In this document: in pieces, positions 1-64,000 of the stretch
Layout of the letters: every line of letters starts with the position of its first letter
How positions within the stretch are numbered: position 1 is the first letter of the stretch
Assembly: GCF_035961655.1 (NCBI RefSeq)
Contig: NZ_CP108393.1
Span: 620,001 to 684,000 of the forward strand
From: Streptomyces sp. NBC_01317
GTDB lineage: Bacteria > Actinomycetota > Actinomycetes > Streptomycetales > Streptomycetaceae
Reading direction: 5' to 3'
DNA length: 64,000 bases
Program-made: the position numbers and the translations under genes
Notes under the pieces: model-generated
Told to the model about the DNA's origin: nothing
The model's input: the letters and a program-made list of their open reading frames with translations, nothing else
Databases searched by the model: none

Positions 1-37
1 TCCGGGCGGACCCTCAGCCCGGCCCACGTCCCGGGCG

Positions 38-513
38 ATGACACAGCGGCCGGGGGCTGCGCCGACTCCGACACCAACTGGCCCCGAGGCGGATGAAGTT
101 GCCGCCTGCGCACATGAACGGGGAGGCACGGTAGCGGTCGAGGGAAGTCCCGTCGAGCTGGTACTCGACACCGGGGACGATGATCGGGAGTACACCGAGG
201 AGCAACTCCAGTACCTGTTGGCCGAATTGAGGCAGCTGGACCTCGCGAGCATCGAGCGGGCCCCTTCACCCCTCCCCGCGCCGCCCGGCACCCGTGGCTC
301 CGGCGCCCTGGAGCTGGGCGCGCGGTCATCGGCCTGGGCGGCGGCGGCGCTCTGCTCCCGGCGCTTGTCGGTCTCGTACAGGACTGGCTGAACCGCCGCC
401 GGTCAGGCACCGTCCGCATCAAGATCGGCGACGACGAGATCGAACTGGCCGCCACCTCCGACGAGATGCGGAAGCGCGCACTGGAGGATTTCCTCCGCCG
501 CCACGGGAAGTGA
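38..513 (+). pseudogene. EACC1-type conflict-system component, frameshifted
   Basis: This is a small gene directly upstream of a caspase. In the frame opening at ATG 38 it reads an acidic N-terminal half (VELVLDTGDDD, then EEQLQYLLAELRQLD) followed by a proline-rich linker. From about position 322 the continuation lies in another frame: a glycine-rich hydrophobic stretch (AVIGLGGGGALLPALVGL), then VRIKIGDDEIELAA and LEDFLRRHGK, stopping at 511-513. Together these match the layout of effector-associated constant component 1 (EACC1), which accompanies effectors in actinobacterial NTP-dependent conflict systems. The join falls in GC-rich gggcgcgcgg at 316-325, so a one-base indel or a sequencing error would explain it. 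The stop lies six bases before the caspase start, as expected for an operon. The start codon is uncertain. Confidence 0.7.
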
Positions 514-519
514 ACCGCG

Positions 520-1974
520 GTGGCGAGCCGGGCTCTGATCATCGCCAACAGCCGTTACGACGACGAGCACTTCGCCCCGCTTCCGGGGGCGGCCGCGGAC
601 GCCGCCGAGCTGGCACGGGTGCTCGGTGACGCGGCGATCGGCGGCTTCTCCGTCGAGACACTGGCCGACGTCGAACAGCGCACGGCGATGCGCGCGCTCG
701 AATCCTTCTTCGCCCAGGCCAAACCGGACGACTTGCTGCTCCTGCACCTCTCCCCGCACGGCTGGAAGGACATCCGCAACCGGCTGCACTTCGTCATGCG
801 CGACACCGAGCGCGACTACCCCGGCTCCACCGCCGTCTCCGCGGAACCGGTCGCCGGCTGGATGGGCGAGAGCCGCTCACGGCGCATCATCGTCATACTC
901 GACTGCTGCTACAGCGGGGCGTTCGCCCTGGGCGCGCTGCGCCGGGAAGCGGGCACTCCCACGGTCGACATCGCCGAGCCCTTCGCGGGCAACGGCCGGG
1001 TCGTCCTCACCGCGTCCACCGCCCTCCAGTACGCTCACGAGAACGAGCGGGACATCCGCTACAGCCGCGCCCCCGCCCAGCCGTCCGTCTTCACGTCGGC
1101 CGTGGTGAACGGCCTGCGCGACGGCTCGGCCGACCTGGACGGCGACGGACTCGTGTCGGTCGACGAGCTGTACGACTACGTGCACGAGCAGGTACGGCGG
1201 CGCATCGCGGGCCAGACACCGACACTCAGCGTGGACAGCGCTCAGGGCACGATCTACGTGGCCCGCAGCCCCCGCCACGGCGATGTCGACCGGCTCGCCG
1301 AGATGCGGGCCGCCGTACTCGACGCGCAGGCCTGGAAGCGGATCGGCGCCCTGCACCTGGTCGCCCAACTCCTGGGCAGCGTCCGCGAACCGACCCGCGA
1401 CGCGGCCCGGGCGGCCCTCCTGGGCCTGATCGCGGACGGGGATCGTGAAGTCGCGCGCCAGGCAAGGGAGTTGTGGCACAAGCGGGGGCTCGGCGAGATT
1501 CCCACAGCACGAGTGCCACGCCCGCCACGCCCGGCGGGACGCCGACCGGACGCGACCGGCCCGCCGTACGTCGGTATCGACTTCGGTACGACGAACTCGG
1601 CGATCGGCGTCTTCGAGGGTGAGGACGTCCGGCTGATCCCCAACCCCGAAGGAGCACTCAGCACCCCGAGCCTGGTGGGTCCAGTGTTCTTCCTACGAGA
1701 ATCCGTGGCCTATCGGGACCGCTGCCGCATGAAGTTGGTCGGGCTCGGAAATGATGGCGGCCCCTCGGCGGTTGCGTGTGGCCTGTGGGGTGTGGGCGTG
1801 GCGCCATGCGAGGCGTGCGGCTTCCGCGGCGTCGGTCGCGGACACGATGATGTTGTGGGCCCCGCTGCGTCCATCAGGTGTGCGTGTTCGGAGGCAAACA
1901 GACCAGAGGACGGCAAAACGGGGGATGTTGTGAGACGACATGGTCATGCCTTTCGTGCAGACGGGCACTGGTAG
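520..1974 (+). CDS. EACC1-associated caspase fused to a truncated Hsp70-like domain
   Basis: The protein has 484 residues from GTG 520. Residues 1 to about 245 form a C14/caspase p20-like protease: [10 protein letters not shown] strand, catalytic His80 in SPHGW, and catalytic Cys130 in DCCYSG. An EF-hand-like loop, [13 protein letters not shown], follows near residue 206. A helical linker leads to [14 protein letters not shown] near residue 350, the phosphate-1 motif that opens actin/Hsp70 ATPases. Full relatives carry a complete Hsp70 region of several hundred residues. Here similarity stops after STPSLV at about position 1678 and the remaining ~95 residues look like unrelated out-of-frame sequence. 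The ATPase regulator is therefore lost while the protease stays complete. Expected role from the family: an effector protease in self/non-self or phage response. Whether the remnant is functional is unknown. Confidence 0.75.
1693..1941 (-). CDS. small hypothetical protein
   Basis: This is an 82-residue reading frame from ATG 1941 ([13 protein letters not shown]); a second ATG lies at 1947. It is convergent with the caspase frame and covers the junction where Hsp70 similarity ends. It begins with a beta-strand-like stretch and has an alanine-rich helix ([16 protein letters not shown]), a layout seen in small proteins of actinomycete mobile elements. I do not recognise a named family. If real, it arrived with the DNA that truncated the caspase gene. 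The start is chosen for a GAAAGG sequence seven bases upstream. Confidence 0.4.
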
Positions 1975-2148
1975 ACCTGCGCGGGCCGGGGCCTGCTTTC
2001 GGGGATGCGGGACGCGCGGTCGATGGTGGCGAGGGCAGCGTCGGGTGACCGATGATTCCGCTGGGGGGGGCCGAGCTGCTGCAGGCGCTCGGGAAGCAAG
2101 TGGGAGAGGACACCCGCGTGGATCGCGGCCTCCTCTCGGGCGTCGTGG

Positions 2149-2586
2149 TCAGGTCATCGGCGTCAGCAGGAAGAGAGGGATCAGACGGTTGGTCCTTGTC
2201 TGGTACACCTCGTAGTCCGGCCAGATCCGTACGGCACGTTCCCACCATGTCGCGCGCTCGTCCCCGGTGAGTTCCCGTGCAAGGTAGTCCCCCTTTACGG
2301 TCCGGTCCTGTACCTCTGCGACGGGGTGGGCTTTGAGGTTGAAGTACCAGGCGGGATGAGTCGGGGCGCCGCCCTGCGACGCGACGGCCAGGTACGCGCC
2401 GTCGTGTTCGACGCGCATCACCGGGTTCTTGCGCAGTTTTCCCGACTTGGCTCCGAGGCTCGTCACTACGACGACCGGCACCTCCCGCAGAAACAGGCCC
2501 TTGGTCCCGCCGGATCCCTCGTACTCCGCCACCTGGTTGCTCACCCACTCCTTGGGGCCAGGCAGATATTCGCCTTGCAAAGGCAT
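2149..2586 (-). CDS. deazaflavin (F420)-dependent nitroreductase family protein
   Basis: The protein has 145 residues and matches the Ddn-like split beta-barrel family, which uses reduced coenzyme F420 to reduce activated C=C or nitro groups. Visible family features are the N-terminal helix ending in WVSNQVAEYE, the strand VPVVVVTSLGAKSGKLRKNPVM with its conserved threonine/serine-glycine-lysine turn, YLAVASQGG, HPAWYFNLKAHP, and WWERAVRIWPDYEVYQTRT near the C terminus. The length is normal for the family. It is divergent from the TetR gene at 2918, and two palindromes in the shared intergenic region suggest that regulator controls it. It is likely cytoplasmic. The substrate cannot be inferred. 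Confidence 0.88.
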   Translation of the reverse strand: MPLQGEYLPGPKEWVSNQVAEYEGSGGTKGLFLREVPVVVVTSLGAKSGKLRKNPVMRVEHDGAYLAVASQGGAPTHPAWYFNLKAHPVAEVQDRTVKGDYLARELTGDERATWWERAVRIWPDYEVYQTRTNRLIPLFLLTPMT

Positions 2587-2822
2587 ACTGCTCCCTCAAC
2601 GTTCCGTGGTAGTCGAAAAAAATGCGGCCGGTCGCTGTTGACAGCCGGGTTTCAGGCAGGAGCCGTAGGACCCGTTCACCGGCTCGGTTTCCCGTCCGCA
2701 GGTGCGCGGACAGGGCGGCCTGCGCGGCGCAGCGAACCGGAGACGTATCGCGTCCCTCCGTCCTCCACGGTCGGCCACTGATTCCACTGTCCGCTTTGGC
2801 TGGACGATCGTCAAGCCAATCG

Positions 2823-2861
2823 CTGGACATTCGTACAGCGATTCACTGGACATCTGTACAG
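2823..2861. promoter_or_regulatory. pair of palindromic TetR-type operators
   Basis: Two 16-bp imperfect palindromes of form CTGNACNNNNGTNCAG lie at 2823-2838 and 2846-2861, 23 bp apart start to start. They sit between the divergent Ddn-like gene and the TetR gene, about 57 bp before the TetR start. The geometry suits cooperative binding of two TetR dimers that repress both directions. Confidence 0.6.
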
Positions 2862-2917
2862 CGAGCCGCTTGCCGGATCGGACGATGTGGTGCCATGCTC
2901 GGAGCAGGAGGAACCTG

Positions 2918-3496
2918 ATGACCATGTCAAAGGCACAACCGCGACCGGCATCACGCGCGGAGCAGGCCCGCCAGACCAAGGCAGGCATTCTCGCGGCCTC
3001 TCTGCGACTGTTCGCCCAGCACGGATACAGCGCGACCTCCTTCCAGGACATCGCCGACGAGGTCGGTCTGACCAAGGCGGCCGTGTCCTACCACTTCCCT
3101 AGCAAGATCGAACTCCTGCGTGGCGTCTGCGATCCCGTCCACGAGACGATGACCGCAGTGGTCGACGATGCTTCCCGGCTGCGGACCCGCCGGCAGAGGA
3201 TCGACGCGATGGCCCGCGGGTTCGTCGAGGTCATGATCAGCCAGCGCGCGGTCATGGGTTTTTTGGCCAGCGACCCCGCCATGAGCGGGCCGCTCCAGAC
3301 GGACCGCTCCATGGACAGCCTGTTGGAGCGCGCCATTCACGTCCTGTACGGCGACACGCCGACCGGCGATCAGCGCCTGGCCGTTTATGCCGTTCCTGCG
3401 CTCGGTGACGCGCTCTCGGCCCTGCCCCAATTCACGGACGAGGAATTGCGGCCCATCCTGCTGCGCGCGGTCAAGCGGCTCGTACCAGAACGCTGA
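2918..3496 (+). CDS. TetR/AcrR family transcriptional regulator
   Basis: The regulator has 192 residues. ATG 2918 is preceded at eight bases by GGAGGA; a longer in-frame extension upstream is not needed. An N-terminal helix-turn-helix spans about residues 20-60 (ILAASLRLFAQHGYSATSFQDIADEVGLTKAAVSYHFPSK), the classic TetR DNA-binding pattern, and is followed by a helical ligand-binding domain of usual length. The gene is divergent from the F420-dependent enzyme at 2149-2586, with twin palindromes between them, and is followed at 115 bp by an alpha/beta hydrolase on the same strand. Autoregulation and control of the neighbours is the likely role; the inducer is unknown. Confidence 0.9.
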   Translation: MTMSKAQPRPASRAEQARQTKAGILAASLRLFAQHGYSATSFQDIADEVGLTKAAVSYHFPSKIELLRGVCDPVHETMTAVVDDASRLRTRRQRIDAMARGFVEVMISQRAVMGFLASDPAMSGPLQTDRSMDSLLERAIHVLYGDTPTGDQRLAVYAVPALGDALSALPQFTDEELRPILLRAVKRLVPER

Positions 3497-3611
3497 CCAC
3501 GCGCCCTCCCGGTCCCCGATGCTGCCGCAGCCGACGTCTCACCGGCGGTCGGTGGTAGCCGGCTGTCCGGACCACCACGTCCTCTCCTCAGACCCCTTGA
3601 AAGGGGGAGAC

Positions 3612-4817
3612 ATGAAATTCCTGTTCCGTAACGAGTCCTTCTCCTTCGAGACTCTGCGCACCGCCGGATACGGTACCTACGGGGGAGCCGATCTCGGGGA
3701 GGTGCTCGCCACCACCCGGGGCATCCGCGAGAAGGACGAACGCAGCTGGCTCCGGGCCTGGAAGGCCACGGCCGAGCGTGTCCACGCCCTCGGCCGGGAC
3801 GCCCTGGCCGCCGGCCACAGGGTCAGCGCCCGCGAAGCCCTGCTGCGCGCCTCGAACTACTACCGCACCGCGGAGTTCTTCCTGCGCGAGCACCCTGCCA
3901 CCGACCCCGAGGTCGCCCTGCTGTCCGGGCTGGCACGTAAGACGTTCGCCTCCGCGGCCACCCTGCTTGACACACCCGTCGAAGAGATCTCGATCCCGTA
4001 CGAGGCCACGACGCTGCCGGGCTACCTCTTCCTCGTGGACGACTCCGGCCGGCCGCGTCCAACGGTGGTCTACAACAGCGGCTACGACTCCACACTCGAG
4101 GAGTCCTACTTCGCGATCGCGGCCGCGGCCCTGCGACGCGGCTACAACGTCCTGGCCTACGACGGCCCGGGACAAGGCGCCGCACTGCGCGAGCAGCACC
4201 TGGTCTTCCGACCGGACTGGGAGGCCGTCGTGACCCCCGTCATCGACTACGCCCTCACCCGCAAAGAGATCGACGCCGACACCATCACGCTCTTCGGCTA
4301 CAGCCTCGGAGGATTCCTGGTCGCGCGGGCCGCCGCTTTCGACCACCGTGTCGCGGCCCTGATCCTCGACGACGGCATCTACGACTTCTACGCCCCCTTC
4401 TCCGACGCACTCCCCGGCTTCCTCGAGACATGGATCGAACAGGGTCACGACGACCGCGTGCGCCCGTTCCTGTCGCTGCTGACGGCAACCGACGTCGGGG
4501 CACGCTGGGCACTGCGCAACGGCGCCTGGGCCATGGGTGCCGAGTCTTTCCCGGATCTCATCCGCAAGACCCGGGCCTACACCCTCAAGGGAGTCGCCGA
4601 CCAGGTCCGGGCACCCACTCTGATCATGGATGCCGAGGATGACCACTTCCTCAAGGGCCAGCCACAGGCCGCGCAGAGCGCGTTGACCAACGCCGTCACC
4701 ACACTGGTGACCCTGACCGGCGCTGAGGGAGCGGGCGAACATGTCCACGTCGGCGCGCTGACGCGGGCCCACCAGGTGATGTTCGACTGGCTCGACGACA
4801 CGCTCCCTTCCCACTGA
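3612..4817 (+). CDS. alpha/beta hydrolase, FrsA / pseudooxynicotine-hydrolase-like
   Basis: The enzyme has 401 residues from ATG 3612, preceded by AAGGGGGAGA. It has a helical N-terminal cap (residues 1 to ~130) and then an alpha/beta-hydrolase core. The nucleophile elbow GYSLGG follows FGYSLGGFLVARA-type packing near residue 235, the acid is in MDAEDDHF, and the histidine is in GEHVHVGA near residue 375. YNSGYDSTLEE and LAYDGPGQGAALRE form the oxyanion region and lid strands typical of the 2,6-dihydropseudooxynicotine hydrolase and DUF1100 branch. These enzymes cleave C-C or ester bonds in small aromatic or ketone substrates. It follows the TetR gene and may be under its control. It is likely cytoplasmic. 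The substrate is unknown. Confidence 0.85.
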   Translation: MKFLFRNESFSFETLRTAGYGTYGGADLGEVLATTRGIREKDERSWLRAWKATAERVHALGRDALAAGHRVSAREALLRASNYYRTAEFFLREHPATDPEVALLSGLARKTFASAATLLDTPVEEISIPYEATTLPGYLFLVDDSGRPRPTVVYNSGYDSTLEESYFAIAAAALRRGYNVLAYDGPGQGAALREQHLVFRPDWEAVVTPVIDYALTRKEIDADTITLFGYSLGGFLVARAAAFDHRVAALILDDGIYDFYAPFSDALPGFLETWIEQGHDDRVRPFLSLLTATDVGARWALRNGAWAMGAESFPDLIRKTRAYTLKGVADQVRAPTLIMDAEDDHFLKGQPQAAQSALTNAVTTLVTLTGAEGAGEHVHVGALTRAHQVMFDWLDDTLPSH

Positions 4818-4822
4818 GCAGA

Positions 4823-4859
4823 CGGCCCCGGACCGGTGAGTGCGAGGCGGGCGGGGCCG
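4823..4859. terminator. bidirectional terminator-like hairpin
   Basis: An 8-bp perfect inverted repeat (cggccccg / cggggccg) with a 21-base loop lies between the convergent hydrolase and XRE genes. There is no T-run, as is usual in Streptomyces. Confidence 0.4.
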
Positions 4860-4867
4860 CTGCGGAT

Positions 4868-5725
4868 TCAGTGGTCCTCCGGGGCGCGGGTGGCCGCGCC
4901 CTCGACGGCGGAGGTGGCGGCGAGGGAGCCGAGCAGGGCCAGCGCGTGGGCGGAGTCCGTGTCCGGTTCGGCGTGGTAGACAACCAGAAGCTGGCCGTCG
5001 GTGCCGGTGACGGCGAGCTTGTCGCGGTAGAGGTCGAGGTCGCCGACCTCCGGGTGATGCAGGCGGCTGATCTCAGATACCCGCCGACGAACGTCGTGAC
5101 GGGCCCACAGAGTGCGGAAGCGCTCGCTCTTGAGGGAAAGTTCACCCACGAGCGCGGCGAACCGCGGATCGCCGTCGTCAGCTCCGACAGCGGCGCGCAG
5201 CTGGGCGACCACTCCGGCGGTGGCTTGTGGCCAGTCCCGGTACAGGGCCCGTTCACGAGGGTCGAGGAAAGCCGAACGCAGCCGGTTGACACCCGGCGCG
5301 ATGCTCGGTGACAGGGCGGTCGCTATCGGGTTCGCGCCCAGGACATCAAAGTACTTCCCCTGGACCAACGCCGGCATCGGCATCTGCGCGAGCAGATGCC
5401 GGATGCTGACGGGGACCTTCTCGTCCGCCGGCCGGGCCCTCCCGCGCGCCCGGTCGCGGGTGAGGCCGATCAGGTACGCGGTCGCGTCGGCATCGAGCTG
5501 GAAGACACGCGCCAGCGCTTCCAGGACCTGGACCGAGGGGTTGCGGTCACGACCCTGCTCCAGGCGCAGGTAGTAGTCCGCGCTGATCCCGGCGAGCGTG
5601 GCCACCTCCTCCCGGCGCAGGCCCGGCACCCGCCGCAGCCCGTGCGGATTGATCCCGACCTCCCCGGGTCGGACCAGTTCTCGCCGGGCTCGCAAAAACT
5701 CGCCGAGCGCGTTGGTGTTTTCCAT
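4868..5725 (-). CDS. XRE-family regulator with MmyB-like ligand-binding domain
   Basis: The protein has 285 residues from ATG 5725 (MENTNALGEFLRARRE); a GTG nine bases earlier is an alternative start. The N-terminal helix-turn-helix (HGLRRVPGLRREEVATLAGISADYYLRLEQGR) is the hallmark of the large actinobacterial group with a C-terminal MmyB-like PAS-fold domain. That domain is visible from about residue 105 (YFDVLGANPIATAL, NRLRSAFLDPRERALY, VVAQLRAAVG) to the end (YHAEPDTDSAHALALLG). Members bind small fatty-acid-like or aromatic ligands and commonly sit divergent from a single oxidoreductase. That is the case here, with an aldo/keto reductase 183 bp away. Confidence 0.9.
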   Translation of the reverse strand: MENTNALGEFLRARRELVRPGEVGINPHGLRRVPGLRREEVATLAGISADYYLRLEQGRDRNPSVQVLEALARVFQLDADATAYLIGLTRDRARGRARPADEKVPVSIRHLLAQMPMPALVQGKYFDVLGANPIATALSPSIAPGVNRLRSAFLDPRERALYRDWPQATAGVVAQLRAAVGADDGDPRFAALVGELSLKSERFRTLWARHDVRRRVSEISRLHHPEVGDLDLYRDKLAVTGTDGQLLVVYHAEPDTDSAHALALLGSLAATSAVEGAATRAPEDH

Positions 5726-5908
5726 AACGCCCACGGTAATTCCGCATCACACCCATATCACCTCGGGTGACTGTCCCTGCCACTCCCAGGAACACCGGGG
5801 TACTGCCCCACTGGCTCCGGTTGCCGCAGCATGAACACACGGCACGGTGATCCTTCGACCACCCACCAGGACTGACCTGCCGCAAGCTCCACCGACGAAA
5901 GGCACGAC

Positions 5909-6775
5909 ATGACCACCACTACTCCCGGCGGATCCCTCACCCTCGCCGAGGACCTCGTCATCAGTCGAATGGGATACGGCGCCATGCAACTCGCGGGTCC
6001 TGGCGTGTTCGGGCCCCCCAAAGACCGCGACCAGGCCTTGGCGGTACTCCGCGAGGCGATCGCGCTGGGCATCACCCACATCGACACCAGCGACTACTAC
6101 GGCCCCTTCGTCGTCAACGAGCTGATCAAGGAGGCCCTGCACCCCTACCCGGGCGCACTGCACATCGTCACCAAGGTCGGCGCCCGCCGCGACGAGACCG
6201 GGGCCTGGATTCCCTCCCTGGAGCCCGCGGCCCTCAAGACGCAGGTTCATGACAACCTCCAGCACCTGGGCCTGGAAGCGCTGGACGTGGTCAATTTGCG
6301 CCTGGGCTCCGTCGAGGGAACCTCCGAGGAGTCCATCGCCGAGCAGTTCGGCGCCCTGGCGGACCTGCGTGAGCAGGGGCTGATCCGCCACCTGGGACTC
6401 AGCGGCGTCTCCCTCACCCAGCTCACCGAGGCCCAGGCGATCGCCCCTGTCGTAACTGTGCAGAACCTCTACAACCTGGCCAACCGCGCCGACGACGCGC
6501 TCGTCGCACACTGCGCGGCCCAGAACATCGCCTTCGCCTCGTTCTTCCCCCTCGGCGGCTTCAGCCCGCTGCAGTCGCAAACCCTCACAGACGTCGCCAC
6601 CCGGCTGGAGGCCTCGCCGCAGCAGGTCGCCCTGGCCTGGCTGCTGCAGCGCTCGGCCACCACTGTCCTGATCCCGGGCACCTCCTCCCTCTCCCACCTG
6701 CGCGAGAACGTCTCCGCAGCCGACCTCGTCCTGCCCCCAGACGCCGTCGCCGAACTCGACACAATCGCCCAGTAG
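5909..6775 (+). CDS. aldo/keto reductase
   Basis: The protein has 288 residues and follows the (beta/alpha)8 aldo/keto reductase pattern: MGYGAMQLAG opening, HIDTSDYYGP with the catalytic Asp-Tyr pair, IVTKVGARRD carrying the lysine, and the NADPH-binding C-terminal segment IPGTSSLSHLRENVSAADL. The usual catalytic histidine strand is replaced by VVNLRLGS. This NLR variant is common in the actinobacterial oxidoreductase group paired with MmyB-type regulators. It catalyses NADPH-dependent carbonyl reduction of an unknown substrate in the cytoplasm. It is divergent from the XRE regulator at 4868-5725 and is probably its main target. Confidence 0.88.
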   Translation: MTTTTPGGSLTLAEDLVISRMGYGAMQLAGPGVFGPPKDRDQALAVLREAIALGITHIDTSDYYGPFVVNELIKEALHPYPGALHIVTKVGARRDETGAWIPSLEPAALKTQVHDNLQHLGLEALDVVNLRLGSVEGTSEESIAEQFGALADLREQGLIRHLGLSGVSLTQLTEAQAIAPVVTVQNLYNLANRADDALVAHCAAQNIAFASFFPLGGFSPLQSQTLTDVATRLEASPQQVALAWLLQRSATTVLIPGTSSLSHLRENVSAADLVLPPDAVAELDTIAQ

Positions 6776-7370
6776 CACCACCAGCCCCGACGCTCACCGC
6801 GTCCCCGGCCGACCTGGCACGGCCGATCCAATGCGCGCGCCAATCCAGCGGCACCGCGAGGCAGAACACCGGACAGCGGAAATGACAGGTGATCACATGC
6901 GGTCGGCCGCCGTCCTGCTCGAAGTTCCGGGCGGCACCGGCAGCACCGTCACTGCCTCGCAGGCCAGCACGTCGTCACCACCCTCGCCCCGGGGTGAGGA
7001 GATCCCCGACACGTGCCACAACGGTGGCTGACGGAATGCCGCTCGCGCTGACGTGTCACTCGCCGCACCTGCCGTGGTCCACCGGTCAGGGGCTGGGCTC
7101 GTGTACAGCACCAGCAAAAATCCGCATGTAGCCTTCCGATGGTGAAGCCACTCGCGACCGGGACACCGGCACGAGTGGCTTCACCGACAAAAGCTCGGTC
7201 CACGTCGGCCCACGTCGGCTCGGGGATCGAGAAGCCGAGGCGGGTTTCCACGGCAACGCGGCTCTCGGCCGTGACGCCGCGTGGTGTGAAACCGGATACC
7301 AGCCCGTCGCCGGGTCCCACGGCACCTCGGCCTATGCGCAGGACCGCTGTACGGGTGGGTTGTGGCCGTT
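6776..7370. other. gene-poor stretch between aldo/keto reductase and TetR
   Basis: There is no complete gene in these 595 bases. On the minus strand between about 7100 and 7350 one frame has strong G/C third positions (including TPRGVTAESRVAVETRLGF and WADVDRAFVGEATRAG) but no start or matching family. It may be a decayed gene end. A perfect 14-bp hairpin at 7141-7185 lies inside it. Confidence 0.5.
7141..7185. repeat. perfect 14-bp inverted repeat
   Basis: The arms ggtgaagccactcg (7141-7154) and cgagtggcttcacc (7172-7185) are perfectly complementary around a 17-base loop. It could terminate transcription coming from the TetR gene on the minus strand. No T-run is present. Confidence 0.6.
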
Positions 7371-7961
7371 CTAGGGCCTCGGCAGGAGAGCCAGGGCCGT
7401 TTCGGCGATCGCGCGCAGTGCGCCAGGGCTGCTTCCGCCCTTGCCGAGGGCTTCGATACCGCGCAGCACGGCCAGGAGCAGGCCGGCGAGACGGGTGGGG
7501 TCGGCGTCCTGTTCGATATCGCCGGCCCGCTGTGCTCCCGCGATACAGGAGGAAATGAGTTCCTCGATCGCCGCGAACGTCTTGCGCGCCGTTGCCGCGA
7601 CGGCTTCGTCTTGACCCGACAGTTCCGCGGTGCCCTTGGCGAGCAGGCAGCCGCGCAGGCAGACGTCCGAGGCGGTGACGTCCGCCGCTATCACGACATG
7701 CGCGCGCAGCCGTTCGTAGGCGCCGGCATCGGTACCCTCCAGCGCCCGGCGCACAGCCTCGATCAGCCCGGCGCAATAGTCGTCGAAGACCCGCAAGAAC
7801 AGCTGATGCTTGTCGCCGAAGGCGCCGTACAGGCTGCCCTTGCCCAGACCGGTGGCCGTCGCGATGTCATCCACTCGCGCAGCCGCGTAACCGGCCGACC
7901 AGAACTGTTCTTCGGCCGCGGCCAGGACCTCGCCCTCATCGAAGCTTCGGGATCGTCCCAT
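7371..7961 (-). CDS. TetR/AcrR family transcriptional regulator
   Basis: The protein has 196 residues from ATG 7961 (MGRSRSFDEGEVLAAA). An upstream in-frame ATG exists, but the SRSFDEGEVL start matches the family. The helix-turn-helix occupies about residues 12-50 (AEEQFWSAGYAAARVDDIATATGLGKGSLYGAFGDK). The C-terminal domain has the CLRGCLLAKGTAELSG segment typical of the TetR group that regulates neighbouring reductases and quinone-stress genes; the two cysteines around LRG could sense oxidants. It is divergent from an SDR at 8107, with a palindrome over the putative SDR promoter, so repression of the SDR is the likely job. Confidence 0.9.
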   Translation of the reverse strand: MGRSRSFDEGEVLAAAEEQFWSAGYAAARVDDIATATGLGKGSLYGAFGDKHQLFLRVFDDYCAGLIEAVRRALEGTDAGAYERLRAHVVIAADVTASDVCLRGCLLAKGTAELSGQDEAVAATARKTFAAIEELISSCIAGAQRAGDIEQDADPTRLAGLLLAVLRGIEALGKGGSSPGALRAIAETALALLPRP

Positions 7962-7980
7962 GTTCTCAGGATACCCATTC

Positions 7981-8019
7981 TTGACCACCCAGTCCAGAAG
8001 GGGCTACCTTGTGGACTGG
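7981..8019 (+). promoter_or_regulatory. putative SDR promoter with palindromic operator
   Basis: TTGACC (7981-7986) and TACCTT (8005-8010) are 18 bases apart, giving a plausible housekeeping promoter. Arms ccagtcca (7989-7996) and tggactgg (8012-8019) form an inverted repeat overlapping it. A third half-site, tggtcca, follows. Repression by the divergent TetR regulator would fit. Confidence 0.45.
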
Positions 8020-8106
8020 ATGGTCCAGAAAATTGGCCCGCCCCTCCCCGTCGCCGGTGCGGCCTCGAGCAGCACCAACGACACAGCCTCGCGGAAGGAC
8101 AGTGCC

Positions 8107-8859
8107 ATGAGCACCATGAACGGTAAGACAGCCCTGGTCACAGGCGCTTCCAGCGGTATCGGCCGGGCGATCGCCCGGCGCTTCGCCGATGACGGTGCCC
8201 GCGTCTACCTGACCGGCCGACGCGCGGACGAACTCGAAGCCGCCGCCAAAGACATGGGCCCCAACGCGATCGCCCTACCGTGCGATGTCTCGCAGGCCGC
8301 CGACCTCGACCGGGTGATGGACGTCATCCGCAGCGATGGACGACGCCTGGACACGGTGGTGGCCAACGCCGGCCTGGGTGACGGATCGTTCCTCTCGGAC
8401 GTGACCGAGGAGCAGTTCGACCACGTCTTCGGCGTGAACACCAAGGGCAGTCTTCTGACGGTGCAGAAGTCCCTGCCCCTGCTGACCGGGAGCGCTTCGG
8501 TCATCCTGCTGGCATCCTCCACCATCCACCAGGGCGCCGACCGGATGGGCGTCTACTCCGCGTCCAAGGCCGCCGTGCGCAGCCTCGGCCGGACCTGGGC
8601 CGCGGAACTGGCCCCGCGCGGCGTACGCGTGAACGTCATCACGCCCGGCCCTATCGCCACCCCCGCGATCGAGCGCATGGCCGACGGGCTCGGCCTGAGC
8701 ATTCAGGACCTCCACGGTGCGATGGCCGCGAACGTTCCATTGCGGCGCATGGGCCGCCCCGAGGAGGTCGCTGCGCTGGCCGCCTTCCTGGCTGGCTCCG
8801 AGAGCTCCTTCATCACCGGCGCCGAGCACTTCGTCGACGGAGGACAAGTCCAGGTCTGA
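8107..8859 (+). CDS. SDR family NAD(P)-dependent oxidoreductase
   Basis: This classical short-chain dehydrogenase has 250 residues from ATG 8107, the second of several upstream in-frame options, chosen because MSTMNGKTALVTGASSGIG places the cofactor motif at the usual distance. TGASSGIG (NAD(P) binding), NAG, the catalytic serine in LLASS, YSASK (Tyr-Lys) and a C-terminal GAEHFVDGGQVQV are all present. It is probably NADPH-preferring (TGRRADE after strand 2). It is divergent from the TetR gene at 7371-7961 with a palindrome in between. It probably forms a stress-inducible reductase pair with that regulator. Confidence 0.92.
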   Translation: MSTMNGKTALVTGASSGIGRAIARRFADDGARVYLTGRRADELEAAAKDMGPNAIALPCDVSQAADLDRVMDVIRSDGRRLDTVVANAGLGDGSFLSDVTEEQFDHVFGVNTKGSLLTVQKSLPLLTGSASVILLASSTIHQGADRMGVYSASKAAVRSLGRTWAAELAPRGVRVNVITPGPIATPAIERMADGLGLSIQDLHGAMAANVPLRRMGRPEEVAALAAFLAGSESSFITGAEHFVDGGQVQV

Positions 8860-9378
8860 CCTTCGTCAGCCGCTCCCGACCAGGTGAGAGACGCCAACCC
8901 GTGCTACTCGCGGGTGCAACGAACCGCCTTTGCGGTCCCAGCTTGTACATGAAGTCACCGCCTGTCCGCGAGGGCACGGTCGCGGACTGTGAAGGCGCGG
9001 ATGAATCCGCGAACTCGGTCGTTGCGGCCGCACGGTCCCAGGAGAAGCGCCTGTGCCGCGCCGCCTGGCAGGAGCACACAGACCGGGACCATGCGGTGGG
9101 AGAAGCCCGTGCGCTGCCGGGGACGTCCGCCGCGGGCGTCCAGCCTTCCGCTTTCCGGCGGTTGCTCAGGGCGCAGCGGAGCAAGCGTTGGCAACGACGG
9201 CGTCGCTGACGAGTTGTTACCGGCGCGTCCCTCCGATCGTGCGCCTTGAGGACATGCCCAGGGAACGCCTCGGAGAGTTCCTCGAACGGCGTCGATGCGT
9301 AGGAGGCGCGTGCGCACGCAGAGCCGCGGACCGGGATCTCGCGATCGCCCGCGGGGCAGGCTGCCGAGCGCGAACGGA
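8860..9378. other. intergenic stretch without recognisable gene
   Basis: These 519 bases follow the SDR stop and precede the HxlR gene end. Open frames exist on both strands but none shows a family motif, a convincing start site or consistent third-position bias. I see no repeat or IS end in it. Confidence 0.5.
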
Positions 9379-9861
9379 TCAGGACGAAGGGCTTTCACTC
9401 GTCGGCTGCGTGGCGCCGGGTCCGTAGATCATCCGTACGTGCGCGGGGTCCACGACGGTGCCGTTCGTGTCGGTGAAGGCAAGGTTGACCGGTTGCCCGG
9501 TGGCCTCATCGACGAGGAGCATCGCGGGTTCGCGGCTCGTTCGCGCGTACTGGTCGCCCCAGGCAGTGAGCGCCGCGAGGACCGGGAGCGTATCGCGGCC
9601 CGCGTCCGTCAGGAGGTACTCAGTACGGGCGCGCTTCCCGGGCTCACGGTAAGGCCGGCGGTCCAGGAGTCCCGCCTCGACGAGTGACTCAAGGCGGCCC
9701 AAAAGGATATTCGTAGGCACGCCGATCTTCTGGAACTCCGCATAGCGCGTGCGTCCCAAGGCCGCCTCCCGGAGGATCAGCAGATTCCACTTCGGGCCCA
9801 GCACCTCAAGGCTGTGCGCGATCGGGCAGTACCTGTTCACCGGGAGCTCAAGGATGTTCAT
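9379..9861 (-). CDS. HxlR family transcriptional regulator
   Basis: The protein has 160 residues. It shows the HxlR winged-helix layout: N-terminal CPIAHSLEVLGPKWNLLILREAALG with the redox-capable Cys12, YAEFQKIGVPTNILLGRLESLVEAGLL recognition helices, the wing RRPYREPGKRARTEYLLT, and a C-terminal extension of about 50 residues (LLVDEATGQPVNLAF). HxlR proteins often sense aldehydes or quinones through the N-terminal cysteine and control a divergent reductase. Here the SDR at 9954 is divergent, 92 bp away, across an AT-rich stretch that must hold both promoters. Confidence 0.92.
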   Translation of the reverse strand: MNILELPVNRYCPIAHSLEVLGPKWNLLILREAALGRTRYAEFQKIGVPTNILLGRLESLVEAGLLDRRPYREPGKRARTEYLLTDAGRDTLPVLAALTAWGDQYARTSREPAMLLVDEATGQPVNLAFTDTNGTVVDPAHVRMIYGPGATQPTSESPSS

Positions 9862-9953
9862 ATCTCACAGCTTAGCTGACTTCCATAAAACCAGCCAGAG
9901 GCCTACTTTAGTTATTGAAAGCCAGAGTCGGACCGAGAACGAGGAGATGTGAC

Positions 9954-10673
9954 ATGACTGAGCTCCTGAACTCCATAATTTTGGTGACGGGCGCGAACGG
10001 AGGGCTGGGTCGCGAGTTCGTACGGCAGGCCCTCGACCGTGGCGCTCAGAAGGTGTACGCGACTGCCAGGAAGCCCCAGGACTGGGACGATCCCCGCATC
10101 ATCCCGCTCGCCCTGGACGTGACGGACCCCGCTTCGGTCGCGGCTGCGGCCGAAGCGGCGAACGACACCACCGTGGTAGTGAACAACGCGGGCAGCGGCA
10201 ACAGGAGCCGTTTGCTCAGTATCACTCTCAGCGACCTGCGATCGCTCTACGAGACCAACGTGTTCGGGCCGCTCACGGTGGCGCAGACATTCGCGCCCGT
10301 CCTCGCGAAGAACGGCGGCGGCTCACTGGTGGACATCCACTCCGCGCTCAGCTGGGTGTCCACGCCCTCGGCCTACCCGTCGACGAAGGCTGCCTTCTGG
10401 TCGCTGACCAACGGGTTGCGCATCGAGCTCGCCGGTCAGGTCACCCACGTCCTGGGCGCGCACCTGGGCTTCGCGGACACCCGTCTCACCGCTGGACTCG
10501 ACGTGCCCAAGGAGGACCCGCGCGACATCGTGGCCGCGATCTACGACGGCCTCGAGGCGGGGGAGCACGAGGTCCTTGCAGATGACGCCACCCGTAAGAT
10601 CAAGGGGAAACTCTCCGAACCGCTTGAAGCCCTGTACCCGCAGTTCGCTGCCACCCCCGTTGAGGAGCAGTGA
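9954..10673 (+). CDS. SDR family oxidoreductase
   Basis: The protein has 239 residues from ATG 9954 with GAGGAG upstream. ILVTGANGGLGREFV gives the cofactor motif, LDVTD the adenine pocket, VNNAG the central motif, and YPSTK the catalytic Tyr-Lys. The C terminus carries a PKEDPRDIVAAIYDGLEAGEHEVLAD segment typical of the SDR subgroup regulated by HxlR proteins. It reduces an unknown carbonyl substrate in the cytoplasm. It is divergent from the HxlR gene at 9379-9861. Confidence 0.92.
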   Translation: MTELLNSIILVTGANGGLGREFVRQALDRGAQKVYATARKPQDWDDPRIIPLALDVTDPASVAAAAEAANDTTVVVNNAGSGNRSRLLSITLSDLRSLYETNVFGPLTVAQTFAPVLAKNGGGSLVDIHSALSWVSTPSAYPSTKAAFWSLTNGLRIELAGQVTHVLGAHLGFADTRLTAGLDVPKEDPRDIVAAIYDGLEAGEHEVLADDATRKIKGKLSEPLEALYPQFAATPVEEQ

Positions 10674-10846
10674 CTGCCCGACACGAGCACCTCGTTGCGG
10701 CGACGGCACTCCACGGTAAGAAGCTGATGCTGTCGGGCATCTTGGGGTCCCAGTAGGAACGGACCAGGAAACCTGGCGTTGCTTACGCAGCTGGATCTCA
10801 CTGATGCGAGTAATAGTCAAATCCTGTGGATCTTCGCGGGTGAACC

Positions 10847-11344
10847 TCAAGCCAGCCGCAGCCATTGATCAAGGATCCCGAAGTCCTGGTCGGTGAGGCC
10901 GCGGGACGACGCGACGTGATGGAGGAGGGCCGGCGCGGGGTGGTGGGTGGATACCCAGTCGCGATCGGCGTCGGTGATCTCGTCGTCGACCCAGGCGAAT
11001 GGCCGTTTGTCCGCCCACTCCACGAGGGTTCGGGTTTTCCAGTGGAGTCCGAACCATTGGTCTTCGCGTTCGTGGGAGGCGCAGGGTTCCGGCCAGTTCA
11101 CGACCGGCAGGTGCGGCAGGCCGAGCCGTGGTGCCAGCTCGGTGTTCGCCTCCTCTTCCCAGGTTGTGGCCCAGACCAGGTCGCACGGCAGCGCCGTGAG
11201 CCGCGGCCCGACCTGCGGATCGAGCCGCGCCAGGTGTGAGTCCGATGCGGTGCCCGATGGCTCGCGCTGTGGGCCGTCGCCGAACGGCAGGAGCGGCCCG
11301 TCGACGTCCAGGAAGAGCAGTGGACGGTTCCCGCGCGCGGTCAC
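10847..11344 (-). CDS. HAD-fold hydrolase-like protein
   Basis: The protein has 165 residues from GTG 11344. LLFLDVDGPLLPFG gives HAD motif I, although the usual second catalytic aspartate position is part of DVDG; LVWATTWEEEAN is a motif II-like strand, KTRTLVEWAD carries the lysine, and FAWVDDEITDADRDW gives motif IV. This is a common streptomycete HAD-domain protein of unknown substrate. The GTG start overlaps the TGA stop of the IS256-type transposase (GTGA at 11341-11344). The IS therefore either inserted exactly at the gene's front or supplied its start codon. Confidence 0.75.
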   Translation of the reverse strand: MTARGNRPLLFLDVDGPLLPFGDGPQREPSGTASDSHLARLDPQVGPRLTALPCDLVWATTWEEEANTELAPRLGLPHLPVVNWPEPCASHEREDQWFGLHWKTRTLVEWADKRPFAWVDDEITDADRDWVSTHHPAPALLHHVASSRGLTDQDFGILDQWLRLA

Positions 11345-12594
11345 GCTGCGCTCACCTCGGGACGTTCGACGAGGTGGCCGTTCTTGAACGTGGCGCCGTT
11401 GCGGACAAGGGCGACGAGGTGAGGTGCGGTGATCGCGCGCCAGCGGGCCTGGGCGGACTCGGCGAGCTTGAACACCATCGCCAGGGCTGCGGCCGGGCTG
11501 CCGGCGCCACGGGTGACCCGGGTCCTCAACTTGACGGTGCTGAAGGTGGATTCGATTGGATTTGTCGTTCTGAGGTGCACCCAATGTTCGGCAGGGAAGC
11601 CGTAGAACGCCAGGAGTTCATCGGTCTCGTCGATGACCTTCTTCACCGCCTTCGGCCACTTCGCACCGTAGGTCCGCTCGAACTCCTTGACGGCCTTCTC
11701 GGCGTGGTCGCGGCCCTCGGCGTTGTAGACCTCCTGCAGGGCCTTCTTGGCGCCGGGCTGTGCGGACTTCGGCAGCGCGTTCATGACATTGCGGACCTTG
11801 TGAACCCAGCACCTCTGGTGTCTGGCCTGCGGGAACACCTCAGTGAGAGCGCGCCACAGACCCATCGCACCGTCACCGACGACGAGCTCGGGGTCCCGCA
11901 TGCCGCGCCGCCGGCAGTCACGCAGCAGGTCGGCCCAGGACTCGGTGGACTCGCGCAGGCCCTCGGCGAGCGCGATGAGTTCCTTGCGGCCGTCCGTGCG
12001 CACGCCCATGAGGACCAGGACGCAGGAGCGGGCCTGGCCGAGGCGGACCTTGGGATGCACACCGTCCGCCCACACGTAGACGTAATCGGACTCCGACAGG
12101 TCGCGGGCCTGGAAGGCGGCGTGATCGTCCTGCCACTGCTTCGTCAGACGCGTCACGGTGGCCGGGGAGAGCCCGGCCGAGCTGCCGAGGAACTGCTCCA
12201 TCGCGGGCACGAAGTCACCGGAGGACAGTCCGTGCAGGTAGAGCAGGGGCAGCACCTCGCTGATCTTCGGCGACTTCCGGCACCAGGGAGCCAGGATCTG
12301 CGACGAGAACCGCTTGCGCTCGCCCGTCTCGGTGTCGACGCGCTTGTCGTTCACACGCGGTGCCTTGACCGGGACCGGCCCGGCGGCCGTGGTCACTGTG
12401 CGCTCGGCGTGGTGGCCGTTGCGGACCACAAGCCGGCGCCCCTTCTCGTCGCGCTGGTCGGTCAACTCCGCTATGTATTGGTTGACTTCGGCCTCCAGGG
12501 CCGCGGCGAGCATCCTCCTGGCGCCCTCGCGGACGATGCCGTCCATGAGGGAGCCGCCCTCGGTAGTTCCGTCGTTGTTGACTACGCTGAGCAC
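11341..12594 (-). mobile_element. IS256 family transposase
   Basis: This is an intact 417-residue mutator-type transposase. The DDE triad is visible as D in YVWADGVHPK, D in LVVGDGAMGLW and E in TTNPIESTFSTVK; CWVHKVRNVMNALPK is the insertion region between D2 and E. The N terminus (REGARRMLAAALEAEVNQYI) and C terminus (ALVRNGATFKNGHLVERP) are complete. No terminal inverted repeat was found on the side of its stop codon, where the HAD gene begins immediately, so the element may be one-ended. Upstream of its start is a 14-bp inverted repeat with its arms at 12595 and 12658. Confidence 0.93.
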
Positions 12595-12671
12595 GGGCGT
12601 ACCTTCCCAACCCGCGCGCCAACGCGGGCCTACTCGATGACCAGAAGTCGATCACTCGGGAAGGTACGCCC
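12595..12671. repeat. 14-bp perfect inverted repeat at IS256 5' end
   Basis: Arms gggcgtaccttccc (12595-12608) and gggaaggtacgccc (12658-12671) are perfectly complementary with a 49-base loop, and the first arm abuts the transposase start codon. The outer arm may be the element's terminal inverted repeat. The inner copy could form a hairpin over the transposase promoter or ribosome site. Confidence 0.65.
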
Positions 12672-12747
12672 TCCGCGTTCCGCGAGGCACCCTTCTCAAG
12701 GTCGATCCACAGGTCTTGAGCATTGCTCCACTGATGCTGAGTGATCG

Positions 12748-13311
12748 GTGTGGGGGGGGTGGGTGCGGCGGCGTAAGGCCGTGCAGGACATGGCGATGCG
12801 GGCCCGGGTGGTCCTGGCCTGCGACGATGTCGGGGAAGACGGTTTCCCCGTGTCGACGCGTGTGGTGATCGAGCGGGCCGGGGTGTCCCGCGACACCGTC
12901 TCGAAATGGCGCCAGCGTTTCCTGGCGGACAGTCTCGACGGGTTGTCGGACGAGCCGCGTCCGGGTCGGCCCCGCACGGTGATGGACGAGTAGGTCGCCG
13001 ATCTGATCGCCCGGACGCTGGAGTCGAAGCCGGAGAACGCCACGCACTGGTCGACCCGGTCGATGGCGAAGAAGACCGGGCTGTCGCAGTCGACCGTTTC
13101 GCGGGTGCGGCGGGCTTTCGGCCTGCAGCCACACCGGTCCGAGACATTGAAGCTGTCCACGGACCCGTTCTTCGTCGACAAGGTCCATGACGTGGTGGAC
13201 GTGGTGGGGTTGTACCTCGATCCACCCGAACGGGCGCTGGTTCTCTGTGTGGACGAGAAGCCGCAGATCCAGGCACTGGACCGGTCCCAGCCGGTGCTGC
13301 CGATGATGCCC
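12748..13311 (+). pseudogene. IS630 family transposase, nonsense mutation and 3' truncation
   Basis: The frame starts with a helix-turn-helix (VVIERAGVSRDTVSKWRQRF, then GLSDEPRPGRPRTVMDE) typical of IS630. A TAG at 12991-12993 interrupts it in frame, after which the same frame continues with [41 protein letters not shown] and the first catalytic strand [15 protein letters not shown]. Similarity ends near QPVLPMMP at about 13311, before the remaining DDE residues. The element is dead on both counts. Confidence 0.85.
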
Positions 13312-13515
13312 AGGGTGCCCGAGCGCGATGACCGCCTGCGCGATGACCGCCTGGATGAGTGTTGCGATGCCCGCTTCGGCCCCCCTGCGTTCTCGGCCGG
13401 CCCGTATGGAGGCGCCGATCGTACGGGAGTGTCCGGCCGGGCCGCAGAGGTCAGCAAGAAGAGGAACCAGCATTCCTCCGTTGACGAGGTGGGGTGGACC
13501 CTGGTCCAGAGGTCG

Positions 13516-13948
13516 CCACATCGATCAGGCAGTGCCCGAGCGAGCTGGCGTAGGTGCAGCACACCGCGACGACGGCGTTGCTGACCTGCCCGGTGGTGCC
13601 GGTGTATTGACGCCCGACCCCGGCGGTAGCCCCGCCCTTCTTCTCCTGGCCGGTCTCGTCGAAGACCAGCACCGCTCCGGGCACGGCCAGGTGGCGTACG
13701 ACAAAGCGGCGCACCGCACGCAGAACGGCCTCCTCATCCCCTGCCGCCTGGTAGAGCAGGCGTCGCAGTCCGAAGGCCCTGCTCTGTCCGGCGTGCTCGG
13801 CCGTCGTCCAGCAGTTCTTGCGCGGCAGGTCGGCCATGAGGCCGCGCAGGTAGTCCAGGGCGTGAGCCCTCCGCTCACGGCTGGCGAAGAGCGGGGCCAG
13901 ATCGGCCGTGAGCTCGTCGAACTTCTCCTGGAACGGATCGCGCTTCAT
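13516..13948 (-). pseudogene. IS701 family transposase, N-terminal fragment
   Basis: This is the N-terminal ~145 residues of an IS701-type transposase: FASRERRAHALDYLRGLMADLPRKNCW, RALLYQ-like FGLRRLLYQAAGD, and the first catalytic aspartate in AVLVFDETGQEKKG, then [18 protein letters not shown]. Similarity stops at GHCLID near 13516 and the other catalytic residues are missing. The 3' end abuts unrelated DNA of the IS630 remnant. Between the two (13312-13515) lies a short duplicated gcgatgaccgcctg motif and no identifiable gene. Confidence 0.85.
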
Positions 13949-14219
13949 CTGGCGGGTTTGCAGTCGACCTGGCGGCGCTGCGCGCGAGCGGTCGAATGTG
14001 GCGGGATGATAAGGTATCTGGCGTTCGTGTTCGATTCAGCTTGAGGAAGTTGGGAGGTGGGGTTGATGACCGCGCTCAAGGCCACTGCCATGTGCTCCGC
14101 CCAGACCACCCTCACGTCCTGGGCTGTGGCCTGACCTCATCTGGATTCGCCCTCGCTGGGAGCGTGAGCTCGCGGGGCAACCCCACACGAACCAACCATG
14201 AAACGGATCTCCATCCATC

Positions 14220-14729
14220 ATGAGCATCAACTGGATCACGCGTGCCGAGACCAGCGCCGACATCCCCACCATTCACGACATCACCCTCGCCGCGTTTGAC
14301 ACTCCTTTGGAGGCCGACCTCGTCGACGCCCTGCGCGCCGACCCTTCGTGGATCGACGGACTGTCCATCGTCACCACCGACCAGGACGGCAAGCTCATCG
14401 GCCACGCGCTGCTGACCCGCTGCCACATCGACGACACCCCGGCCCTGTGCCTGGGCCCCGTCGCCGTCCGGCCCGAGTACCAGAAGACCGGCGCCGGCTC
14501 CGCGGCAATCCGCGCCGCGTTGCAGGCTGCCAAGGAGCTGGGCGAGCACTTCGTCATCGTCCTCGGACACCCGACGTACTACCCGCGGTTCGGCTTCACT
14601 CGCGCTTCCGAGTACGGCATCGGACTCAGCATCGATGTCCCGGACGAGGCCATGATGGCCCTCACCCTCGACGTCGACCATCCGCTGCCCAGCGGCACTG
14701 TCCACTACGCCGCACCGTTCGGCATCTAG
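14220..14729 (+). CDS. GNAT family N-acetyltransferase (YhbS-like)
   Basis: The protein has 169 residues from ATG 14220. The GNAT core is clear: VTTDQDGKLIGHALLTRC strands, LGPVAVRPEYQKTGAGSAAIRAAL giving the acetyl-CoA pyrophosphate loop (Q-x-x-G-x-G/A variant), and VIVLGHPTYYPRFGFTRASEYGI, typical of the YhbS branch. The substrate amine is unknown. The gene stands alone between IS debris and a duplicated segment. No regulator is adjacent, and its start has no strong ribosome site. Confidence 0.88.
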   Translation: MSINWITRAETSADIPTIHDITLAAFDTPLEADLVDALRADPSWIDGLSIVTTDQDGKLIGHALLTRCHIDDTPALCLGPVAVRPEYQKTGAGSAAIRAALQAAKELGEHFVIVLGHPTYYPRFGFTRASEYGIGLSIDVPDEAMMALTLDVDHPLPSGTVHYAAPFGI

Positions 14730-14990
14730 TCAAAGCCCGCCGTGCCGGGGTCGCCACCGAACCTCGGCACGGCGGTTCCAGACCGCTCACGCACAGCGCG
14801 CCAGATCGACTCCAATCCCGCCAGATGAAGCGCAACGTCTCACTGCCGTCCCGTCAGATCACGAAGTGCGACCGGAGTAACAGGCCGGGGGCAACGGAGC
14901 GGATGCGCCCGCCCGAGTGGCAGCTGGAGCGCGGCCTTGCAGGCGGACCCGCAGCGTTTCGATGATCTCCTTCCCACGAGCGGCGGCAAC

Positions 14991-15415
14991 GCCGCTCGTA
15001 CCTCGATGCCGCCGTCACCGCGCCGCGTGGAGTGTCTGCTGCCCCCAGCGGCCGTCAGCAACGAATCGCGGCCACCCGAAACCTCGCAGGCTCAGCATTG
15101 GTCTGACTGGACGTGCCTACACACGGCGAAACCTGCGACTCCCGGCACGACCCGGTGAGCCGCTTCCGGCCGACGCCTGACCGATCGCTCCGGCTGGCCG
15201 GCTGGGGGCGTGGAGGGATCGGGCAGGCATTCTGCCCGGGGCGCGGAACACCAGGTCAGCGCACTCGTCCGCGCGATTTCAGCGGGACCGGGGGGAGTTC
15301 GGGAGCGGGGAGCGGGGGGCCGTCGTAGCCGTGTACCGTGCCGAAGCGGGTGCCTGACTCCCACTCCGAACGGGCCTGTTTGATATCCTCGTTGGACCGC
15401 CCGATGAAGTTCCAC
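14991..15415 (+). repeat. 425-bp direct duplication of the 37-kb pirin 3' region (copy A)
   Basis: This segment matches 37225-37712 with few mismatches, in the same orientation. It runs from gccgctcgtacctcgatg to gatgaagttccac. Copy B holds about 70 extra bases after the aggctc motif. Copy A ends exactly where a KAS III gene begins. The flanks of A and B are unrelated, so this is a recombination footprint. Upstream (14730-14990) I see no gene. Confidence 0.88.
15256..15415 (-). pseudogene. pirin C-terminal fragment (duplicated)
   Basis: About 50 codons identical in frame to the end of the intact pirin gene at 37553-38518 (FIGRSNEDIKQARSEWESG to LKSRGRVR and a TGA at 15256-15258). There is no start codon or N-terminal part. 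It belongs to copy A of the duplication and is not expressed as a functional protein. Confidence 0.88.
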
Positions 15416-16049
15416 GATCTTTACATCGCGGGCATCGGCGCCTTCCTGCCGGAGCGCGTCACGACGCAGAAGGCCGCCGCTGAGGGCTGGTACGACCCTG
15501 AGGATGCGGAGCGGCTCGGCTGGCTGTCCGTGGCTGTGGCGGGTGAGACCCCGGCGCCGGACATGGCGGTGCGTGCCGCGCGCGACGCGCTGGCCATGTC
15601 AGGGCTCTCCGCGGAGGACATCGCGGTTCTGATGCACGTCAGCTGCAACCACCAAGGCCCGGACATGTGGTCCCCCAGCACTACATCCTGCGCCACACCC
15701 TCGGAGGCACGACCCCGCGCTGGAGATCCGACAGGGCTGCAACGGATTTCTCGCCGCCATGGAACTGGCGGACTGCTATCTAGCCGCTCCCGCGGACCGC
15801 GTGGCCGCCCTGATCACCTCGGCCGACAACTGGGGGGACCCGCTCGTCGACCGCTGGCGCGCGACGCCCGGTGGGCTGTTCGGCGACGCGGCGACCTCGC
15901 TGGTGCTGTCGCGGCGCGGAGGCTTCGCCCGCCTGGTCAACGTACGCGCCACTTCTCTGCCGGAACTGGAGGAGCTGAACCGCGGGGGCGAACCTCTCTT
16001 TCCTCCGGGATGCACCACAGGGGTCAAGGTCGACCTGCGCGAGCGGGCC
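15404..16049 (+). pseudogene. 3-oxoacyl-ACP synthase III (KAS III)-like gene, two frameshifts, 3' truncated
   Basis: The frame from ATG 15404 (FHDLYIAGIGAFLPERVT) encodes a KAS III-like N terminus with MAVRAARDALAMSGLSAEDI and LMHVSCNHQGPDMWSP. After MWSP at about 15672 a base is missing and the expected QHYILRHTLGG continues in the next frame. A second base is missing near 15717 (ccgcgctgg instead of ccggcgctgg), after which IRQGCNGFLAAMELADCYLAA, ITSADNWGDPLVDRWRA and FGDAATSLVLSRRGG read on in the third frame. RQGCNG carries the catalytic cysteine. Similarity ends after VDLRERAA, before the His and Asn residues. The first codons coincide with the end of duplicated pirin DNA. Confidence 0.85.
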
Positions 16050-16052
16050 GCG

Positions 16053-16181
16053 ACCACCCACCAGCCGGTCGTCGGGTCCCGGTGTACCGGATGCTCGTCC
16101 CGCATTCTGCGATACCACTCGTAAATGGCGGGGTCATTGACGTTCGGCTGCGGTGGAATCTCATGGTCGAGGGCGGACATC
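16053..16181 (-). pseudogene. cytochrome P450 N-terminal fragment
   Basis: From ATG 16181 the minus strand reads MSALDHEIPPQPNVN, then DPAIYEWYRRMRDEHPVHRD and TTGWWVV, the standard opening of an actinobacterial P450. It runs directly into the truncated KAS III gene on the opposite strand after about 43 codons. No heme-binding region is present in the window. P450 and KAS III genes are often neighbours in secondary metabolism, so both stubs may derive from one lost locus. Confidence 0.75.
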
Positions 16182-16306
16182 CCATCACCTTTCTCACCTG
16201 AATCGACAGGTCGGCCACCGCAGCGTGGCGGGCCGCACCCCGATCGGGCACCCGGGTGTCCCCCAGCCTCGACCCCAGGATGAGCGCCCCGCACCCGACA
16301 GGGTCG

Positions 16307-16780
16307 TCACTCCAGGCTCGCGTCGTACTGCTCACGCCACTTGTCGATGAGTGCGGCCATCTCCCGCCCCATGAAGGCGTAGAAGTCCTGCATCTCCGCC
16401 AGCCGGCGTCCGGCGACGCTGTCCTCGCCCGCGACCTTGATGCCCTCGGCCGCCGCATCCCCCATCGACGCAAGGAGCGCGTTCTGATTGCCCATCAAGG
16501 TCGCCCACGCGTGCTCACGGAACCGGTAGTGGTCACGGCGGCTGCCCGGGGCGGGGACCCGCTCGATGATCCCGGTGGGAATCAGCTGCTTGACCGCGTT
16601 GGAGACCGCGCCCGAACTGATCTTGAGTTCCTCACAGAGACCCCCCGCGGTCATGTTCGTCTGCCGGCTGAAGAGCAGGGCGGTCATCACTCGTGCGGTG
16701 GTCCTCTGCATGCCGCTCTCGGAGAGAGTGAGCGCCAGTCTCTCGGCAGCTTCGCGCAGCTGTTCGATCTTGTCGTCCAT
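16307..16780 (-). CDS. GbsR/MarR family transcriptional regulator
   Basis: The protein has 157 residues from ATG 16780, preceded by AGGAGGAGTC. The winged helix is seen in RVMTALLFSRQTNMTAGGLCEELKISSGAVSNAVKQLIPTGIIERV, with the wing PAPGSRRDHYRFR. The C-terminal helices (RLAEMQDFYAFMGREMAALIDKW) serve dimerisation. Regulators of this type in actinomycetes commonly sit divergent from a two-gene ABC-2 exporter, as here (16872-18631). Derepression by the exporter's drug or lipid substrate is likely. Confidence 0.88.
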   Translation of the reverse strand: MDDKIEQLREAAERLALTLSESGMQRTTARVMTALLFSRQTNMTAGGLCEELKISSGAVSNAVKQLIPTGIIERVPAPGSRRDHYRFREHAWATLMGNQNALLASMGDAAAEGIKVAGEDSVAGRRLAEMQDFYAFMGREMAALIDKWREQYDASLE

Positions 16781-16835
16781 GACTCCTCCTGGGTAGCAAT
16801 GCCCCATCATAGCCAGAACTGCCAGAACTCCAATC

Positions 16836-16853
16836 GTTTACAGATCTCTGAAC
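16836..16853. promoter_or_regulatory. palindromic operator candidate for the GbsR-type regulator
   Basis: GTTTACAGATCTCTGAAC matches its reverse complement at 14 of 18 positions. It lies between the divergent regulator and exporter genes, 19 bp before the ATPase start, where binding would block the exporter promoter. Confidence 0.45.
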
Positions 16854-16871
16854 GTTCGATATGTTCCGAGC

Positions 16872-17801
16872 ATGGAGAATGTGATCGAGCTACGTGAGCT
16901 CACCAAGACCTACGGCGCACGGCGGGGCCTGAGCGGTCTGAACCTGGAGGTGCGCGCGGGCGAGGTGTTCGGCTACCTCGGGCCCAACGGCGCGGGCAAG
17001 TCCACCACCATCCGGCTGCTGCTCGACCTCATCCGGCCGACCGGCGGCACCGTCACCGTCCTCGGCCTCGACCCGCGCGCCGACGGGGTCGCCCTGCGAC
17101 GCCGTGTCGGCTACCTGGCCGGCGACTTCGTCTGCGACGGCCGCCAGAACGTACGCGGCTACCTGCGTTTCCTGGCCGCGCTGCGCGGCGGCGTCCCACA
17201 GGAGCGGATCGACGACCTGGCCGATCGTCTGGGTCTGGACCAGACCACGAAGGTCAAGAAGCTGTCGAAGGGCAACCGACAGAAGTTCGGACTGGTGCAG
17301 GCGTTCATGCACACCCCTGAACTGCTCATCCTGGACGAACCCAGCTCCGGCCTCGATCCGCTGGTCCAGCAGACGTTCCTCGACCTCGTCGCCGAAGCGG
17401 CGGGCAACGGCCAGACCGTCTTCATGTCCAGCCACATCATGAGCGAGGTCGAGGCGGTCGCCGACCGCGTGGGCATCATCCGCGACGGCCTCCTCGTCGC
17501 GCTGGACACCGTCGACAACCTGCGCGCGGGAACCGTACGGGACATCGAAGTCACCTTCGAGTCCCCCGTCCCCGCCGGCGCCTTCTCCTCCCTGCCCGGC
17601 GCCGATCGGCTGAGCCTCGACGAGGCCGGCACCACACTGACCGGCCAGGTCGCGGGCAGCCCGGACGCGCTGATCAAGGCCCTCGCCCTGCACACGGTCA
17701 CCGGGCTGCGCGCGACCGAACCCGCTCTGGAGGAACTCTTCCAGTCTTACTACGAGAGCGCCGAGGACGCCCCGCGCACCGTGCCGGCCCAAGCGGTCTG
17801 A
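16872..17801 (+). CDS. ABC transporter ATP-binding protein (drug-type exporter)
   Basis: The protein has 309 residues. Walker A is GPNGAGKST, the signature is LSKGNRQK (a variant of LSGGQ typical of DrrA-like and CcmA-like exporters), Walker B is LLILDEPSSGLDP, and the H-loop is SSHIMSEVE. A C-terminal extension (residues ~220-309) of the DrrA/NodI type follows. It pairs with the ABC-2 permease 59 bp downstream to export an unknown hydrophobic compound across the membrane. It is divergent from the GbsR-type regulator. Confidence 0.93.
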   Translation: MENVIELRELTKTYGARRGLSGLNLEVRAGEVFGYLGPNGAGKSTTIRLLLDLIRPTGGTVTVLGLDPRADGVALRRRVGYLAGDFVCDGRQNVRGYLRFLAALRGGVPQERIDDLADRLGLDQTTKVKKLSKGNRQKFGLVQAFMHTPELLILDEPSSGLDPLVQQTFLDLVAEAAGNGQTVFMSSHIMSEVEAVADRVGIIRDGLLVALDTVDNLRAGTVRDIEVTFESPVPAGAFSSLPGADRLSLDEAGTTLTGQVAGSPDALIKALALHTVTGLRATEPALEELFQSYYESAEDAPRTVPAQAV

Positions 17802-17860
17802 GCTCCCCCTCCCCCACCCCCGTCAGGACCCCGGCCGCCACAGAACCGAAGGACCCCCGC

Positions 17861-18631
17861 ATGAACACCGCCGTCTTCACCAAATCGCTCACCGACAACC
17901 GCCGCGGCCTGCTCGGCTGGGCCCTGGGCACCGCCGTGGTGGGCATGGCGTACGCGAGCACCTATCCCTCGCAGAAGGAGAACACCGCCAACCTGCCCGA
18001 GGCTCTGCGCGAATCCCTCCACATCGACGCGTCAGCCGCCGGCTATCTGCACGCCAGTGTCTTCGGCGTCATTCTCCCCTTGCTGGCCATGATCTACGGA
18101 GTGACCACCGGCTCCCGGGCCGTCGCCGGCGACGAGGAATCCGGGCAGCTCGACCTGTTCCTGGCGCACCCCGTCACCCGTACCAAGCTGGTTCTCCAGC
18201 GCTTCGCCGCACTCGTCACCGGCGCTCTGGCCATCGCCGCCCTCGTCTGGATCGCCCTGCTGGCCATCCGCAACAGCGCCCAACTCACCAGCGTCACCCC
18301 CGTCGAGTTCCTCGCCCAGTGCCTCAACCTCGCACTGCTCGCCATCACGTTCGGAGCACTCGCGCTCGGGGTCGGAGCCGCGGTCGGCCGCAGGGCGGTC
18401 GTCCTCGCCTCCACTGCGGTCATCGGCGTCCTGGCGTACTCCGCGAGCACCTTCGCCGGCCAGCTCGGCGCCGACTGGATCGCCTATCTCTCGCCGTTCC
18501 ACTACTACATCGGCGGAGAACCCCTCAAGAACGGCTTCCAGTGGGCCGACGCGACCGTCCTCGTAGGAGCCACCGCCGTACTCATCCTCGCGGGCACCCT
18601 CCGCTTCAACCGCCGGGACCTCAACAGCTGA
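17861..18631 (+). CDS. ABC-2 type transporter permease
   Basis: The protein has 256 residues with six predicted membrane segments: LLGWALGTAVVGMAYA, the GVILPLLAMIYGV stretch, ALAIAALVWIALLAI, LNLALLAITFGALALGVGAA, VVLASTAVIGVLAYSAS and VLVGATAVLILAGTL. The motif AVAGDEESGQLDLFLAHPVTR lies in the first cytoplasmic loop, as in ABC-2 permeases. It is the only permease of the exporter and probably acts as a homodimer with the upstream ATPase, in one transcript. Confidence 0.92.
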   Translation: MNTAVFTKSLTDNRRGLLGWALGTAVVGMAYASTYPSQKENTANLPEALRESLHIDASAAGYLHASVFGVILPLLAMIYGVTTGSRAVAGDEESGQLDLFLAHPVTRTKLVLQRFAALVTGALAIAALVWIALLAIRNSAQLTSVTPVEFLAQCLNLALLAITFGALALGVGAAVGRRAVVLASTAVIGVLAYSASTFAGQLGADWIAYLSPFHYYIGGEPLKNGFQWADATVLVGATAVLILAGTLRFNRRDLNS

Positions 18632-18721
18632 CCACCTCACCAGGACCGGGAGACCGACACCACCCACGCGACGGTTCTTCATCGCGACAGCCGCGCAGGT
18701 GAGCGCCGCGGCAGGCGGCGC

Positions 18722-19237
18722 TCACCCCATGCATGGGCGTGCGGGCCCCTCAGGCTCCGTGGCGCCATGTGAGAGTGCGGCTGCGATCCGGGCGGCGGTC
18801 CGCTCGCTCGCGTGCTGTCGCAGCAGTCCTTCCAGTGAGGTGGCACGCAGCCGAATGTAGGTGGCCGCCCCGGTACTGCGTGTCATCGTGATGGTGACCA
18901 CGACGGGGTTCAGCCGTCCGAATCCACCTCCGGTCACAGCACGGACGACGGGACGGCGGTTCTGGATTCCGGCACCGGTGAAATCCACGATGTGGCCTGC
19001 TTCTTCCAGGACTTCGGTCACGCGGCTGAACGCCTCAGCGGCTGGAAGCGGAACGGTGAGGAGGGTGACGTAGACGCGTTTTCCCCTTGCCTTGGCCGTA
19101 AGCCGGGCTATTCGGCGGCTCGCACCGGTAGTGGCGGCCAGTGCGGCCAGTTCGTCGGCCAGGATCGCGTCCTCGCCGCGTCGCATGTCGGTTCGCTCCC
19201 CGTTGACGCGATGCACGGGCCTCGGTAGACGGGTCAT
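18722..19237 (-). CDS. hypothetical protein translationally coupled to a membrane protein
   Basis: The protein has 171 residues from ATG 19237, whose ATGA overlaps the stop of the upstream gene (19234-19545). No family is recognised. It is mixed alpha/beta with RRIARLTAKARGKRVYVTLLTVPLP, AEAFSRVTEVLEEAGH, VVVTITMTRSTGAATYIRLRAT and EGLLRQHASERTAARIAAAL. The alternating strand patterns suggest a compact sensory or SRPBCC-like fold, but that is a guess. No signal peptide or membrane segment is present. The gene downstream on the plus strand (exporter) is convergent. Confidence 0.65.
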   Translation of the reverse strand: MTRLPRPVHRVNGERTDMRRGEDAILADELAALAATTGASRRIARLTAKARGKRVYVTLLTVPLPAAEAFSRVTEVLEEAGHIVDFTGAGIQNRRPVVRAVTGGGFGRLNPVVVTITMTRSTGAATYIRLRATSLEGLLRQHASERTAARIAAALSHGATEPEGPARPCMG

Positions 19238-19545
19238 GAAGTGGTTCTTGCCGCGCGAGAGTGCTGGACGAGGTAAGAGATGAAGAGGACAACGGCGCTG
19301 ACTGCCAGGGCGGTTCCGAGGTAGGAGCAGTAGGCGATCATGTCCTGCGAAGGATGGGCGAGCCGCGGGAGCAGATTGGCCACCGCCGCCAGATGCAGAC
19401 ATAGGCAGGCGGCGCCGACCAGTCGCAGCGACCCGGGTCTGCGCCGGAGCCAGGGTGGCTTCCATCCGGCGGCGACAGCGACGGCCCAGGGGATCACGAC
19501 CACGAACCAGAGGATGAGAACGCCCTGGAGCATCACGTAATTCAC
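19234..19545 (-). CDS. small membrane protein of unknown function
   Basis: The protein has 103 residues with three predicted membrane helices: MLQGVLILWFVVVIPWAVAVAAG, the LRLVGAACLCLHLAAVANLL stretch, and YLGTALAVSAVVLFISYLV, followed by a basic tail. Its stop overlaps the start of the next gene by ATGA, so the two products are probably made together. It lies downstream of nhaA on the same strand with a 138-bp gap. I do not recognise a family. Confidence 0.65.
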   Translation of the reverse strand: MNYVMLQGVLILWFVVVIPWAVAVAAGWKPPWLRRRPGSLRLVGAACLCLHLAAVANLLPRLAHPSQDMIAYCSYLGTALAVSAVVLFISYLVQHSRAARTTS

Positions 19546-19683
19546 GTCTGTTGACTGCTTTCTGGCAGGTGCTCACGGATGGATCGAGTGATGAGGCGGT
19601 TGAGCCCTACTCGTTCCGGATCGGCGCCGACTTGAGGTGAGGTGCCCGTGGCGGTCACGGTCGTTCGGTGCCGAGGACCGAGG

Positions 19684-20985
19684 TCAGGACCGGGTGGCGC
19701 CTTGGTAGATGTCCGGGATGCCATCGTGGTCGTTGTCGACGGATTCCAGGGCGCACAGGCGCTTGTAGACGCGGTTGCGCCAGCGCAGCACCAGAGTGGC
19801 GAGGAGCGCGGAGACCACGGATCCGAGGAGGATCGCGGTCTTGATGTGGTCTTCGCGGGCGGTGCCGGGGGTGAAGGCCAGCTCACCGATGAGTAGGGAG
19901 ACGGTGAAGCCGACGCCGGCGAGCAGGGCGATGCCCAGAATGTCGAACCAGGAGAGCTCCTCGTCCAAGGTGGCGCGGGTGAAGCGGGCAAGGAGGTAGG
20001 TGGCACCGAACACGCCGAGGAGTTTGCCGAGTACGAGGCCGAGGCCGACGCCGAGGCCGGCGGGGTCGCTCAGGGTGGGGCCGAGGCCCCCCGAGAGGGA
20101 GACACCGGCGGAGACAAGTGCGAACAGCGGGACGGCGACGCCGGCGGACAGGGGGCGCCAGCGGTGTTCGAAGCGTTCGGAGAGGCTGGCCTGTTCACCG
20201 CCGTGGGCGAGGGCGGGTACCGCGAAGCCGAGGAGAACGCCCGCGATCGTGGCGTGAATGCCGGAGGCGTGCATCAGGGCCCACGCCACCACCCCGACGG
20301 GGACCAGCAGCCACCAGTGGATGATGCGGTGACGGGCCAGTAGGCCGAACAGGGCGATGGCGGCGAGGGACCCGACCAGCGGGAGAAGGCTGATGTGATC
20401 GGTGAAGAAAACGGCGATCACCAATACGGACAGCAGGTCGTCCACGACGGCCAGGGTCAGGAGGAAAGAGCGCAGGCCTGCCGGAAGGTGGGTGCTGATG
20501 ATGGCGAGCACCGCGACGGCGAACGCGATGTCCGTGGCCATCGGCACAGCCCAGCCATCGGTGGTTCCGCCGCTCATCACCGCGTTGACCGCGAGGTAGA
20601 CCAGGACGGGCCCCGCCATGCCGCCGACCGCGGCGATGATCGGCAGCGCGGCCCGGGTGGGGGAGCGCAGATCACCGTCGGCGAACTCCCTTTTGAGTTC
20701 GAGCCCCACGACGAAGAAGAACATGGCAAGCAGTCCGTCCGCGGCCCATTGCCCCACACTCAGGTGCAGATGCAGTGCAGCGGGCCCGAACGTGGCGCCG
20801 GTGAACGTGGAGTATCCGGCCTTCCAAGGGGAGTTCGCCCAGATCAGTGCGATCGCCGCTCCTGCGAGCAGGAATATGCCGCCGAGCGTCTCACTGCGCA
20901 GGGCCGAGGCCACGGCCTGGGCGCGCCGCCAGCTGGGGCGTGTGAAAAGACGCTCGGGAGACACGGGAGGCGGTGTGATGGCCAC
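19684..20985 (-). CDS. nhaA: Na+/H+ antiporter NhaA
   Basis: The protein has 433 residues from GTG 20985, chosen because CAGGAG lies seven bases upstream; in-frame ATGs further up lack a ribosome site. NhaA features are GIFLLAGAAIALIWANSPW (TM1), FFFVVGLELKREF, the paired aspartates in TLAVVDDLLSVLVIAVFFT, VGVGFTVSLLIGELAF and MATDIAFAVAVLAI. It exchanges external H+ for internal Na+ across the plasma membrane. The C-terminal tail holds DNDHDGIPDIYQ, a thrombospondin type 3-like calcium loop found in some actinobacterial NhaA proteins, which may sense divalent ions. Confidence 0.95.
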   Translation of the reverse strand: MAITPPPVSPERLFTRPSWRRAQAVASALRSETLGGIFLLAGAAIALIWANSPWKAGYSTFTGATFGPAALHLHLSVGQWAADGLLAMFFFVVGLELKREFADGDLRSPTRAALPIIAAVGGMAGPVLVYLAVNAVMSGGTTDGWAVPMATDIAFAVAVLAIISTHLPAGLRSFLLTLAVVDDLLSVLVIAVFFTDHISLLPLVGSLAAIALFGLLARHRIIHWWLLVPVGVVAWALMHASGIHATIAGVLLGFAVPALAHGGEQASLSERFEHRWRPLSAGVAVPLFALVSAGVSLSGGLGPTLSDPAGLGVGLGLVLGKLLGVFGATYLLARFTRATLDEELSWFDILGIALLAGVGFTVSLLIGELAFTPGTAREDHIKTAILLGSVVSALLATLVLRWRNRVYKRLCALESVDNDHDGIPDIYQGATRS

Positions 20986-21123
20986 GAAGCGGCTCCTGAG
21001 GAGAAGAGGGCAGGACGAAGACTCGCCGACCAGACTTCCCGGCATACCGAGGCCACCCTATCCCGGTACGGGCCGGGTATCAGGGTTGGTGATGTGGAGT
21101 CAGATCGGGGCAACGGATACGGT

Positions 21124-21351
21124 GTGCCCGTGAAGAAGCCGCGCAGGTGGTCCGAGATCAGGTCGTTGATCGCGTGGTGGGTCGTTGTCACCGTCGTTCT
21201 TTGGGTTCTTGGGATAGTTTTCGATCAGCCGGTGCGGCTCGCGGGCTGCGCCGCGACCGCCGCGCTCGTGATCGCCATCGGTGAGGTCGGCGACCGGCTG
21301 AGGCGACGGTGGTCGTCGGGGCGTGGCGCGAGGGCGCGCGGGACCGGCTGA
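21124..21351 (+). CDS. small two-helix membrane protein
   Basis: The protein has 75 residues from GTG 21124 (VPVKKPRRWSEIRS); GTG 21130 is also possible. There are two membrane helices (LIAWWVVVTVVLWVLGIVF and LAGCAATAALVIAIGEVG) with a basic N terminus and an Arg/Gly-rich C-terminal tail. Many short proteins of this type occur in Streptomyces without assigned function. It is divergent from nhaA and ends about 50 bp before the left end of the IS5-type element. Confidence 0.55.
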   Translation: MPVKKPRRWSEIRSLIAWWVVVTVVLWVLGIVFDQPVRLAGCAATAALVIAIGEVGDRLRRRWSSGRGARARGTG

Positions 21352-21759
21352 CGCGCGGCCCTCCACGGAGGGTCGCCGCCGGGCGGGCGGACAACCGGTT
21401 CGTCTAGGTCGTGTTTTAGGTTCGGGCCTCTGCGCGGGTCCATGGCAGCCGAGATGCCTACGGCACGCCAGGCTCTGCCGGTCCGCTGACCACGCCCTGC
21501 GAGTACAGCCTTGGGACTGGTACAGCGATTGGCAATGAGAACGATCAATCGATGGCCATGGTCAGGCACAAGAGGTCATCCTCGTTGACCCTGAAGGCCA
21601 GGCAGGATCCATCCCTCTCCGGACCCGGCCCCGCAGGAGCGTCACCCGTCCACCCTATCGGGGGAATACGGTTGAGTGCTCCCGAGGCGCCAATGCCCGC
21701 CGGGCTACGTTCGTCAGGAAGACCGGCAGCAGCACCCTTCACACTCAAGGAGCACGACC

Positions 21760-22281
21760 ATGGGCGCGTACAAGGAGAGGGCCATGAGCCTGTTCATGCG
21801 GCTCGACAAGAACCACGACGGCAACATCGATCCGGCCGACCTGGGAATCCTCGCAAGGGGCACGGGTGACCAGCGGTCGGACCTGGCCCGGAGCACCGGG
21901 CAGTTGGTCCAGGGCTTCATCCAGGACGCCGACCGGAACAAGGACAGCAGGGCGAGCCTGGATGAACTGGCCGCCTGCGTGGACAAGTCGATGGCCGGGA
22001 CGACTCCCGAGACCCTTCCCACGTACGTCCGCGATTTCGCCTCCACGCTGTTCGTCGTCATGGACACCGACAAGTCCGGCAAGGTCGACAAGGCCGGCTT
22101 CGAGGCGTACCTGAAGGCCCAGGGGACCAGCGTCGACGTCGCCGGCCGCGAGTTCGAGATGCTCGACCGCGACCACGACGGATTCCTCACTCGCGACGAC
22201 ATCCAGGGGGCGGCTCACGCCTTCTTCACCGCCCCGGACGGGGCCCCGGCGTTCTGGCTCCTCGCTGCCGTTCCCGCGTAG
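21760..22281 (+). CDS. four-EF-hand calcium-binding protein (calerythrin-like)
   Basis: The protein has 173 residues from ATG 21760, with CAAGGAG ten bases upstream. Four loops are visible: DKNHDGNIDPAD (16-27), DRNKDSRASLDE (58-69), DTDKSGKVDKAG (102-113, lacking the acidic residue at position 12) and DRDHDGFLTRDD (136-147). This four-EF layout resembles actinobacterial calerythrin and calmodulin-like proteins that buffer or sense cytoplasmic Ca2+. There is no signal peptide. It lies between the IS ends and the IS5 transposase, on the opposite strand to it, so it may be mobile cargo or DNA captured between two element ends. Confidence 0.88.
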   Translation: MGAYKERAMSLFMRLDKNHDGNIDPADLGILARGTGDQRSDLARSTGQLVQGFIQDADRNKDSRASLDELAACVDKSMAGTTPETLPTYVRDFASTLFVVMDTDKSGKVDKAGFEAYLKAQGTSVDVAGREFEMLDRDHDGFLTRDDIQGAAHAFFTAPDGAPAFWLLAAVPA

Positions 22282-22559
22282 GGCGCGACCGCGTGACGGG
22301 GCCCTGAAGGACCTTCGCCTACCCGTGCGGCATTCGGTTCGCAGGGGTCCTCTCCCTGCCAACCGCAGGACCGCACCGGCGGCGAACGGGAGGACGGGCA
22401 CGAGGTGCGCGGCTGGCATTTCGACGTCCTTCCGGACGAGGCGGTCCGGCAGCGGCGCCGATCGCTGCCGGACCCCGGCCGCCAGCCCCTCCGACCGCTC
22501 AGTGCCTGGCTCGCCGAGTGGTAGACGCGCCAGCCGGTCATCGCGATTTCCGAGCGTGC

Positions 22560-23448
22560 TCAGAGCCATTCGTTGATCGCGGCCACCACGACGACGGCCT
22601 CGAACCGCACGGCGAGCTTCTCGAACCGCATCGCCACGGCCCTGTTGCGCTTGAGCCGGCCGATCGCGCACTCCACCGCGTGGCGTGCCTTGTAGTCCTC
22701 ACCGTCGAACGCAGGCGGGCGCCCGCCCGAGCGGCCCCGCCGCACGCGATTGCGGACCTGGTTGGCTGGCTCCGCGATCGTGCAGGATACCCCGCCTGCG
22801 CAGGTAGGCGCGGTTGGCGGCCGACGAGTACGCCTTGTCGGCCCGCACCCGCACCGGAGTCCGCCTTGGCCGACCCGGGCCCAGCCGCGGCACCCGGATC
22901 GCCTCCAGGGCCGGCACGAACTGCGGACTGTCGCCGCGCTGTCCCGCTGTCACCAGCAACGACAGCGGCTTCTGGCCCTGCTCGCACGCCAGATGAATCT
23001 TCGTGCCGAATCCGCCCCGCGACCGGCCCAGCCCATGGTCGTCCGGCTCGCGCACCATTCCGCCGGGCGGCCCTTCTGCCCGGCCCCGTCCCGGCGTGCA
23101 CCGGCCGCGTGCTGGTGAGCCCGGCAGACCGTGGAGTCGACACTCACCTCCCACACGATCAGCCCCGCCGTATCCGCCCGCGCCTGCAACAACGTCAGCA
23201 TCCGCGCCCACACACCTTCGCGCTGCCAGCGCCGGAACACCCGTACACGGTCTGCCAAGGCCCCTACCCGGGCGGGAGGTCACGCCACGGAGCGCCCGTC
23301 CGCACCCGCCAACCCCATCAACCAACCGCCGCCGGTTCCCCGACCTGCGACGCACACCCTCCGCAGGCAACACCGACTCCAACACCGCCCACTGCTCGTC
23401 CGAAAGATCCCCACGCCCCACACCGCGATCATCACGATTCCGCGACAA
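22560..23448 (-). pseudogene. IS5 family (IS427-like) transposase, multiply frameshifted
   Basis: The expected reading runs from ATG 23448 (LSDEQWAVLESVLPAEG) and then crosses frames: RRWQREGVWARMLTLLQARAD and VSVDSTVCRAHQHAAGA (first aspartate) in one; GGFGTKIHLACEQGQKPLSLL, VTAGQRGDSPQFVPAL and VRADKAYSSAANRAYL (second aspartate) in another; and DYKARHAVECAIGRLKRNRAVAMRF (glutamate) to INEWL in a third. IS427 elements need one programmed shift; here at least three are required, so the gene is dead. Its start lies nine bases inside the right terminal repeat. Confidence 0.85.
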
Positions 23449-23475
23449 CGCCGGGACCCGACCCTAAAACACGGC

Positions 23476-24858
23476 CTAGTCGTGTTCCGTACGTGCTTCG
23501 ATGTCGTCGAGGCCGCTGGGTCGTCCGGCGCGGGTCCAGCGCAGGTAGAGGATCGCGGCGATGACGACCGTGGCCAGGAGGGACAGGAGCGGCCAGCCGC
23601 GGGTGAGGTTGACGACCAGAGTGAAGGCGACCGCGAGAGCGGCGACCGCGTTGAGCGTGGCCAGCGCGGGTTTGTGTTCCGTGCGGGCGAAGTGGGTCAT
23701 GGCGAGCAGGCCCACGAGGAAGCTGACGAATACCGCGACAGCATAGAAGAGAACGAGCCTCTGCTCCTTTCCCGCTGCCGCCAGGATGACCAGAGCGGCA
23801 GCCGCGAGATACACGACCACCGACCAATAAGGCGTGTACTGGCGGTTGGTGTGTCCCAGCCAGGCGGGCAGTACCGCTGGCCGTTGCGGGCTTCCGGCGA
23901 GGGCTTTGAGGAGTCCGGGGCCGGCCTGGAACGAGGAGCTGGCGGCGGCCAGCAGGAGCAGAGCGCTGGTCAGCTGGAAGATCGTGTAGAGCCAGCCCGG
24001 CCCGGCGGCGGCGTGGGCGATGTCGGCGATCTGAGTGGAGTCGTGCGCGGGCAGGCCGATGTGCAGCCGGGTTGCCAGGGCGGTCAGGGCGAGGGTCAGT
24101 CCGCCGACGATGACGACCAGCAGGGCCAGGGTGCCGCGGCCGAAGCGGCGGCGTGCGGTGTCGTCGAGCTGGCCGAGCTGGGCGATCGCCGTCGATGGCG
24201 CCTCCACACCGGTGGCCAGGGCCATCGCCACGGGAAACGCCAGCACAACGGCCAGCACGGCCGCGTGGGAGCCGGAGTGGGGCGTGGACGGCGCGGTGCC
24301 CGTGGTGTGCGGGGAGGTGAACCCGAGGATGAGAACGGCCACAGCGACGGCGACGAACAGCGCGGTCATCACCGCGAACAACAACCGCCCCCGATGGCCG
24401 AACCACGTCAGCCCCGCCACGGCGAACAGCAGAACCAGCGCGAAGGCGACGCGCCATGGCGCCAGTTGGGGAGCAAGGGCGATGACCGCGCTGGCGGCCG
24501 CGGAGATGGAGACGCCGATGGTCAGGACAAAATCGACGACCAGCGCCCCGATCGGCAGGAACGTCCACCGCGGACCGAACGCCCGCCCGGCGGCAGCGGC
24601 GGCGCCACCCCCTTTGGGAAAACGCGCCACCAGCTGCCAGTAGTTGGCGGTCACCAGCGCGACCAGGCCCACCACCAGGGCCATGGTCGGCAGCAACCGG
24701 GACAGATCACCGTCCAGAGCGTGCAGGGCGGCCTGGATGGCGTAAGCGACGGAGGAGACCGGGTCGGCGATCACGGCGAAGGCGAACGCGAAGAACAGCA
24801 CGGACCTCCGCGGCCCGAGCCGCGGCGACGAGGTTGCGGCGGAAGCATGGTGCGTCAC
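23476..24858 (-). CDS. APC superfamily permease
   Basis: The protein has 460 residues from GTG 24858 with AGGACG upstream. There are about 12 membrane helices. The first helix contains VLFFAFAFAVIADPVSSVAYAIQAAL, the SSVAY motif shared with KimA-like and YdhG-like APC carriers; LVARFPKGGGAAAAAGRAFG is the TM2 loop and FPVAMALATGVEAPSTAIA covers TM6 with its broken glutamate. The substrate could be K+ or an amino acid. The TAG stop codon lies in the CTAG target site of the IS5-type element, so the insertion touches the very end of this gene. It shares the family of the permease at 62604. Confidence 0.85.
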   Translation of the reverse strand: MTHHASAATSSPRLGPRRSVLFFAFAFAVIADPVSSVAYAIQAALHALDGDLSRLLPTMALVVGLVALVTANYWQLVARFPKGGGAAAAAGRAFGPRWTFLPIGALVVDFVLTIGVSISAAASAVIALAPQLAPWRVAFALVLLFAVAGLTWFGHRGRLLFAVMTALFVAVAVAVLILGFTSPHTTGTAPSTPHSGSHAAVLAVVLAFPVAMALATGVEAPSTAIAQLGQLDDTARRRFGRGTLALLVVIVGGLTLALTALATRLHIGLPAHDSTQIADIAHAAAGPGWLYTIFQLTSALLLLAAASSSFQAGPGLLKALAGSPQRPAVLPAWLGHTNRQYTPYWSVVVYLAAAALVILAAAGKEQRLVLFYAVAVFVSFLVGLLAMTHFARTEHKPALATLNAVAALAVAFTLVVNLTRGWPLLSLLATVVIAAILYLRWTRAGRPSGLDDIEARTEHD

Positions 24859-24971
24859 GGGGGACGTCCTGACTAGAAGCAGCACTGAGCAATTAGCGTC
24901 CAGTCTTCCGCCACTCCGACGGGAAACGTACACCCGCACCCGCGACACCCCGGGCACACATCGCTATGTTG

Positions 24972-25199
24972 TCAGGCGGAGAGCGCCCTTGCCTCGCCAC
25001 GCTTCGGCAGCAGTTCGCCGTCATGCTCAGAGTCCGGACAGTCCCTCCACGACCTGGTGCGCTGGAAGGTGATGCCGTGGCGGAGAACCGGGCAGTACAC
25101 ACCTGCGGCTGATGCGGAGGTCTGGACCTTGCGCAGGCGGGCGACCAGCTTGCGCAGGGACCAGGGAGTGAAGTGCCGGCCGAGCTTGGCCGGGCAAGG
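24972..25199 (-). pseudogene. IS630 family transposase internal fragment
   Basis: About 75 codons without a proper start show an IS630 pattern: PAKLGRHFTPWSLRKLVARL, then GVYCPVLRHGITFQRTRSW and CPDSEHDGEL, which align with the usual helix-turn-helix and TFQRTKTWKESPDPD region. It ends at a TGA (24972-24974) before any catalytic residue. It is unrelated in position to the IS630 remnant at 12748. Confidence 0.6.
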
Positions 25200-25635
25200 G
25201 AAGGTTCCGCTGTGCGAGGCCGCCCTTGAGTTCCCAGGTGATGAACTCGGCGGACGGCTTCGCCGACCCGAACCAGAAGCGGCTTGCGAAGACCGCCGAC
25301 TCGGATGCGGCGTTGCTCTCAAGGACTTGCGGAGTGGAACTGGGCATCGTTACGACGGACGCCTCTCCTCCAAGACATACTCACCTCTCTCAGCGACCCC
25401 CAGAACTCAACGCCACCAATTCGGTCACGCCACCTTCGAGCCGGTGAGAAAGACAGAGCTGAAATGGGCCGTACAAAACTCAAATCTTGCAAGCAGTCCG
25501 CCACCGTACCTGATACTGAGCCAGTGCGGTGGACCATTCCAAGGCAGACGGCTCCTCCTCCGCTGGAATAACTCCGTGCCCCTTTCGATTGCTTACCTTG
25601 TACTGGTCGTGAGAGGGGGACACTGGTGGCTGACC
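25200..25635. other. region without recognisable gene
   Basis: These 436 bases have lower GC than the surroundings and mixed open frames on both strands without family motifs or start sites. Likely IS-flank debris. Confidence 0.45.
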
Positions 25636-26305
25636 TCATGCTGTTTCGGCAGGACGCCAACGGCCGCGATGTCGAGCTTCGGGGCTCCGATGGCGCTCAG
25701 CGTGAGCGCGTAGCATCTGTGCCTCTTCGATGACCTGCAAGGAGGCTGCGCCCTGACGGAGCTTGCGAACGAGGGCGGTTTCGGGGCCGGTTGGCTGCTG
25801 GGAGAGATCTTCCAGCAAAACGTGATCGGGACGGGTCAGGCGCCGCCGTACCTCGTCCATCGCCGCCGCGGTGACGCGTTTGCTCAGCACTGCCGGGGGC
25901 GGACTGTCGAGGACCAGAAGCTCCGTCCATCGGGCGATGGGAAGCCCTTGAGTGGCGTCGCGAGTACGCCGGAGCAACTCTGCGTAGAGAGCGCCGATCA
26001 TCGCCATAGTGAGCCCTTGGCCGAGATCGGCCAGGACTCGGGTGTTACGCAGCTCGATGTCCCCGCGCCGTGGCAGAGGCCTTACACGCACCAGAGGAAG
26101 AAAGTCGGTGAGCGCGTCCTCTGTGACTTTCAGGTGCGCCGCGACCCGTTTCCGGCACGCGTCGTTGTCTCCTCCCAGGCCCTTCGACAGGGCCACGACC
26201 GGATCATCAGCGGGATCGAGATGGCCCTCGATACCTGCGGTCAGCTGATACGTAAGACCCGTGCCGACGACGGTTTCGTACGTACGCCAAAGGCTCCTGA
26301 GAGGC
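25636..26305 (-). pseudogene. unidentified coding fragment
   Basis: The minus strand carries an open frame with convincing amphipathic pattern from about 26305 (KKPLRSLWRTYETVVGTGL) through AAHLKVTEDALTDFLPLVRV, TMAMIGALYAELLRRTRDA, TAAAMDEVRRRLTRPDHVLL and LVRKLRQGAASLQVIEEAQ to a stop at 25636. It has no ATG or GTG with a ribosome site at its front; upstream it runs into 15-bp tandem repeats. No family is recognised. It is probably the 3' part of a gene broken at the repeat. Confidence 0.35.
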
Positions 26306-26310
26306 TTCTT

Positions 26311-26460
26311 CGGTGCCGAGCCGGTCGGTGCCGAGCCGGTCGGCACCGAGCAGGTCGTCCCCGGGCAAGCCGCCGCCGGACCAGTCGTCCCCGGGCAGGT
26401 CGGCACCGGGCCGGCCACCGCCGGACCGGACGCTCCCGGACGGACCGCCACCAGGTCGGT
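26311..26460. repeat. ten tandem 15-bp units
   Basis: The array consists of consecutive 15-base units beginning cggtgccgagccggt, two of them identical and the rest diverged (cggcaccgagcaggt, cgtccccgggcaagc and so on). In frame they would encode pentapeptides. It sits exactly between the minus-strand unknown fragment and the plus-strand adenylation-domain fragment. Confidence 0.8.
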
Positions 26461-26985
26461 CGCCACCGCCTGCTGGAGGCGGAGTTGCCCGAGCTGCGGC
26501 TGCTGCTTGTCGGTGGCGAACCGCTGTCGCTCGGCGAGCAGCTCCGGCTCCAAGGGCTGCTTCCGGCACCGGGTGCCCGGGTGCTCTCGGTGTACGGGAC
26601 CGCCGAGGTGGCCGGCTGTGGCACGTGGTTCGAGCCCGAGCAGCCACCGGGCCCGGTGACACGAGCGGAGCGGGCCGCGTATCTCGGAGTGCCGTTCCCC
26701 GGCTGCGCGGCGGAGGTGCGAAAGGGCGAGATCTGGCTGACGACGCCCGGAAGCGCGGACGCCGTCCCGACGAGGAACGGGGGACGGCAGGATGCAGGCG
26801 GGCCGTTGGAGTTCCGGGGGCGGCTCGATCAGCGCGTCACCATCGCGGGGCGGACGGTCGACACCTACCGGGTCGAGGCAGCGCTCGCAGGTCACCCGGA
26901 GGTCGGGGCGGCCGTGGTCACGGGCGAGCGGGGCCGTACCGGGCAGCGGGTGATCGCCTTCGTCGTGCCGGCCGAGGGCGCCAGC
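26461..26985 (+). pseudogene. AMP-binding adenylation-domain fragment
   Basis: About 175 codons match the second half of an NRPS-type adenylation domain: LPELRLLLVGGEPLS (A4 region), VLSVYGTAEVAGCGTW (A5), YLGVPFPGCAAEVRKGEIWL (A6), LEFRGRLDQRVTIAGRTVDTYRVEAAL (A7-A8) and HPEVGAAVVTGERGRTGQRVIAFVVP. The front half with the ATP-binding core A3, the A10 lysine and any carrier domain are missing. It starts at the 15-bp repeat array and trails into unrelated sequence. Bases 26986-27239 show no gene. Confidence 0.75.
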
Positions 26986-27239
26986 GCGACGGTCGCGTCC
27001 CACAATTCCAGTACTAGGCGCCTTGTGACGTGCCACGTTGATGCTCACCGGCGCTGATCGGGGCGGTCGGGGCGCAACTCGAGGCAGAGCTGCACCCCTG
27101 CCGGTGAATGCCTTGCCCTGGGTCCGGCGGGAGGTGATCACACGAGCGGTGGCGGGCCACGTGGTCGGCAGCGTGTTCGGCCGCCGCCGTTTCCCTTACC
27201 CGTATCGCGTCATCACGACGTCAATGCGGCTGACGTTGT

Positions 27240-27971
27240 TCACTGCTTCTTGGGGCTTCCGCTGGTTCGTGGCTGGCTCGGTGTCGCGTAGACGACCAGG
27301 TTGTCGCGGTACTCGCCCCGGCCGCGGTCGTAGGTTCCGCCGCAGGTGATCAGTCGCAGGGCCGGGGGGCCGGTGGTCGCGTAGACCTGGCTGTCGGGGA
27401 GCGCGTCCTTCTCGTACTGCCGCAGAGCGCGGACGGTGAACGTCGCGTTGCCACCGTCCTCGCGACGCAGGGTGATCTTGTCGCCGGGGCGTAGTGAGGA
27501 AAGTCCGTGGAAGGCGCCGGGGCCGGTTGCGGAGTCGACGTGGCCGACGAGGACTACCGCGCCGGGATCGCCCGGCCGGGGCCCGTCGCTCCACCAGCCG
27601 ACCCGGGCGGGGTCCTTCGGTACGCCGAGCCGGCCGTCTTGCTGCACCCGCAGGCCGACGAGTCCCTGGTCGAGTCCGAGGGCGGGTATCCGTATCCGGG
27701 TCGGGGCTGCGTGGGATGTACGGCTCGCGGAGGGGTCGACCGTCTCGTCCGGGCCCGGGTGGACGGGCACGGTGCCGATGTCCGTCCGTTCCGGTGCCGG
27801 CTCGGGGGCCGACATCAGCGCGGATACGCCGACGCAGGCGAGGGCTATACCGGCAACGACCGTTCCGGCGGCGGCGGTTCGGCGCGTGGGCGGTCGGAAT
27901 GCTCGGCCGTGGCGCGGTCGCCCGCCCCGCCAGGAGCGGGGCGGGCGACCGGAGAGGAGCGGGCCTGTCAT
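27240..27971 (-). CDS. class F sortase
   Basis: The protein has 243 residues from ATG 27971; its ATGA overlaps the stop of the DUF4331 gene. A basic N terminus is followed by a membrane helix (AAAGTVVAGIALACVGVSALM). The sortase barrel begins near IRIPALGLDQGLVGL; the catalytic His is in VLVGHVDS, Cys in LRLITCGGTYD and Arg in DRGRGEYRDNLVV. Class F enzymes of actinomycetes act at the outer membrane face, often as single genes. The coupling to an exported DUF4331 protein suggests a shared cell-surface task, although that protein has no LPXTG motif and ends in its own membrane helix. Confidence 0.92.
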   Translation of the reverse strand: MTGPLLSGRPPRSWRGGRPRHGRAFRPPTRRTAAAGTVVAGIALACVGVSALMSAPEPAPERTDIGTVPVHPGPDETVDPSASRTSHAAPTRIRIPALGLDQGLVGLRVQQDGRLGVPKDPARVGWWSDGPRPGDPGAVVLVGHVDSATGPGAFHGLSSLRPGDKITLRREDGGNATFTVRALRQYEKDALPDSQVYATTGPPALRLITCGGTYDRGRGEYRDNLVVYATPSQPRTSGSPKKQ

Positions 27972-29647
27972 GCCCGCTCGGCGCGCCGCCGGCGCAGGGC
28001 CAGGACTCCGGCGCAGGCCAGCAGGGCGCCGCCGCCCACGGCCGCGACGGGGCCGGTAGGGAAGCCGCTGCCGAACGCGTTGCCGCCGAGGCCCGCGCCG
28101 ACGCCGCCGTCGGGGTGCAGGGCATCGGCCTGGTTCACGGCCGCGGTGTTGGGCAGCGCCACGTACGGGAAGGAGTCGCCCGGCTCGCGGTAGGGGGTGT
28201 CGACGGCGTCGCCGGCGGCCAGCGCGGGCACGATCTTGCCGGTCTGCGCGGCGCCTTCGAGGGCCTGGAGTTCGATGTCGACGACGTCGTCGTTGAGCCG
28301 GCGGCCGTTGGGGAAGCCGGCCAGGTCCTGGCCTAGGACGCCGAGCCGGTTGGGCTTGGCGGCGGGCGGGACGGACATGTTGAGCCGCAGTTCCTCGGCG
28401 GGCACGATCGCCGCCTTGACCGCGTCCTTGTTGAGCTGCTGCGCGTTGAGGTCGGCCTTGATGGGGCCGCACGCCTTGCAGATGCCGGTGAGGAAGATCT
28501 CGACCAGGTCGTTGCGCGGGGTGGCGGGGGCGGGGACCCCGTAGATGTTCTGGATGAGCTTGGGGACAATCGGGTCCTTCACCGCGTTCACGACCGGGGT
28601 GATGGAGGCGTCCTTGTCCGGGCTGAGCGCGTTGAAGGCGTCCTTGTACTTGAGCGGTACGACGACTTCGTTGACCAGGGGGTTGCCCAGGCGTGAGACC
28701 TGGCGCCAGCCGGCCTCGCCGCCCTTGCCTGCCTGCCCGTCCGTTCCCTTGCCGTCCTCGGTGGCGGCGTTCTCGCCGCCCTTGCTGCCGGTGACGTCGA
28801 CGCCCTTGCGGTCGGTCGTGGACCACACGCCGATCACGGGGTTACGTGTGGCGTCGCCTTTCAGGGCCACGGACTTCTTCGGCACCTGGATGGCGATCGT
28901 GTTCACGTTGTACCCGGCGAGCGTGTTGTGGCCCCTCTCCTTGAGGTTGCCCCCGTACAGGAGGTCGAAGATCCGCAGATCCAGGAAGAACGGGTCGGAT
29001 GCCTGGCCCGCCATCGTCTGGCCGCCGTCCGGCAGCTGCTTCACGGCCTGCTTGCGCAGTGACGCGTAGTCGGGCATCGACGCCTTGCCCACGTTCGAGG
29101 GGGCGGCGGGGGCGTTGTGGAGGAGCGTCTTGCGGTTGCCGGTGCTGTCGGTGACCGTCAGGTCGTACGTCTGGCGGAAGTTCAGCGTCGGGTCGTCCAG
29201 GTTCTTGACGACGCCGGTGTTGTAGAGGAACTGGTCCGCCGAATCGCGAATGTGGTCCGTGAACTCCCACGTGTAGGTCGTGTCGGGTTTGCCGTTGCCG
29301 TCCGCGTCGATCTTGATGTTGTAGCGGGCGTCGTTGGCGAACGGGTAGAAGTTCGGGCCGCCGTTGGGCTCCTGGAACGGGATCCAGTTCGCCACCAGGG
29401 TGACGGTGTCGGGCTTGTCCGGGCTGGTGAAGGCGTAGACGTCGGTGTTGTCGGCCTTCGGGTCGCCCGCGGTCATCGGCGCTTCGCGGTGGCTGGAGGC
29501 GGAGCTGGTGGCGGGGGCGAGGCCGGTGACGGCCGCCGAGGCCACGAGCGAGAGCGTGCCGACCGTGGCGAGCGTGCGCTCGGCCTTGCGGGGCACGGGT
29601 TTCCGTCCGGGCGCGGGCTTCCGTCTGGGCAGGCGGGAGAGCTGCAT
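27968..29647 (-). CDS. DUF4331 exported, membrane-anchored protein
   Basis: The protein has 559 residues. It has a signal peptide with a long basic region (MQLSRLPRRKPAPGRKPVPR, then TVGTLSLVASAAVTGLA) and the DUF4331 opening SSHREAPMTAGDPKADNTDVYAF. The body includes LVANWIPFQEPNGGPNFYPF, IFDLLYGGNLKERGHNTLAGYNV, NPVIGVWSTTD, NPLVNEVVVPLKYKDAFN and GFPNGRRLNDDVVDIELQAL. The C terminus has a glycine-rich spacer and a helix GPVAAVGGGALLACAGVLAL ending in RRRRAERA, so it is membrane-anchored outside the cell. DUF4331 function is unknown. It is coupled to sortase F downstream, and a decayed paralogue lies at 35180-35934. Confidence 0.92.
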   Translation of the reverse strand: MQLSRLPRRKPAPGRKPVPRKAERTLATVGTLSLVASAAVTGLAPATSSASSHREAPMTAGDPKADNTDVYAFTSPDKPDTVTLVANWIPFQEPNGGPNFYPFANDARYNIKIDADGNGKPDTTYTWEFTDHIRDSADQFLYNTGVVKNLDDPTLNFRQTYDLTVTDSTGNRKTLLHNAPAAPSNVGKASMPDYASLRKQAVKQLPDGGQTMAGQASDPFFLDLRIFDLLYGGNLKERGHNTLAGYNVNTIAIQVPKKSVALKGDATRNPVIGVWSTTDRKGVDVTGSKGGENAATEDGKGTDGQAGKGGEAGWRQVSRLGNPLVNEVVVPLKYKDAFNALSPDKDASITPVVNAVKDPIVPKLIQNIYGVPAPATPRNDLVEIFLTGICKACGPIKADLNAQQLNKDAVKAAIVPAEELRLNMSVPPAAKPNRLGVLGQDLAGFPNGRRLNDDVVDIELQALEGAAQTGKIVPALAAGDAVDTPYREPGDSFPYVALPNTAAVNQADALHPDGGVGAGLGGNAFGSGFPTGPVAAVGGGALLACAGVLALRRRRAERA

Positions 29648-29874
29648 GGGCCATCCGATCCGGTGAGAGCCGCGTCCCTCCGGGGTCCGAGGGCGGGGCG
29701 GCTGAGAGCTGCGGAGGCTCCGAACGTCACGCGGGCCCGCGGAGGCGCCCTGATCGACGATGGCTACGCGATGAAGATCCCATTTGTGACGTCGAGCTAC
29801 TCACAGACCACCATGCGTGAGGGGCGCCCGCAACGAGTCTTCGGCCGAATGGGGCGCGCCTCCTGGAACCGCCT

Positions 29875-30402
29875 TTAGAAGCTTGGTACCTGGCGGAGTT
29901 GTCCGGCCGGCACACCCGGGAGGCTGTCGAGGGCGTCGCGCGTGCCGCTGCGGGAAGCCAGATGTGCGGCGACCGCGGGATCGGTTCGTGCCAGGAAGGC
30001 CAGATGCCGGACGGCGTGCGCGGCGACGTGGTGCGGCCTCAGATCCGGCGGGGCGGGGTGGCCCGGTTTCGGGGAGCGGGCGATGGTGCCCGGGTCGGGC
30101 AGACAGATGCCGGGCAGGTCCGGTGCGGGGTCCGGGTGGATGAGGTAGGTCAGGACGATCCGGCCGTCGTCGGTGGCACGCCAACTGGTGGAGTGCACGA
30201 GGTGCCCCTCGTCGTGTCCTGCCAGGAGCGCGAGGCACCGCGCGGTGTCGTCGGGACGGGCCCCGCCGCCCAGCGCCGTGATCAGCCGGCGATAGGCGAA
30301 GCCCTCGGTCGGGTCGTGCCGCAGGAGCAGGGCCTCGACGAGGACGGTCGGCGGTGCGTCGCCGTACGAGGTCGGGGCGGCGGGCGAGGGGGTGGTCGTC
30401 AT
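29875..30402 (-). CDS. hypothetical cytoplasmic protein
   Basis: The protein has 175 residues from ATG 30402 with CAGGAG upstream. There are no signal or membrane segments. Recognisable elements are a helical start (VLVEALLLRHDPTEGFAYRRLITALG), TARCLALLAGHDEGHLVHSTSW, RIVLTYLIHPDPAPD and HHVAAHAVRHLAFLARTDPA. I cannot assign a family. It is located between the S51/CysRS fusion and the DUF4331 gene, same strand. Bases 29648-29874 should hold the DUF4331 promoter. Confidence 0.7.
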   Translation of the reverse strand: MTTTPSPAAPTSYGDAPPTVLVEALLLRHDPTEGFAYRRLITALGGGARPDDTARCLALLAGHDEGHLVHSTSWRATDDGRIVLTYLIHPDPAPDLPGICLPDPGTIARSPKPGHPAPPDLRPHHVAAHAVRHLAFLARTDPAVAAHLASRSGTRDALDSLPGVPAGQLRQVPSF

Positions 30403-30514
30403 GGTGTGACGGCTCCTGGATCGTCGGGCGGGCCCGGCTGCGGCCCGGCTCCCTGCCCCGACCTTATTGCACATCATGTGCAGGTGCGCGCTGAGCGGAG
30501 GCGGCCCGGCCGCC

Positions 30515-31810
30515 TCACTCGGGGGACGGTGCGGGCGCTTCCTCCCCGGTGGGCGCGAGCCGCCATGCGCTGTCGCCCGGTGCGTCGTGGACGTGCACCC
30601 CGCCGGCGGCGAGGGCATCGCGTAACCGGTCGGCCACCTCGTACGCGCCCCGCGAGCGCAGGTGCCCGCGCAGATCGAGCAGAGGACCCACGATGCGCTC
30701 CAGCGTGGCTAGCGGTTCGTCCATGCCGCGTTGGGAGGGCCGTGCGCACTGGCGGATCATGCCGCGCAGTACGGTACGGGCCCATTCACCGCCCTGGTCC
30801 TCTTCCGTGTCCGCGCCCCAGGCCGCGATCACCGCCTCCAGGTCGAGGATGGCCGCCACCATAGCCTCGGCGTCGCGTGCGGCGAGGGCGCTGTCGAAGC
30901 GTGCCTCCGAGGCGGAGACGGCCTCCTGGAGTGTGGCCGGACTGTCGCTTGTGGGGGAAGGACCAGATTCGTCGGCGGCGGCGGCGCCGCGCGGCGCCGG
31001 GATCGCCGTCGGCGCCCGGGTCTTGCCGCTCACCAGGTCACGCAGTTGCTCCAGGGACAGGACGGTGCCCGCCTGGAACGGGATGCTGACGCCGCGTCTG
31101 CGTACGGTCAGCAGGCCCCGCCCCCACACCCGTGCAAGCGACGTGTCGAGGTCGACGAGGACCGCGGTGTGCTCGTCGATGCCCAGGACGGCGCTGTCGT
31201 CGGGCAGTTCACGTTCGAGGGCGGCCAGCCTGGGTTCGCCGAGGTAGCAGAAGCGGGTGTCGTGTGTGCCGCCCTCGGTGTTGTCGTAGTGCGGGATCAC
31301 GGCGACCCGCAGACCGAGCGCCCCCGTCAGGTCGAGCCCGTCCAGCCACACCGGCGGGTGGCCGGCCTTGTACACCTCGTACACCGGCAGCGCGGCGAAC
31401 CCGACCGTGCACGCTGCGGCGGAGGCCATGACTGTCACTCCGTGGCCCCGGCGCACCCGCTCGTGCAGGATCTCCCCGACGCGCTGGGTCTGCCAGCGGC
31501 CCAGGGCGTACGACGGGCTGCCGGGGCCGGAGAACACCCAGTCGGCGCGGCGCAGTTGATCGCGTACACCGTCCACGTCCGTTTTCGTGTCGGGCGCGAC
31601 CACCGTCGTCAGCCCGACACTGCGGCGGAAGTACTCGCGTGCCCGGGAGGAGATGTCGTCCCGGTTGACCTGGAAGCCGTACGGCGTCTCCAGGATCACC
31701 GCGTCCGGATCGCGGCCCAGATGGGCGGCCAGTTCCCGGTGCAGCGTCACCATGGTGGGGCTCGTCTCGCCGGACCCCATCAGTGCCAGAATTCCCCGTG
31801 CGGCGTCCAT
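30515..31810 (-). CDS. peptidase S51 / cyanophycinase-like protein fused to a CysRS C-terminal-like domain
   Basis: The protein has 431 residues. Residues 1 to ~250 are a type 1 glutamine-amidotransferase-like (S51) fold: ILALMGSGETSPTM, VILETPYGFQVN, DWVFSGPGSPSYALGRW, VTVMASAAACTVG (in place of the usual GxSAGA nucleophile elbow; the Ser is kept), VIPHYDNTEGGTHDTRFCYLG and GIDEHTAVLVD. After a Pro/Ser linker, residues ~300-431 resemble the helical tail of cysteinyl-tRNA synthetase (LLDLRGHLRSRGAYEVADRL, then DAPGDSAWRL). Such fusions exist in actinomycetes, but the role is undefined. It is in line with the NicO and DUF4331 genes. Confidence 0.85.
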   Translation of the reverse strand: MDAARGILALMGSGETSPTMVTLHRELAAHLGRDPDAVILETPYGFQVNRDDISSRAREYFRRSVGLTTVVAPDTKTDVDGVRDQLRRADWVFSGPGSPSYALGRWQTQRVGEILHERVRRGHGVTVMASAAACTVGFAALPVYEVYKAGHPPVWLDGLDLTGALGLRVAVIPHYDNTEGGTHDTRFCYLGEPRLAALERELPDDSAVLGIDEHTAVLVDLDTSLARVWGRGLLTVRRRGVSIPFQAGTVLSLEQLRDLVSGKTRAPTAIPAPRGAAAADESGPSPTSDSPATLQEAVSASEARFDSALAARDAEAMVAAILDLEAVIAAWGADTEEDQGGEWARTVLRGMIRQCARPSQRGMDEPLATLERIVGPLLDLRGHLRSRGAYEVADRLRDALAAGGVHVHDAPGDSAWRLAPTGEEAPAPSPE

Positions 31811-31927
31811 GCCGACCCCACCCCACCCGTCAGGTCCCGCGCGCCGGACCGCCCGCGGGACTCGTATCCGTACCCGTGGGACATCCGGCCCATACCGCTA
31901 CAGGCCGGCGGGCTGAGGTGGCTGCTG

Positions 31928-33565
31928 TCACCAGGGGCCGCTCGCGGCCCGCACGGTGAGCCCGACACCGACCACCAGGACGAGGGCGGAGGTCGCCACC
32001 GGGCCCCAGCGGGCCAGTTTCCGGAGCCCCTTCCACCGGGTGGCCGCGGCAGCACGCGTGCTCCGCTCGACACGCTCGCGCAGGCGGACCAGGAGGAGTC
32101 CGGCAAGGGTGAGCGTTCCGGCCATGCCGAGCCCGTAGCAGAGGACGAGCATGACCCCGAAGGCCGTACGGCCCAGGGCGACGGCGCCGAGCAGGACGAC
32201 GAGCGCCGAAGGGCTGGGGACGAGACCGCCCGCGACACCCATGCCGATGAGCCCGCCACGGGTCGCGGCAGCGGGATGGGAGTGGCCGTGGCCGTGCCCG
32301 TGGACGTCGTGAGGGGGGTGAGTGTGGGTGTGCGGCTCGGCCTGGAGGGGGGTCAGCACGGCGACGGATGACGACCGCTCACCGGATTGAGGCTCCGGAT
32401 GCGGGTGATCGTGGTCATGACCGTGCGGTCCGTGCGTCTGGCTGTGCCCGTCTCTGTGCCCGTGATGGTGATGGTGGTGGTGGCCGTGCGTGGGCCTGCC
32501 CCGTACGGCGGAGCGCAGCAGCCACAGCCCGATCCCCGTCACCAGCAGCCCGCTGGCCAGCCCGAGCCACGTCAGCACCGTCTCCCCGGCGAGCGTCGTG
32601 GCCACTGGCAGCAGCAGGCCGAGCAGGAGCACCCCGGCGGTGTGGGTGAGGGTGACGGTCGCGCCGACCGTCACCGCGTCGCGAGGAGTGCCTCGCCGCC
32701 CCGCCAGGTAAGCCGCCATGATCGTTTTGCCGTGGCCTGGCATGACGGCGTGCGAGGCGCCGAGCACCACGGCGAGCAGAAGAGCCAACAGCCCTACCGG
32801 GACGGTGAGTTCACGCGTACCGACGAGTGAGTCGAAGACGCCGGACACCTTGTCCAGCGCGGCGGTGACGGGGCCGGGGACTACTCGTGCGCCGGGCAGC
32901 GCGGCGGCCCCGCCCGCCGCGTCGCCTGACCCGCCCGGTTCCGTGCGGAGGTGGGCGGACCGCTGGTCGAGGGGCGATGCAAGGGGGTCGGTCGGATACC
33001 GGAGCAGTTCGTCGGTCGCCGAGACGGCGGGCACGTCGCTGTTCTTCAGTGTGACGCCGCTGCCCCGAGCGGTGATCTCCTGCCAGCCGATCCGCCGGCT
33101 GTCGTAGCCGGTGCGTACGGTCACGTCCGCCGGGCGCCGCAGATCCGTCGGCGCGGTGAGCGCGCAGCGGAGCCGGCTCGTGCGGAGCCCGGCCTCGCCG
33201 GGGCGGTAGGTGAAGCCGCTGTCCCGGACGGTGAAGTCGATTGCCGTCCCGGCGTTCTTCACGCGCAGTCCGCCGGCGGCGGTTGCGCAGGCCGTACGCG
33301 CGTACTCCCGCGCCTCGGCGGCGTTCACGGCGCCGTTGCCGTTCCGGTCGACGCCCGGCAGCTCCTGCGCCGCGGCGATCTCGGCGCGGTCGACCACGAG
33401 AAGGGCCTCGACGCGGTCGGTGTACAGCGTGAGGCCGGTGTGGTGATTGACCGTGAAGTTGCCGAGCGGGTGCGCGGAGGCGGCGGGTGCGGTCGCACCC
33501 CCGGCGACGGCCGCGGCGCTCAGCAGAAGCCCGGCCGCGAGGGTGCGGCTCGCGGTGAGGTTCAT
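31928..33565 (-). CDS. NicO/RcnA-like nickel-cobalt transporter with His-rich loop
   Basis: The protein has 545 residues. It has a signal peptide (AGLLLSAAAVAGGATAPAASA), then an extracytoplasmic domain of about 220 residues (HPLGNFTVNHHTGLTL, an EF-like DRNGNGAVNAAEA), then a NicO core: LGASHAVMPGHGKTIMAAYLAG in the first helix pair, a His-rich cytoplasmic loop with HGHHHHHHHGH and HTHTHPPHDVHGHGHGHSH, and GLVPSPSALVVLLGAVALG. It moves Ni2+ or Co2+ (or another divalent ion) across the membrane. Its ATG overlaps the stop of the TPR gene (ATGA at 33562-33565), implying coupled synthesis. Confidence 0.9.
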   Translation of the reverse strand: MNLTASRTLAAGLLLSAAAVAGGATAPAASAHPLGNFTVNHHTGLTLYTDRVEALLVVDRAEIAAAQELPGVDRNGNGAVNAAEAREYARTACATAAGGLRVKNAGTAIDFTVRDSGFTYRPGEAGLRTSRLRCALTAPTDLRRPADVTVRTGYDSRRIGWQEITARGSGVTLKNSDVPAVSATDELLRYPTDPLASPLDQRSAHLRTEPGGSGDAAGGAAALPGARVVPGPVTAALDKVSGVFDSLVGTRELTVPVGLLALLLAVVLGASHAVMPGHGKTIMAAYLAGRRGTPRDAVTVGATVTLTHTAGVLLLGLLLPVATTLAGETVLTWLGLASGLLVTGIGLWLLRSAVRGRPTHGHHHHHHHGHRDGHSQTHGPHGHDHDHPHPEPQSGERSSSVAVLTPLQAEPHTHTHPPHDVHGHGHGHSHPAAATRGGLIGMGVAGGLVPSPSALVVLLGAVALGRTAFGVMLVLCYGLGMAGTLTLAGLLLVRLRERVERSTRAAAATRWKGLRKLARWGPVATSALVLVVGVGLTVRAASGPW

Positions 33566-34959
33566 GAGGCGCCCTCGCTTCGGCCAAGGATTCGGTCGAG
33601 GGTGGTGCGGGCACGCGGGGCGTGCAGCGGATGGAAGTGCGGGTCGACCGCGAGGGCCTGCTTGAGATCCTCGCGTGCCGCCGACGTGTCCCCGAGTTCG
33701 TCATGGATCATCGCCCGGTGGTAGTGGTAGAGCGCGCTGCGCGTCCCGAGGGACAGGGCCCTGTCCGCGTACGGCAGGGCTTCCGCGTCCCGTCCGGCGC
33801 GGTGCAACGCCCAGGCGTAGGCGTCCTGCACGGCGATGAACGGCCGCGCCTTGATGGCGTCGCGCCCCATCGTGACGGCGCTTGCGGTGTCGCCGTGATC
33901 GGCCTCGAAGAGGATCGCGTCCGTGTCCGCCGGGGCGCCTGTGGCCCGGCGGACCTGCTCCTGCGCACGCAGGACGGCGTACTGCGTACGGGCCTGCGCG
34001 TTACGTCCGAGGGACTGCTGGAGTTCGCCGAGGCCGAGCACGTACTGCGGCAGCGGGACGATCGCGACGGCCGCCGTGTAGTCCGCGACGGCCTGCCGGT
34101 CGTGGCCCAGCGCGGCGTGCGCCCGGGCACGTGCCTCCAGCAGCGGGGCGTCGTCCTTCGCGCCGCGAAGACCGGCCGACGCCTCCCGCAGGGCAGTCCT
34201 CGCATCGCCGGTCTCCTGGGCGAGCGTGGCGAGATGGAGCCGCGCGAACGCCTGGTCGGGCGGCGAGGCCGCGTCGTCCAGAGCGCGCTTCATGAGCGCC
34301 CGAGCCCTCGGGAGGTCGCCGCGCAACTCCCAGGTGTAGGAGGCGCGGGCGAGTGAGGAGGTGTCGGGGCGCAGGTCGGTCATCCGTTGTACGGCGCGGT
34401 ACGACTCCTCGTACCGCCCGAGCTGGGTGTACGCGTCGGCGAGTACTCCCTGGGCGGCGGCGTTCGACGGGTTGGCGGCGGTGGCCTTGCGGGCCCAGAT
34501 CAGGGCGCTGGCGAAGTCGTGCCGTGCGGCGGCGAGCGCGCCCATGCCGGTCTCGGCCTGGTAGTTGTCACGCGGCTGGACCTTCAGCGACCTGCGGAGC
34601 GCGGACTCGGCCTTGGCGTAGAGCGCGGGATCGGCGCTGGTACGGCCCTGCTGGACGTACGCCATGCCCAACTGTGCCCAGCCGACGGGGTTCTCCGGCA
34701 GTCGGCGCAGGTCCGCGCGGAGCGCGTCGATCGAACCGTGTGGTGAGCTCGCTCCCGGCCGCTCGTCCTTTGCGGTGCCGGGGTCCTGGTTCAGAGGCGA
34801 GAGTCCGATGGTTCCCGCGAGGAACAGCGCCGCGCCCAGGGCCACAGTGACCCCGGCGGCGCGCAGCATTCCGCGCCCTCGGGGACGGCCGTTCGGGTCG
34901 GCGGCGGGGTCGGCGGCCGGGTGGGTGGCCGGGTCGACGGGGCCGGTCTGCTGGGGCAC
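33562..34959 (-). CDS. TPR-repeat membrane-anchored protein
   Basis: The protein has 465 residues from GTG 34959 with GAGGA upstream. The N-terminal ~45 residues are Pro/Asp-rich, followed by a membrane helix (AAGVTVALGAALFLAGTIGL) and about eight tetratricopeptide units (for example GWAQLGMAYVQQGRTSADPA, AAQGVLADAYTQLGRYEESY, ALYHYHRAMIHDELGDTSAA). The repeats probably face outward and recruit a partner. It is coupled by overlap to the NicO transporter, an arrangement seen in other streptomycetes together with DUF4331 genes. Upstream is the decayed DUF4331 copy. Confidence 0.88.
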   Translation of the reverse strand: MPQQTGPVDPATHPAADPAADPNGRPRGRGMLRAAGVTVALGAALFLAGTIGLSPLNQDPGTAKDERPGASSPHGSIDALRADLRRLPENPVGWAQLGMAYVQQGRTSADPALYAKAESALRRSLKVQPRDNYQAETGMGALAAARHDFASALIWARKATAANPSNAAAQGVLADAYTQLGRYEESYRAVQRMTDLRPDTSSLARASYTWELRGDLPRARALMKRALDDAASPPDQAFARLHLATLAQETGDARTALREASAGLRGAKDDAPLLEARARAHAALGHDRQAVADYTAAVAIVPLPQYVLGLGELQQSLGRNAQARTQYAVLRAQEQVRRATGAPADTDAILFEADHGDTASAVTMGRDAIKARPFIAVQDAYAWALHRAGRDAEALPYADRALSLGTRSALYHYHRAMIHDELGDTSAAREDLKQALAVDPHFHPLHAPRARTTLDRILGRSEGAS

Positions 34960-35179
34960 GGTCCTCCTCGCGGAGCGCGTACAGGTAGGGATGTGGCACC
35001 GCGCTCTCGGCGCGCGGTGTTGCGTATGGCAGCCGGGGAGCCGGATCTCCGGCCGGGTGGACGCGGACCGGTGGTCGGCCGTCATCCATCGGCTGGTGCG
35101 TTGCGGCACCACCGCGGCGTCCGGCGTACGGGCACGATGTCGCTGGGCAGGCTGTTCAGTCGCTCATCCGACCACTCGT

Positions 35180-35934
35180 TCAGCCGGCGCTGGTGTTCCT
35201 GCGGCGCCACAGACGGAAACCGCCGGTGCCAAACAGAAGTGCGCCCACGCCGCCGATGGCCACGGCGTCGACGGGGTCCAGTACGGTGGGCGCCTGGTCG
35301 GCGTCGGCCGCCCGGTTCTGCCCGCCCGACTTCGTGGTGCTCGGGAGCGCCAAGTACGGCAAGGTCTCGCCCAAGCCGACGTCGTGGTGTTGGCCTTGTC
35401 GCCCGCAGCCGGCGCGGGAACGAGCTTGCCGGTCTGCGCGGCGCCCTCGACGGCCTGAAGAGAGATGTCGATCGCGTCATCCACCGGCCGGCGTCCGTTG
35501 GGGAAGCCGGCCAGGTCACCGGCGAGCACGCCGAGCCGCTGCGGCTTCTTGGCGGGCGCCACTATCATGCCCAGCCGCGGTTCCTCGGCCGGGAAGATCT
35601 GGCCCGGGTCGGCGTCCTTGTAGCCGGCGAGCGTGTCCTGACCGCGCTCGCTGAGTTCACCGCCGTACAGCAGGTCGAAGAGCCGCAGATCGGCGAAGTT
35701 CGCGACCAGCGTCACGGTGTCGGAACGGGCCGGGCTCGTGAACGCGTACAGGCTCGTCTTGTCGGCCCACGGGTCCCCTGAGGTCATCGGCGCCTCGCGG
35801 TGACCGGACGCGGCGCTGACGCCGGGTGCGAGGCTGAGCACGGCCGGCCCGGCGGCGAGCGCGCCGGTGCCCAGCACGACCAGGGACTGTTCGAGCGTGC
35901 GCCGTGAACACGGGCGTGCGGAGGTGGTCTTCAA
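35180..35934 (-). pseudogene. decayed DUF4331 paralogue
   Basis: From TTG 35934 (KTTSARPCSRRTLEQ) the frame has a signal peptide and the family opening SGHREAPMTSGDPWADKTSLYAF. After LVAN the next residues are FADLRLFDLLYGG, so about 140 residues present in the intact paralogue are gone in frame. A second in-frame loss joins DTLAGYKD to the IFPAEEPRLGMIVAPA region. A frameshift near 35390 then moves the end (GETLPYLALPSTT to the membrane helix IGGVGALLFGTGGF) into another frame, with stop at 35180. Two deletions plus a frameshift make it non-functional. Confidence 0.85.
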
Positions 35935-36510
35935 CGATGTTCCTCTCGTCCGTGAACCCGCCTCCCGGCATGGGGCGGGGCCGACCACAGGAAACGGAAT
36001 TCAGCTGTCTGGTGTAGTCGCCCAACCCTGCTGGCAGGACGCCGCTACGCGTCGGGACGGCCTCCACGAAGCAACGGGGTCAGGGGGCTTTGACGGACGG
36101 GGAGCATCACGCACCGGTAGCCCGGCGCACAGAAGGCAGATAATCATGAGGAATGGCAAGTTATTGCATATTTCGCCCGCCCTTGTTGTCCAGGGACGCA
36201 GACGGACAGCGCGAAACCGCAGGTGGCGCCCCATTGCCGTCCGCCCGGGAACACGTCGAGAACAAAGCGCGACACGCGCCAGAGCGTTAGGCCGATCGGT
36301 GGCGCAGAGCCTCTTGACGAGGGCGCAGCTCGTACACGAAGAATCGGCGGCGGTCCCATCCGCCGGCGTTTCGGTGGCTCACGTTGGGCGAGGCGCGCCG
36401 GGAGATGTCTCCGGCGCGCCTCCATGTGTCGAGGCCCTGTGGGCGGCGTGGCGGGACGAGACGACGGCGGTCCTTCATCATGGCCGCCCCGCGTTCGACG
36501 CGGCTGGAGT
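35935..36510. other. intergenic stretch without recognisable gene
   Basis: It contains the upstream region of the decayed DUF4331 gene and no supported CDS. There are some long antiparallel open frames without motifs. No IS end was found. Confidence 0.45.
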
Positions 36511-36683
36511 TCAGGCGTCGTCCCGGCCCTTTTGAAGACGGTGGAGTTCGCCGAAAAGGGAGTCAGGGCGTTCGAGGAGGTCACGGTAAGTACCGGACTC
36601 CGCGATACGGCCCTCGCGCATGACGATAACGCGGTCGGCGACACGGGCGTTGGCAAGCCGGGGCGTGATGAAGAGGGCCGTCA
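36511..36683 (-). pseudogene. ABC exporter ATPase C-terminal fragment
   Basis: The last ~55 codons of a type I exporter ATPase remain: LFITPRLANARVADRVIVMREGRIAESGTYRDLL and ERPDSLFGELHRLQ, which are the H-loop and tail region (a proline-containing ITPRL replaces ITHRL). Walker A, signature and Walker B are absent, and no start is available. It stands alone as debris. Confidence 0.7.
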
Positions 36684-37224
36684 CCGCGTCGGCGAACACG
36701 GGGCGGACGTTGTGGCCGTCGGTGTAGGCGGCGAGGATGTTCAGCAGGGCGCCGATCACCCGCGTTCGGGGCATTTGACGGTTTCGCCGATGTCGCAGCG
36801 GGTGCCCCATATCTGTTCTTGGCCGAGGTGGCAGTGCGAGCCCCAGGTTTTGAAGCACAGGAGCGGCAGTCGCGGCGACCGGGGTATTCAGGAAACCTCC
36901 GGCGGAGCCGGGCCGAGGTGAGTCGGTCGGAGCTGACGCGGGCATATCTGGGTCCGCATGTGCGCCCATATGCGATCTTCAGTAGGCGGAACCGCAAGCT
37001 CGTTGAAGTTTCGCTAGAGGTTCACTCGCGCGCACGTCAGCCACCCGAGTAGCCACGTAGGGAGGTCACCAACGAAGCAAACGGCCCCATGCGACCAAGG
37101 CACAAGGCTGCATCGACCTCGTGCGTACCACCGTTGGCCGTCCACGCACCCGCGTCCCGTCACGCCACGATCCGTCGCCCTCCTTGTTGGAACTCGACAA
37201 AGGGGATGGACCCGAGAGCGAGTG
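36684..37224. other. region without recognisable gene
   Basis: Mixed sequence between the ABC fragment and copy B of the duplication. No start-site-supported frame and no family motif were seen on either strand. Confidence 0.45.
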
Positions 37225-37712
37225 GCCGCTCGTACCTCGATGCTGCCGTCACCGCGCCGCGTGCAGTGCCTGCTGCCCCCAGCGGCCGTCAGCACCGATC
37301 ACGGCCACCCGAAACCTCGCAGGCTCTACACGCCGCTCCTACGAGGCCCTTCCCCAGCTGACGGCCAGTCAGAAAAGTCAGCATTGGGTCAGCATTGGTC
37401 TGACTAGACGTGCCTACACGCGGCGAAACCTGCGACTCCCGGCACGACCCGGTGAGCCGCTTTCGGCCGACGCCTCACCGATCGCTCCGGCTGGCCGGCT
37501 GGGCGCGTGGAGAGACCGTTGAGGCATCCCGTCCGCAACGCGGAACACCAGGTCAGCGCACTCGTCCACGCGATTTCAGCGGGACCGGGGGCAGTTCGGG
37601 AGCGGGGAGCGGGGGGCCGTCGTAGCCGTGCACCGTGCCGAAGCGGGTGCCTGACTCCCACTCCGAACGGGCCTGTTTGATATCCTCGTTGGACCGTCCG
37701 ATGAAGTTCCAC
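37225..37712 (+). repeat. duplicated segment, copy B (pirin 3' end and flank)
   Basis: This is the counterpart of 14991-15415. It covers the last ~160 bp of the intact pirin gene and ~330 bp downstream. It carries about 70 bp absent from copy A around 37326-37396, including a tandem gtcagcattgg pair. Because pirin is complete here, copy B is probably the original and copy A the derived one. Confidence 0.85.
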
Positions 37713-38518
37713 CACATCACGATCTCTTCTTCGAACGGCTCTCCGCCCAGGAGCATCAGGCCCGCGTCGGAGTCCGCGCGGAGGGGGAGGTGGGTGCGGC
37801 CGCTGCCCAGGTAGAGCATGGAGCCGGGGAGTACCGGTACGCCGTCCACCTCGGACGCGCCCGACATCGACAGGATCGCGTATTCGAAGTCCGGGTCCAG
37901 GGGGAGGTGGGTCTCCGTGCCCGCTGTGAGCGCCAGGTCGGCGCCCACCAGGGGGGTGTACGTCGTGCCCGGTGAGGTCGTGCCGTCCAGCGTGCCCAGG
38001 ATGACCGTGGCCGTCAGGCCGGGGGCCGTGACCGTCGGGAGGTTCGCGTGGTGCTGGAAGTGCGGCTCCACGTTCCGGTGGGCGTCGGGGAGGGCCACCC
38101 AGAGCTGGGCGCCGTGCAGGAAGCGGGCGTGGGGGCGGGGGCTCTCCTCCGAGTGGGAGATCGCCCGGCCCGAGGTCATCAGGCCCAGCTCGCGCGGGCG
38201 GACGGTCTGGAGGCTGCCGAGGCTGTCGCGGTGCAGCACCTCGCCCTCGTGCAGCCAGCTGACCGTCTGGAGCCCGATGTGCGGGTGGGGCGGCACCTGC
38301 ATCCCGGACTCGTCGGCGATGTCGTCGGGGCCGTAGTGGTCGACGAACGCCCACGCGCCGACCATGCGGCGGCCCAGGTTGGGCAGCAGTCTGCGGACCT
38401 CCGTGGACTCCCCCAGCTGGACCCGGCGCGGGCTCAGCAGCTCACGTACCGGCTCGGCCACGACAAACCCGCGACCGCCGCAAACAGTGACGGCGGCCTG
38501 ACGATCAAGATTGCTCAT
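37553..38518 (-). CDS. pirin family protein
   Basis: The protein has 321 residues from ATG 38518 (MSNLDRQAAVTVCGGRGF). A double-stranded beta-helix (bicupin) with the pirin metal motif is evident: HPHIGLQTVSWLHEGEVLHRDSLG in the N-terminal cupin (His-x-His and Glu ligands) and LWVALPDAHRN, then a C-terminal cupin from TTYTPLVGADLAL on. Pirins bind Fe2+ and act as quercetinases or redox co-regulators. The protein is cytoplasmic. The gene is divergent from a small TPR gene 93 bp away. Its 3' end is the source of the duplication at 15 kb. Confidence 0.92.
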   Translation of the reverse strand: MSNLDRQAAVTVCGGRGFVVAEPVRELLSPRRVQLGESTEVRRLLPNLGRRMVGAWAFVDHYGPDDIADESGMQVPPHPHIGLQTVSWLHEGEVLHRDSLGSLQTVRPRELGLMTSGRAISHSEESPRPHARFLHGAQLWVALPDAHRNVEPHFQHHANLPTVTAPGLTATVILGTLDGTTSPGTTYTPLVGADLALTAGTETHLPLDPDFEYAILSMSGASEVDGVPVLPGSMLYLGSGRTHLPLRADSDAGLMLLGGEPFEEEIVMWWNFIGRSNEDIKQARSEWESGTRFGTVHGYDGPPLPAPELPPVPLKSRGRVR

Positions 38519-38611
38519 GCCGCCCAACCTAATCCCGCCGGCGGGCCGACACGCCCGCCCCGGTGAAAGTAGTGGTGGAATGTTCAACCATGTTGGGCTG
38601 TTACGGATGTC

Positions 38612-38962
38612 ATGAACGAGAACAGCTACTACGAGTACGGAACGGCCGCCGAGCGCTGGGACCGCGCCCGGCTGTTCTTCGACGCCAAGGAGTACGGCAC
38701 CGCCGCGCGCATCCTCGGCGCCCTCGTCGAGGAGGTCCCGGAGCAGGTCGCCCCGCGGCTGCTGCTCGCCCGCGCCTACTACCACTCCGCGCGCCTCGCC
38801 AAGGCCGAGACCGAGCTGCTCGCCGTGCTCGACCGCGATCCCGTGGAGCACTACGCCCGGCTGATGCTCGGCCGCACCCTGGAGCGCCAGGGCCGCGCCG
38901 CCGAGGCCGCCCCTCACCTGCGTCTGGCCGCCGCCCTGGCCGGGGACTTCCCCCAGAGGTAA
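38612..38962 (+). CDS. small tetratricopeptide-repeat protein
   Basis: The protein has 116 residues from ATG 38612 and about three TPR helices pairs: AERWDRARLFFDAKEYGTAARILGALVEE, APRLLLARAYYHSARLAKAETELLAVL and HYARLMLGRTLERQGRAAEAAPHL. It is soluble with no signal. It is a common streptomycete gene next to pirin; it probably mediates protein contacts. It is convergent with the LigD-type gene, only seven bases apart. Confidence 0.88.
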   Translation: MNENSYYEYGTAAERWDRARLFFDAKEYGTAARILGALVEEVPEQVAPRLLLARAYYHSARLAKAETELLAVLDRDPVEHYARLMLGRTLERQGRAAEAAPHLRLAAALAGDFPQR

Positions 38963-38969
38963 AGGAGCC

Positions 38970-39899
38970 CTACGCCTTCAGGGACCTCAGGCGTCTGCCG
39001 GCTGCCGTCAGTGACCTGCCCCTGGCCGGGACCCCTGACCAGGGGCGCGTCTTCGCCTGGTCCAGGGCGTCCCGTACCGTCCAGCGCCTCGCCGTCACCT
39101 CCGGGTCCGCCAGCTGGTCCCAGCTGATCGGGGTCGCGACCGGGGCGCCTTGCCTCGCCCGTACGGAGAACGGCGCCACGGCCGTCTGCGCGTAGCCGTT
39201 GCGCTGGATGTCCAGGTACAGGCGGCCGCCGCGCGCCCCCGTCCGTACCTCCGTCGTCAGCCGGCCGGGGTCGCGGGCCGCCAGCGTCTCCGCGACCTCG
39301 CCGGCGAACGCGCGCACCTCGTCGAAGCCGCTGCGGCCGTCCAGCGGGACGATCACGTGCAGTCCCCGGGAGCCGGTCGTCAACAGGGCGCTGGGCAGGC
39401 GCAGTTCGGTGAGGAGTTCGCCGAGCTGAGTGGCCGCGCGCCGTACGGGCCCGAAGTTGTCCTCCGCCGGGTCCAGGTCGAAGACCAGCCGGTCGGGGGT
39501 GTCGGGACGGTCCGCGCGGGACTGCCAGCGGTGGAACGTCAGACACGCCTGGTCCGCCAGGAACACCAGTGTGGCGGTGTTGTCGCACACGGTGTGGGTG
39601 ACCGTCCCGCCCTTCTTCGCCAGCTCAGTCCTGCGTACCCACTCCGGATAGCTGTCCGGGGTGTTCTTCTGCATGAAGCGGGGTCCGTCGAGCCCGTCCG
39701 GGTGCCGCTCCAGCATGAGCGGCCTGCCCTTCAACTCCGGCAGCATGTACGGCGCGACGGACCTGTAGTACTCCACCAGGTCCGCCTTCGTCAGGCCGGT
39801 GCCGTGACCGGTGGAGGGGAACAGCACCTTCGCCGGGCGGTGGATCGGTACGGTCCTGTTCCCCGCCCGGACGGAATCCGTCTCCGCCGCGTGCTTCAC
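38970..39899 (-). CDS. LigD-type polymerase (NHEJ primase-polymerase domain)
   Basis: The protein has 309 residues from GTG 39899. It is the stand-alone AEP polymerase domain of Lig[60 protein letters not shown] with the catalytic DLD pair, [35 protein letters not shown] and [16 protein letters not shown]. It adds nucleotides during bacterial end joining with Ku and a ligase. Neither partner is in the window. The start overlaps the stop of the phosphoketolase gene (GTGA), an unexpected coupling of DNA repair with carbon metabolism. Confidence 0.92.
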
Positions 39900-42286
39900 C
39901 CCGACCACGTCCACTCCTCCACCTCGGGCAGGTCCGTGCCGTGCTCGCGGATCCACGCGTGGTGCCTGGTCCGTACGTCCGCCATGGCCTGGCGTACGGC
40001 AGCGGCCCGCACCCCCAGTCCCGGGACCCGGTCGATCACGTCCATGACCAGCCGGTACCGGTCGAGGTCGTTGCGTACCACCATGTCGAAGGGGGTGGTG
40101 GTCGTGCCCTCCTCCTTGTAGCCGCGCACATGGAGGTTGGCGTGGCCGGTACGGCGGTAGGCGAGGCGGTGGATCAGCCAGGGATAGCCGTGGTACGCGA
40201 AGATCACCGGGCGGTCGGTGGTGAACACCGCGTCGTACTCGGAGTCCGTCATCCCGTGCGGGTGCTCCGTGTTGGGCAGCAGCCGCGCCATGTCGACCAC
40301 GTTGACGACCCGCACGGTCAGCTCCGGCAGGTGTTGCCGCAGCAGGTCGGCGGCGGCCAGTGTCTCCTGCGTCGGTACGTCCCCGGCGCAGGCGAGCACG
40401 ACGTCCGGCTCCCGGGTGCCGTCCTCCGTACCGGCCCACGACCAGACCCCCGCGCCGCGCGCGCAGTGGGCCTTGGCCTCTTCCAGGGTGAGCCAGTCGA
40501 AGCTGGGCTGCTTGCCGGCCACGATGACGTTGACATAGTCGCGGCTGCGCAGGGCGTGATCGGCCACGGAGAGCAGGGTGTTGGCGTCCGGCGGCAGGTA
40601 GACCCGTACGACTTCGGGGCTCTTGCTGAGGACGTGGTCCACGAAGCCGGGGTCCTGGTGGGAGAAGCCGTTGTGGTCCTGGCGCCAGACGTGCGACGTG
40701 AGCAGGTAGTTGAGGGACGCGACGGGACGGCGCCAGGGCAGCCGCCGCGAGGTCCGCAGCCACTTGATGTGCTGGTTGACCATCGAGTCGACGATGTGGG
40801 CGAACGCCTCGTAGCTGGAGAAGAGGCCGTGACGGCCCGTCAGGAGGTAGCCCTCCAGCCATCCTTGGCACAGGTGCTCGGAGAGGACCTCCATCACACG
40901 GCCGTCGTGCGCGAGGTGTTCGTCGGTGTCGAGCGTCTGTGCCTGCCAGGCCTTGCCGGTGGCTTCGTACAGTGATTCGAGGCGGTTGGAGGCGGTCTCG
41001 TCCGGTCCGACGACCCGGAAGTTCCGCCGGGCGGTGGTGTCCTTCATGACGGATTCCAGCAACCCGCCCAGGATGCGGGTGGGTTCGTGCAGGACGGTGC
41101 CGGGCTTGTCGACCCGTACCGCGTGCTCCTCCAGTGCCGGGATCGGCAACTCCCGCAGCAGCAGACCCCCGTTGGCGTGCGGGGTGGCGCCGAGCCGCCG
41201 GGTGCCTTCCGGTACGAACGCCAGCACCTCGGGGCGGGGGGCGCCCGTCGCGTCGAACAGTTCCTCCGGGCGGTACGAGCGCAGCCACGCCTCCAGCTGG
41301 GCGAGGTGGGCCGGGTTGGTCCGTACGCCGCCGAGCGGGACCTGGTGGGCGCGCCACGTCCCCTCCACCGGCAGCCCGTCGACCTCGCGGGGACCTGTCC
41401 AGCCTTTGGGGGTGCGGAGCACGATCATGGGCCAGCGCGGACGGTCGGTGGTGCCGTTCTCGCGCGCCTCCCGCTGTATCTCCGCGATGCGGTCCAGTGC
41501 GCGGTCCATGGCCGCGGCCATCGCGCGGTGGACGGCGAGGGGCTCGTCGCCGGTGACGTGGATCGGTTCGTGGCCGTATCCGCGCATCAGCTCGTCGAGT
41601 TCGGCCTCGGGGATGCGGGCGAGGACGGTGGGGTTGGCGATCTTGTATCCGTTGAGGTGCAGGATCGGCAGGACCGCGCCGTCGTGCACGGGGTCGAGGA
41701 ACTTGTTGGAGTGCCACGACCCGGCCAGCGGCCCCGTCTCCGCCTCGCCGTCCCCGATGACACACGCGACCAGCAACTCCGGGTTGTCGAACGCCGCCCC
41801 GTACGCGTGCGCCAGCGAGTAGCCCAGCTCGCCGCCCTCGTGGATCGACCCCGGGGTCTCCGGGGCCACATGGCTCGGCACCCCGCCCGGGAAGGAGAAC
41901 TGCCGGAACAGCCGGTCCATGCCCGCCCGGTCGCGGCTCACATCCGGGTACGTCTCCGAGTACGTGCCCTCCAGCCACGAGTTGGCCAGGACGGCGGGGC
42001 CGCCGTGCCCCGGGCCCCACACGCACAGCGCCGACAGGTCCCGGTCCCTGATCACCCGGTTGAGGTGGGTGTGGACCAGGTTCAGCCCCGGGGACGTACC
42101 CCAGTGGCCCAGCAGCCGCGGCTTGATGTGCTCCGGTGCGAGCGGCTCCTGGAGCAGCGGGTTGCCCATCAGGTAGATCTGCCCCACGGCCAGGTAGTTG
42201 GCCGCCCGCCAGTGCGCGTCGAGGGCCGCCAGTTCCGAGGTGGTGAGAGCGGTGGGGGCCGCCCCGGTGGTCGCCTTGCGGAGCAT
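39896..42286 (-). CDS. xfp: phosphoketolase (Xfp-like)
   Basis: The protein has 796 residues from ATG 42286 (GGGAGA upstream). The thiamine-diphosphate enzyme features are: [92 protein letters not shown] (Mg/ThDP site) and [15 protein letters not shown] in the second domain. It splits xylulose 5-phosphate or fructose 6-phosphate into acetyl phosphate and an aldose phosphate. It is downstream of a succinate-semialdehyde dehydrogenase by 59 bp and overlaps the LigD polymerase start. Confidence 0.95.
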
Positions 42287-42345
42287 GCTCGTCTCCCTGG
42301 TCTCCCCGGCCGTGGAACCAGGGTCTCGCTTCCGGATCAGGCGGA

Positions 42346-43737
42346 TCAGGCCGAGTGCCACACCGTGGTGATGTTGCAGAATTCGCGGATCCCGTGGCCC
42401 GACAGCTCGCGCCCGTAGCCGGAGCGCTTGACCCCGCCGAAGGGGAGGGCGGGATGCGAGGCCGTCATGCCGTTGAAGAAGACGCCGCCCGCCTCCAGGT
42501 CCCGTACAAACCGGTCCACCTCCGCCTCGTCCTCGGTCCATACGTTCGAACTGAGCCCGAACGGGGTGTCGTTGGCGAGTGCCACCGCCTCGTCCAGGTC
42601 CGTGACCCGGTAGAGCGTGGCGACCGGGCCGAACGTCTCCTCGTGGTGGATCCGCATGGCGGCCGTGATGTCCGCGAGGACGGTCGGGGCGTAGAACCAC
42701 CCGCCCTCGACCTCCGCCGGACGCTGCCCGCCGCACAGGGCGGTCGCGCCCCGGCTCAAGGCGTCCTCGACCAGTTCCTCGAGGTCGGCGCGGCCCTGCT
42801 CGGAGGCGAGCGGGCCCACGTCGGTGGACTCGTCCAGCGGGTCTCCGACGGTCAGGTCCCGCATCCCGGCGGTGAAGCGGGCGGCGAAGGCGTCGTAGAC
42901 GTCCTCGTGCACGATGAAGCGCTTCGCGGCGATGCAGGACTGGCCGTTGTTCTGCACCCGGGCGGTCACGGCGGTCCTGGCGGCCCGCTCGATGTCCGCC
43001 GACGGCATGACGATGTAGGGGTCGCTGCCGCCCAGCTCCAGGACCGTCCGCTTGACCTCGTCACCGGCGACGGCCGCGACGGCGCGGCCCGCGGGCTCGC
43101 TGCCGGTCAGGGTCGCGGCGGCCACGCGGGGGTCGCGCAGGATGTCCTCGATCGCGCCGGAGCCGACCAGCAGCGTCTGGAAGCAGCCCTTCGGGAATCC
43201 GGCCCTGCTGAACAGGTCTTCCAGGTAGAGCGCGGTCTGCGGCACGTTCGAGGCGTGCTTGAGCAGGCCGACGTTGCCCGCCATGAGGGCCGGCGCGGCG
43301 AACCGTACGACCTGCCAGAGCGGGAAGTTCCACGGCATCACCGCGAGCACCACACCGAGGGGGCGGTAGTGGACGCGGGCCCGGGACGCGCCGGAGTCCT
43401 TCACGTCGGCGTCGGACGGGTGCTCGTCGGCGAGCAGCTCCTCGGCGTGCTCCGCGTACCACCGCATCGACTTCGCGCACTTGAGCGCCTCCGCGCGGGC
43501 GGCCGCGACCGGCTTGCCCATCTCGGTGGTCATGGTGCGCGCGATGTCGGGCACGTCCTGTTCCAGGAGGTCGGCGGCGCGGTTCAGCAGCCGGGCCCGT
43601 TCGCCGAATCCGGTCAGGCGGTACTGCCGGAAGGCGGCGTCGGCGGTGGCGAGACGCTGCTCGATCTCCTCGGCTCCCAGCGCGTCGAAGGTCTTGAGCG
43701 TCTCTCCGCTGGTGGGATTCACCGTCGCGATGGGCAT
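42346..43737 (-). CDS. gabD: NAD-dependent succinate-semialdehyde dehydrogenase
   Basis: The protein has 463 residues. It is an aldehyde dehydrogenase: [26 protein letters not shown], the catalytic Glu in [12 protein letters not shown], Cys in [27 protein letters not shown], and [23 protein letters not shown] at the end. Subfamily fit is best to succinate-semialdehyde dehydrogenases of the GabD2/SSADH type. It oxidises succinic semialdehyde to succinate. It leads the operon with phosphoketolase and the LigD polymerase. Confidence 0.9.
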
Positions 43738-43881
43738 GGGGCCATTCCTCCTCGGTTCGACAGTCCGACCTTTCCGCGACCTGCCCGCGCCCGCAACACG
43801 GGCGGCGGGGGCACAGGGGGCCCGGGACGCGGCGCGGGCCCGGGTCCTGGGCGGGCGCCATGGGGTTCGGGGGCCGGGGGC

Positions 43882-44232
43882 TCAGGGGCGGCGGGAGCGG
43901 CCGGGTCCCGACTGCTGGGTGCCGCGCGCCGGGGCCGCCTGGGGCGTCCTGCGCCGGTCGCTCCTGCGCCGCATCCGGCGCCGCTCCTCCTCGTCCGTAC
44001 CACCCCAGACGCCGGAGGTACGGCCGGTCTCCAGCGCCCATTCGAGGCACTCGCGCTCCACGGGGCAGCGGTGACAGACCTCCTTGGCCCGCCGGGCCTG
44101 TTCGGCGGCGGGGCCCGACTCGCCCACCGGGAAGAACAGCTCGGGGTCGGCGTCGACGCAGGCCGCGTGGCGCAGCCACGCCCAGGTGTCCGTATCGGGG
44201 CCGAGGCTCAGGGGTTCCGTAGGCAGGCGCAC
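43882..44232 (-). CDS. WhiB family transcriptional regulator
   Basis: The protein has 116 residues from GTG 44232. The four iron-sulfur cysteines are seen in HAACVD, EVCHRCPVEREC, and the signature turn is GVWGGTDEEER, followed by a basic tail rich in Arg (RMRRRSDRRRT). Wbl proteins bind a [4Fe-4S] cluster and the principal sigma factor to redirect transcription in development or stress. The longer tail and RGTQQSGPGRSRR end suggest a WblA-unlike small group. A 16-bp repeat array lies upstream, between it and the NDH-like gene. Confidence 0.92.
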   Translation of the reverse strand: MRLPTEPLSLGPDTDTWAWLRHAACVDADPELFFPVGESGPAAEQARRAKEVCHRCPVERECLEWALETGRTSGVWGGTDEEERRRMRRRSDRRRTPQAAPARGTQQSGPGRSRRP

Positions 44233-44350
44233 AGTCGATCGTTCCTTTCGCTCGGTGGGCGGTGGGGGTTCCTCTGTCTTCGCGTACCCCTCACCGCGCT
44301 GCGAAACGGAGACGATGCTTCTGTTTCCCGGAACACGGCGGTTTCCGGAC

Positions 44351-44413
44351 CTCACGTGGGTCCGACCGCACGTAGGTCCGACGCACGCCTGTCGGACCGC
44401 ACGTAGGTCCGAC
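44351..44413. repeat. four 16-bp tandem units
   Basis: Units ctcacgtgggtccgac (44351-44366), cgcacgtaggtccgac (44367-44382), a diverged unit gcacgcctgtcggac (44383-44397) and cgcacgtaggtccgac (44398-44413) stand in tandem between the WhiB and NDH-like genes. Each holds a GGTCCGAC core. They could be a cluster of protein binding sites or a hairpin-rich terminator for the NDH-like gene. Confidence 0.7.
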
Positions 44414-44440
44414 GCGTGCCGGTCGTCCTCCGGACCGGTC

Positions 44441-45784
44441 CTACGGCTTCCCGTCCGGTCCGCCCTGACCGCCCGGACCGCCCGGCACCTTCGCCAGTTC
44501 GGGGGACGACGATTCGAGCGGTACGGTCCACGCCCTGACCAGGCCGAGCTGGACGGCCTGCCGGGGCAGGACCGCGTCGAGCAGCCAGTCGGCGGCGACA
44601 CGCACCCGGTTCCCCGGCATGGCCGCGAGGTGGTAGCCGCGGGTCACGGCGCCCGCGACCGGGCCCGACAGGGGCACTCCGAGCGGGTTGGCCGCCGCCT
44701 TGACCCCGCCGAGGTCGACCACGAAGCCCAGATCGTGGTGGCTGTAGGCCTCGGGCTCGCCGTATCCGAGGGAGGCGGCGACATTGCGCCCCGCCACCTT
44801 CCCCTGGCGGGTCGCGTGCTGGGCCGTCATCGGGGTGTACTCCCCCGGCCTGGTGAGGTCCGGTACGGCGGCGGCGTCGCCGCACGCGAACACCTCGGGA
44901 TGTCCTGGCACGTTGAGCCGCGGGTCGACCACGAGACGGCCCCGCTCGACGGGCAGTCCGACCCCGGACACCAGCGGGTCGGGCCGGACGCCCACACACC
45001 ACACCAGCGTGCGGGTCTCCACGAACTCACCGGTGTCCAGGGTGACTCCGGTCGGCGTCGCCTCCTTCACGGACGTCTTGGTCCGTACGTCCACCCCACG
45101 GTCGCGCAACACGCGGTCGGCGGTGGCGGAGAGCCTGCGGTCGAGTTCCGGGAGCACGCGCGGCGCGACGTCCAGGAGCATCCAGCGGGGTTTCCCGGCC
45201 CTGCTCCACCGGCGCTGCTTGCTCATCAGGGCGTCCGTGAAGAGCTTGCCCTGGGCGGCGACCTCGGTGCCGGTGTAACCGGCCCCGACCACCACGAAGG
45301 TGGAGCGGGCCCCGGCCTCCTTCAGGTCGGCCGTGGTCGCGGCCAGCTCGATCTGGCGGGTGATGTGGTCGCGCAGGTAGAGCGCCTCCGGCAGGCCCCG
45401 GAAACCGTGCGCGTACTCGGCCACGCCGGGGATCGGCAGCAGCTTGTTGACACTGCCCACGGCGAGGACGAGCCGGTCGTACGTCAACGCGCCCCGCGCG
45501 CCCTCCGGGCCGGTGTACGTGACCCGGTGGCCCTCCAGGTCGACCTCGTCGGCCTCGCCGAGGACGAGCCGCACCCGTGGCAGCGTCCCGGTGAGGGAGA
45601 CCGTCACCCGGCGGGCCTCCAGGATCCCGGCCGCCACCTGGGGCAGGAGCGGGAGGTAGAGGAAGTAGTCGGTGGGGTTCAGCAGGACGATGTCGGCCGC
45701 GCCCCGAACCTTGCGGCAGACGGTGCGGGCGGCTTCGTAGCCGGCGAACCCGGCTCCGACGATGACAATGCGTTCTCGGCTCAC
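44441..45784 (-). CDS. NAD(P)/FAD-dependent oxidoreductase, NDH-2-like
   Basis: The protein has 447 residues from GTG 45784. Two dinucleotide folds are evident: RIVIVGAGFAGYEAARTV (FAD) and STFVVVGAGYTGTEVAAQG (NADH), plus EVFACGDAAAVPDLTRPGEY and HATRQGKVAGRNVAASLGY of type II NADH dehydrogenases. LNPTDYFLYLPLLPQVAAG is the typical membrane-contact region. It transfers electrons from NADH to the quinone pool at the inner face of the membrane without pumping. The C terminus has a Gly/Pro-rich tail of about 25 residues. Confidence 0.9.
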   Translation of the reverse strand: MSRERIVIVGAGFAGYEAARTVCRKVRGAADIVLLNPTDYFLYLPLLPQVAAGILEARRVTVSLTGTLPRVRLVLGEADEVDLEGHRVTYTGPEGARGALTYDRLVLAVGSVNKLLPIPGVAEYAHGFRGLPEALYLRDHITRQIELAATTADLKEAGARSTFVVVGAGYTGTEVAAQGKLFTDALMSKQRRWSRAGKPRWMLLDVAPRVLPELDRRLSATADRVLRDRGVDVRTKTSVKEATPTGVTLDTGEFVETRTLVWCVGVRPDPLVSGVGLPVERGRLVVDPRLNVPGHPEVFACGDAAAVPDLTRPGEYTPMTAQHATRQGKVAGRNVAASLGYGEPEAYSHHDLGFVVDLGGVKAAANPLGVPLSGPVAGAVTRGYHLAAMPGNRVRVAADWLLDAVLPRQAVQLGLVRAWTVPLESSSPELAKVPGGPGGQGGPDGKP

Positions 45785-46079
45785 GTTCGACTCCGGACAG
45801 TCACATATCGGGTCGTACCGTCGGACTGGTGACGTTCCCGCCACCGGCGCCGACAAACACCGCAGGCGTCCGAAGAACCCTCTCCACAGCCCCCGACAGG
45901 GCCTTTCACCTGCCGTTTGACACGGGAGTGATTGGTGGGAGGGTGGTGGAGAAGGACAGCGTGAGCATCGCGCGAACTGCCGCTTGCCGAGGCTGCCGAG
46001 GGGTACGGACAGGTGGGTCCTGTCCGCCGGACCGGGTCCGGAGGCCCGCACAGGACGGCTACGGAGTGAGGAGACCGAC

Positions 46080-46568
46080 GTGAGCGGCGACGGAGGCGAG
46101 ACGATGGGCGACGAGGTGTACCAGCCCAACCACGACGACGGGGTGTTCGAGGACGAAGGCATCCTCGATCCCGAGGACACGTTGGTGGACCGCGGGTCCG
46201 ACCCCTTCGACGAGGGCTGGTCCCCGCCCGAGCGGCCGCTCGGTGTGGAACACACCGGGACGACCGCCTCGGAGCAGCTCGCGGGCGAGTCGCTGGACCA
46301 GCGCCTCGCCGAGGAGATCCCCGACCGCGCGGCCCCGTTCGGGGACGGCATCGGCGATCTGGCCTACGGCGAGGGCGAGCTGGTGGACGACGAGGTCGGG
46401 GACGGCCGGTCCGGGCGGCTGGTGGCGCCGGACGAGGGCGCGCACGAGGACGCCGAGAACGACATGGTCGCCAGCGATGTGGGCATCGACGGCGCGGCCG
46501 CCTCTGCGGAGGAGGCGGCGGTGCATCTGGTGCCGGGGGAGGACGACGAGCCCGAGGCGTACGAGTAG
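46080..46568 (+). CDS. DUF5709 domain-containing protein
   Basis: The protein has 162 residues from GTG 46080 (GAGGAG upstream); ATG 46104 is an alternative. It is very acidic. The DUF5709 signature includes GILDPEDTLVDRGSDPFDEGWSPPERP and TASEQLAGESLDQRLAEEIPD, followed by GRLVAPDEGAHEDAENDMVA. Proteins of this family are short, soluble and of unknown function in Streptomyces, where they are often stress-induced. It is divergent from the NDH-2-like gene; 45785-46079 must hold both promoters. Confidence 0.85.
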   Translation: MSGDGGETMGDEVYQPNHDDGVFEDEGILDPEDTLVDRGSDPFDEGWSPPERPLGVEHTGTTASEQLAGESLDQRLAEEIPDRAAPFGDGIGDLAYGEGELVDDEVGDGRSGRLVAPDEGAHEDAENDMVASDVGIDGAAASAEEAAVHLVPGEDDEPEAYE

Positions 46569-46659
46569 GGCCGTGCCGGCCGGGCCGTACCAGCTGAGGC
46601 CGTACCAGCCAGGGCCGTACGAGAAGGGCCGTACGAAGAAGCGGTCCGCCGACCCGTGT

Positions 46660-47193
46660 TCAGGCCAGGGCCGCCGCGAAGAACTCGCGGGCCGGGGCGG
46701 CGGGGGCGCCGAACGGCACGGGTTCCGGGGCGGGCGCACGGCGCAGCTCGGCCGTACCGATGCCGGTGACCGGGATTCGGGGCACGCGGAAGATGTCCTG
46801 CGGGGATTCGACACTCCTGGTGAACCAGATGACTTTGCCACCGGCCGTGGGACAGGTCCCCCAGCTGTCGCTCAGCGCGGCGACACGCGCGAGCCCTCCG
46901 CCACCGGCGGTGAGCAGGCGGGGCAGCCGGGGGCCGTTGTCCTCCACCGAGGCCGTGAGGTGGCGTCCGCGCCAACGCAGTTCCACCACACACGTGGTGG
47001 CCTCTCCGACGTGCCGCTGGACATTGGCCATGAGTGCGTCGAGGCCCTCGCAGACGGGGCCGACGTGCAGGTCGAGTTTCCAGTGCCTGAGGTGGGCGGC
47101 GACGATGCGCCGCAGCTGGGAGAGACGTTCCGGGGAGGCGTGCAATTCCACCGTGTAGCGCCGGCCGTCGTGCCGGTCGAGTGGAACTGTCAT
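46660..47193 (-). CDS. HATPase-fold anti-sigma/ATP-binding regulator
   Basis: The protein has 177 residues from ATG 47193 with GAGGAG upstream. It has the Bergerat-type fold of streptomycete RsbW-like kinases: LSQLRRIVAAHLRHWKLD, LDALMANVQRHVG (N-box with the asparagine), VVELRWRGRHLTASVEDNGPRLP (G1-like DNG), GGGLARVAALSDSWG and GGKVIWF. Such proteins bind ATP and sequester sigma factors or anti-sigma antagonists. The C-terminal ~40 residues are unusual (RAPAPEPVPFGAPAAPAREF). No sigma gene is adjacent. Confidence 0.8.
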   Translation of the reverse strand: MTVPLDRHDGRRYTVELHASPERLSQLRRIVAAHLRHWKLDLHVGPVCEGLDALMANVQRHVGEATTCVVELRWRGRHLTASVEDNGPRLPRLLTAGGGGLARVAALSDSWGTCPTAGGKVIWFTRSVESPQDIFRVPRIPVTGIGTAELRRAPAPEPVPFGAPAAPAREFFAAALA

Positions 47194-47450
47194 GTCGGGG
47201 CTCCTCACAGAGAGGCCCTCATGCTTCACCACGTTGTACCAACGACCCCCGAGTACGAAGCGTGAGCGGCATTCACTTCTGGGTCAACACCAGATTGCCG
47301 CCGCCGCGCCGGACGCGCAACACGAACGGGGGACGGCCGTACGGGAAGAACGTGCGGGAAGAGTCCGCGGCCGTACGGGAACGGGGCATGCCTCATGGCC
47401 GGTCCCCGCGCACCCGCGAGGACCGGCCGTGTGCCCGTGCGGGCGCCCGG

Positions 47451-47819
47451 CTACCTGCTCTCCAGGCGGAGCTGGACCTCTTCCTCCTGGTCCCCGGAGG
47501 CCGTACCGACGATCCGTACGGAGAAGGCTGCGGTCAGTGCCCTGCGCAGGCTGTCCACATCGGTGTAGGCGCCCTGGAGGGTGGCGCTGACGGGTGCGGA
47601 CAGCCGTGCGGCGGCCGGCTCGTCGCGTACGTCGGACGCGTCGAAGGTGGCGGTCCACACCACCGGCCTGCCGCCGGTGGCCGCCTGTGGTACGTCGTCG
47701 GCCGGCCGGTCGGACCCGAACGCCGTCCTGAGCGCGGAGAACACCGTGTCCGCGTCGTCCTGGTCCTGTCCGCTGAGTGCCACGACGACGTGCGCCGTCG
47801 GCTGATCCGCAGTCCTCAC
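47451..47819 (-). CDS. small hypothetical protein
   Basis: The protein has 122 residues from GTG 47819. The sequence alternates strand-like and helix-like parts: TAHVVVALSGQDQDDADTVFSALRTAF, VVWTATFDASD and RRALTAAFSVRIVGTASGDQ. This ferredoxin-like alternation is common in small streptomycete proteins. No family is recognised. It lies in a run of small minus-strand genes with the PfpI-like gene 71 bp upstream. Confidence 0.6.
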   Translation of the reverse strand: MRTADQPTAHVVVALSGQDQDDADTVFSALRTAFGSDRPADDVPQAATGGRPVVWTATFDASDVRDEPAAARLSAPVSATLQGAYTDVDSLRRALTAAFSVRIVGTASGDQEEEVQLRLESR

Positions 47820-47890
47820 CTGAAATCGCCCTCTCTCCGTCTGTGCTCCCCGTTCCGTCCCCGACACCCCCTGCCGTCCTCTGCCCTGGT

Positions 47891-48424
47891 TCAGCCGCCG
47901 AACTCGGGCACGAAGGTGGCGTTGAACGCCTTGAGGTCGCCGGGGTTCCGGCTCGTGATGAGGGTGTTGGGCCCGGAGGTGCAGACCTGGACCTGTTCGT
48001 CGACCCAGGTGGCCCCGGCGTTGCGGAGGTCTGTCTGAAGGCTGGGCCAGGACGTCAGCGTCCTGTCCCGTTCGACATCGGCCTCCACGAGCGTCCACGG
48101 GGCGTGGCAGATCGCGGCCACCGGCTTGCCCGCGTCGAAGAAGCTCTTCACGAACGCGACGGCGCCGGCGTCCGTGCGCAGGGCGTCCGGGTTGGCGACG
48201 CCGCCGGGCAGCACGAGTCCGTCGTAGTCGGCCACGGAGGCCTCGGAGACGGTCAGGTCGACGGGAAAGGTGTCCGCCTTGTCGAGGTGGTCGAACGCCT
48301 GTACCTCGCCGGGTTCCGTCGAGATGAGCACGCGTTCGCCGCCCGCCTCGCCGACGGCCTGCCAGGGTTCGGTGAGTTCCACTCGCTCCACGCCTTCGGG
48401 AGCCACGAGAAATGCCACACGCAT
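47891..48424 (-). CDS. DJ-1/PfpI family protein
   Basis: The protein has 177 residues from ATG 48424 (MRVAFLVAPEGVERVEL). The class I glutamine-amidotransferase-like fold is evident: YDGLVLPGGVANPDALR, the nucleophile Cys in PVAAICHAPWTLVEAD with adjacent His (the PfpI/YhbO/YraA motif), and TSGPNTLITSRNPGDLKAFN. Members act as deglycase/chaperone-like stress proteins. It is cytoplasmic. Confidence 0.92.
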   Translation of the reverse strand: MRVAFLVAPEGVERVELTEPWQAVGEAGGERVLISTEPGEVQAFDHLDKADTFPVDLTVSEASVADYDGLVLPGGVANPDALRTDAGAVAFVKSFFDAGKPVAAICHAPWTLVEADVERDRTLTSWPSLQTDLRNAGATWVDEQVQVCTSGPNTLITSRNPGDLKAFNATFVPEFGG

Positions 48425-48569
48425 GAGGTACACGCCCCTTCGTCTTCACCGGAGCAACGTCTCGCGCCTGCCCGCAGGCGCTCTCCTCACACAGGAGGCG
48501 CGGGCAGGCGCGGAAGAGTTCCGCAAGCGGAAGAAGTCCCGCAAGAAGAGTCTGGTGGACGCGGGCCGA

Positions 48570-49040
48570 TCAGGCGCGTCGAGCGGCCGGTCGTGCCGAG
48601 GGGGCCATGCGGTGGCCGGGCTGGAGCGGCGGGAGTGCGCCGGCGGAGGGCCTGCGCGCGCCGTACGGTCCTGCGGTCGGGACCGGGATTGGGAGGACGG
48701 GCAGCGGGCCCGTGACGGCGACGGGGAGCGTGACGGGAGCGGTGGCCCGGGCCGTGGCCGGGGCGGCCAGCTGCGGGTCGACGGTGAGGGCGGTGACGCC
48801 GAGCGGCTCGGTGAGGGCGCGTACGGCGTGCTCCGAGAGCTTGATCCAGGACTGCTGGGGGCCCAGGGTCGCGGCCAGTCCGGTCGCGGTGGTGAAGGCG
48901 ACCGCCGTCCGGGCGCCGAGGGCGGTACGGAAGAGACGGACGCTGAAGCCTGCGGATCCCGGCCGGACCGGGACGAACAACGGTCCGGCCGGGGTCGGAT
49001 GTGAAGGCTCCGGATCCTCGCTGTTCTGATGCTCCGACAT
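48570..49040 (-). CDS. SAV_915 family protein
   Basis: The protein has 156 residues from ATG 49040. The central block (PLFVPVRPGSAGFSVRLFRT, then LGARTAVAFTTATGLAATLG and SEHAVRALTEPLGVTALTVD) matches the small SseB-like proteins called SAV_915 in Streptomyces. The C-terminal 50 residues are Ala/Pro-rich and probably disordered. Function unknown. It lies between PfpI and HxlR genes on the same strand. Confidence 0.8.
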   Translation of the reverse strand: MSEHQNSEDPEPSHPTPAGPLFVPVRPGSAGFSVRLFRTALGARTAVAFTTATGLAATLGPQQSWIKLSEHAVRALTEPLGVTALTVDPQLAAPATARATAPVTLPVAVTGPLPVLPIPVPTAGPYGARRPSAGALPPLQPGHRMAPSARPAARRA

Positions 49041-49198
49041 GGTGTCGCTCCTGAGGACAGAATGACTGCCCCGGTCCGCGGGTCGGGAGCGGGGCATACC
49101 AAGGATGGTATGCCCGTACGGCGCGCTCCGGTCCCGGTCGCTGACGCGCCCTTGATCCAACGGGCCCTTCTCCTGACGCGGGCTTGATGTTCTGAGGG

Positions 49199-49756
49199 TC
49201 ACTCCTGGCCGCGGGAGACCTGTGCCTCGACCGTGCCGCGGCTGACCGGACCGCCGCAGTGGCGGCAGACGTGGTCGATCTCCAGGCGGTGTCCGCACGC
49301 GTGCCGGAGCGTCAACGCCGGTTCCTCCACGGCCCACTTGTCGCCCCACTGGAAGAGCGAGAGCAGCACCGGGTGCAGCTCCCGGCCGGCTTCGGTGAGG
49401 TGGTACTCGTAACGCGGCGGGTGCTCGCTGTACTGCCGCCGCTCGATCACTCCGGCGGCTTCGAGCTTGCGCAGGCGGTCGGCGAGGATGTCGCGGGAGG
49501 CGCCGGTGTAGCCGGCGATGCGCCCGAAGCGGTGGACGCCGTATCCCATCTCGCGGATGGCCAGCAGGGACCAGCGCTCGCCCAGGACGTCCAGCGAGGC
49601 GGCGAGCGAGCACGGCCGGACGGCGAGGGGCTGGCGCGCCATGAGGGACATCCCGCCGCCGTCCGGCTCCCCCGCGCGACCCGCCTCGGTCCCGGACTCT
49701 TCTCCTGCCCCGGATCCTGTCCCGGCCCCTGTCCCGGACCCTTTCTTCGTCTCCAT
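49199..49756 (-). CDS. HxlR family transcriptional regulator with zinc-ribbon-like tail
   Basis: The protein has 185 residues from ATG 49756 (an ATG three codons earlier is possible). A low-complexity Gly/Ala/Glu N terminus of about 35 residues precedes the winged helix: CSLAASLDVLGERWSLLAIREMGYG, FGRIAGYTGASRDILADRLRKLEAAGVIE and the wing RRQYSEHPPRYEYHLT. The C terminus has CGHRLEIDHVCRHCGG, a Cys/His cluster that may bind zinc. It is divergent from an MFS exporter at 49859 with inverted repeats between, so it most likely represses that exporter. Confidence 0.9.
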   Translation of the reverse strand: METKKGSGTGAGTGSGAGEESGTEAGRAGEPDGGGMSLMARQPLAVRPCSLAASLDVLGERWSLLAIREMGYGVHRFGRIAGYTGASRDILADRLRKLEAAGVIERRQYSEHPPRYEYHLTEAGRELHPVLLSLFQWGDKWAVEEPALTLRHACGHRLEIDHVCRHCGGPVSRGTVEAQVSRGQE

Positions 49757-49787
49757 GCGCTCCACCCTAACCGGTGGTCGGTTGTCT

Positions 49788-49830
49788 TTTCCAACAGACC
49801 GCTGTTAGCGTCCACCAGGTAAGTTGGAAA
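49788..49830. promoter_or_regulatory. HxlR operator candidates in MFS promoter region
   Basis: Arms tttccaac (49788-49795) and gttggaaa (49823-49830) form an inverted repeat. caacagac occurs twice in direct orientation (49793-49800 and 49834-49841). The region separates the divergent HxlR and MFS genes. Confidence 0.45.
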
Positions 49831-49858
49831 TCACAACAGACTCTGTGAGGGGTCCCGC

Positions 49859-51304
49859 ATGTCCACTTCCCCGTCCGTCCCCGACGAGCAGGCCGCCGCG
49901 AAACGGCAGGCCCTGCGGGTGCTGGCCCTGGGCAGCCTCGGCGTGTTCGTGGTCTTCCTCGACACGACGATCGTGAATGTCGCCTTCGAGACGATCAGCC
50001 GCAGCTTCGACACCACGACCGGGCATCTCGCGTGGGTCCTCAACGCCTACAGCCTGGTCTTCGCGGCCATGCTGATCCCGGCGGGACGCCTGGCCGACCG
50101 GTACGGGCGCAAGCGGATCTTCCTCATAGGGCTCGCCGGGTTCGCCGCCATGAGCGCCCTCTGCGGGCTCGCGCCGGACGCCGGGTTCCTGATCGCCGCC
50201 CGGGCCCTGCAAGCCGTCTTCGCGGCGCTGGTCGTACCGACCTCGATCGCGCTGATCCTGCCCGAGTTCCCCGCCGCCCGGCGGCATGTGGCGGTCGGCA
50301 CGTGGGGCGCGATGGGCGCGGCGGCCGCCGCGCTCGGCCCCACCATCGGCGCGCTCCTCACCGAGTACGCGTCCTGGCGGTGGATCTTCCTGGTGAACGT
50401 CCCGATCTGCGCCGTCATGATCTTCTTCGGGGCCCGGCTGCTGCGCGAGTCCCGCGACCCGCAGGCCTCCGGCATCCCGGACCCGGTCGGCGTGGTCCTG
50501 GTCGCGGCCGTCCCGGCGCTGCTCAGCTTCGCCATCATCGAAGGGCCGTCCCGGGGCTGGTCCGACCCCTGGGTGATCGCGGGCTTCATCCTCTCGGCGG
50601 CGCTGCTGCCGGTGTTCGTACGGCGCTCCGCCACCGCCGCCCGGCCGGTGATGGACCTGGCGCTGTTCAAGGTCCGGCAGTTCCGCCTGGTCAACGCGGC
50701 GACCCTGCTGTTCGCCACGGCCTTCTACGGCATGCTGCTCAGCAACATCATCTTCCTCCAGACCGAATGGCACTACTCCGTGCTGCGGGCCGCGCTGGCC
50801 AGCACACCGGGACCGCTGGTGGTCACCCTGATCGCCCGCTCCGCGAGCAAGCTGGCGGGCTCGATCGGGTACCGCCCCGTGCTGCTCGCGGGAGCCGTCA
50901 GCTGGGCCGCCGGCTCGGCCACCTTCGCGCTCGCGGTCACCTCGTCGCCGCACTGGGCGGCGGCCTGGCTGCCGGCGAGCGTGCTGATCGGGATCGGCAT
51001 CGGGCTGACGCTCCCGGTGCAGTCCGGCGCGGCCGTCGCATCACTTCCCCCGGCGCGGTACGGGCTGGGCTCGGCGTTCAACGCCAGCTTCCGCCAGCTC
51101 GGGGCGGTCCTCGGGATCAGTGTGTTCGTCGCCGTCCTCGGCACCCCGGGCCCGGCGTCGGCCGTCGACGCCTTCCACCGGACCTGGTGGGTGTTCGCCG
51201 CCGTCGGCCTCGCGGCCGGCGCGGTCCTGTTGGTCCCCCGGCTCGGACGCGGCGCTCCGGCCGAGGACGCCACGGCGGAGCCCGTACCCGCCGAGGCGCA
51301 CTGA
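49859..51304 (+). CDS. MFS transporter, DHA2 family (drug exporter)
   Basis: The protein has 481 residues with about 14 membrane helices. Motif A is GRLADRYGRKRIF and motif D1 is VFLDTTIVNVAFETI; TWGAMGAAAAALGPTIGALL is the TM5 motif C typical of antiporters and SWRWIFLVNVPICAVM that of DHA2. It exports a drug-like compound against proton influx. Divergent from and probably repressed by the HxlR gene. It ends ten bases before the convergent amino acid permease. Confidence 0.92.
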   Translation: MSTSPSVPDEQAAAKRQALRVLALGSLGVFVVFLDTTIVNVAFETISRSFDTTTGHLAWVLNAYSLVFAAMLIPAGRLADRYGRKRIFLIGLAGFAAMSALCGLAPDAGFLIAARALQAVFAALVVPTSIALILPEFPAARRHVAVGTWGAMGAAAAALGPTIGALLTEYASWRWIFLVNVPICAVMIFFGARLLRESRDPQASGIPDPVGVVLVAAVPALLSFAIIEGPSRGWSDPWVIAGFILSAALLPVFVRRSATAARPVMDLALFKVRQFRLVNAATLLFATAFYGMLLSNIIFLQTEWHYSVLRAALASTPGPLVVTLIARSASKLAGSIGYRPVLLAGAVSWAAGSATFALAVTSSPHWAAAWLPASVLIGIGIGLTLPVQSGAAVASLPPARYGLGSAFNASFRQLGAVLGISVFVAVLGTPGPASAVDAFHRTWWVFAAVGLAAGAVLLVPRLGRGAPAEDATAEPVPAEAH

Positions 51305-51314
51305 GGATCGGCCG

Positions 51315-52346
51315 TCAGCCGCCGGACGGGCCCTTCCCACGCCCGCCCGGCAGGGGCGGCGCGTCGGAGGCGGTGGCCCTGCGGAGGCGTACGGTCAGCA
51401 ACGCGCCCTGGCGGCGCAGCCGTTGCAGGGGGGTGGGCGGCAACTCGCGGGCCGCGCCGCGCGCGTAGTACCGCTCGACGTAGAACTGACCCGCCGACAG
51501 CACACTGGTGACGGCGATGTACCAGATGGTCGCCACCATCAGCAGCGGGATGACCTGGTAGGTGCGGTTGTAGATCAACTGCACGGAGAACAGCAGGTCC
51601 TGCACCGCGAGGACGCTGACGATGCTGGTGCCCTTGAGGGTGCCGATGAGCATGTTGCCCGCGGTGGGCACGATCGAGCGCATCGCCTGCGGTACGACGA
51701 TCCGGCGCAGTACCCGCCACCGGCTGAGGCCCAGCGCGGCGGCGGCCTCGGTCTGGCCCGAGTCGACGGACAGGATGCCGCCGCGCACCACTTCGGCGGC
51801 GTACGCGGCCTCGTGCAGGGTGAGTCCGATCAGCGCGGTGAGACTGGCGCCGAAGAGGTTCACGGTCTTGACGGTGAGGAACTCGGGGCCGAACGGGATG
51901 CCGAGGCCGAGGGTCGGGTAGAGCGCGCCGATGTTGAACCAGAACAGCAGCTGCACCAGGAGCGGGGTGGACCGGAAGATCCACACGTACCCCCAACTGA
52001 TCGTGCGCAGAACGGGGTTGGCGGAGAGCCGCAGCACGGCGAACACCGTGCCGATGAGGAATCCGAGGACCATCACGGCGGCGGTCAGCCAGAGGGTGAG
52101 GACCAGTCCGTCCAGGACGGCCGGGGTGGTGAAGTACTCGCCCACCACGGACCACTGGAACCGCTGGTTGCGGACGACCGAGTTGACGACCATGGCGAGG
52201 GCCAGCAGGGCGACGACGGCGGAGAGCCACCGGCCGACGTGGCGGCGGGGCACGATGCGGGTGAGGTCGTCGGCGGACGGGGGTGCGTCCGCGCGGCGCG
52301 GCGAGGAGGCGCCGGCCGCGGGCAGGACGTCGGGGGAGACGGACAT
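51315..52346 (-). CDS. amino acid (cystine-type) ABC transporter permease
   Basis: The protein has 343 residues from ATG 52346; an in-frame start at 52454 would add 36 residues. It is a HisM/TcyM-like permease: SVVGEYFTTPAVLDGLVLTLWLTA, the [14 protein letters not shown] segment, EAAYAAEVVRGGILSVDSGQTEAAAALGLS (EAA loop) and RIVVPQAMRSIVPTAGNM. It is divergent from the operon at 52566-58415 and closely related to that operon's permease (55538). The single ATPase in that operon probably serves both. Confidence 0.9.
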   Translation of the reverse strand: MSVSPDVLPAAGASSPRRADAPPSADDLTRIVPRRHVGRWLSAVVALLALAMVVNSVVRNQRFQWSVVGEYFTTPAVLDGLVLTLWLTAAVMVLGFLIGTVFAVLRLSANPVLRTISWGYVWIFRSTPLLVQLLFWFNIGALYPTLGLGIPFGPEFLTVKTVNLFGASLTALIGLTLHEAAYAAEVVRGGILSVDSGQTEAAAALGLSRWRVLRRIVVPQAMRSIVPTAGNMLIGTLKGTSIVSVLAVQDLLFSVQLIYNRTYQVIPLLMVATIWYIAVTSVLSAGQFYVERYYARGAARELPPTPLQRLRRQGALLTVRLRRATASDAPPLPGGRGKGPSGG

Positions 52347-52461
52347 GGAGGGGCTCCACGGGAGAGGTGGTCGGCGGTGGCCAGCGGGTGTCATCACGCG
52401 CACCGCGTCCCTCAACACGGCCGTCACGCCCCGGTGTTCCCACCGGACCGTCATCCCTTCG

Positions 52462-52492
52462 ATCGTACGTGCGGAAACGGGAGGTCTGTCAA
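52462..52492 (-). promoter_or_regulatory. minus-strand promoter of the divergent permease
   Basis: On the minus strand TTGACA (52492-52487) and TACGAT (52467-52462) are separated by 19 bases. The permease start is about 110 bases downstream. The -35 box is a perfect consensus. Confidence 0.5.
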
Positions 52493-52529
52493 GAAGTCCT
52501 TTTCCGCCCGACCACAGTACGAACGCCGG

Positions 52530-52559
52530 TTGACTTCCCCGTACCCACCGTGCTCAATT
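52530..52559 (+). promoter_or_regulatory. promoter of the sulfur operon
   Basis: TTGACT (52530-52535) and TCAATT (52554-52559) are 18 bases apart, only about seven bases before the leader peptide start, so the leader transcript would be nearly leaderless. Confidence 0.5.
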
Positions 52560-52565
52560 GGCTCC

Positions 52566-52643
52566 ATGCAGAAGCAGCTGCCGTTGGTCACCCGCGGACA
52601 CATCGACTTCGGTCGAGTGTGGTCCGCCTCTTGTTGCGCCTGA
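52566..52643 (+). CDS. cysteine-type leader peptide (attenuator uORF)
   Basis: The 25-residue peptide MQKQLPLVTRGHIDF + GRVWSASCCA fits the actinobacterial 'putative leader peptide' family with its R-x-HID-x-x-RV core and terminal Cys-Cys. The two cysteine codons (tgt tgc) lie just before the stop. Such peptides precede sulfur-assimilation genes, and ribosome stalling at cysteine codons is thought to control transcription through RNA folding. A GC-rich, repeat-containing 278-bp leader follows it, with a tandem acgcctcgtc pair at 52754-52773 that could form alternative structures, then the monooxygenase gene. Confidence 0.8.
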   Translation: MQKQLPLVTRGHIDFGRVWSASCCA

Positions 52644-52921
52644 CCCGGCAGCGGGCCGCCTGACCGGCCCCTCCCTCCCTCGGTGACCCCCTCGCGGGCC
52701 GAGACTCCTCTCCTCACCGGGCGCGCGCTGCCGTCGACCCCGTCGTTCCCCTGACGCCTCGTCACGCCTCGTCACGTCATCACGTCGTCGTGCCTGTCCG
52801 GTTCTCACCCTGCTCGGTGCCACCCTGTCGGGTCTCTCCCCGCTCGGGTTCCGCTCCCGCGGCCCTGAGGCATGACCACGACCGGTCTCTCCCAGCTTCT
52901 CTCCTGTACGAAAGGTCCGCC

Positions 52922-54079
52922 ATGCCTGTGGAGTTCCTCGGGATAGCCGCCACCCACGACGGTTCGGAGACACATCCCCGCTCCGGTGCCTCGTTCGACA
53001 AGGACTACACACTCAAGCTCGCACGGGCCCACGAGGACCACGGCTGGGACCGGGTGCTGTTCGCGTACGGGTCGGGCTCACCCGACCCCGCCCCGGCCGC
53101 CGCGTACATCGCCGCGCACCTGGACAAGCTCCAACTCCTGCTGGCGCACCGGCCGAACGTGTCGTACCCGACCTTCGCCGCGAAGACGTTCGCCACTCTC
53201 GACCGGATCAGTGACGGCCGTCTGACGGTCCACTTCATCACCGGGGGCAGCGACCAGGAGCAGGGACGCGAGGGGGACACCCTCACCAAGGACCAGCGGT
53301 ACTCCCGCACCCGCGAGTACATCGAGATCGTCAAGCGGATCTGGACCTCGCACGAGCCCTTCGACCACGAGGGCGAGCACTACCGGTTCCACGACTTCGT
53401 CAGCGACGTCTTCCCGGTCCAACAGCCCCGGCCCAACGTCTCGTTCGGCGGATCCTCCGACGCGGCCCACGCCGCCGGCGGCGCCGAGGCGGACATCTAC
53501 TGCCTGTGGGGCGAGCCACTGGCGAAGACCGCCGAGCAGATCGAGACGGTGAAGGCCGCGGCGCGCGCCGCCGGCCGTACGACCCCGCCCCGGATCCAGG
53601 TCGCGTTCCGGCCGATCATCGCTCCCACGGAGGAGCTGGCCTGGGAGAAGGCGCACCGCACGGTGGCCGCCATCAACGCCCGCAAGGAGCGGGGGGACGC
53701 GCTGGTCAGGCGGGGCCGGGGGGCGCCGGAGAACACCGGCTCGCAGCGGCTGATCGCGATCGCGGAGGCGGGTGAGCGGTACGACCGCGCGCTGTGGACG
53801 CCGACCGCCGCCGCCACGGGCGGCGCGGGCAACTCCAACGCGCTGGTGGGCACACCGGAGACGGTCGCCCAGGCGCTGCTCGACTACTACGACCTGGGCG
53901 TGGACATCCTCTCGGCCCGTGGTTACGACCTGCTGGGCGACGCCATCGACTTCGGCCGCCATGTGATCCCGCTGGTCCGCGAAGAGGTCGCGAAGCGAGA
54001 CACCGAGCGCACCGCGCGGGCCGCGCGCACCGAGAACGCCGGGACCGGCCCGCTGAGACTGGCGGAGGCCGGGAGATGA
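52922..54079 (+). CDS. LLM-class flavin-dependent monooxygenase
   Basis: The protein has 385 residues from ATG 52922. It belongs to the SsuD/CmoJ-like luciferase family: FLGIAATHDGSETHPRSG, HEDHGWDRVLFAYGSGSPDP, AAYIAAHLDKLQLLLAHRPN, TGGSDQEQGREGD, YSRTREYIEIVKRIWTSHEPFDHEGEHYRF and VSFGGSSDAAHAAGGAEADIY. With reduced FMN and O2 it would cleave C-S bonds of sulfonates or S-substituted cysteines. Its ATGA overlap with the GNAT gene at 54076 and the cysteine leader upstream point to sulfur salvage. Confidence 0.9.
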   Translation: MPVEFLGIAATHDGSETHPRSGASFDKDYTLKLARAHEDHGWDRVLFAYGSGSPDPAPAAAYIAAHLDKLQLLLAHRPNVSYPTFAAKTFATLDRISDGRLTVHFITGGSDQEQGREGDTLTKDQRYSRTREYIEIVKRIWTSHEPFDHEGEHYRFHDFVSDVFPVQQPRPNVSFGGSSDAAHAAGGAEADIYCLWGEPLAKTAEQIETVKAAARAAGRTTPPRIQVAFRPIIAPTEELAWEKAHRTVAAINARKERGDALVRRGRGAPENTGSQRLIAIAEAGERYDRALWTPTAAATGGAGNSNALVGTPETVAQALLDYYDLGVDILSARGYDLLGDAIDFGRHVIPLVREEVAKRDTERTARAARTENAGTGPLRLAEAGR

Positions 54080-54582
54080 CCTCCGTCGCCGAACCGGGCG
54101 GGCTGACCTGGGCCACGGCCGCCGTCACGGACCCGCTCGCCCGGCCGATGCTGCGGGAGCTGGGGGACGAGTACTCCGCGCGGTACGGCAAGGACGCGCA
54201 CGCCGAGATGGCCCGCTACCCGGCGGCGGAGTTCGAACCGCCGCACGGCGTGCTGCTGCTGTTGCTGGAGCGGGGTGAGGCGGTCGCCGGAGGCGCGTTC
54301 CGCCGCTACGACCCCGCCACGGCGGAGCTGAAGCGCATCTGGACCCACTCCGCCCACCGGCGGCGCGGGCTCGCCCGCCGGGTCGTCGCCGAGCTGGAAC
54401 GTCTCGCCGCCGCGCGTGGCTACCGGCGGGTCTGTCTCACCACCGGGCCGCGCCAGCCCGAGGCCAAGGGCCTCTATCTGCGGACCGGTTACACACCGCT
54501 GTTCGACACGGCGGCCGACCCCGAGACCATCGGGCCGCTCCCGTTCGAGAAACACCTCGCTCCGTCGAGGGGAAAGAGATGA
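54076..54582 (+). CDS. GNAT family N-acetyltransferase
   Basis: The protein has 168 residues from ATG 54076, overlapping both neighbours by ATGA. The GNAT core is seen in VLLLLLERGEAVAGGAFRRYD, ELKRIWTHSAHRRRGLARRVVAELE (acetyl-CoA loop RRRGLA) and CLTTGPRQPEAKGLYLRTGYTPL. In the Bacillus ytm system the corresponding enzyme (SnaA) N-acetylates S-alkylcysteines before the monooxygenase acts. That role is inferred here from the neighbours. Confidence 0.88.
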   Translation: MTSVAEPGGLTWATAAVTDPLARPMLRELGDEYSARYGKDAHAEMARYPAAEFEPPHGVLLLLLERGEAVAGGAFRRYDPATAELKRIWTHSAHRRRGLARRVVAELERLAAARGYRRVCLTTGPRQPEAKGLYLRTGYTPLFDTAADPETIGPLPFEKHLAPSRGKR

Positions 54583-55520
54583 AAACCGTGCGCGCTCAGG
54601 TATCCGCCGTCCTCGCGGCCGTTCTGCTGCTGCCCGCCCTGGCCGCCTGTGGTGCGGACGACACGTCCGGCAAGGAGACGGCGGGCGCCGCGTCCCCCGC
54701 GCCCTCGGGCGACGTGGTCGCCGCGCTCAAGAAGGACGACGCGCTGGCGAAGCTGCTGCCCGCGGACGTCCGCGAGCGGGGCACGATCAAGATCGCCTCG
54801 TCGGTGGGAGCCGCGCCCAGCGCCTACTTCCCCGACGCGACGGGGAAGAAGCCGGTCGGCCTGGACATCGACATCGCCGACGGGGTCGCCAAGATCCTGG
54901 GGCTGAGGCTGGAGCGCGAGGAGGCCAGCTTCGAGGCGATCCTGCCCGCGCTCGGCAGTGGCAAGTACGACGTGGGGACCGGCAACTTCGGTGTCACCGA
55001 CGAGCGTCGCAAGACGATCGACTTCGTCACGTACATCAACGACGGCCAGGGCTTCGCGGTCAGCAAGAACGACACGACCACCCAGAAGGTCACGAAGCTC
55101 GACGAACTCTGCGGCAAGACCGTCGGGGTCGGGGCGGGCACCACCTTCGAGGCGACCCTCAACGCGAACAAGTCGGTGTGCGCGGAAGCGGGCAAGAAGC
55201 CGTACACGGTCAAGGTCTACTCGGACACCGGCGCCGGCCTCACCAGCCTCCAGCAGGGCCGGATCGACATCGAGATGTCGACCATCAACGGACTGCGCTA
55301 CCAGGCGGCCCAGCCGGCGGCCGGCATCAAGTTCCTCGGTGAGTTCCACCGGCTCGACGTGGGATTCGCCTTCAAGAAGGGCTCTCCGCTGCTCCCGGCG
55401 TTCGAGGGCGCGGTCAACGAACTGATCGCCGACGGCACGTACAAGAAGATCCTCGCGCGGTGGGGCACCCAGGACTCCGCCATCGAGAAGTCCGAGATCA
55501 GTCCCCCCGAGAAGAAGTAG
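54579..55520 (+). CDS. amino acid ABC transporter substrate-binding lipoprotein
   Basis: The protein has 313 residues. The lipoprotein signal is LLPALAAC with acylated Cys after residue 21. The family-3 binding fold shows [66 protein letters not shown] and [16 protein letters not shown]. It captures an amino acid-like ligand outside the membrane. It is coupled to the GNAT gene and precedes a permease and an ATPase. A second binding protein ends the operon. Confidence 0.92.
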
Positions 55521-55537
55521 CGGCAGGAGCGCCCACC

Positions 55538-56533
55538 ATGGAAACCGCAACCGGCACCGCGCAGGCCGCGCCGCCGCCAGGATCTCTCGTACCACCCGGA
55601 ACCGCCCAGGACGGCGAGCAGCTCGCCACCCTGAAAGTGGTGCCCGCCCGCCACTACTGGCGATGGGCCGCGGGGGTCGCCGCCCTCGTCGTCGTCGCGC
55701 AGTTCATCCACGGCCTGGCCACCAACCCGGGCTGGGACTGGCACACGTTCTCGCTCTACCTGACGGCCGACAGTGTCCTCAAGGCCGTCTGGGTGACCCT
55801 CCAACTCACCGCGTACGGCACGGTGCTGGGCTTCGCGCTCGGGATCGTCCTGGCCTTCATGAGGCTGTCGCGCAGTGCGATCCTCCAGACGGTCGCCTGG
55901 ACGTACATCTGGGCCTTCCGGTCCATCCCGCTCATCGTGCAGCTGCTGTTCTGGTTCAACCTGGCCTATCTGTACAAGGAGCTGGGCGTCGGGATCCCCT
56001 TCGGTCCCGTGCTGTGGAGCTTCGACACACTGAACCTGGTCGGCGCCCTGTCGGCCGCCGTCATCGGTCTGGCACTCCACCAGGCCGCGTACGCCGCCGA
56101 GATCGTCCGCGGCGGAATCATCTCCGTGGACGGCGGGCAGTTGGAGGCCGCCGCGGCACTGGGCATCCCCCGGCTGCGGCAGCTGCGCAGGATCCTGCTC
56201 CCGCAGGCGATGCGCGGCATCCTGCCCAACGCCGCCAACGAGGTCATCTCCCTGTTCAAGGGCACGTCGATCGTGTCCGTGATGGCCATCGGCGAGCTGT
56301 TCTACCAGGTGCAGGTGATCTACGGCCGCAACGGGCGTGTGGTGCCCCTGCTGATGGTCGCCACCGCCTGGTACATCCTGCTGACCACCCTGCTGTCCGT
56401 CGTCCAGTACTACGTGGAGCGGCACTTCGCGCGGGGCCACGAGCGCACTCCCCCGCCCACCCCGTTCCAGCGTGCCCGCACGTTCGTCCTCAAGCTGCGG
56501 GCCACCGCCGCCACCGGAGGTTTCCCGCGATGA
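55538..56533 (+). CDS. amino acid ABC transporter permease
   Basis: The protein has 331 residues from ATG 55538 (GGCAGGAG upstream). HisM-like features match the divergent permease at 51315: [20 protein letters not shown], the [14 protein letters not shown] segment, [31 protein letters not shown] and [18 protein letters not shown]. Its stop overlaps the ATPase start. It forms the membrane channel of the importer, possibly in a heteromer with the divergent permease. Confidence 0.92.
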
Positions 56534-57360
56534 GCAACACCGACAGCACAAGTGCGGGCACGAGCGTCGGAAAGGGCCCGGGCGACGGGACGTCCGACGG
56601 CGGTCTGATGGTCGACGTGCGCGGGGTCCACAAGAACTTCGGCACCCTCGAAGTACTGCGCGGCGTCGACCTCCAGGTCCGTACCGGCGAGGTGACCGTG
56701 GTGCTCGGCCCGTCCGGCTCGGGGAAGTCGACGCTGCTGCGCAGCATCAACCACCTGGAGAAGCTCAACAAGGGCTACATCAGCATCGACGGCGAGCTGA
56801 TCGGCTACCGCAGGGCCGGCCACAAGCTGCACGAGCTCAAGGAGCGCGAGGTGCTCAAGCAGCGCCTCCACATCGGGTTCGTCTTCCAGAACTTCAACCT
56901 CTTCCCCCACCTGACCGTGGTGGAGAACATCATCGAGGCGCCCGTCTCGGCGCTGCGCGTCCCGCGCAAGCAGGCACTCGAACAGGCACGGGTGCTGCTG
57001 GAGCGGGTCGGGCTCGCCGACAAGACCGGCGTGTACCCGCGCCAGCTGTCCGGCGGCCAGCAGCAGCGGGTGGCCATCGCCCGCGCCCTGGCGCTGGAGC
57101 CGAAGGTGCTGCTCTTCGACGAGCCCACCTCGGCGCTCGACCCCGAACTGGTGGGCGAGGTCCTCGATGTCATCAAGGACCTGGCCCGGTCGGGCACCAC
57201 CATGATCGTCGTCACTCATGAGATCGGCTTCGCCCGTGAGGTCGCGGACACCGTCGTCTTCATGGACGGCGGAGTGATCGTCGAACAGGGCACGCCGGCG
57301 GAGGTGCTCGACCGGCCCCGGCACGAGCGCACCAAGGCGTTCCTGTCGAAGGTCCTCTGA
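56530..57360 (+). CDS. amino acid ABC transporter ATP-binding protein
   Basis: The protein has 276 residues from ATG 56530. Walker A is GPSGSGKST, the signature is [15 protein letters not shown], Walker B is [12 protein letters not shown] and the H-loop is [14 protein letters not shown], as in GlnQ/TcyN-type ATPases. It has a short low-complexity N terminus (about 20 residues). It drives import of an amino acid-like sulfur compound with the two permeases. It is the only ATPase of the cluster. Confidence 0.94.
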
Positions 57361-57425
57361 CCCTCCCGTACGTGCCACCCCTCCGTCCTCCCCTCCCCCT
57401 CACTGTCCCCGTCAAGGAGCCCACC

Positions 57426-58415
57426 GTGTCGCCCCGTCGCGCCTTCCGTCCCGCCGCCGCCCTGCTCGGCCTCGTCACCGCCCTCACCCTCACCGCCTGC
57501 GGCGACCCCGCCGACGACACCGTGAGCAACGCCGCGCCCGCCGCGAAGGGCGCCAAGAAGGCCGAGTTCGACCTGAGTCCGAACCAGAAGCGCATCACGA
57601 CGCCCAAGGTCGACGCCGTCGCCGCTCTCCTGCCCGCGGCCATCCGCGAGCGCGGCACGCTGGAGGTCGTCAACTCGGCGGGCTCGGCGCCGCCACTCGA
57701 CTTCTACGCCACCGACGACAAGACCGTGATCGGCGTGGAGACCGACATCTCCGCGCTGATAGCCAACGTGCTGGGGCTCAAGCTGGAGTCCAACACCGTC
57801 GACTGGGCGAACATCTTCGTCGGGCTCGACAGCGGTAAGTACGACCTCGGCATCAGCAACATCACCGTCACCGAGGAGCGCAAGGAGAAGTACGACTTCG
57901 CCACCTACCGGCTCGACAACCTCGCGTTCGAGGCCAAGAAGGGCTCGGGCTGGAAGGTCGACGGCCCCGAGGACGTGGCGGGGAAGACGATCGGGGTCAG
58001 CTCCGGCACCAACCAGGAGAAGCTGCTGGTCACCTGGAGCGAGGAGAACGTGAAGAAGGGCCTCAAGGCCACCGACATCAAGTACTACCAGAACTCCACC
58101 GACTACTACCTGGCGCTGGGTTCGGGCCGCCTGGACGCCTACCTGGGCCCGAACCCGGTCGCCGCGTACCACTCCGCCTCCACCGGCCAGACGGAGGTCA
58201 TCGGCACCTATTCCGGCGGCGGGGCCGACGTCCAGGGCAAGATCGCGGCCACCACCAAGAAGGACAACGGTCTGATCAAGGCGGTGCATGAAGCCCTCAA
58301 CACCGTCATCGAGAACGGCAGTTACGGAAAGGTCCTCAAGCGCTGGGGCCTGTCCAACGAGGCCGTGACGTCCTCGGAGCTCAACCCGCCCGGGCTGCCG
58401 AAGACCAACCAGTGA
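57426..58415 (+). CDS. second amino acid ABC substrate-binding lipoprotein
   Basis: The protein has 329 residues from GTG 57426 with AAGGAG upstream. Lipobox LTLTAC; then RGTLEVVNSAGSAPPLDFY, VIGVETDISALIANVLGL, GLDSGKYDLGISNITVTEERKEKYDFATY, KTIGVSSGTNQEKLLV and LGSGRLDAYLGPNPVAAYHS. It resembles the first binding protein but differs in detail, so the importer may take two related substrates, as TcyJ and TcyK do. A 14-bp duplication (58403-58430) spans its stop codon. Confidence 0.92.
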   Translation: MSPRRAFRPAAALLGLVTALTLTACGDPADDTVSNAAPAAKGAKKAEFDLSPNQKRITTPKVDAVAALLPAAIRERGTLEVVNSAGSAPPLDFYATDDKTVIGVETDISALIANVLGLKLESNTVDWANIFVGLDSGKYDLGISNITVTEERKEKYDFATYRLDNLAFEAKKGSGWKVDGPEDVAGKTIGVSSGTNQEKLLVTWSEENVKKGLKATDIKYYQNSTDYYLALGSGRLDAYLGPNPVAAYHSASTGQTEVIGTYSGGGADVQGKIAATTKKDNGLIKAVHEALNTVIENGSYGKVLKRWGLSNEAVTSSELNPPGLPKTNQ

Positions 58416-58445
58416 CGACCAACCAGTGACGACCGGCGCGTGACC

Positions 58446-58471
58446 ACCGGCCGGCCGGCGTACCGGCCGGT
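58446..58471. terminator. bidirectional terminator-like hairpin
   Basis: The 9-bp arms accggccgg (58446-58454) and ccggccggt (58463-58471) around an 8-base loop stand between the convergent binding-protein and glutathione-transferase-like genes. Confidence 0.55.
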
Positions 58472-58489
58472 GTCCGCACCCGAACCGTC

Positions 58490-59320
58490 TCAGCCCAGCT
58501 GCCCCGTGCCCGTGCCCGGCGAACCCGCCGGACACGGGCACTGCGCGTGGTACTTGAGGGCGATGGCCGCCAGGTCCAGATGCGCGCCGAAGGCGGGCCG
58601 CGCCGCCAGCCGGCGCGTGTAGTCCCACAGGCGCGGGTAGTGCGCGACACACCGCGCCGCCACGGTGTCCAGATGCGGCCGGTGCACGGTGTCCAGATAC
58701 ACCAGCGCCACCCACAGCTGCACGTCGGCAGCGGTCGGCGTGTCACCGCCCAGTACGAACTCCCGCGCCTCCATGCGCTGTTCGAGCGTGTCCAGCGCGG
58801 CGAAGAGCGTGTGCAGGGCGCGGTCCCTGTCCTCTGGACCCGTGGCGGGCCGGCCCGCGATCCCCGCGTTGACACCGATGTCCCGCTCGCACAGCAGGGC
58901 GACGGCCTCGATCTCCTCCTCCGTACCGCGCGGGCGCAGTTCGGGACCCGAGCCGCCGAACCGCACCGACAGGTCACGCAGAATGTCCGGGACGTACGTA
59001 CTGACGATCCGCCCCGTCCAGCCGTCGCTGAGCACGGGTGCGGCGGCGGGCCCCGGGTGGTGGTGCGAGGTGGCCTCGTACAGCGGGAGCAGTGCCTCGT
59101 ACCCGCCGCCGGGGCCGTCGGGCACGGCGGGGAGCAGGGCCACGGGGAGGGTGTCGCCGAGGTCGAGCAGGCTGTGGGTGACGGCGATCTCCAGACAGGT
59201 GGGACAGGCCGGGGACAGGTGGAGGCGGTAGCGGCGCGGGACGGCGTAGTGGCCGCTGCGCGCGTCGCACCCGATCCTGCCGCGGATGGAGGGTGCGATC
59301 GCCGGTGTGATGAGGGACAT
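58490..59320 (-). CDS. glutathionyl-hydroquinone-reductase-like (Xi-class GST) protein
   Basis: The protein has 276 residues from ATG 59320. The thioredoxin-fold active site reads SPACPTCLEIAV (CPTC in place of the usual CPWA), and the C-terminal GST domain has DIGVNAGIAGRPA, HTLFAALDTLEQRMEAREFVLGGDTPTAADVQLWVALVYLD and YPRLWDYTRRLAARPAFG. Xi-class enzymes reduce glutathionyl- or mycothiol-conjugated hydroquinones. Actinomycetes make mycothiol, so a mycothiol conjugate is likely. A cysteine leader peptide 157 bp upstream ties it to sulfur status. Confidence 0.85.
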   Translation of the reverse strand: MSLITPAIAPSIRGRIGCDARSGHYAVPRRYRLHLSPACPTCLEIAVTHSLLDLGDTLPVALLPAVPDGPGGGYEALLPLYEATSHHHPGPAAAPVLSDGWTGRIVSTYVPDILRDLSVRFGGSGPELRPRGTEEEIEAVALLCERDIGVNAGIAGRPATGPEDRDRALHTLFAALDTLEQRMEAREFVLGGDTPTAADVQLWVALVYLDTVHRPHLDTVAARCVAHYPRLWDYTRRLAARPAFGAHLDLAAIALKYHAQCPCPAGSPGTGTGQLG

Positions 59321-59476
59321 GCGTCTCCCTGCGGTGGATGCGTACGGACGGACGGACGCTCACGACACGCACGGAGGCAGGGCGGACCACGGGCCGGGCA
59401 CGCGGGCGCGGGAGAGCGCGACGCGTGGTGCTACCGGTCGGAGGAGGGCGTGCCTGTGCCGTGTCGGCTCGGAGGA

Positions 59477-59587
59477 TTACGCGGCGCTGCAGACACGGAG
59501 CAGGTCGATGTGGCGACGGGAGGTCAGCAGGGGCAGCGATCGGGCCGTACCGGCCCCGCGATCGATGTCCAGCCCCGAACGACCCAT
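59477..59587 (-). CDS. cysteine-type leader peptide of the GST-like gene
   Basis: This is a 36-residue minus-strand reading frame from ATG 59587 to TAA at 59477-59479. It ends LLTSRRHIDLLRVCSAA, the R-R-HID-L-x-RV-C core of the actinobacterial putative leader peptide family, with the Cys codon (tgc) four codons before the stop. It lies 157 bp upstream of the GST-like start on the same strand. No ribosome site is obvious, so a shorter start within the frame is possible. Confidence 0.75.
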   Translation of the reverse strand: MGRSGLDIDRGAGTARSLPLLTSRRHIDLLRVCSAA

Positions 59588-59926
59588 TTGTGCCTACCCG
59601 TTCGCTAGATGCCCACAGTCGAGTGTCCGGCCGCCCGGGGGCCCCGTCAAGGGTGCCCGCGTCCCCCGGCGGGACCGTCTCGCATGGTGAGAGCGGGGGC
59701 GGGGGCCGCGGGCAGGATGTGGCGTGTGTGACGGCGGGTGGTCCGCGTGTGAACGACGGCCGTGTTGTGTTGCCGCGACATGTCGGGTTCGTGGCCGAAC
59801 CGGCCGCGCGCTGTGGTGTGCCGTACACCTTCTCTATGGTCCGTGTCAGGCCTGGACATCTCCCTCCGCCTTCCCCCGTCCCCACCTCACCACCCGCCGC
59901 CCGACCCGAACTGTGCGAGGCAATCC
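59588..59926. other. upstream region of the methionine genes
   Basis: These 339 bases between the divergent leader and metY should contain promoters for both directions. I see no leader peptide, riboswitch core or protein gene on the plus strand that I can support. Confidence 0.45.
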
Positions 59927-61288
59927 ATGAGTCAGCCCGTCGACTCCGTCACCGCGGGGCACACCCCCGAGGACATCTCCGGCCAGGAGCCCGCCGCGGC
60001 CTGGTCGTTCGAGACCAAGCAGATCCACTCGGGCGCCGCACCCGATCCGACGACCGGCGCCCGCGCGACGCCGATCTACCAGACGACGTCGTTCGTCTTC
60101 AAGAACACCCAGCACGCCGCGGACCTGTTCTCCCTCGCCGAGCCGGGCAACATCTACACCCGGATCCACAACCCGACCCAGGACGTCCTGGAGCAGCGGA
60201 TCGCCGCGCTGGAGGGCGGGGTGGCGGCCGTCGCCCTCGCCTCGGGGCAGGCCGCGGAGACCCTCGCGATCCTCACCCTGGCGAGCGCCGGGGACCACAT
60301 CGTCTCCAGCACGTCGCTGTACGGCGGTACGTACAACCTGCTGCGCCACACGCTCCCCCGGTTCGGTATCGAGGTGTCCTTCGTCGACGACCCGGACGAC
60401 CTCGACGCCTGGCGCGCGGCCGTACGCCCGAACACCAAGGCCCTGTTCGCCGAGACGCTGGGCAACCCGCGCGGCAACGTGCTCGACATCCGGGGGGTGG
60501 CCGACGCGGCGCACGACGCCGGGGTGCCGCTGATCGTGGACAACACCGTGCCGACGCCCTACCTGCTGCGTCCGCTGGAGCACGGAGCGGACATCGTGGT
60601 CCACTCGGCGACGAAGTTCCTCGGCGGGCACGGCACCACCATCGGCGGTGTGGTGGTCGACGGCGGTACGTTCGACTTCGGCGCGCACGCCGAGCGGTTC
60701 GCGGACTTCCACGAGCCCGACCCCAGCTACCACGGCCTCCAGTACTGGCCGGCCCTCGGCCCAGGCGCCTTCGCGATCAAGCTCCGGGTCCAGCTGCTGC
60801 GCGACCTCGGTCCGGCGCTCGCCCCGCACTCCGCGTTCCTGCTGCTCCAGGGCGTCGAGACGCTCAGCCTGCGCGTCGAGCGCCACACGTCCAACGCGCT
60901 GGCGCTGGCCCAGTGGCTGGAGCAGCGCGACGAGGTGTCGGCCGTCCACTACGCGGGACTGGAGTCCAGCCGGTGGTACGAGGCCGGGCAGCGGTACCTG
61001 CCGCGGGGCGCGGGCGCGGTCCTGGCCTTCGAGCTGCGGGACGGCGTGGAAGCGGGCAAGCGGTTCGTGGACGGCGTCGAGCTGTTCAGCCACCTCGCCA
61101 ACATCGGTGACGTACGCAGTCTGATCATCCACCCGGCGTCGACCACCCACAGCCAGCTGGACGAGGAGCAGTTGGTGGCCACCGGCACCGCGCCCGGTCT
61201 GGTGCGGCTCTCCGTGGGCCTGGAGAACGTCGACGACCTCAAGGCCGATCTGGAGGCCGGGTTCCGCGCCGCCAAGGCGGCGTCCTGA
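59927..61288 (+). CDS. metY: O-acetylhomoserine aminocarboxypropyltransferase / sulfhydrylase
   Basis: The protein has 453 residues from ATG 59927. It is a PLP enzyme of the Cys/Met metabolism family: WSFETKQIHSGAAPDPTTGAR, PIYQTTSFVFKNTQHAADLF, NIYTRIHNPTQDVLEQRIAALE, PLIVDNTVPTPYL and the lysine in VVHSATKFLGGHG. It makes homocysteine from O-acetylhomoserine and sulfide. It is followed after two bases by metX, so the substrate is made in the same operon. Confidence 0.94.
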   Translation: MSQPVDSVTAGHTPEDISGQEPAAAWSFETKQIHSGAAPDPTTGARATPIYQTTSFVFKNTQHAADLFSLAEPGNIYTRIHNPTQDVLEQRIAALEGGVAAVALASGQAAETLAILTLASAGDHIVSSTSLYGGTYNLLRHTLPRFGIEVSFVDDPDDLDAWRAAVRPNTKALFAETLGNPRGNVLDIRGVADAAHDAGVPLIVDNTVPTPYLLRPLEHGADIVVHSATKFLGGHGTTIGGVVVDGGTFDFGAHAERFADFHEPDPSYHGLQYWPALGPGAFAIKLRVQLLRDLGPALAPHSAFLLLQGVETLSLRVERHTSNALALAQWLEQRDEVSAVHYAGLESSRWYEAGQRYLPRGAGAVLAFELRDGVEAGKRFVDGVELFSHLANIGDVRSLIIHPASTTHSQLDEEQLVATGTAPGLVRLSVGLENVDDLKADLEAGFRAAKAAS

Positions 61289-61290
61289 CG

Positions 61291-62448
61291 ATGTCGGTCG
61301 AACCGGCCACACGTCCCCTCCCGCCGGCCGCCGCCGGCTGGCAGGAGGGGGACCCGCCGGGCCGCCGCTCCTGGGTGGCGCTGGAGCGCCCCCTCCCCCT
61401 GGAGGCGGGCGGTTCGCTGCCCGCCGTACGACTCGCGTACGAGACGTGGGGGCGCCTCGCCCCCGACGCCTCGAACGCGGTGCTGGTCCTGCACGCGCTG
61501 ACGGGAGACAGCCATGTCGCGGGACCGGCAGGACCGGGGCATCCCACCGGCGGCTGGTGGGATGCCCTGGTCGGACCGGGGCTGCCGTTCGACACGGAGC
61601 GGTGGTTCGTGGTCGCGCCGAACGTGCTGGGCGGCTGCCAGGGTAGTACGGGTCCCTCGTCGGTCCGTCCCGGGGCGGCCCGTCCCGGTGAGCGCTGGGG
61701 GCCCGGCTTCCCGTACCTGACCCAGCGCGACCAGGTGGCCGCCGAGGCGGCCCTCGCGGACGCCCTGGGCATCGACCGCTGGGCCGTGGTCGTCGGCGGT
61801 TCCATGGGCGGGATGCGCGCGCTCGAATGGGCCGTCGGCCACCCGGAGCGCACGGGCTCCCTCCTGGTCCTCGCCTGTCCCGCCGCGGCCTCCGCCGAAC
61901 AGATCGCGTGGGGCGCCGTCCAGATCGAGGCCATCAGGGCCGATCCGGGCTGGCGCGGGGGCCGCTACCACGACGCCCCGGCCGGCGCCGGGCCGTACCG
62001 CGGGCTCGGGGTGGCCCGGCGGATCGCCCATGTGACGTACCGCAGCGAGCCCGAACTGGCCGCCCGGTTCGGCGGCGCCCCGCAGCCGGGCGAACACCCC
62101 TGGCGGGGCGGGCGCTACCAGGTCGAGTCGTACCTGGACCACCACGCGGCCAAGCTGGCGCACCGGTTCGACGCGGGCAGCTACGTGACGCTGACCGAGG
62201 CGATGAACGGCCACGACGTGGGCCGGGACCGGGGCGGCGCAACCGCCGCGCTGCGCCGGGCCACCATGCCCGCGCTGATCGCCGGCGTCGACTCCGACCG
62301 GCTGTACCCCCCGTCCCAGCAGGCGGAGCTGGCCGCCGCGCTGCCGGGCGCGGACCGGCCGAGGGTCATCGAGTCGCCGTACGGACACGACGGCTTCCTC
62401 ATCGAGGCGGAACAGGTGGGCGCGCTGGTGCGGGAGTTGCTGGCGTGA
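61291..62448 (+). CDS. metX: homoserine O-acetyltransferase
   Basis: The protein has 385 residues. It is an alpha/beta-hydrolase-fold acyltransferase: VLVLHALTGDSHVAGPA, WWDALVGPGLPFDTERWFVVAPNVLGGCQGSTGP, nucleophile VVVGGSMGGMRALEW, Asp in AGVDSDRLYPPSQQ and His in YGHDGFLIEAE. It acetylates homoserine with acetyl-CoA, feeding MetY. The start is two bases after the metY stop. Confidence 0.94.
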   Translation: MSVEPATRPLPPAAAGWQEGDPPGRRSWVALERPLPLEAGGSLPAVRLAYETWGRLAPDASNAVLVLHALTGDSHVAGPAGPGHPTGGWWDALVGPGLPFDTERWFVVAPNVLGGCQGSTGPSSVRPGAARPGERWGPGFPYLTQRDQVAAEAALADALGIDRWAVVVGGSMGGMRALEWAVGHPERTGSLLVLACPAAASAEQIAWGAVQIEAIRADPGWRGGRYHDAPAGAGPYRGLGVARRIAHVTYRSEPELAARFGGAPQPGEHPWRGGRYQVESYLDHHAAKLAHRFDAGSYVTLTEAMNGHDVGRDRGGATAALRRATMPALIAGVDSDRLYPPSQQAELAAALPGADRPRVIESPYGHDGFLIEAEQVGALVRELLA

Positions 62449-62603
62449 GGTGACACGGGCCGCCCCGGTCCCGGAGACGGACGGCGGCGGGGACAGCCCG
62501 GACTACGGGGCCGTACGCCCGAACGGGTGATCGGGCCCGCTGTCCGGGTGTCGCGCGCGCCGGGAGGGACCGGTGGCGACCCCGGCGGAAGACACTCGCG
62601 GGT

Positions 62604-64000
62604 GTGACGGACACAGAGGGTCAGGACGGACGGGGCAAGGAGAACGGCGGCGCGCCGCACGGCGCGGCCGGCGGCGCGGTGATCATGCCCAGGCTCGACG
62701 CCGAGCAGTCGGGGCTCCTGCGGCGGGTCGGTGAGGAGTGGGGGCGGGTGTCCGCGCCCCCCGAGGCCTGGCGCCGCGTCCTGCCGGTGGACCCCGACGT
62801 CGGCAGCTACCCCGAGCCGGGGCAGATCGTCCCGGCCCGGTTCGGACGGGTCGTCAGCGTCCCCACGCTCAGCGGCGGACCGACCACGGCCGAGGCCGGC
62901 GGGGGCGGCGGGGACGAGGCGGGGACGGGCGCCGAATGGCAGCCCGGCGGTCTGGCGCTCCGCCTCCGGCGGACCCTCCTCGGGGCTCCCCTCGCGAACA
63001 CGGCGATCGTGCGCGAGCGGATGCGCAAGCTGGTGGCGCTGCCGGTGCTCTCGGCGGACGCCCTGTCCTCGGTGGCGTACGGCCCCGAGGCGATGCTGCT
63101 GGTCCTGGTGCTCGCCGGGACCGCCGGGCTCCACGCGACCGTGCCGGTGGCGCTCGCGATCGTGTTTCTCATGCTCGCCGTGGGGTTGTCGTACCGTCAG
63201 ACGATCCGCGCGTATCCGATGGGCGGGGGCTCGTACATCGTCGCGACGGACAACCTGGGACGCATCCCGGGACTGATCGCGGCCGCCGGGCTGATGACGG
63301 ACTACATCCTCACCGTCGCCGTCTCGGTCTCCTCCGGCATGGGGGCGGTCACCTCGGCGATCCCGAGCCTGTCCCCGGAGATCGTGCCGATCGGCGTGCT
63401 GGTCATCGCCATCCTCCTGGCCGGCAACCTGCGCGGCGTGCGGCAGGCGGGCGCGCTGTTCGCCGCGCCCACCTACGCCTTCATCGTCGCCATCCTCGCG
63501 CTGGTGGCCACGGGCCTGTACAGCGCGGCGGGCCGGGACTTCGCCCCCACACCGCACCCGGTCGTGACCGCGACCGAGGGGCTGGGCGTGCTGCTGGTGA
63601 TGAAGGCCTTCGCCTCCGGGGCCACGGCGATGACCGGCATCGAGGCGATCTCCAACGCCGTGCCCGCCTTCAAGCCGGTCGCCTGGCGCAACGCGCGCAC
63701 GACACTGTCGTGGATGATCGTGCTGCTCGTGGTGTTGTTCTCCGGGGTGATCGCCCTGATCCACTACGAGGGGATCGTGCCGCAGACGGGGGAGACCGCG
63801 CTGTCCCAACTGGCCCATCGCAGCTACGGGTCGAACGGGTTCTACGTCTTCACCCAGGCGGCGACCGCGCTGGTGCTCCTGCTCGCCGCGAACACCGCGT
63901 ACAACGACTTCCCCCGGGTCCTGTTCCTGCTGGCGCGCGACGACCACGCGCCACGGATCTTCCTGCGCCTGGGCGACCGGCTGGCGTTCTCCAACGGGAT
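62604..64000 (+). CDS. APC family (KimA-like) permease, partial at window end
   Basis: The frame opens at GTG 62604 and runs to the window edge (465 codons, stop outside). A cytoplasmic N terminus of ~130 residues (TDTEGQDGRGKENGGAPHG at the start) precedes the carrier core: LPVLSADALSSVAYGPEAML (the SADALSSVAY motif of KimA/YdaO-type K+ and amino acid carriers), YRQTIRAYPMGGGSYIVATDNLG, the LMTDYILTVAVSVSSGMGAV segment and MKAFASGATAMTGIEAISNAVP. Related in family to the permease at 23476. An ATG at 62685 is a weaker alternative start. Confidence 0.85.
   Translation, partial: MTDTEGQDGRGKENGGAPHGAAGGAVIMPRLDAEQSGLLRRVGEEWGRVSAPPEAWRRVLPVDPDVGSYPEPGQIVPARFGRVVSVPTLSGGPTTAEAGGGGGDEAGTGAEWQPGGLALRLRRTLLGAPLANTAIVRERMRKLVALPVLSADALSSVAYGPEAMLLVLVLAGTAGLHATVPVALAIVFLMLAVGLSYRQTIRAYPMGGGSYIVATDNLGRIPGLIAAAGLMTDYILTVAVSVSSGMGAVTSAIPSLSPEIVPIGVLVIAILLAGNLRGVRQAGALFAAPTYAFIVAILALVATGLYSAAGRDFAPTPHPVVTATEGLGVLLVMKAFASGATAMTGIEAISNAVPAFKPVAWRNARTTLSWMIVLLVVLFSGVIALIHYEGIVPQTGETALSQLAHRSYGSNGFYVFTQAATALVLLLAANTAYNDFPRVLFLLARDDHAPRIFLRLGDRLAFSNG

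Follow-up and report, generated by a model that had tools for sequence, protein, structure and literature searches.

The locus described here reads as a system that is induced by cysteine starvation and salvages S-substituted cysteines, its C-S-cleaving module being exchangeable, a proposal to which we assign a probability of roughly 55%. It lies within a 64,000-nucleotide stretch of the genome of the soil bacterium Streptomyces sp. NBC_01317, which was analysed as a whole and is called the window below. Gene content, conservation, the exchange of enzyme modules, the replacement of sulfonate-binding arginines and the occurrence of Cys-leader ORFs can be read directly from the sequence. The operon is apparently regulated by cysteine, and it probably imports cysteine-built sulfur compounds and releases their sulfur. 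The features of the locus and of its immediate neighbourhood are the following:

51315-52346, minus strand: permease A, amino-acid ABC type, divergent (PF00528, 78 bits)
52530-52565, plus strand: putative promoter, TTGACT-18 nt-TCAATT-6 nt-ATG (from sequence)
52566-52643, plus strand: Cys leader peptide ORF, MQKQLPLVTRGHIDFGRVWSASCCA (NF042936, 26.8 bits)
52653-52701, plus strand: conserved untranslated block with arms GGGCCG/CGGCCC/GGGCCG (alignment of 11 chosen loci)
52922-54079, plus strand: LLM flavin monooxygenase, SsuD sister clade without the sulfonate arginines (profile, alignment, tree)
54076-54582, plus strand: GNAT N-acetyltransferase, akin to those in Cmo-type clusters (PF00583, 56 bits)
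54579-55520, plus strand: SBP1, family-3 solute-binding protein (PF00497, 93 bits)
55538-56533, plus strand: permease B (PF00528, 81 bits)
56530-57360, plus strand: ABC ATPase (best NCBIfam match TcyN, 318.7 of 406 bits)
57426-58415, plus strand: SBP2, family-3 solute-binding protein (PF00497, 89 bits)
58490-59320, minus strand: GST C-terminal-domain protein (PF13410, 45 bits)
59477-59587, minus strand: second Cys-leader-like ORF, ...LLTSRRHIDLLRVCSAA, start codon uncertain (motif at 59493-59512)

A sequence-only reading of the same DNA had proposed a monooxygenase-acetyltransferase-importer operon with a divergent permease and a Cys leader. The gene calls confirm this arrangement, each of the two family-3 solute-binding proteins, two permeases and one ATPase has its profile match, and other Streptomyces show the same layout. 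Stop and start codons overlap by 4 nt (ATGA) at LLM/GNAT, GNAT/SBP1 and permease B/ATPase, with gaps of 17 nt between SBP1 and permease B and 65 nt between the ATPase and SBP2. A match to the LLM with 68% identity or more is present in 25 of the 150 genomes searched, this one among them (an LLM fragment in genome G083 was dropped from the set). Among the 24 other orthologous loci, the Cys leader lies upstream of the LLM in 18, permease A is divergent in 13, the GNAT adjoins the LLM in 12 and the complete seven-gene set is present in 6; the split of the permeases across a divergent promoter is thus a recurring trait. Seven of these loci (L040, L046-L051) have the leader and no GNAT adjoining the LLM. 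No known RNA family was detected within the window at gathering thresholds, and among the open-access literature matches listed, no title or abstract opening describes the locus or a Streptomyces Cys leader.

The monooxygenase belongs to a sister clade of the alkanesulfonate monooxygenase SsuD and is not CmoO, CmoJ or YxeK. Two alkanesulfonate monooxygenase models give it 204.7 bits (cut-off 518.2) and 208 bits (cut-off 510), both too low; two SsuD-type proteins of this genome, at 460-474 bits, also fall short. The nearest PDB sequences of the LLM are alkanesulfonate monooxygenases, and its clade separates from SsuD/MsuD in the tree with support of 0.965. The earlier identification as a Cmo-type monooxygenase does not stand, since the NtaA/DmoA model TIGR03860 (CmoJ/YxeK family) gives 82.7 of the 279.7 bits needed and TIGR03558 (CmoO-like group) is absent among the NCBIfam matches of the protein. 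Clustering with F420 enzymes, named in the same reading as a possible objection, was not observed, and an F420-dependent enzyme is ruled out: the best F420 model gives 82.4 bits where 166.9 are needed, and the alkanesulfonate model gives 208. SfnG was likewise considered and set aside at 148 of 383 bits; the one SfnG compared (L227) also departs from the MsuD arginine sites discussed next.

Alanine mutants of R225 and R296 in MsuD were reported to give no measurable sulfite (PMC8234197). These residues align with A228 and T299 of the LLM, while the tryptophan of the sulfonate site is retained (W196, mapped by alignment to MsuD W195). The threonine is found in all 24 other orthologues and the alanine in 23, with serine in one, whereas all 10 SsuD-type proteins aligned with them retain both arginines; two of these ten were scored with NCBIfam and the rest assigned by tree grouping. 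Since both sulfonate-binding arginines are replaced, the LLM is probably not a sulfonatase, and a plain SsuD function becomes unlikely.

The GNAT points to a different set of relatives. At the best 80 of 589 loci carrying its relatives, CmoO-like and CmoJ-like LLMs are present together in 79 and an M20 amidohydrolase in 74, which supports the salvage of S-substituted cysteines; the sole LLM-free locus (L179) is truncated by the end of its contig, and 10 of the 80 have, close by, a protein matching the window's LLM at 28-36%. Judged by sequence, the GNAT is orthologous to those of the CmoO/CmoJ/M20 clusters, being 48-61% identical to the GNATs of six proteobacterial clusters and matching them unambiguously (148-172 bits, against at most 54 for the next-best protein in the same genomes). 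Across the six clusters, identity is 63-69% for the ATPase, 47-54% for the permeases (50-54% for permease B), 42-48% for SBP2 and 31-37% for SBP1. The best match of the ATPase was the Cmo-cluster ATPase in four of four proteobacterial genomes (66-70%), and it has a 64% paralogue within its own genome; permease A is best matched by a cystine ABC permease model (134.6 of 300 bits). Such clusters, for example that of Rhizobium NXC14 (L129), share the GNAT and the amino-acid ABC importer with our locus, but they carry CmoO-like, CmoJ-like and M20 proteins (336 bits for TIGR03558, 491 for TIGR03860 and 357 for TIGR01891 in the Rhizobium exemplar) where a single SsuD-type LLM is found here. The joint sulfur role that had been proposed is supported, as are the Cys leader and the importer.

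The enzyme module is exchanged among related loci. In five Streptomyces loci (L236-L240), a leader of the same subtype, the GNAT and the importer chassis (SBP1, both permeases, ATPase and SBP2) accompany two NtaA-type LLMs, which stand in the place of the SsuD-type LLM, and the divergent permease also occurs in loci with another enzyme module. The GNAT is found without the SsuD-type LLM beside NtaA-type LLMs in L242 as well; in G069 it is accompanied by a leader and nothing else, and in G055 it lies away from the LLM. The chassis is found without any GNAT in eleven loci, which have SBP1, permease A and c7, in genomes selected for having no GNAT match at E <= 1e-20. The present genome also encodes an unlinked c7-NtaA-NtaA group at 6522.0-6526.4 kb, with an NtaA/CmoJ-type pair at 6.524-6.526 Mb, seven TIGR03860 members above cut-off outside the locus, and TIGR03558 members, one of them at 446.3-447.4 kb in a cluster that a leader precedes. 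No M20 deacetylase is encoded in the operon; two M20 amidohydrolases exceed the cut-off in this genome, at 3.21 and 1.03 Mb.

The sole NCBIfam match of the leader is NF042936 (Ms4527A Cys-rich leader), at 26.8 bits against a cut-off of 45 and over 18 of 21 model positions. A strict leader motif has five sites in the 8.07-Mb genome and none in a reversed control, more than expected by chance: one upstream of an LLM cluster, one upstream of an ssu-type operon, and the others at this operon, at the GST gene and beside c7-NtaA-NtaA, oriented away from it. Downstream of one leader, at 6521.7 kb, no sulfur gene is evident, and a looser pattern suffers from considerable background, with 39 sites against 16 in the control. 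A tryptophan-bearing subtype occurs 76 times in 63 of the 150 genomes and never in the reversed control. Its supposed specificity for LLM and GNAT proved wrong, many occurrences lying beside neither; in 22 of 30 loci fetched, a chassis or sulfur gene lies no more than 1.5 kb away, whichever the strand (20/20 within the genus vs 2/10 outside). The second Cys-leader-like ORF of the window, which the sequence-only reading had not mentioned, lies upstream of the neighbouring GST-like gene, which is possibly under a Cys leader of its own.

The position of the putative promoter would make the leader ORF leaderless; most aligned loci share its TTGAC and spacing, but the -10 part is less well conserved. 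Downstream, the untranslated block hardly varies among the 11 aligned loci, a selection that left out L039, L042, L046 and L047-L051; in L039 and L042 the arms are not in the exact form. These arms (52653-52658, 52665-52670 and 52696-52701) could form two mutually exclusive hairpins, and the fold of 52566-52712 has a z-score of -1.97. Leaderless poly-Cys attenuator ORFs are described in mycobacteria (Canestrari 2020, cited in PMC9094748 and PMC13236596). Our leader resembles them in being a short ORF with terminal Cys codons, in having a start codon that would coincide with the predicted beginning of the transcript and in lying upstream of sulfur genes; it differs in scoring below the HMM cut-off. 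A Streptomyces lividans reannotation reports eight leader peptides and names none of them for cysteine (PMC8079986). An S. clavuligerus plasmid record annotates a 'putative leader peptide', so the leader class itself was already known to annotators.

Acetylation, cleavage and deacetylation form an established sequence in Bacillus subtilis (PMC9706529, PMC12757645, PMC10863075). Its scm operon combines a monooxygenase, a GNAT and three importer components, namely an SBP, a permease and an ATPase (PMC9706529); its monooxygenase YxeK is homologous to CmoJ and DszA (PMC10863075). Our operon shares this combination with scm (yxeKLMNOPQ, S-(2-succino)cysteine) but has an SsuD-like LLM instead of the CmoJ-homologous YxeK, lacks a YxeP deacetylase, and adds a second permease, a second SBP and the Cys leader. 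The ytm/ytn operon (tcyJKLMN-cmo, S-alkylcysteines), which comprises two SBPs, two permeases, one ATPase, a GNAT and a flavin monooxygenase, has the same complement; here, CmoO, CmoJ and the deacetylase are missing, one permease is divergent and a leader peptide is present. The proposed ytm parallel holds in outline (importer, GNAT, sulfur role) and fails for the LLM family and for the deacetylase. The LLM-GNAT-SBP-permease-ATPase set is as reminiscent of yxeKLMNO as of ytm, if not more so.

By its sequence and the mycobacterial precedent, the leader would open a leaderless transcript as its first ORF; when Cys-tRNA is scarce, its Cys codons would be translated slowly, and this would let operon expression proceed. 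To judge from their families, SBP1, SBP2, both permeases and the ATPase would import a cysteine-derived sulfur compound, whose amino group the GNAT, by orthology, would acetylate to give an N-acetyl-S-substituted cysteine. The FMNH2-dependent LLM, supplied by a flavin reductase encoded elsewhere, would then oxygenate the carbon adjoining the sulfur, so that the C-S bond is broken without use of a sulfonate-binding site. One of the two distant M20 amidohydrolases might remove the acetyl group, and the NtaA/CmoJ-type pair may serve other substrates.

An SsuD/SfnG-like LLM could instead act on imported amino-sulfonates (cysteate, homocysteate) or sulfones, the GNAT merely protecting the amino group. 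Its closest curated models and PDB sequences agree with this, as do SsuA-like, SsuE-like and DszC/SfnB-like genes near 8, 6 and 6 of the 24 other loci (single members scored 200 bits for SsuA, cut-off 163.5; 218 for SsuE, cut-off 164; 199 of 850 for DszC and 155 of 431 for SfnB). The near-invariant A228 and T299 speak against sulfonates, while sulfone use is compatible with them, and we hold this alternative to be unlikely. Detoxification or general cystine/amino-acid uptake, with the GNAT inactivating a toxic amino-acid analogue and the LLM a bystander, is very unlikely: some GNATs acetylate toxic amino acids, and both permeases, the ATPase and SBP2, though not SBP1, are best matched by cystine transporter models, all below cut-off, but the Cys leader precedes the LLM, the operon genes overlap, and GNAT and importer co-occur with C-S-cleaving LLM types in two phyla.

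Actinomycetes might also re-import mercapturates (N-acetyl-S-conjugates) through this importer family, an SsuD-like clade or an NtaA/CmoJ-type pair recovering the sulfur under a conserved Cys leader. The cysteine of mycothiol is N-acetylated, and AcCys S-conjugates are set free into the medium by the mycothiol amidase Mca (PMC4267739), so the substrate would arrive acetylated and the GNAT would be an accessory for non-acetylated substrates. The 11 GNAT-free loci fit this idea, but they were drawn from genomes without a GNAT match, which lessens their weight, and we consider the idea unlikely. The GlnH-type ligand-site Asp, which presumably binds the ligand amino group, is replaced by P in SBP2 and T in SBP1; it is likewise replaced in the SBPs of GNAT-bearing proteobacterial clusters, so its loss alone is no sign of an N-acetylated ligand. 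Were mercapturates the substrate, released mycothiol conjugates would gain a fate, the mycothiol detoxification loop would be closed, and GNAT-free Streptomyces loci would be explained.

The salvage of S-substituted cysteines is itself weakened by the LLM loci without an adjoining GNAT, the GNAT-free loci, the GNATs without the LLM, the lack of a linked deacetylase, the sulfur-less leader, the ATPase paralogue and the looser-motif background. If the proposal is correct, N-acetylation-based cysteine salvage would reach into Streptomyces, where another kind of enzyme cleaves the C-S bond; the SsuD-like LLM clade would gain a testable function, and Cys leaders would tie together several organosulfur loci of a single genome.

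The sequence-only reading had taken this operon for the Streptomyces counterpart of the Bacillus ytm S-alkylcysteine salvage operon. Its observation of the operon was confirmed: every gene that it named is present in the window where it had been placed, with stop/start overlaps of 4 nt at LLM/GNAT, GNAT/SBP1 and permB/ATPase. The window spans positions 620001-684000 of contig C1 in the 8.07 Mb genome (G000), and the features of this region are as follows.

51315-52346, minus strand, divergent permease gene permA
52566-52643, Cys leader ORF
52922-54079, plus strand, flavin monooxygenase gene (LLM)
54076-54582, plus strand, acetyltransferase gene (GNAT)
54579-55520, plus strand, binding protein gene SBP1
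55538-56533, plus strand, permease gene permB
56530-57360, plus strand, ATPase gene
57426-58415, plus strand, binding protein gene SBP2
58490-59587, minus strand, gene for a GST C-terminal-domain protein, adjoining the operon and preceded by a separate Cys-leader-like ORF
59927-62448, plus strand, neighbouring genes metY, for O-acetylhomoserine sulfhydrylase, and metX
61364-61458, plus strand, ARAGORN tRNA-Gln call, probably a false positive because it lies within metX

GST-like genes are also found near the LLM in four other loci (L037, L039, L042 and L048), as well as in the Streptomyces clavuligerus plasmid cluster L127.

LLM orthologues, defined by at least 68% identity, occur in 25 of the 150 searched genomes, the window included. 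Among the 24 other orthologous loci, the GNAT gene adjoins the LLM in 12, permA is divergent in 13, the complete seven-gene set is found in 6, and four carry a reduced set without permB and SBP2. A leader lies 5' of the LLM in 18 of the 24, in most cases directly 3' of a TTGAC...AAT-type promoter, as a leaderless transcript would have. In L127, a stretch just 5' of the GNAT gene (8663-8863) is 78% identical to LLM residues 304-370, as if it were an LLM remnant. L060 (G000, contig C1, 288000-307500) holds a pair of remoter LLM relatives, at 57% and 45%, which adjoin an acyl-CoA-dehydrogenase-type gene whose best NCBIfam model is SfnB (105 of 431 bits); with its ABC ATPases and a protein clustering with the BisC-family molybdoenzyme of L062, L060 is perhaps a further organosulfur locus.

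The gap between the leader and the LLM gene is 46% C and 26% G. The block directly 3' of the leader holds the arms GGGCCG, CGGCCC and GGGCCG, which are exact in 8, 11 and 10 of 11 aligned loci, respectively; the exact set is absent from L039 and L042, both outside that alignment. Tentatively, these arms could form two mutually exclusive hairpins. Canestrari reportedly described, in 2020, mycobacterial operons attenuated by poly-Cys leaders. Another source terms the mechanism of such mycobacterial leaders translation attenuation (PMC13236596). A strict leader pattern gave five sites in G000 and none in the reversed control:

446-451 kb, where LLM genes of the NtaA type, the CmoO type and other kinds cluster 3' of the leader
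this operon
the GST gene of the window
the neighbour of a c7-NtaA-NtaA set, c7 being a recurrent protein
an ssu-type set, including an SsuD-type protein (472 bits)

A looser pattern gave 39 sites (control, 16), some of which resemble leaders; in L123, one such site lies 5' of genes resembling, by eye, those for a MoaD-like protein and cysteine synthase.

Among PDB entries, the window LLM scored 166 bits with 7jv3, which we take to be MsuD, 152 with 1nqk (presumably SsuD), 98 with the dimethylsulfone monooxygenase 8t0u, and 31 with YtnJ, which we assume to be CmoJ. Its best NCBIfam models were alkanesulfonate monooxygenase (208 bits, cut-off 510), on which two SsuD-type proteins of G000 scored 474 and 472 bits, likewise under the cut-off, and SfnG (148 of 383); on the NtaA/DmoA model, the family of CmoJ and YxeK, it reached 82.7 of 279.7 bits. 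PMC10863075 describes CmoJ as homologous to YxeK and DszA. According to PMC8234197, MsuD binds the sulfonate through W195, R225 and R296, with S299, and sulfite was not measurable for R225A, R296A and W195A. In the alignment, the window LLM retains the tryptophan as W196, and the arginines are replaced by A228 and T299. The first site is alanine in 23 of the 24 other orthologues and serine in one, the second is threonine in 24/24, and both arginines are retained in all 10 SsuD-type proteins of the orthologue alignment. FastTree, run on 64 sequences, placed the 25 orthologues in a single clade (support 0.873), united them with 23 more distant relatives in a larger one (0.965) and set the 10 SsuD-type proteins in a clade of their own (0.993); the 23 relatives alone are not monophyletic. 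Among the 120 matches listed out of 3,992, the nearest named relatives are Streptomyces proteins. The replaced arginines and the tree grouping thus point to a clade of its own inside the SsuD group and to an enzyme that is probably no sulfonatase; a sulfone substrate would be compatible with these replacements.

The enzymes behind the importer are exchangeable. A search for the GNAT at 65% identity or more gave matches in 21 of the 150 genomes: 13 adjoin the LLM, five belong to a second architecture (L236-L240), L242, from another family, combines GNAT with permB, ATPase, SBP2, c7 and NtaA-type LLMs, G069 has only leader and GNAT, and in G055 the GNAT lies apart from its LLM. In the second architecture, the leader is 5' of GNAT and SBP1, and the divergent unit reads permA, c7, permB, ATPase, SBP2 and two NtaA-type LLMs. 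The c7 protein carries a PF13454 (FAD-NAD(P)-binding) domain in the two members scored; no NCBIfam match at 1e-20 was found for the single member scored. About 650 aa long, it adjoins permA or the NtaA pair in L032, L041, L115, L236-L240, L280-L286, L289 and L291-L294. In G000, c7-NtaA-NtaA is located at 6522.0-6526.4 kb, where importer genes were not found; on TIGR03860, whose cut-off is 279.7 bits, one member of its NtaA pair passes with 398 bits and the other falls short with 209 bits, and the adjoining leader faces the other way, with no sulfur gene evident downstream. Fifteen additional loci with this leader subtype were chosen from genomes lacking an LLM orthologue or GNAT match: 11 hold SBP1, permA and c7, three hold NtaA-type LLMs without SBP1 and permA, and one holds an ssuE/dszC/ssuA-like set. 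Since the genomes were picked without a GNAT match, its absence there is by choice, and these loci show solely that the chassis (the importer genes) can lack it. From the second architecture and the additional loci, it follows that a single import chassis with a single leader subtype is coupled to either an SsuD-like LLM or an NtaA/CmoJ-type pair, with GNAT as an optional component.

The GNAT also has relatives in plasmid-borne clusters. The ones examined, from Rhizobium, Neorhizobium, Phyllobacterium, Comamonas, Haematobacter and Pantoea, combine LLMs with genes for amino-acid ABC importers; their gene tables, which are incomplete, list an M20 or amidohydrolase gene in every case except the Neorhizobium record. 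In four proteobacterial cluster genomes, the cluster GNAT is the top match to the window GNAT (148-172 bits; runner-up at most 54), and the cluster ATPase is the top match to the window ATPase (66-70%), which has a 64% paralogue within G000. A genome scan with a GNAT alignment gave 589 loci, and all but two of the best 80 bear a Proteobacteria label; since a Rhizobium sequence headed that alignment, the set is biased towards this phylum. Among these best 80, CmoO-like and CmoJ-like LLMs are present in 79, M20 in 74, the ATPase in 79, permB-like and SBP2-like genes in 78 each, and a match to the window LLM (28-36% identity) in 10. The Rhizobium NXC14 enzymes scored 336 bits on TIGR03558 (CmoO-like), 491 on TIGR03860 and 357 on TIGR01891 (M20). 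One locus, L210, on a contig labelled Mycobacterium sp. KBS0706, has CmoO-, CmoJ- and M20-like genes 61-76% identical to those of Rhizobium; the label may be wrong. The residue aligned to the ligand-site Asp of GlnH is T in SBP1, P in SBP2, and P, T, V or A in other binding proteins of these clusters.

Whereas ytm and yxe combine Cmo/YxeK-type enzymes with a deacetylase, the Streptomyces operon has neither and carries its own monooxygenase from another clade; therefore, it is not orthologous to ytm or yxe. The proposed counterpart thus does not stand as an orthologue, but the pathway class is likely the same. The sequence data establish which genes are present, how far they are conserved, that modules are exchanged and that the sulfonate arginines are replaced. 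With its substrate, reaction and regulation as we infer them, the operon most likely functions like the ytm and yxe systems.
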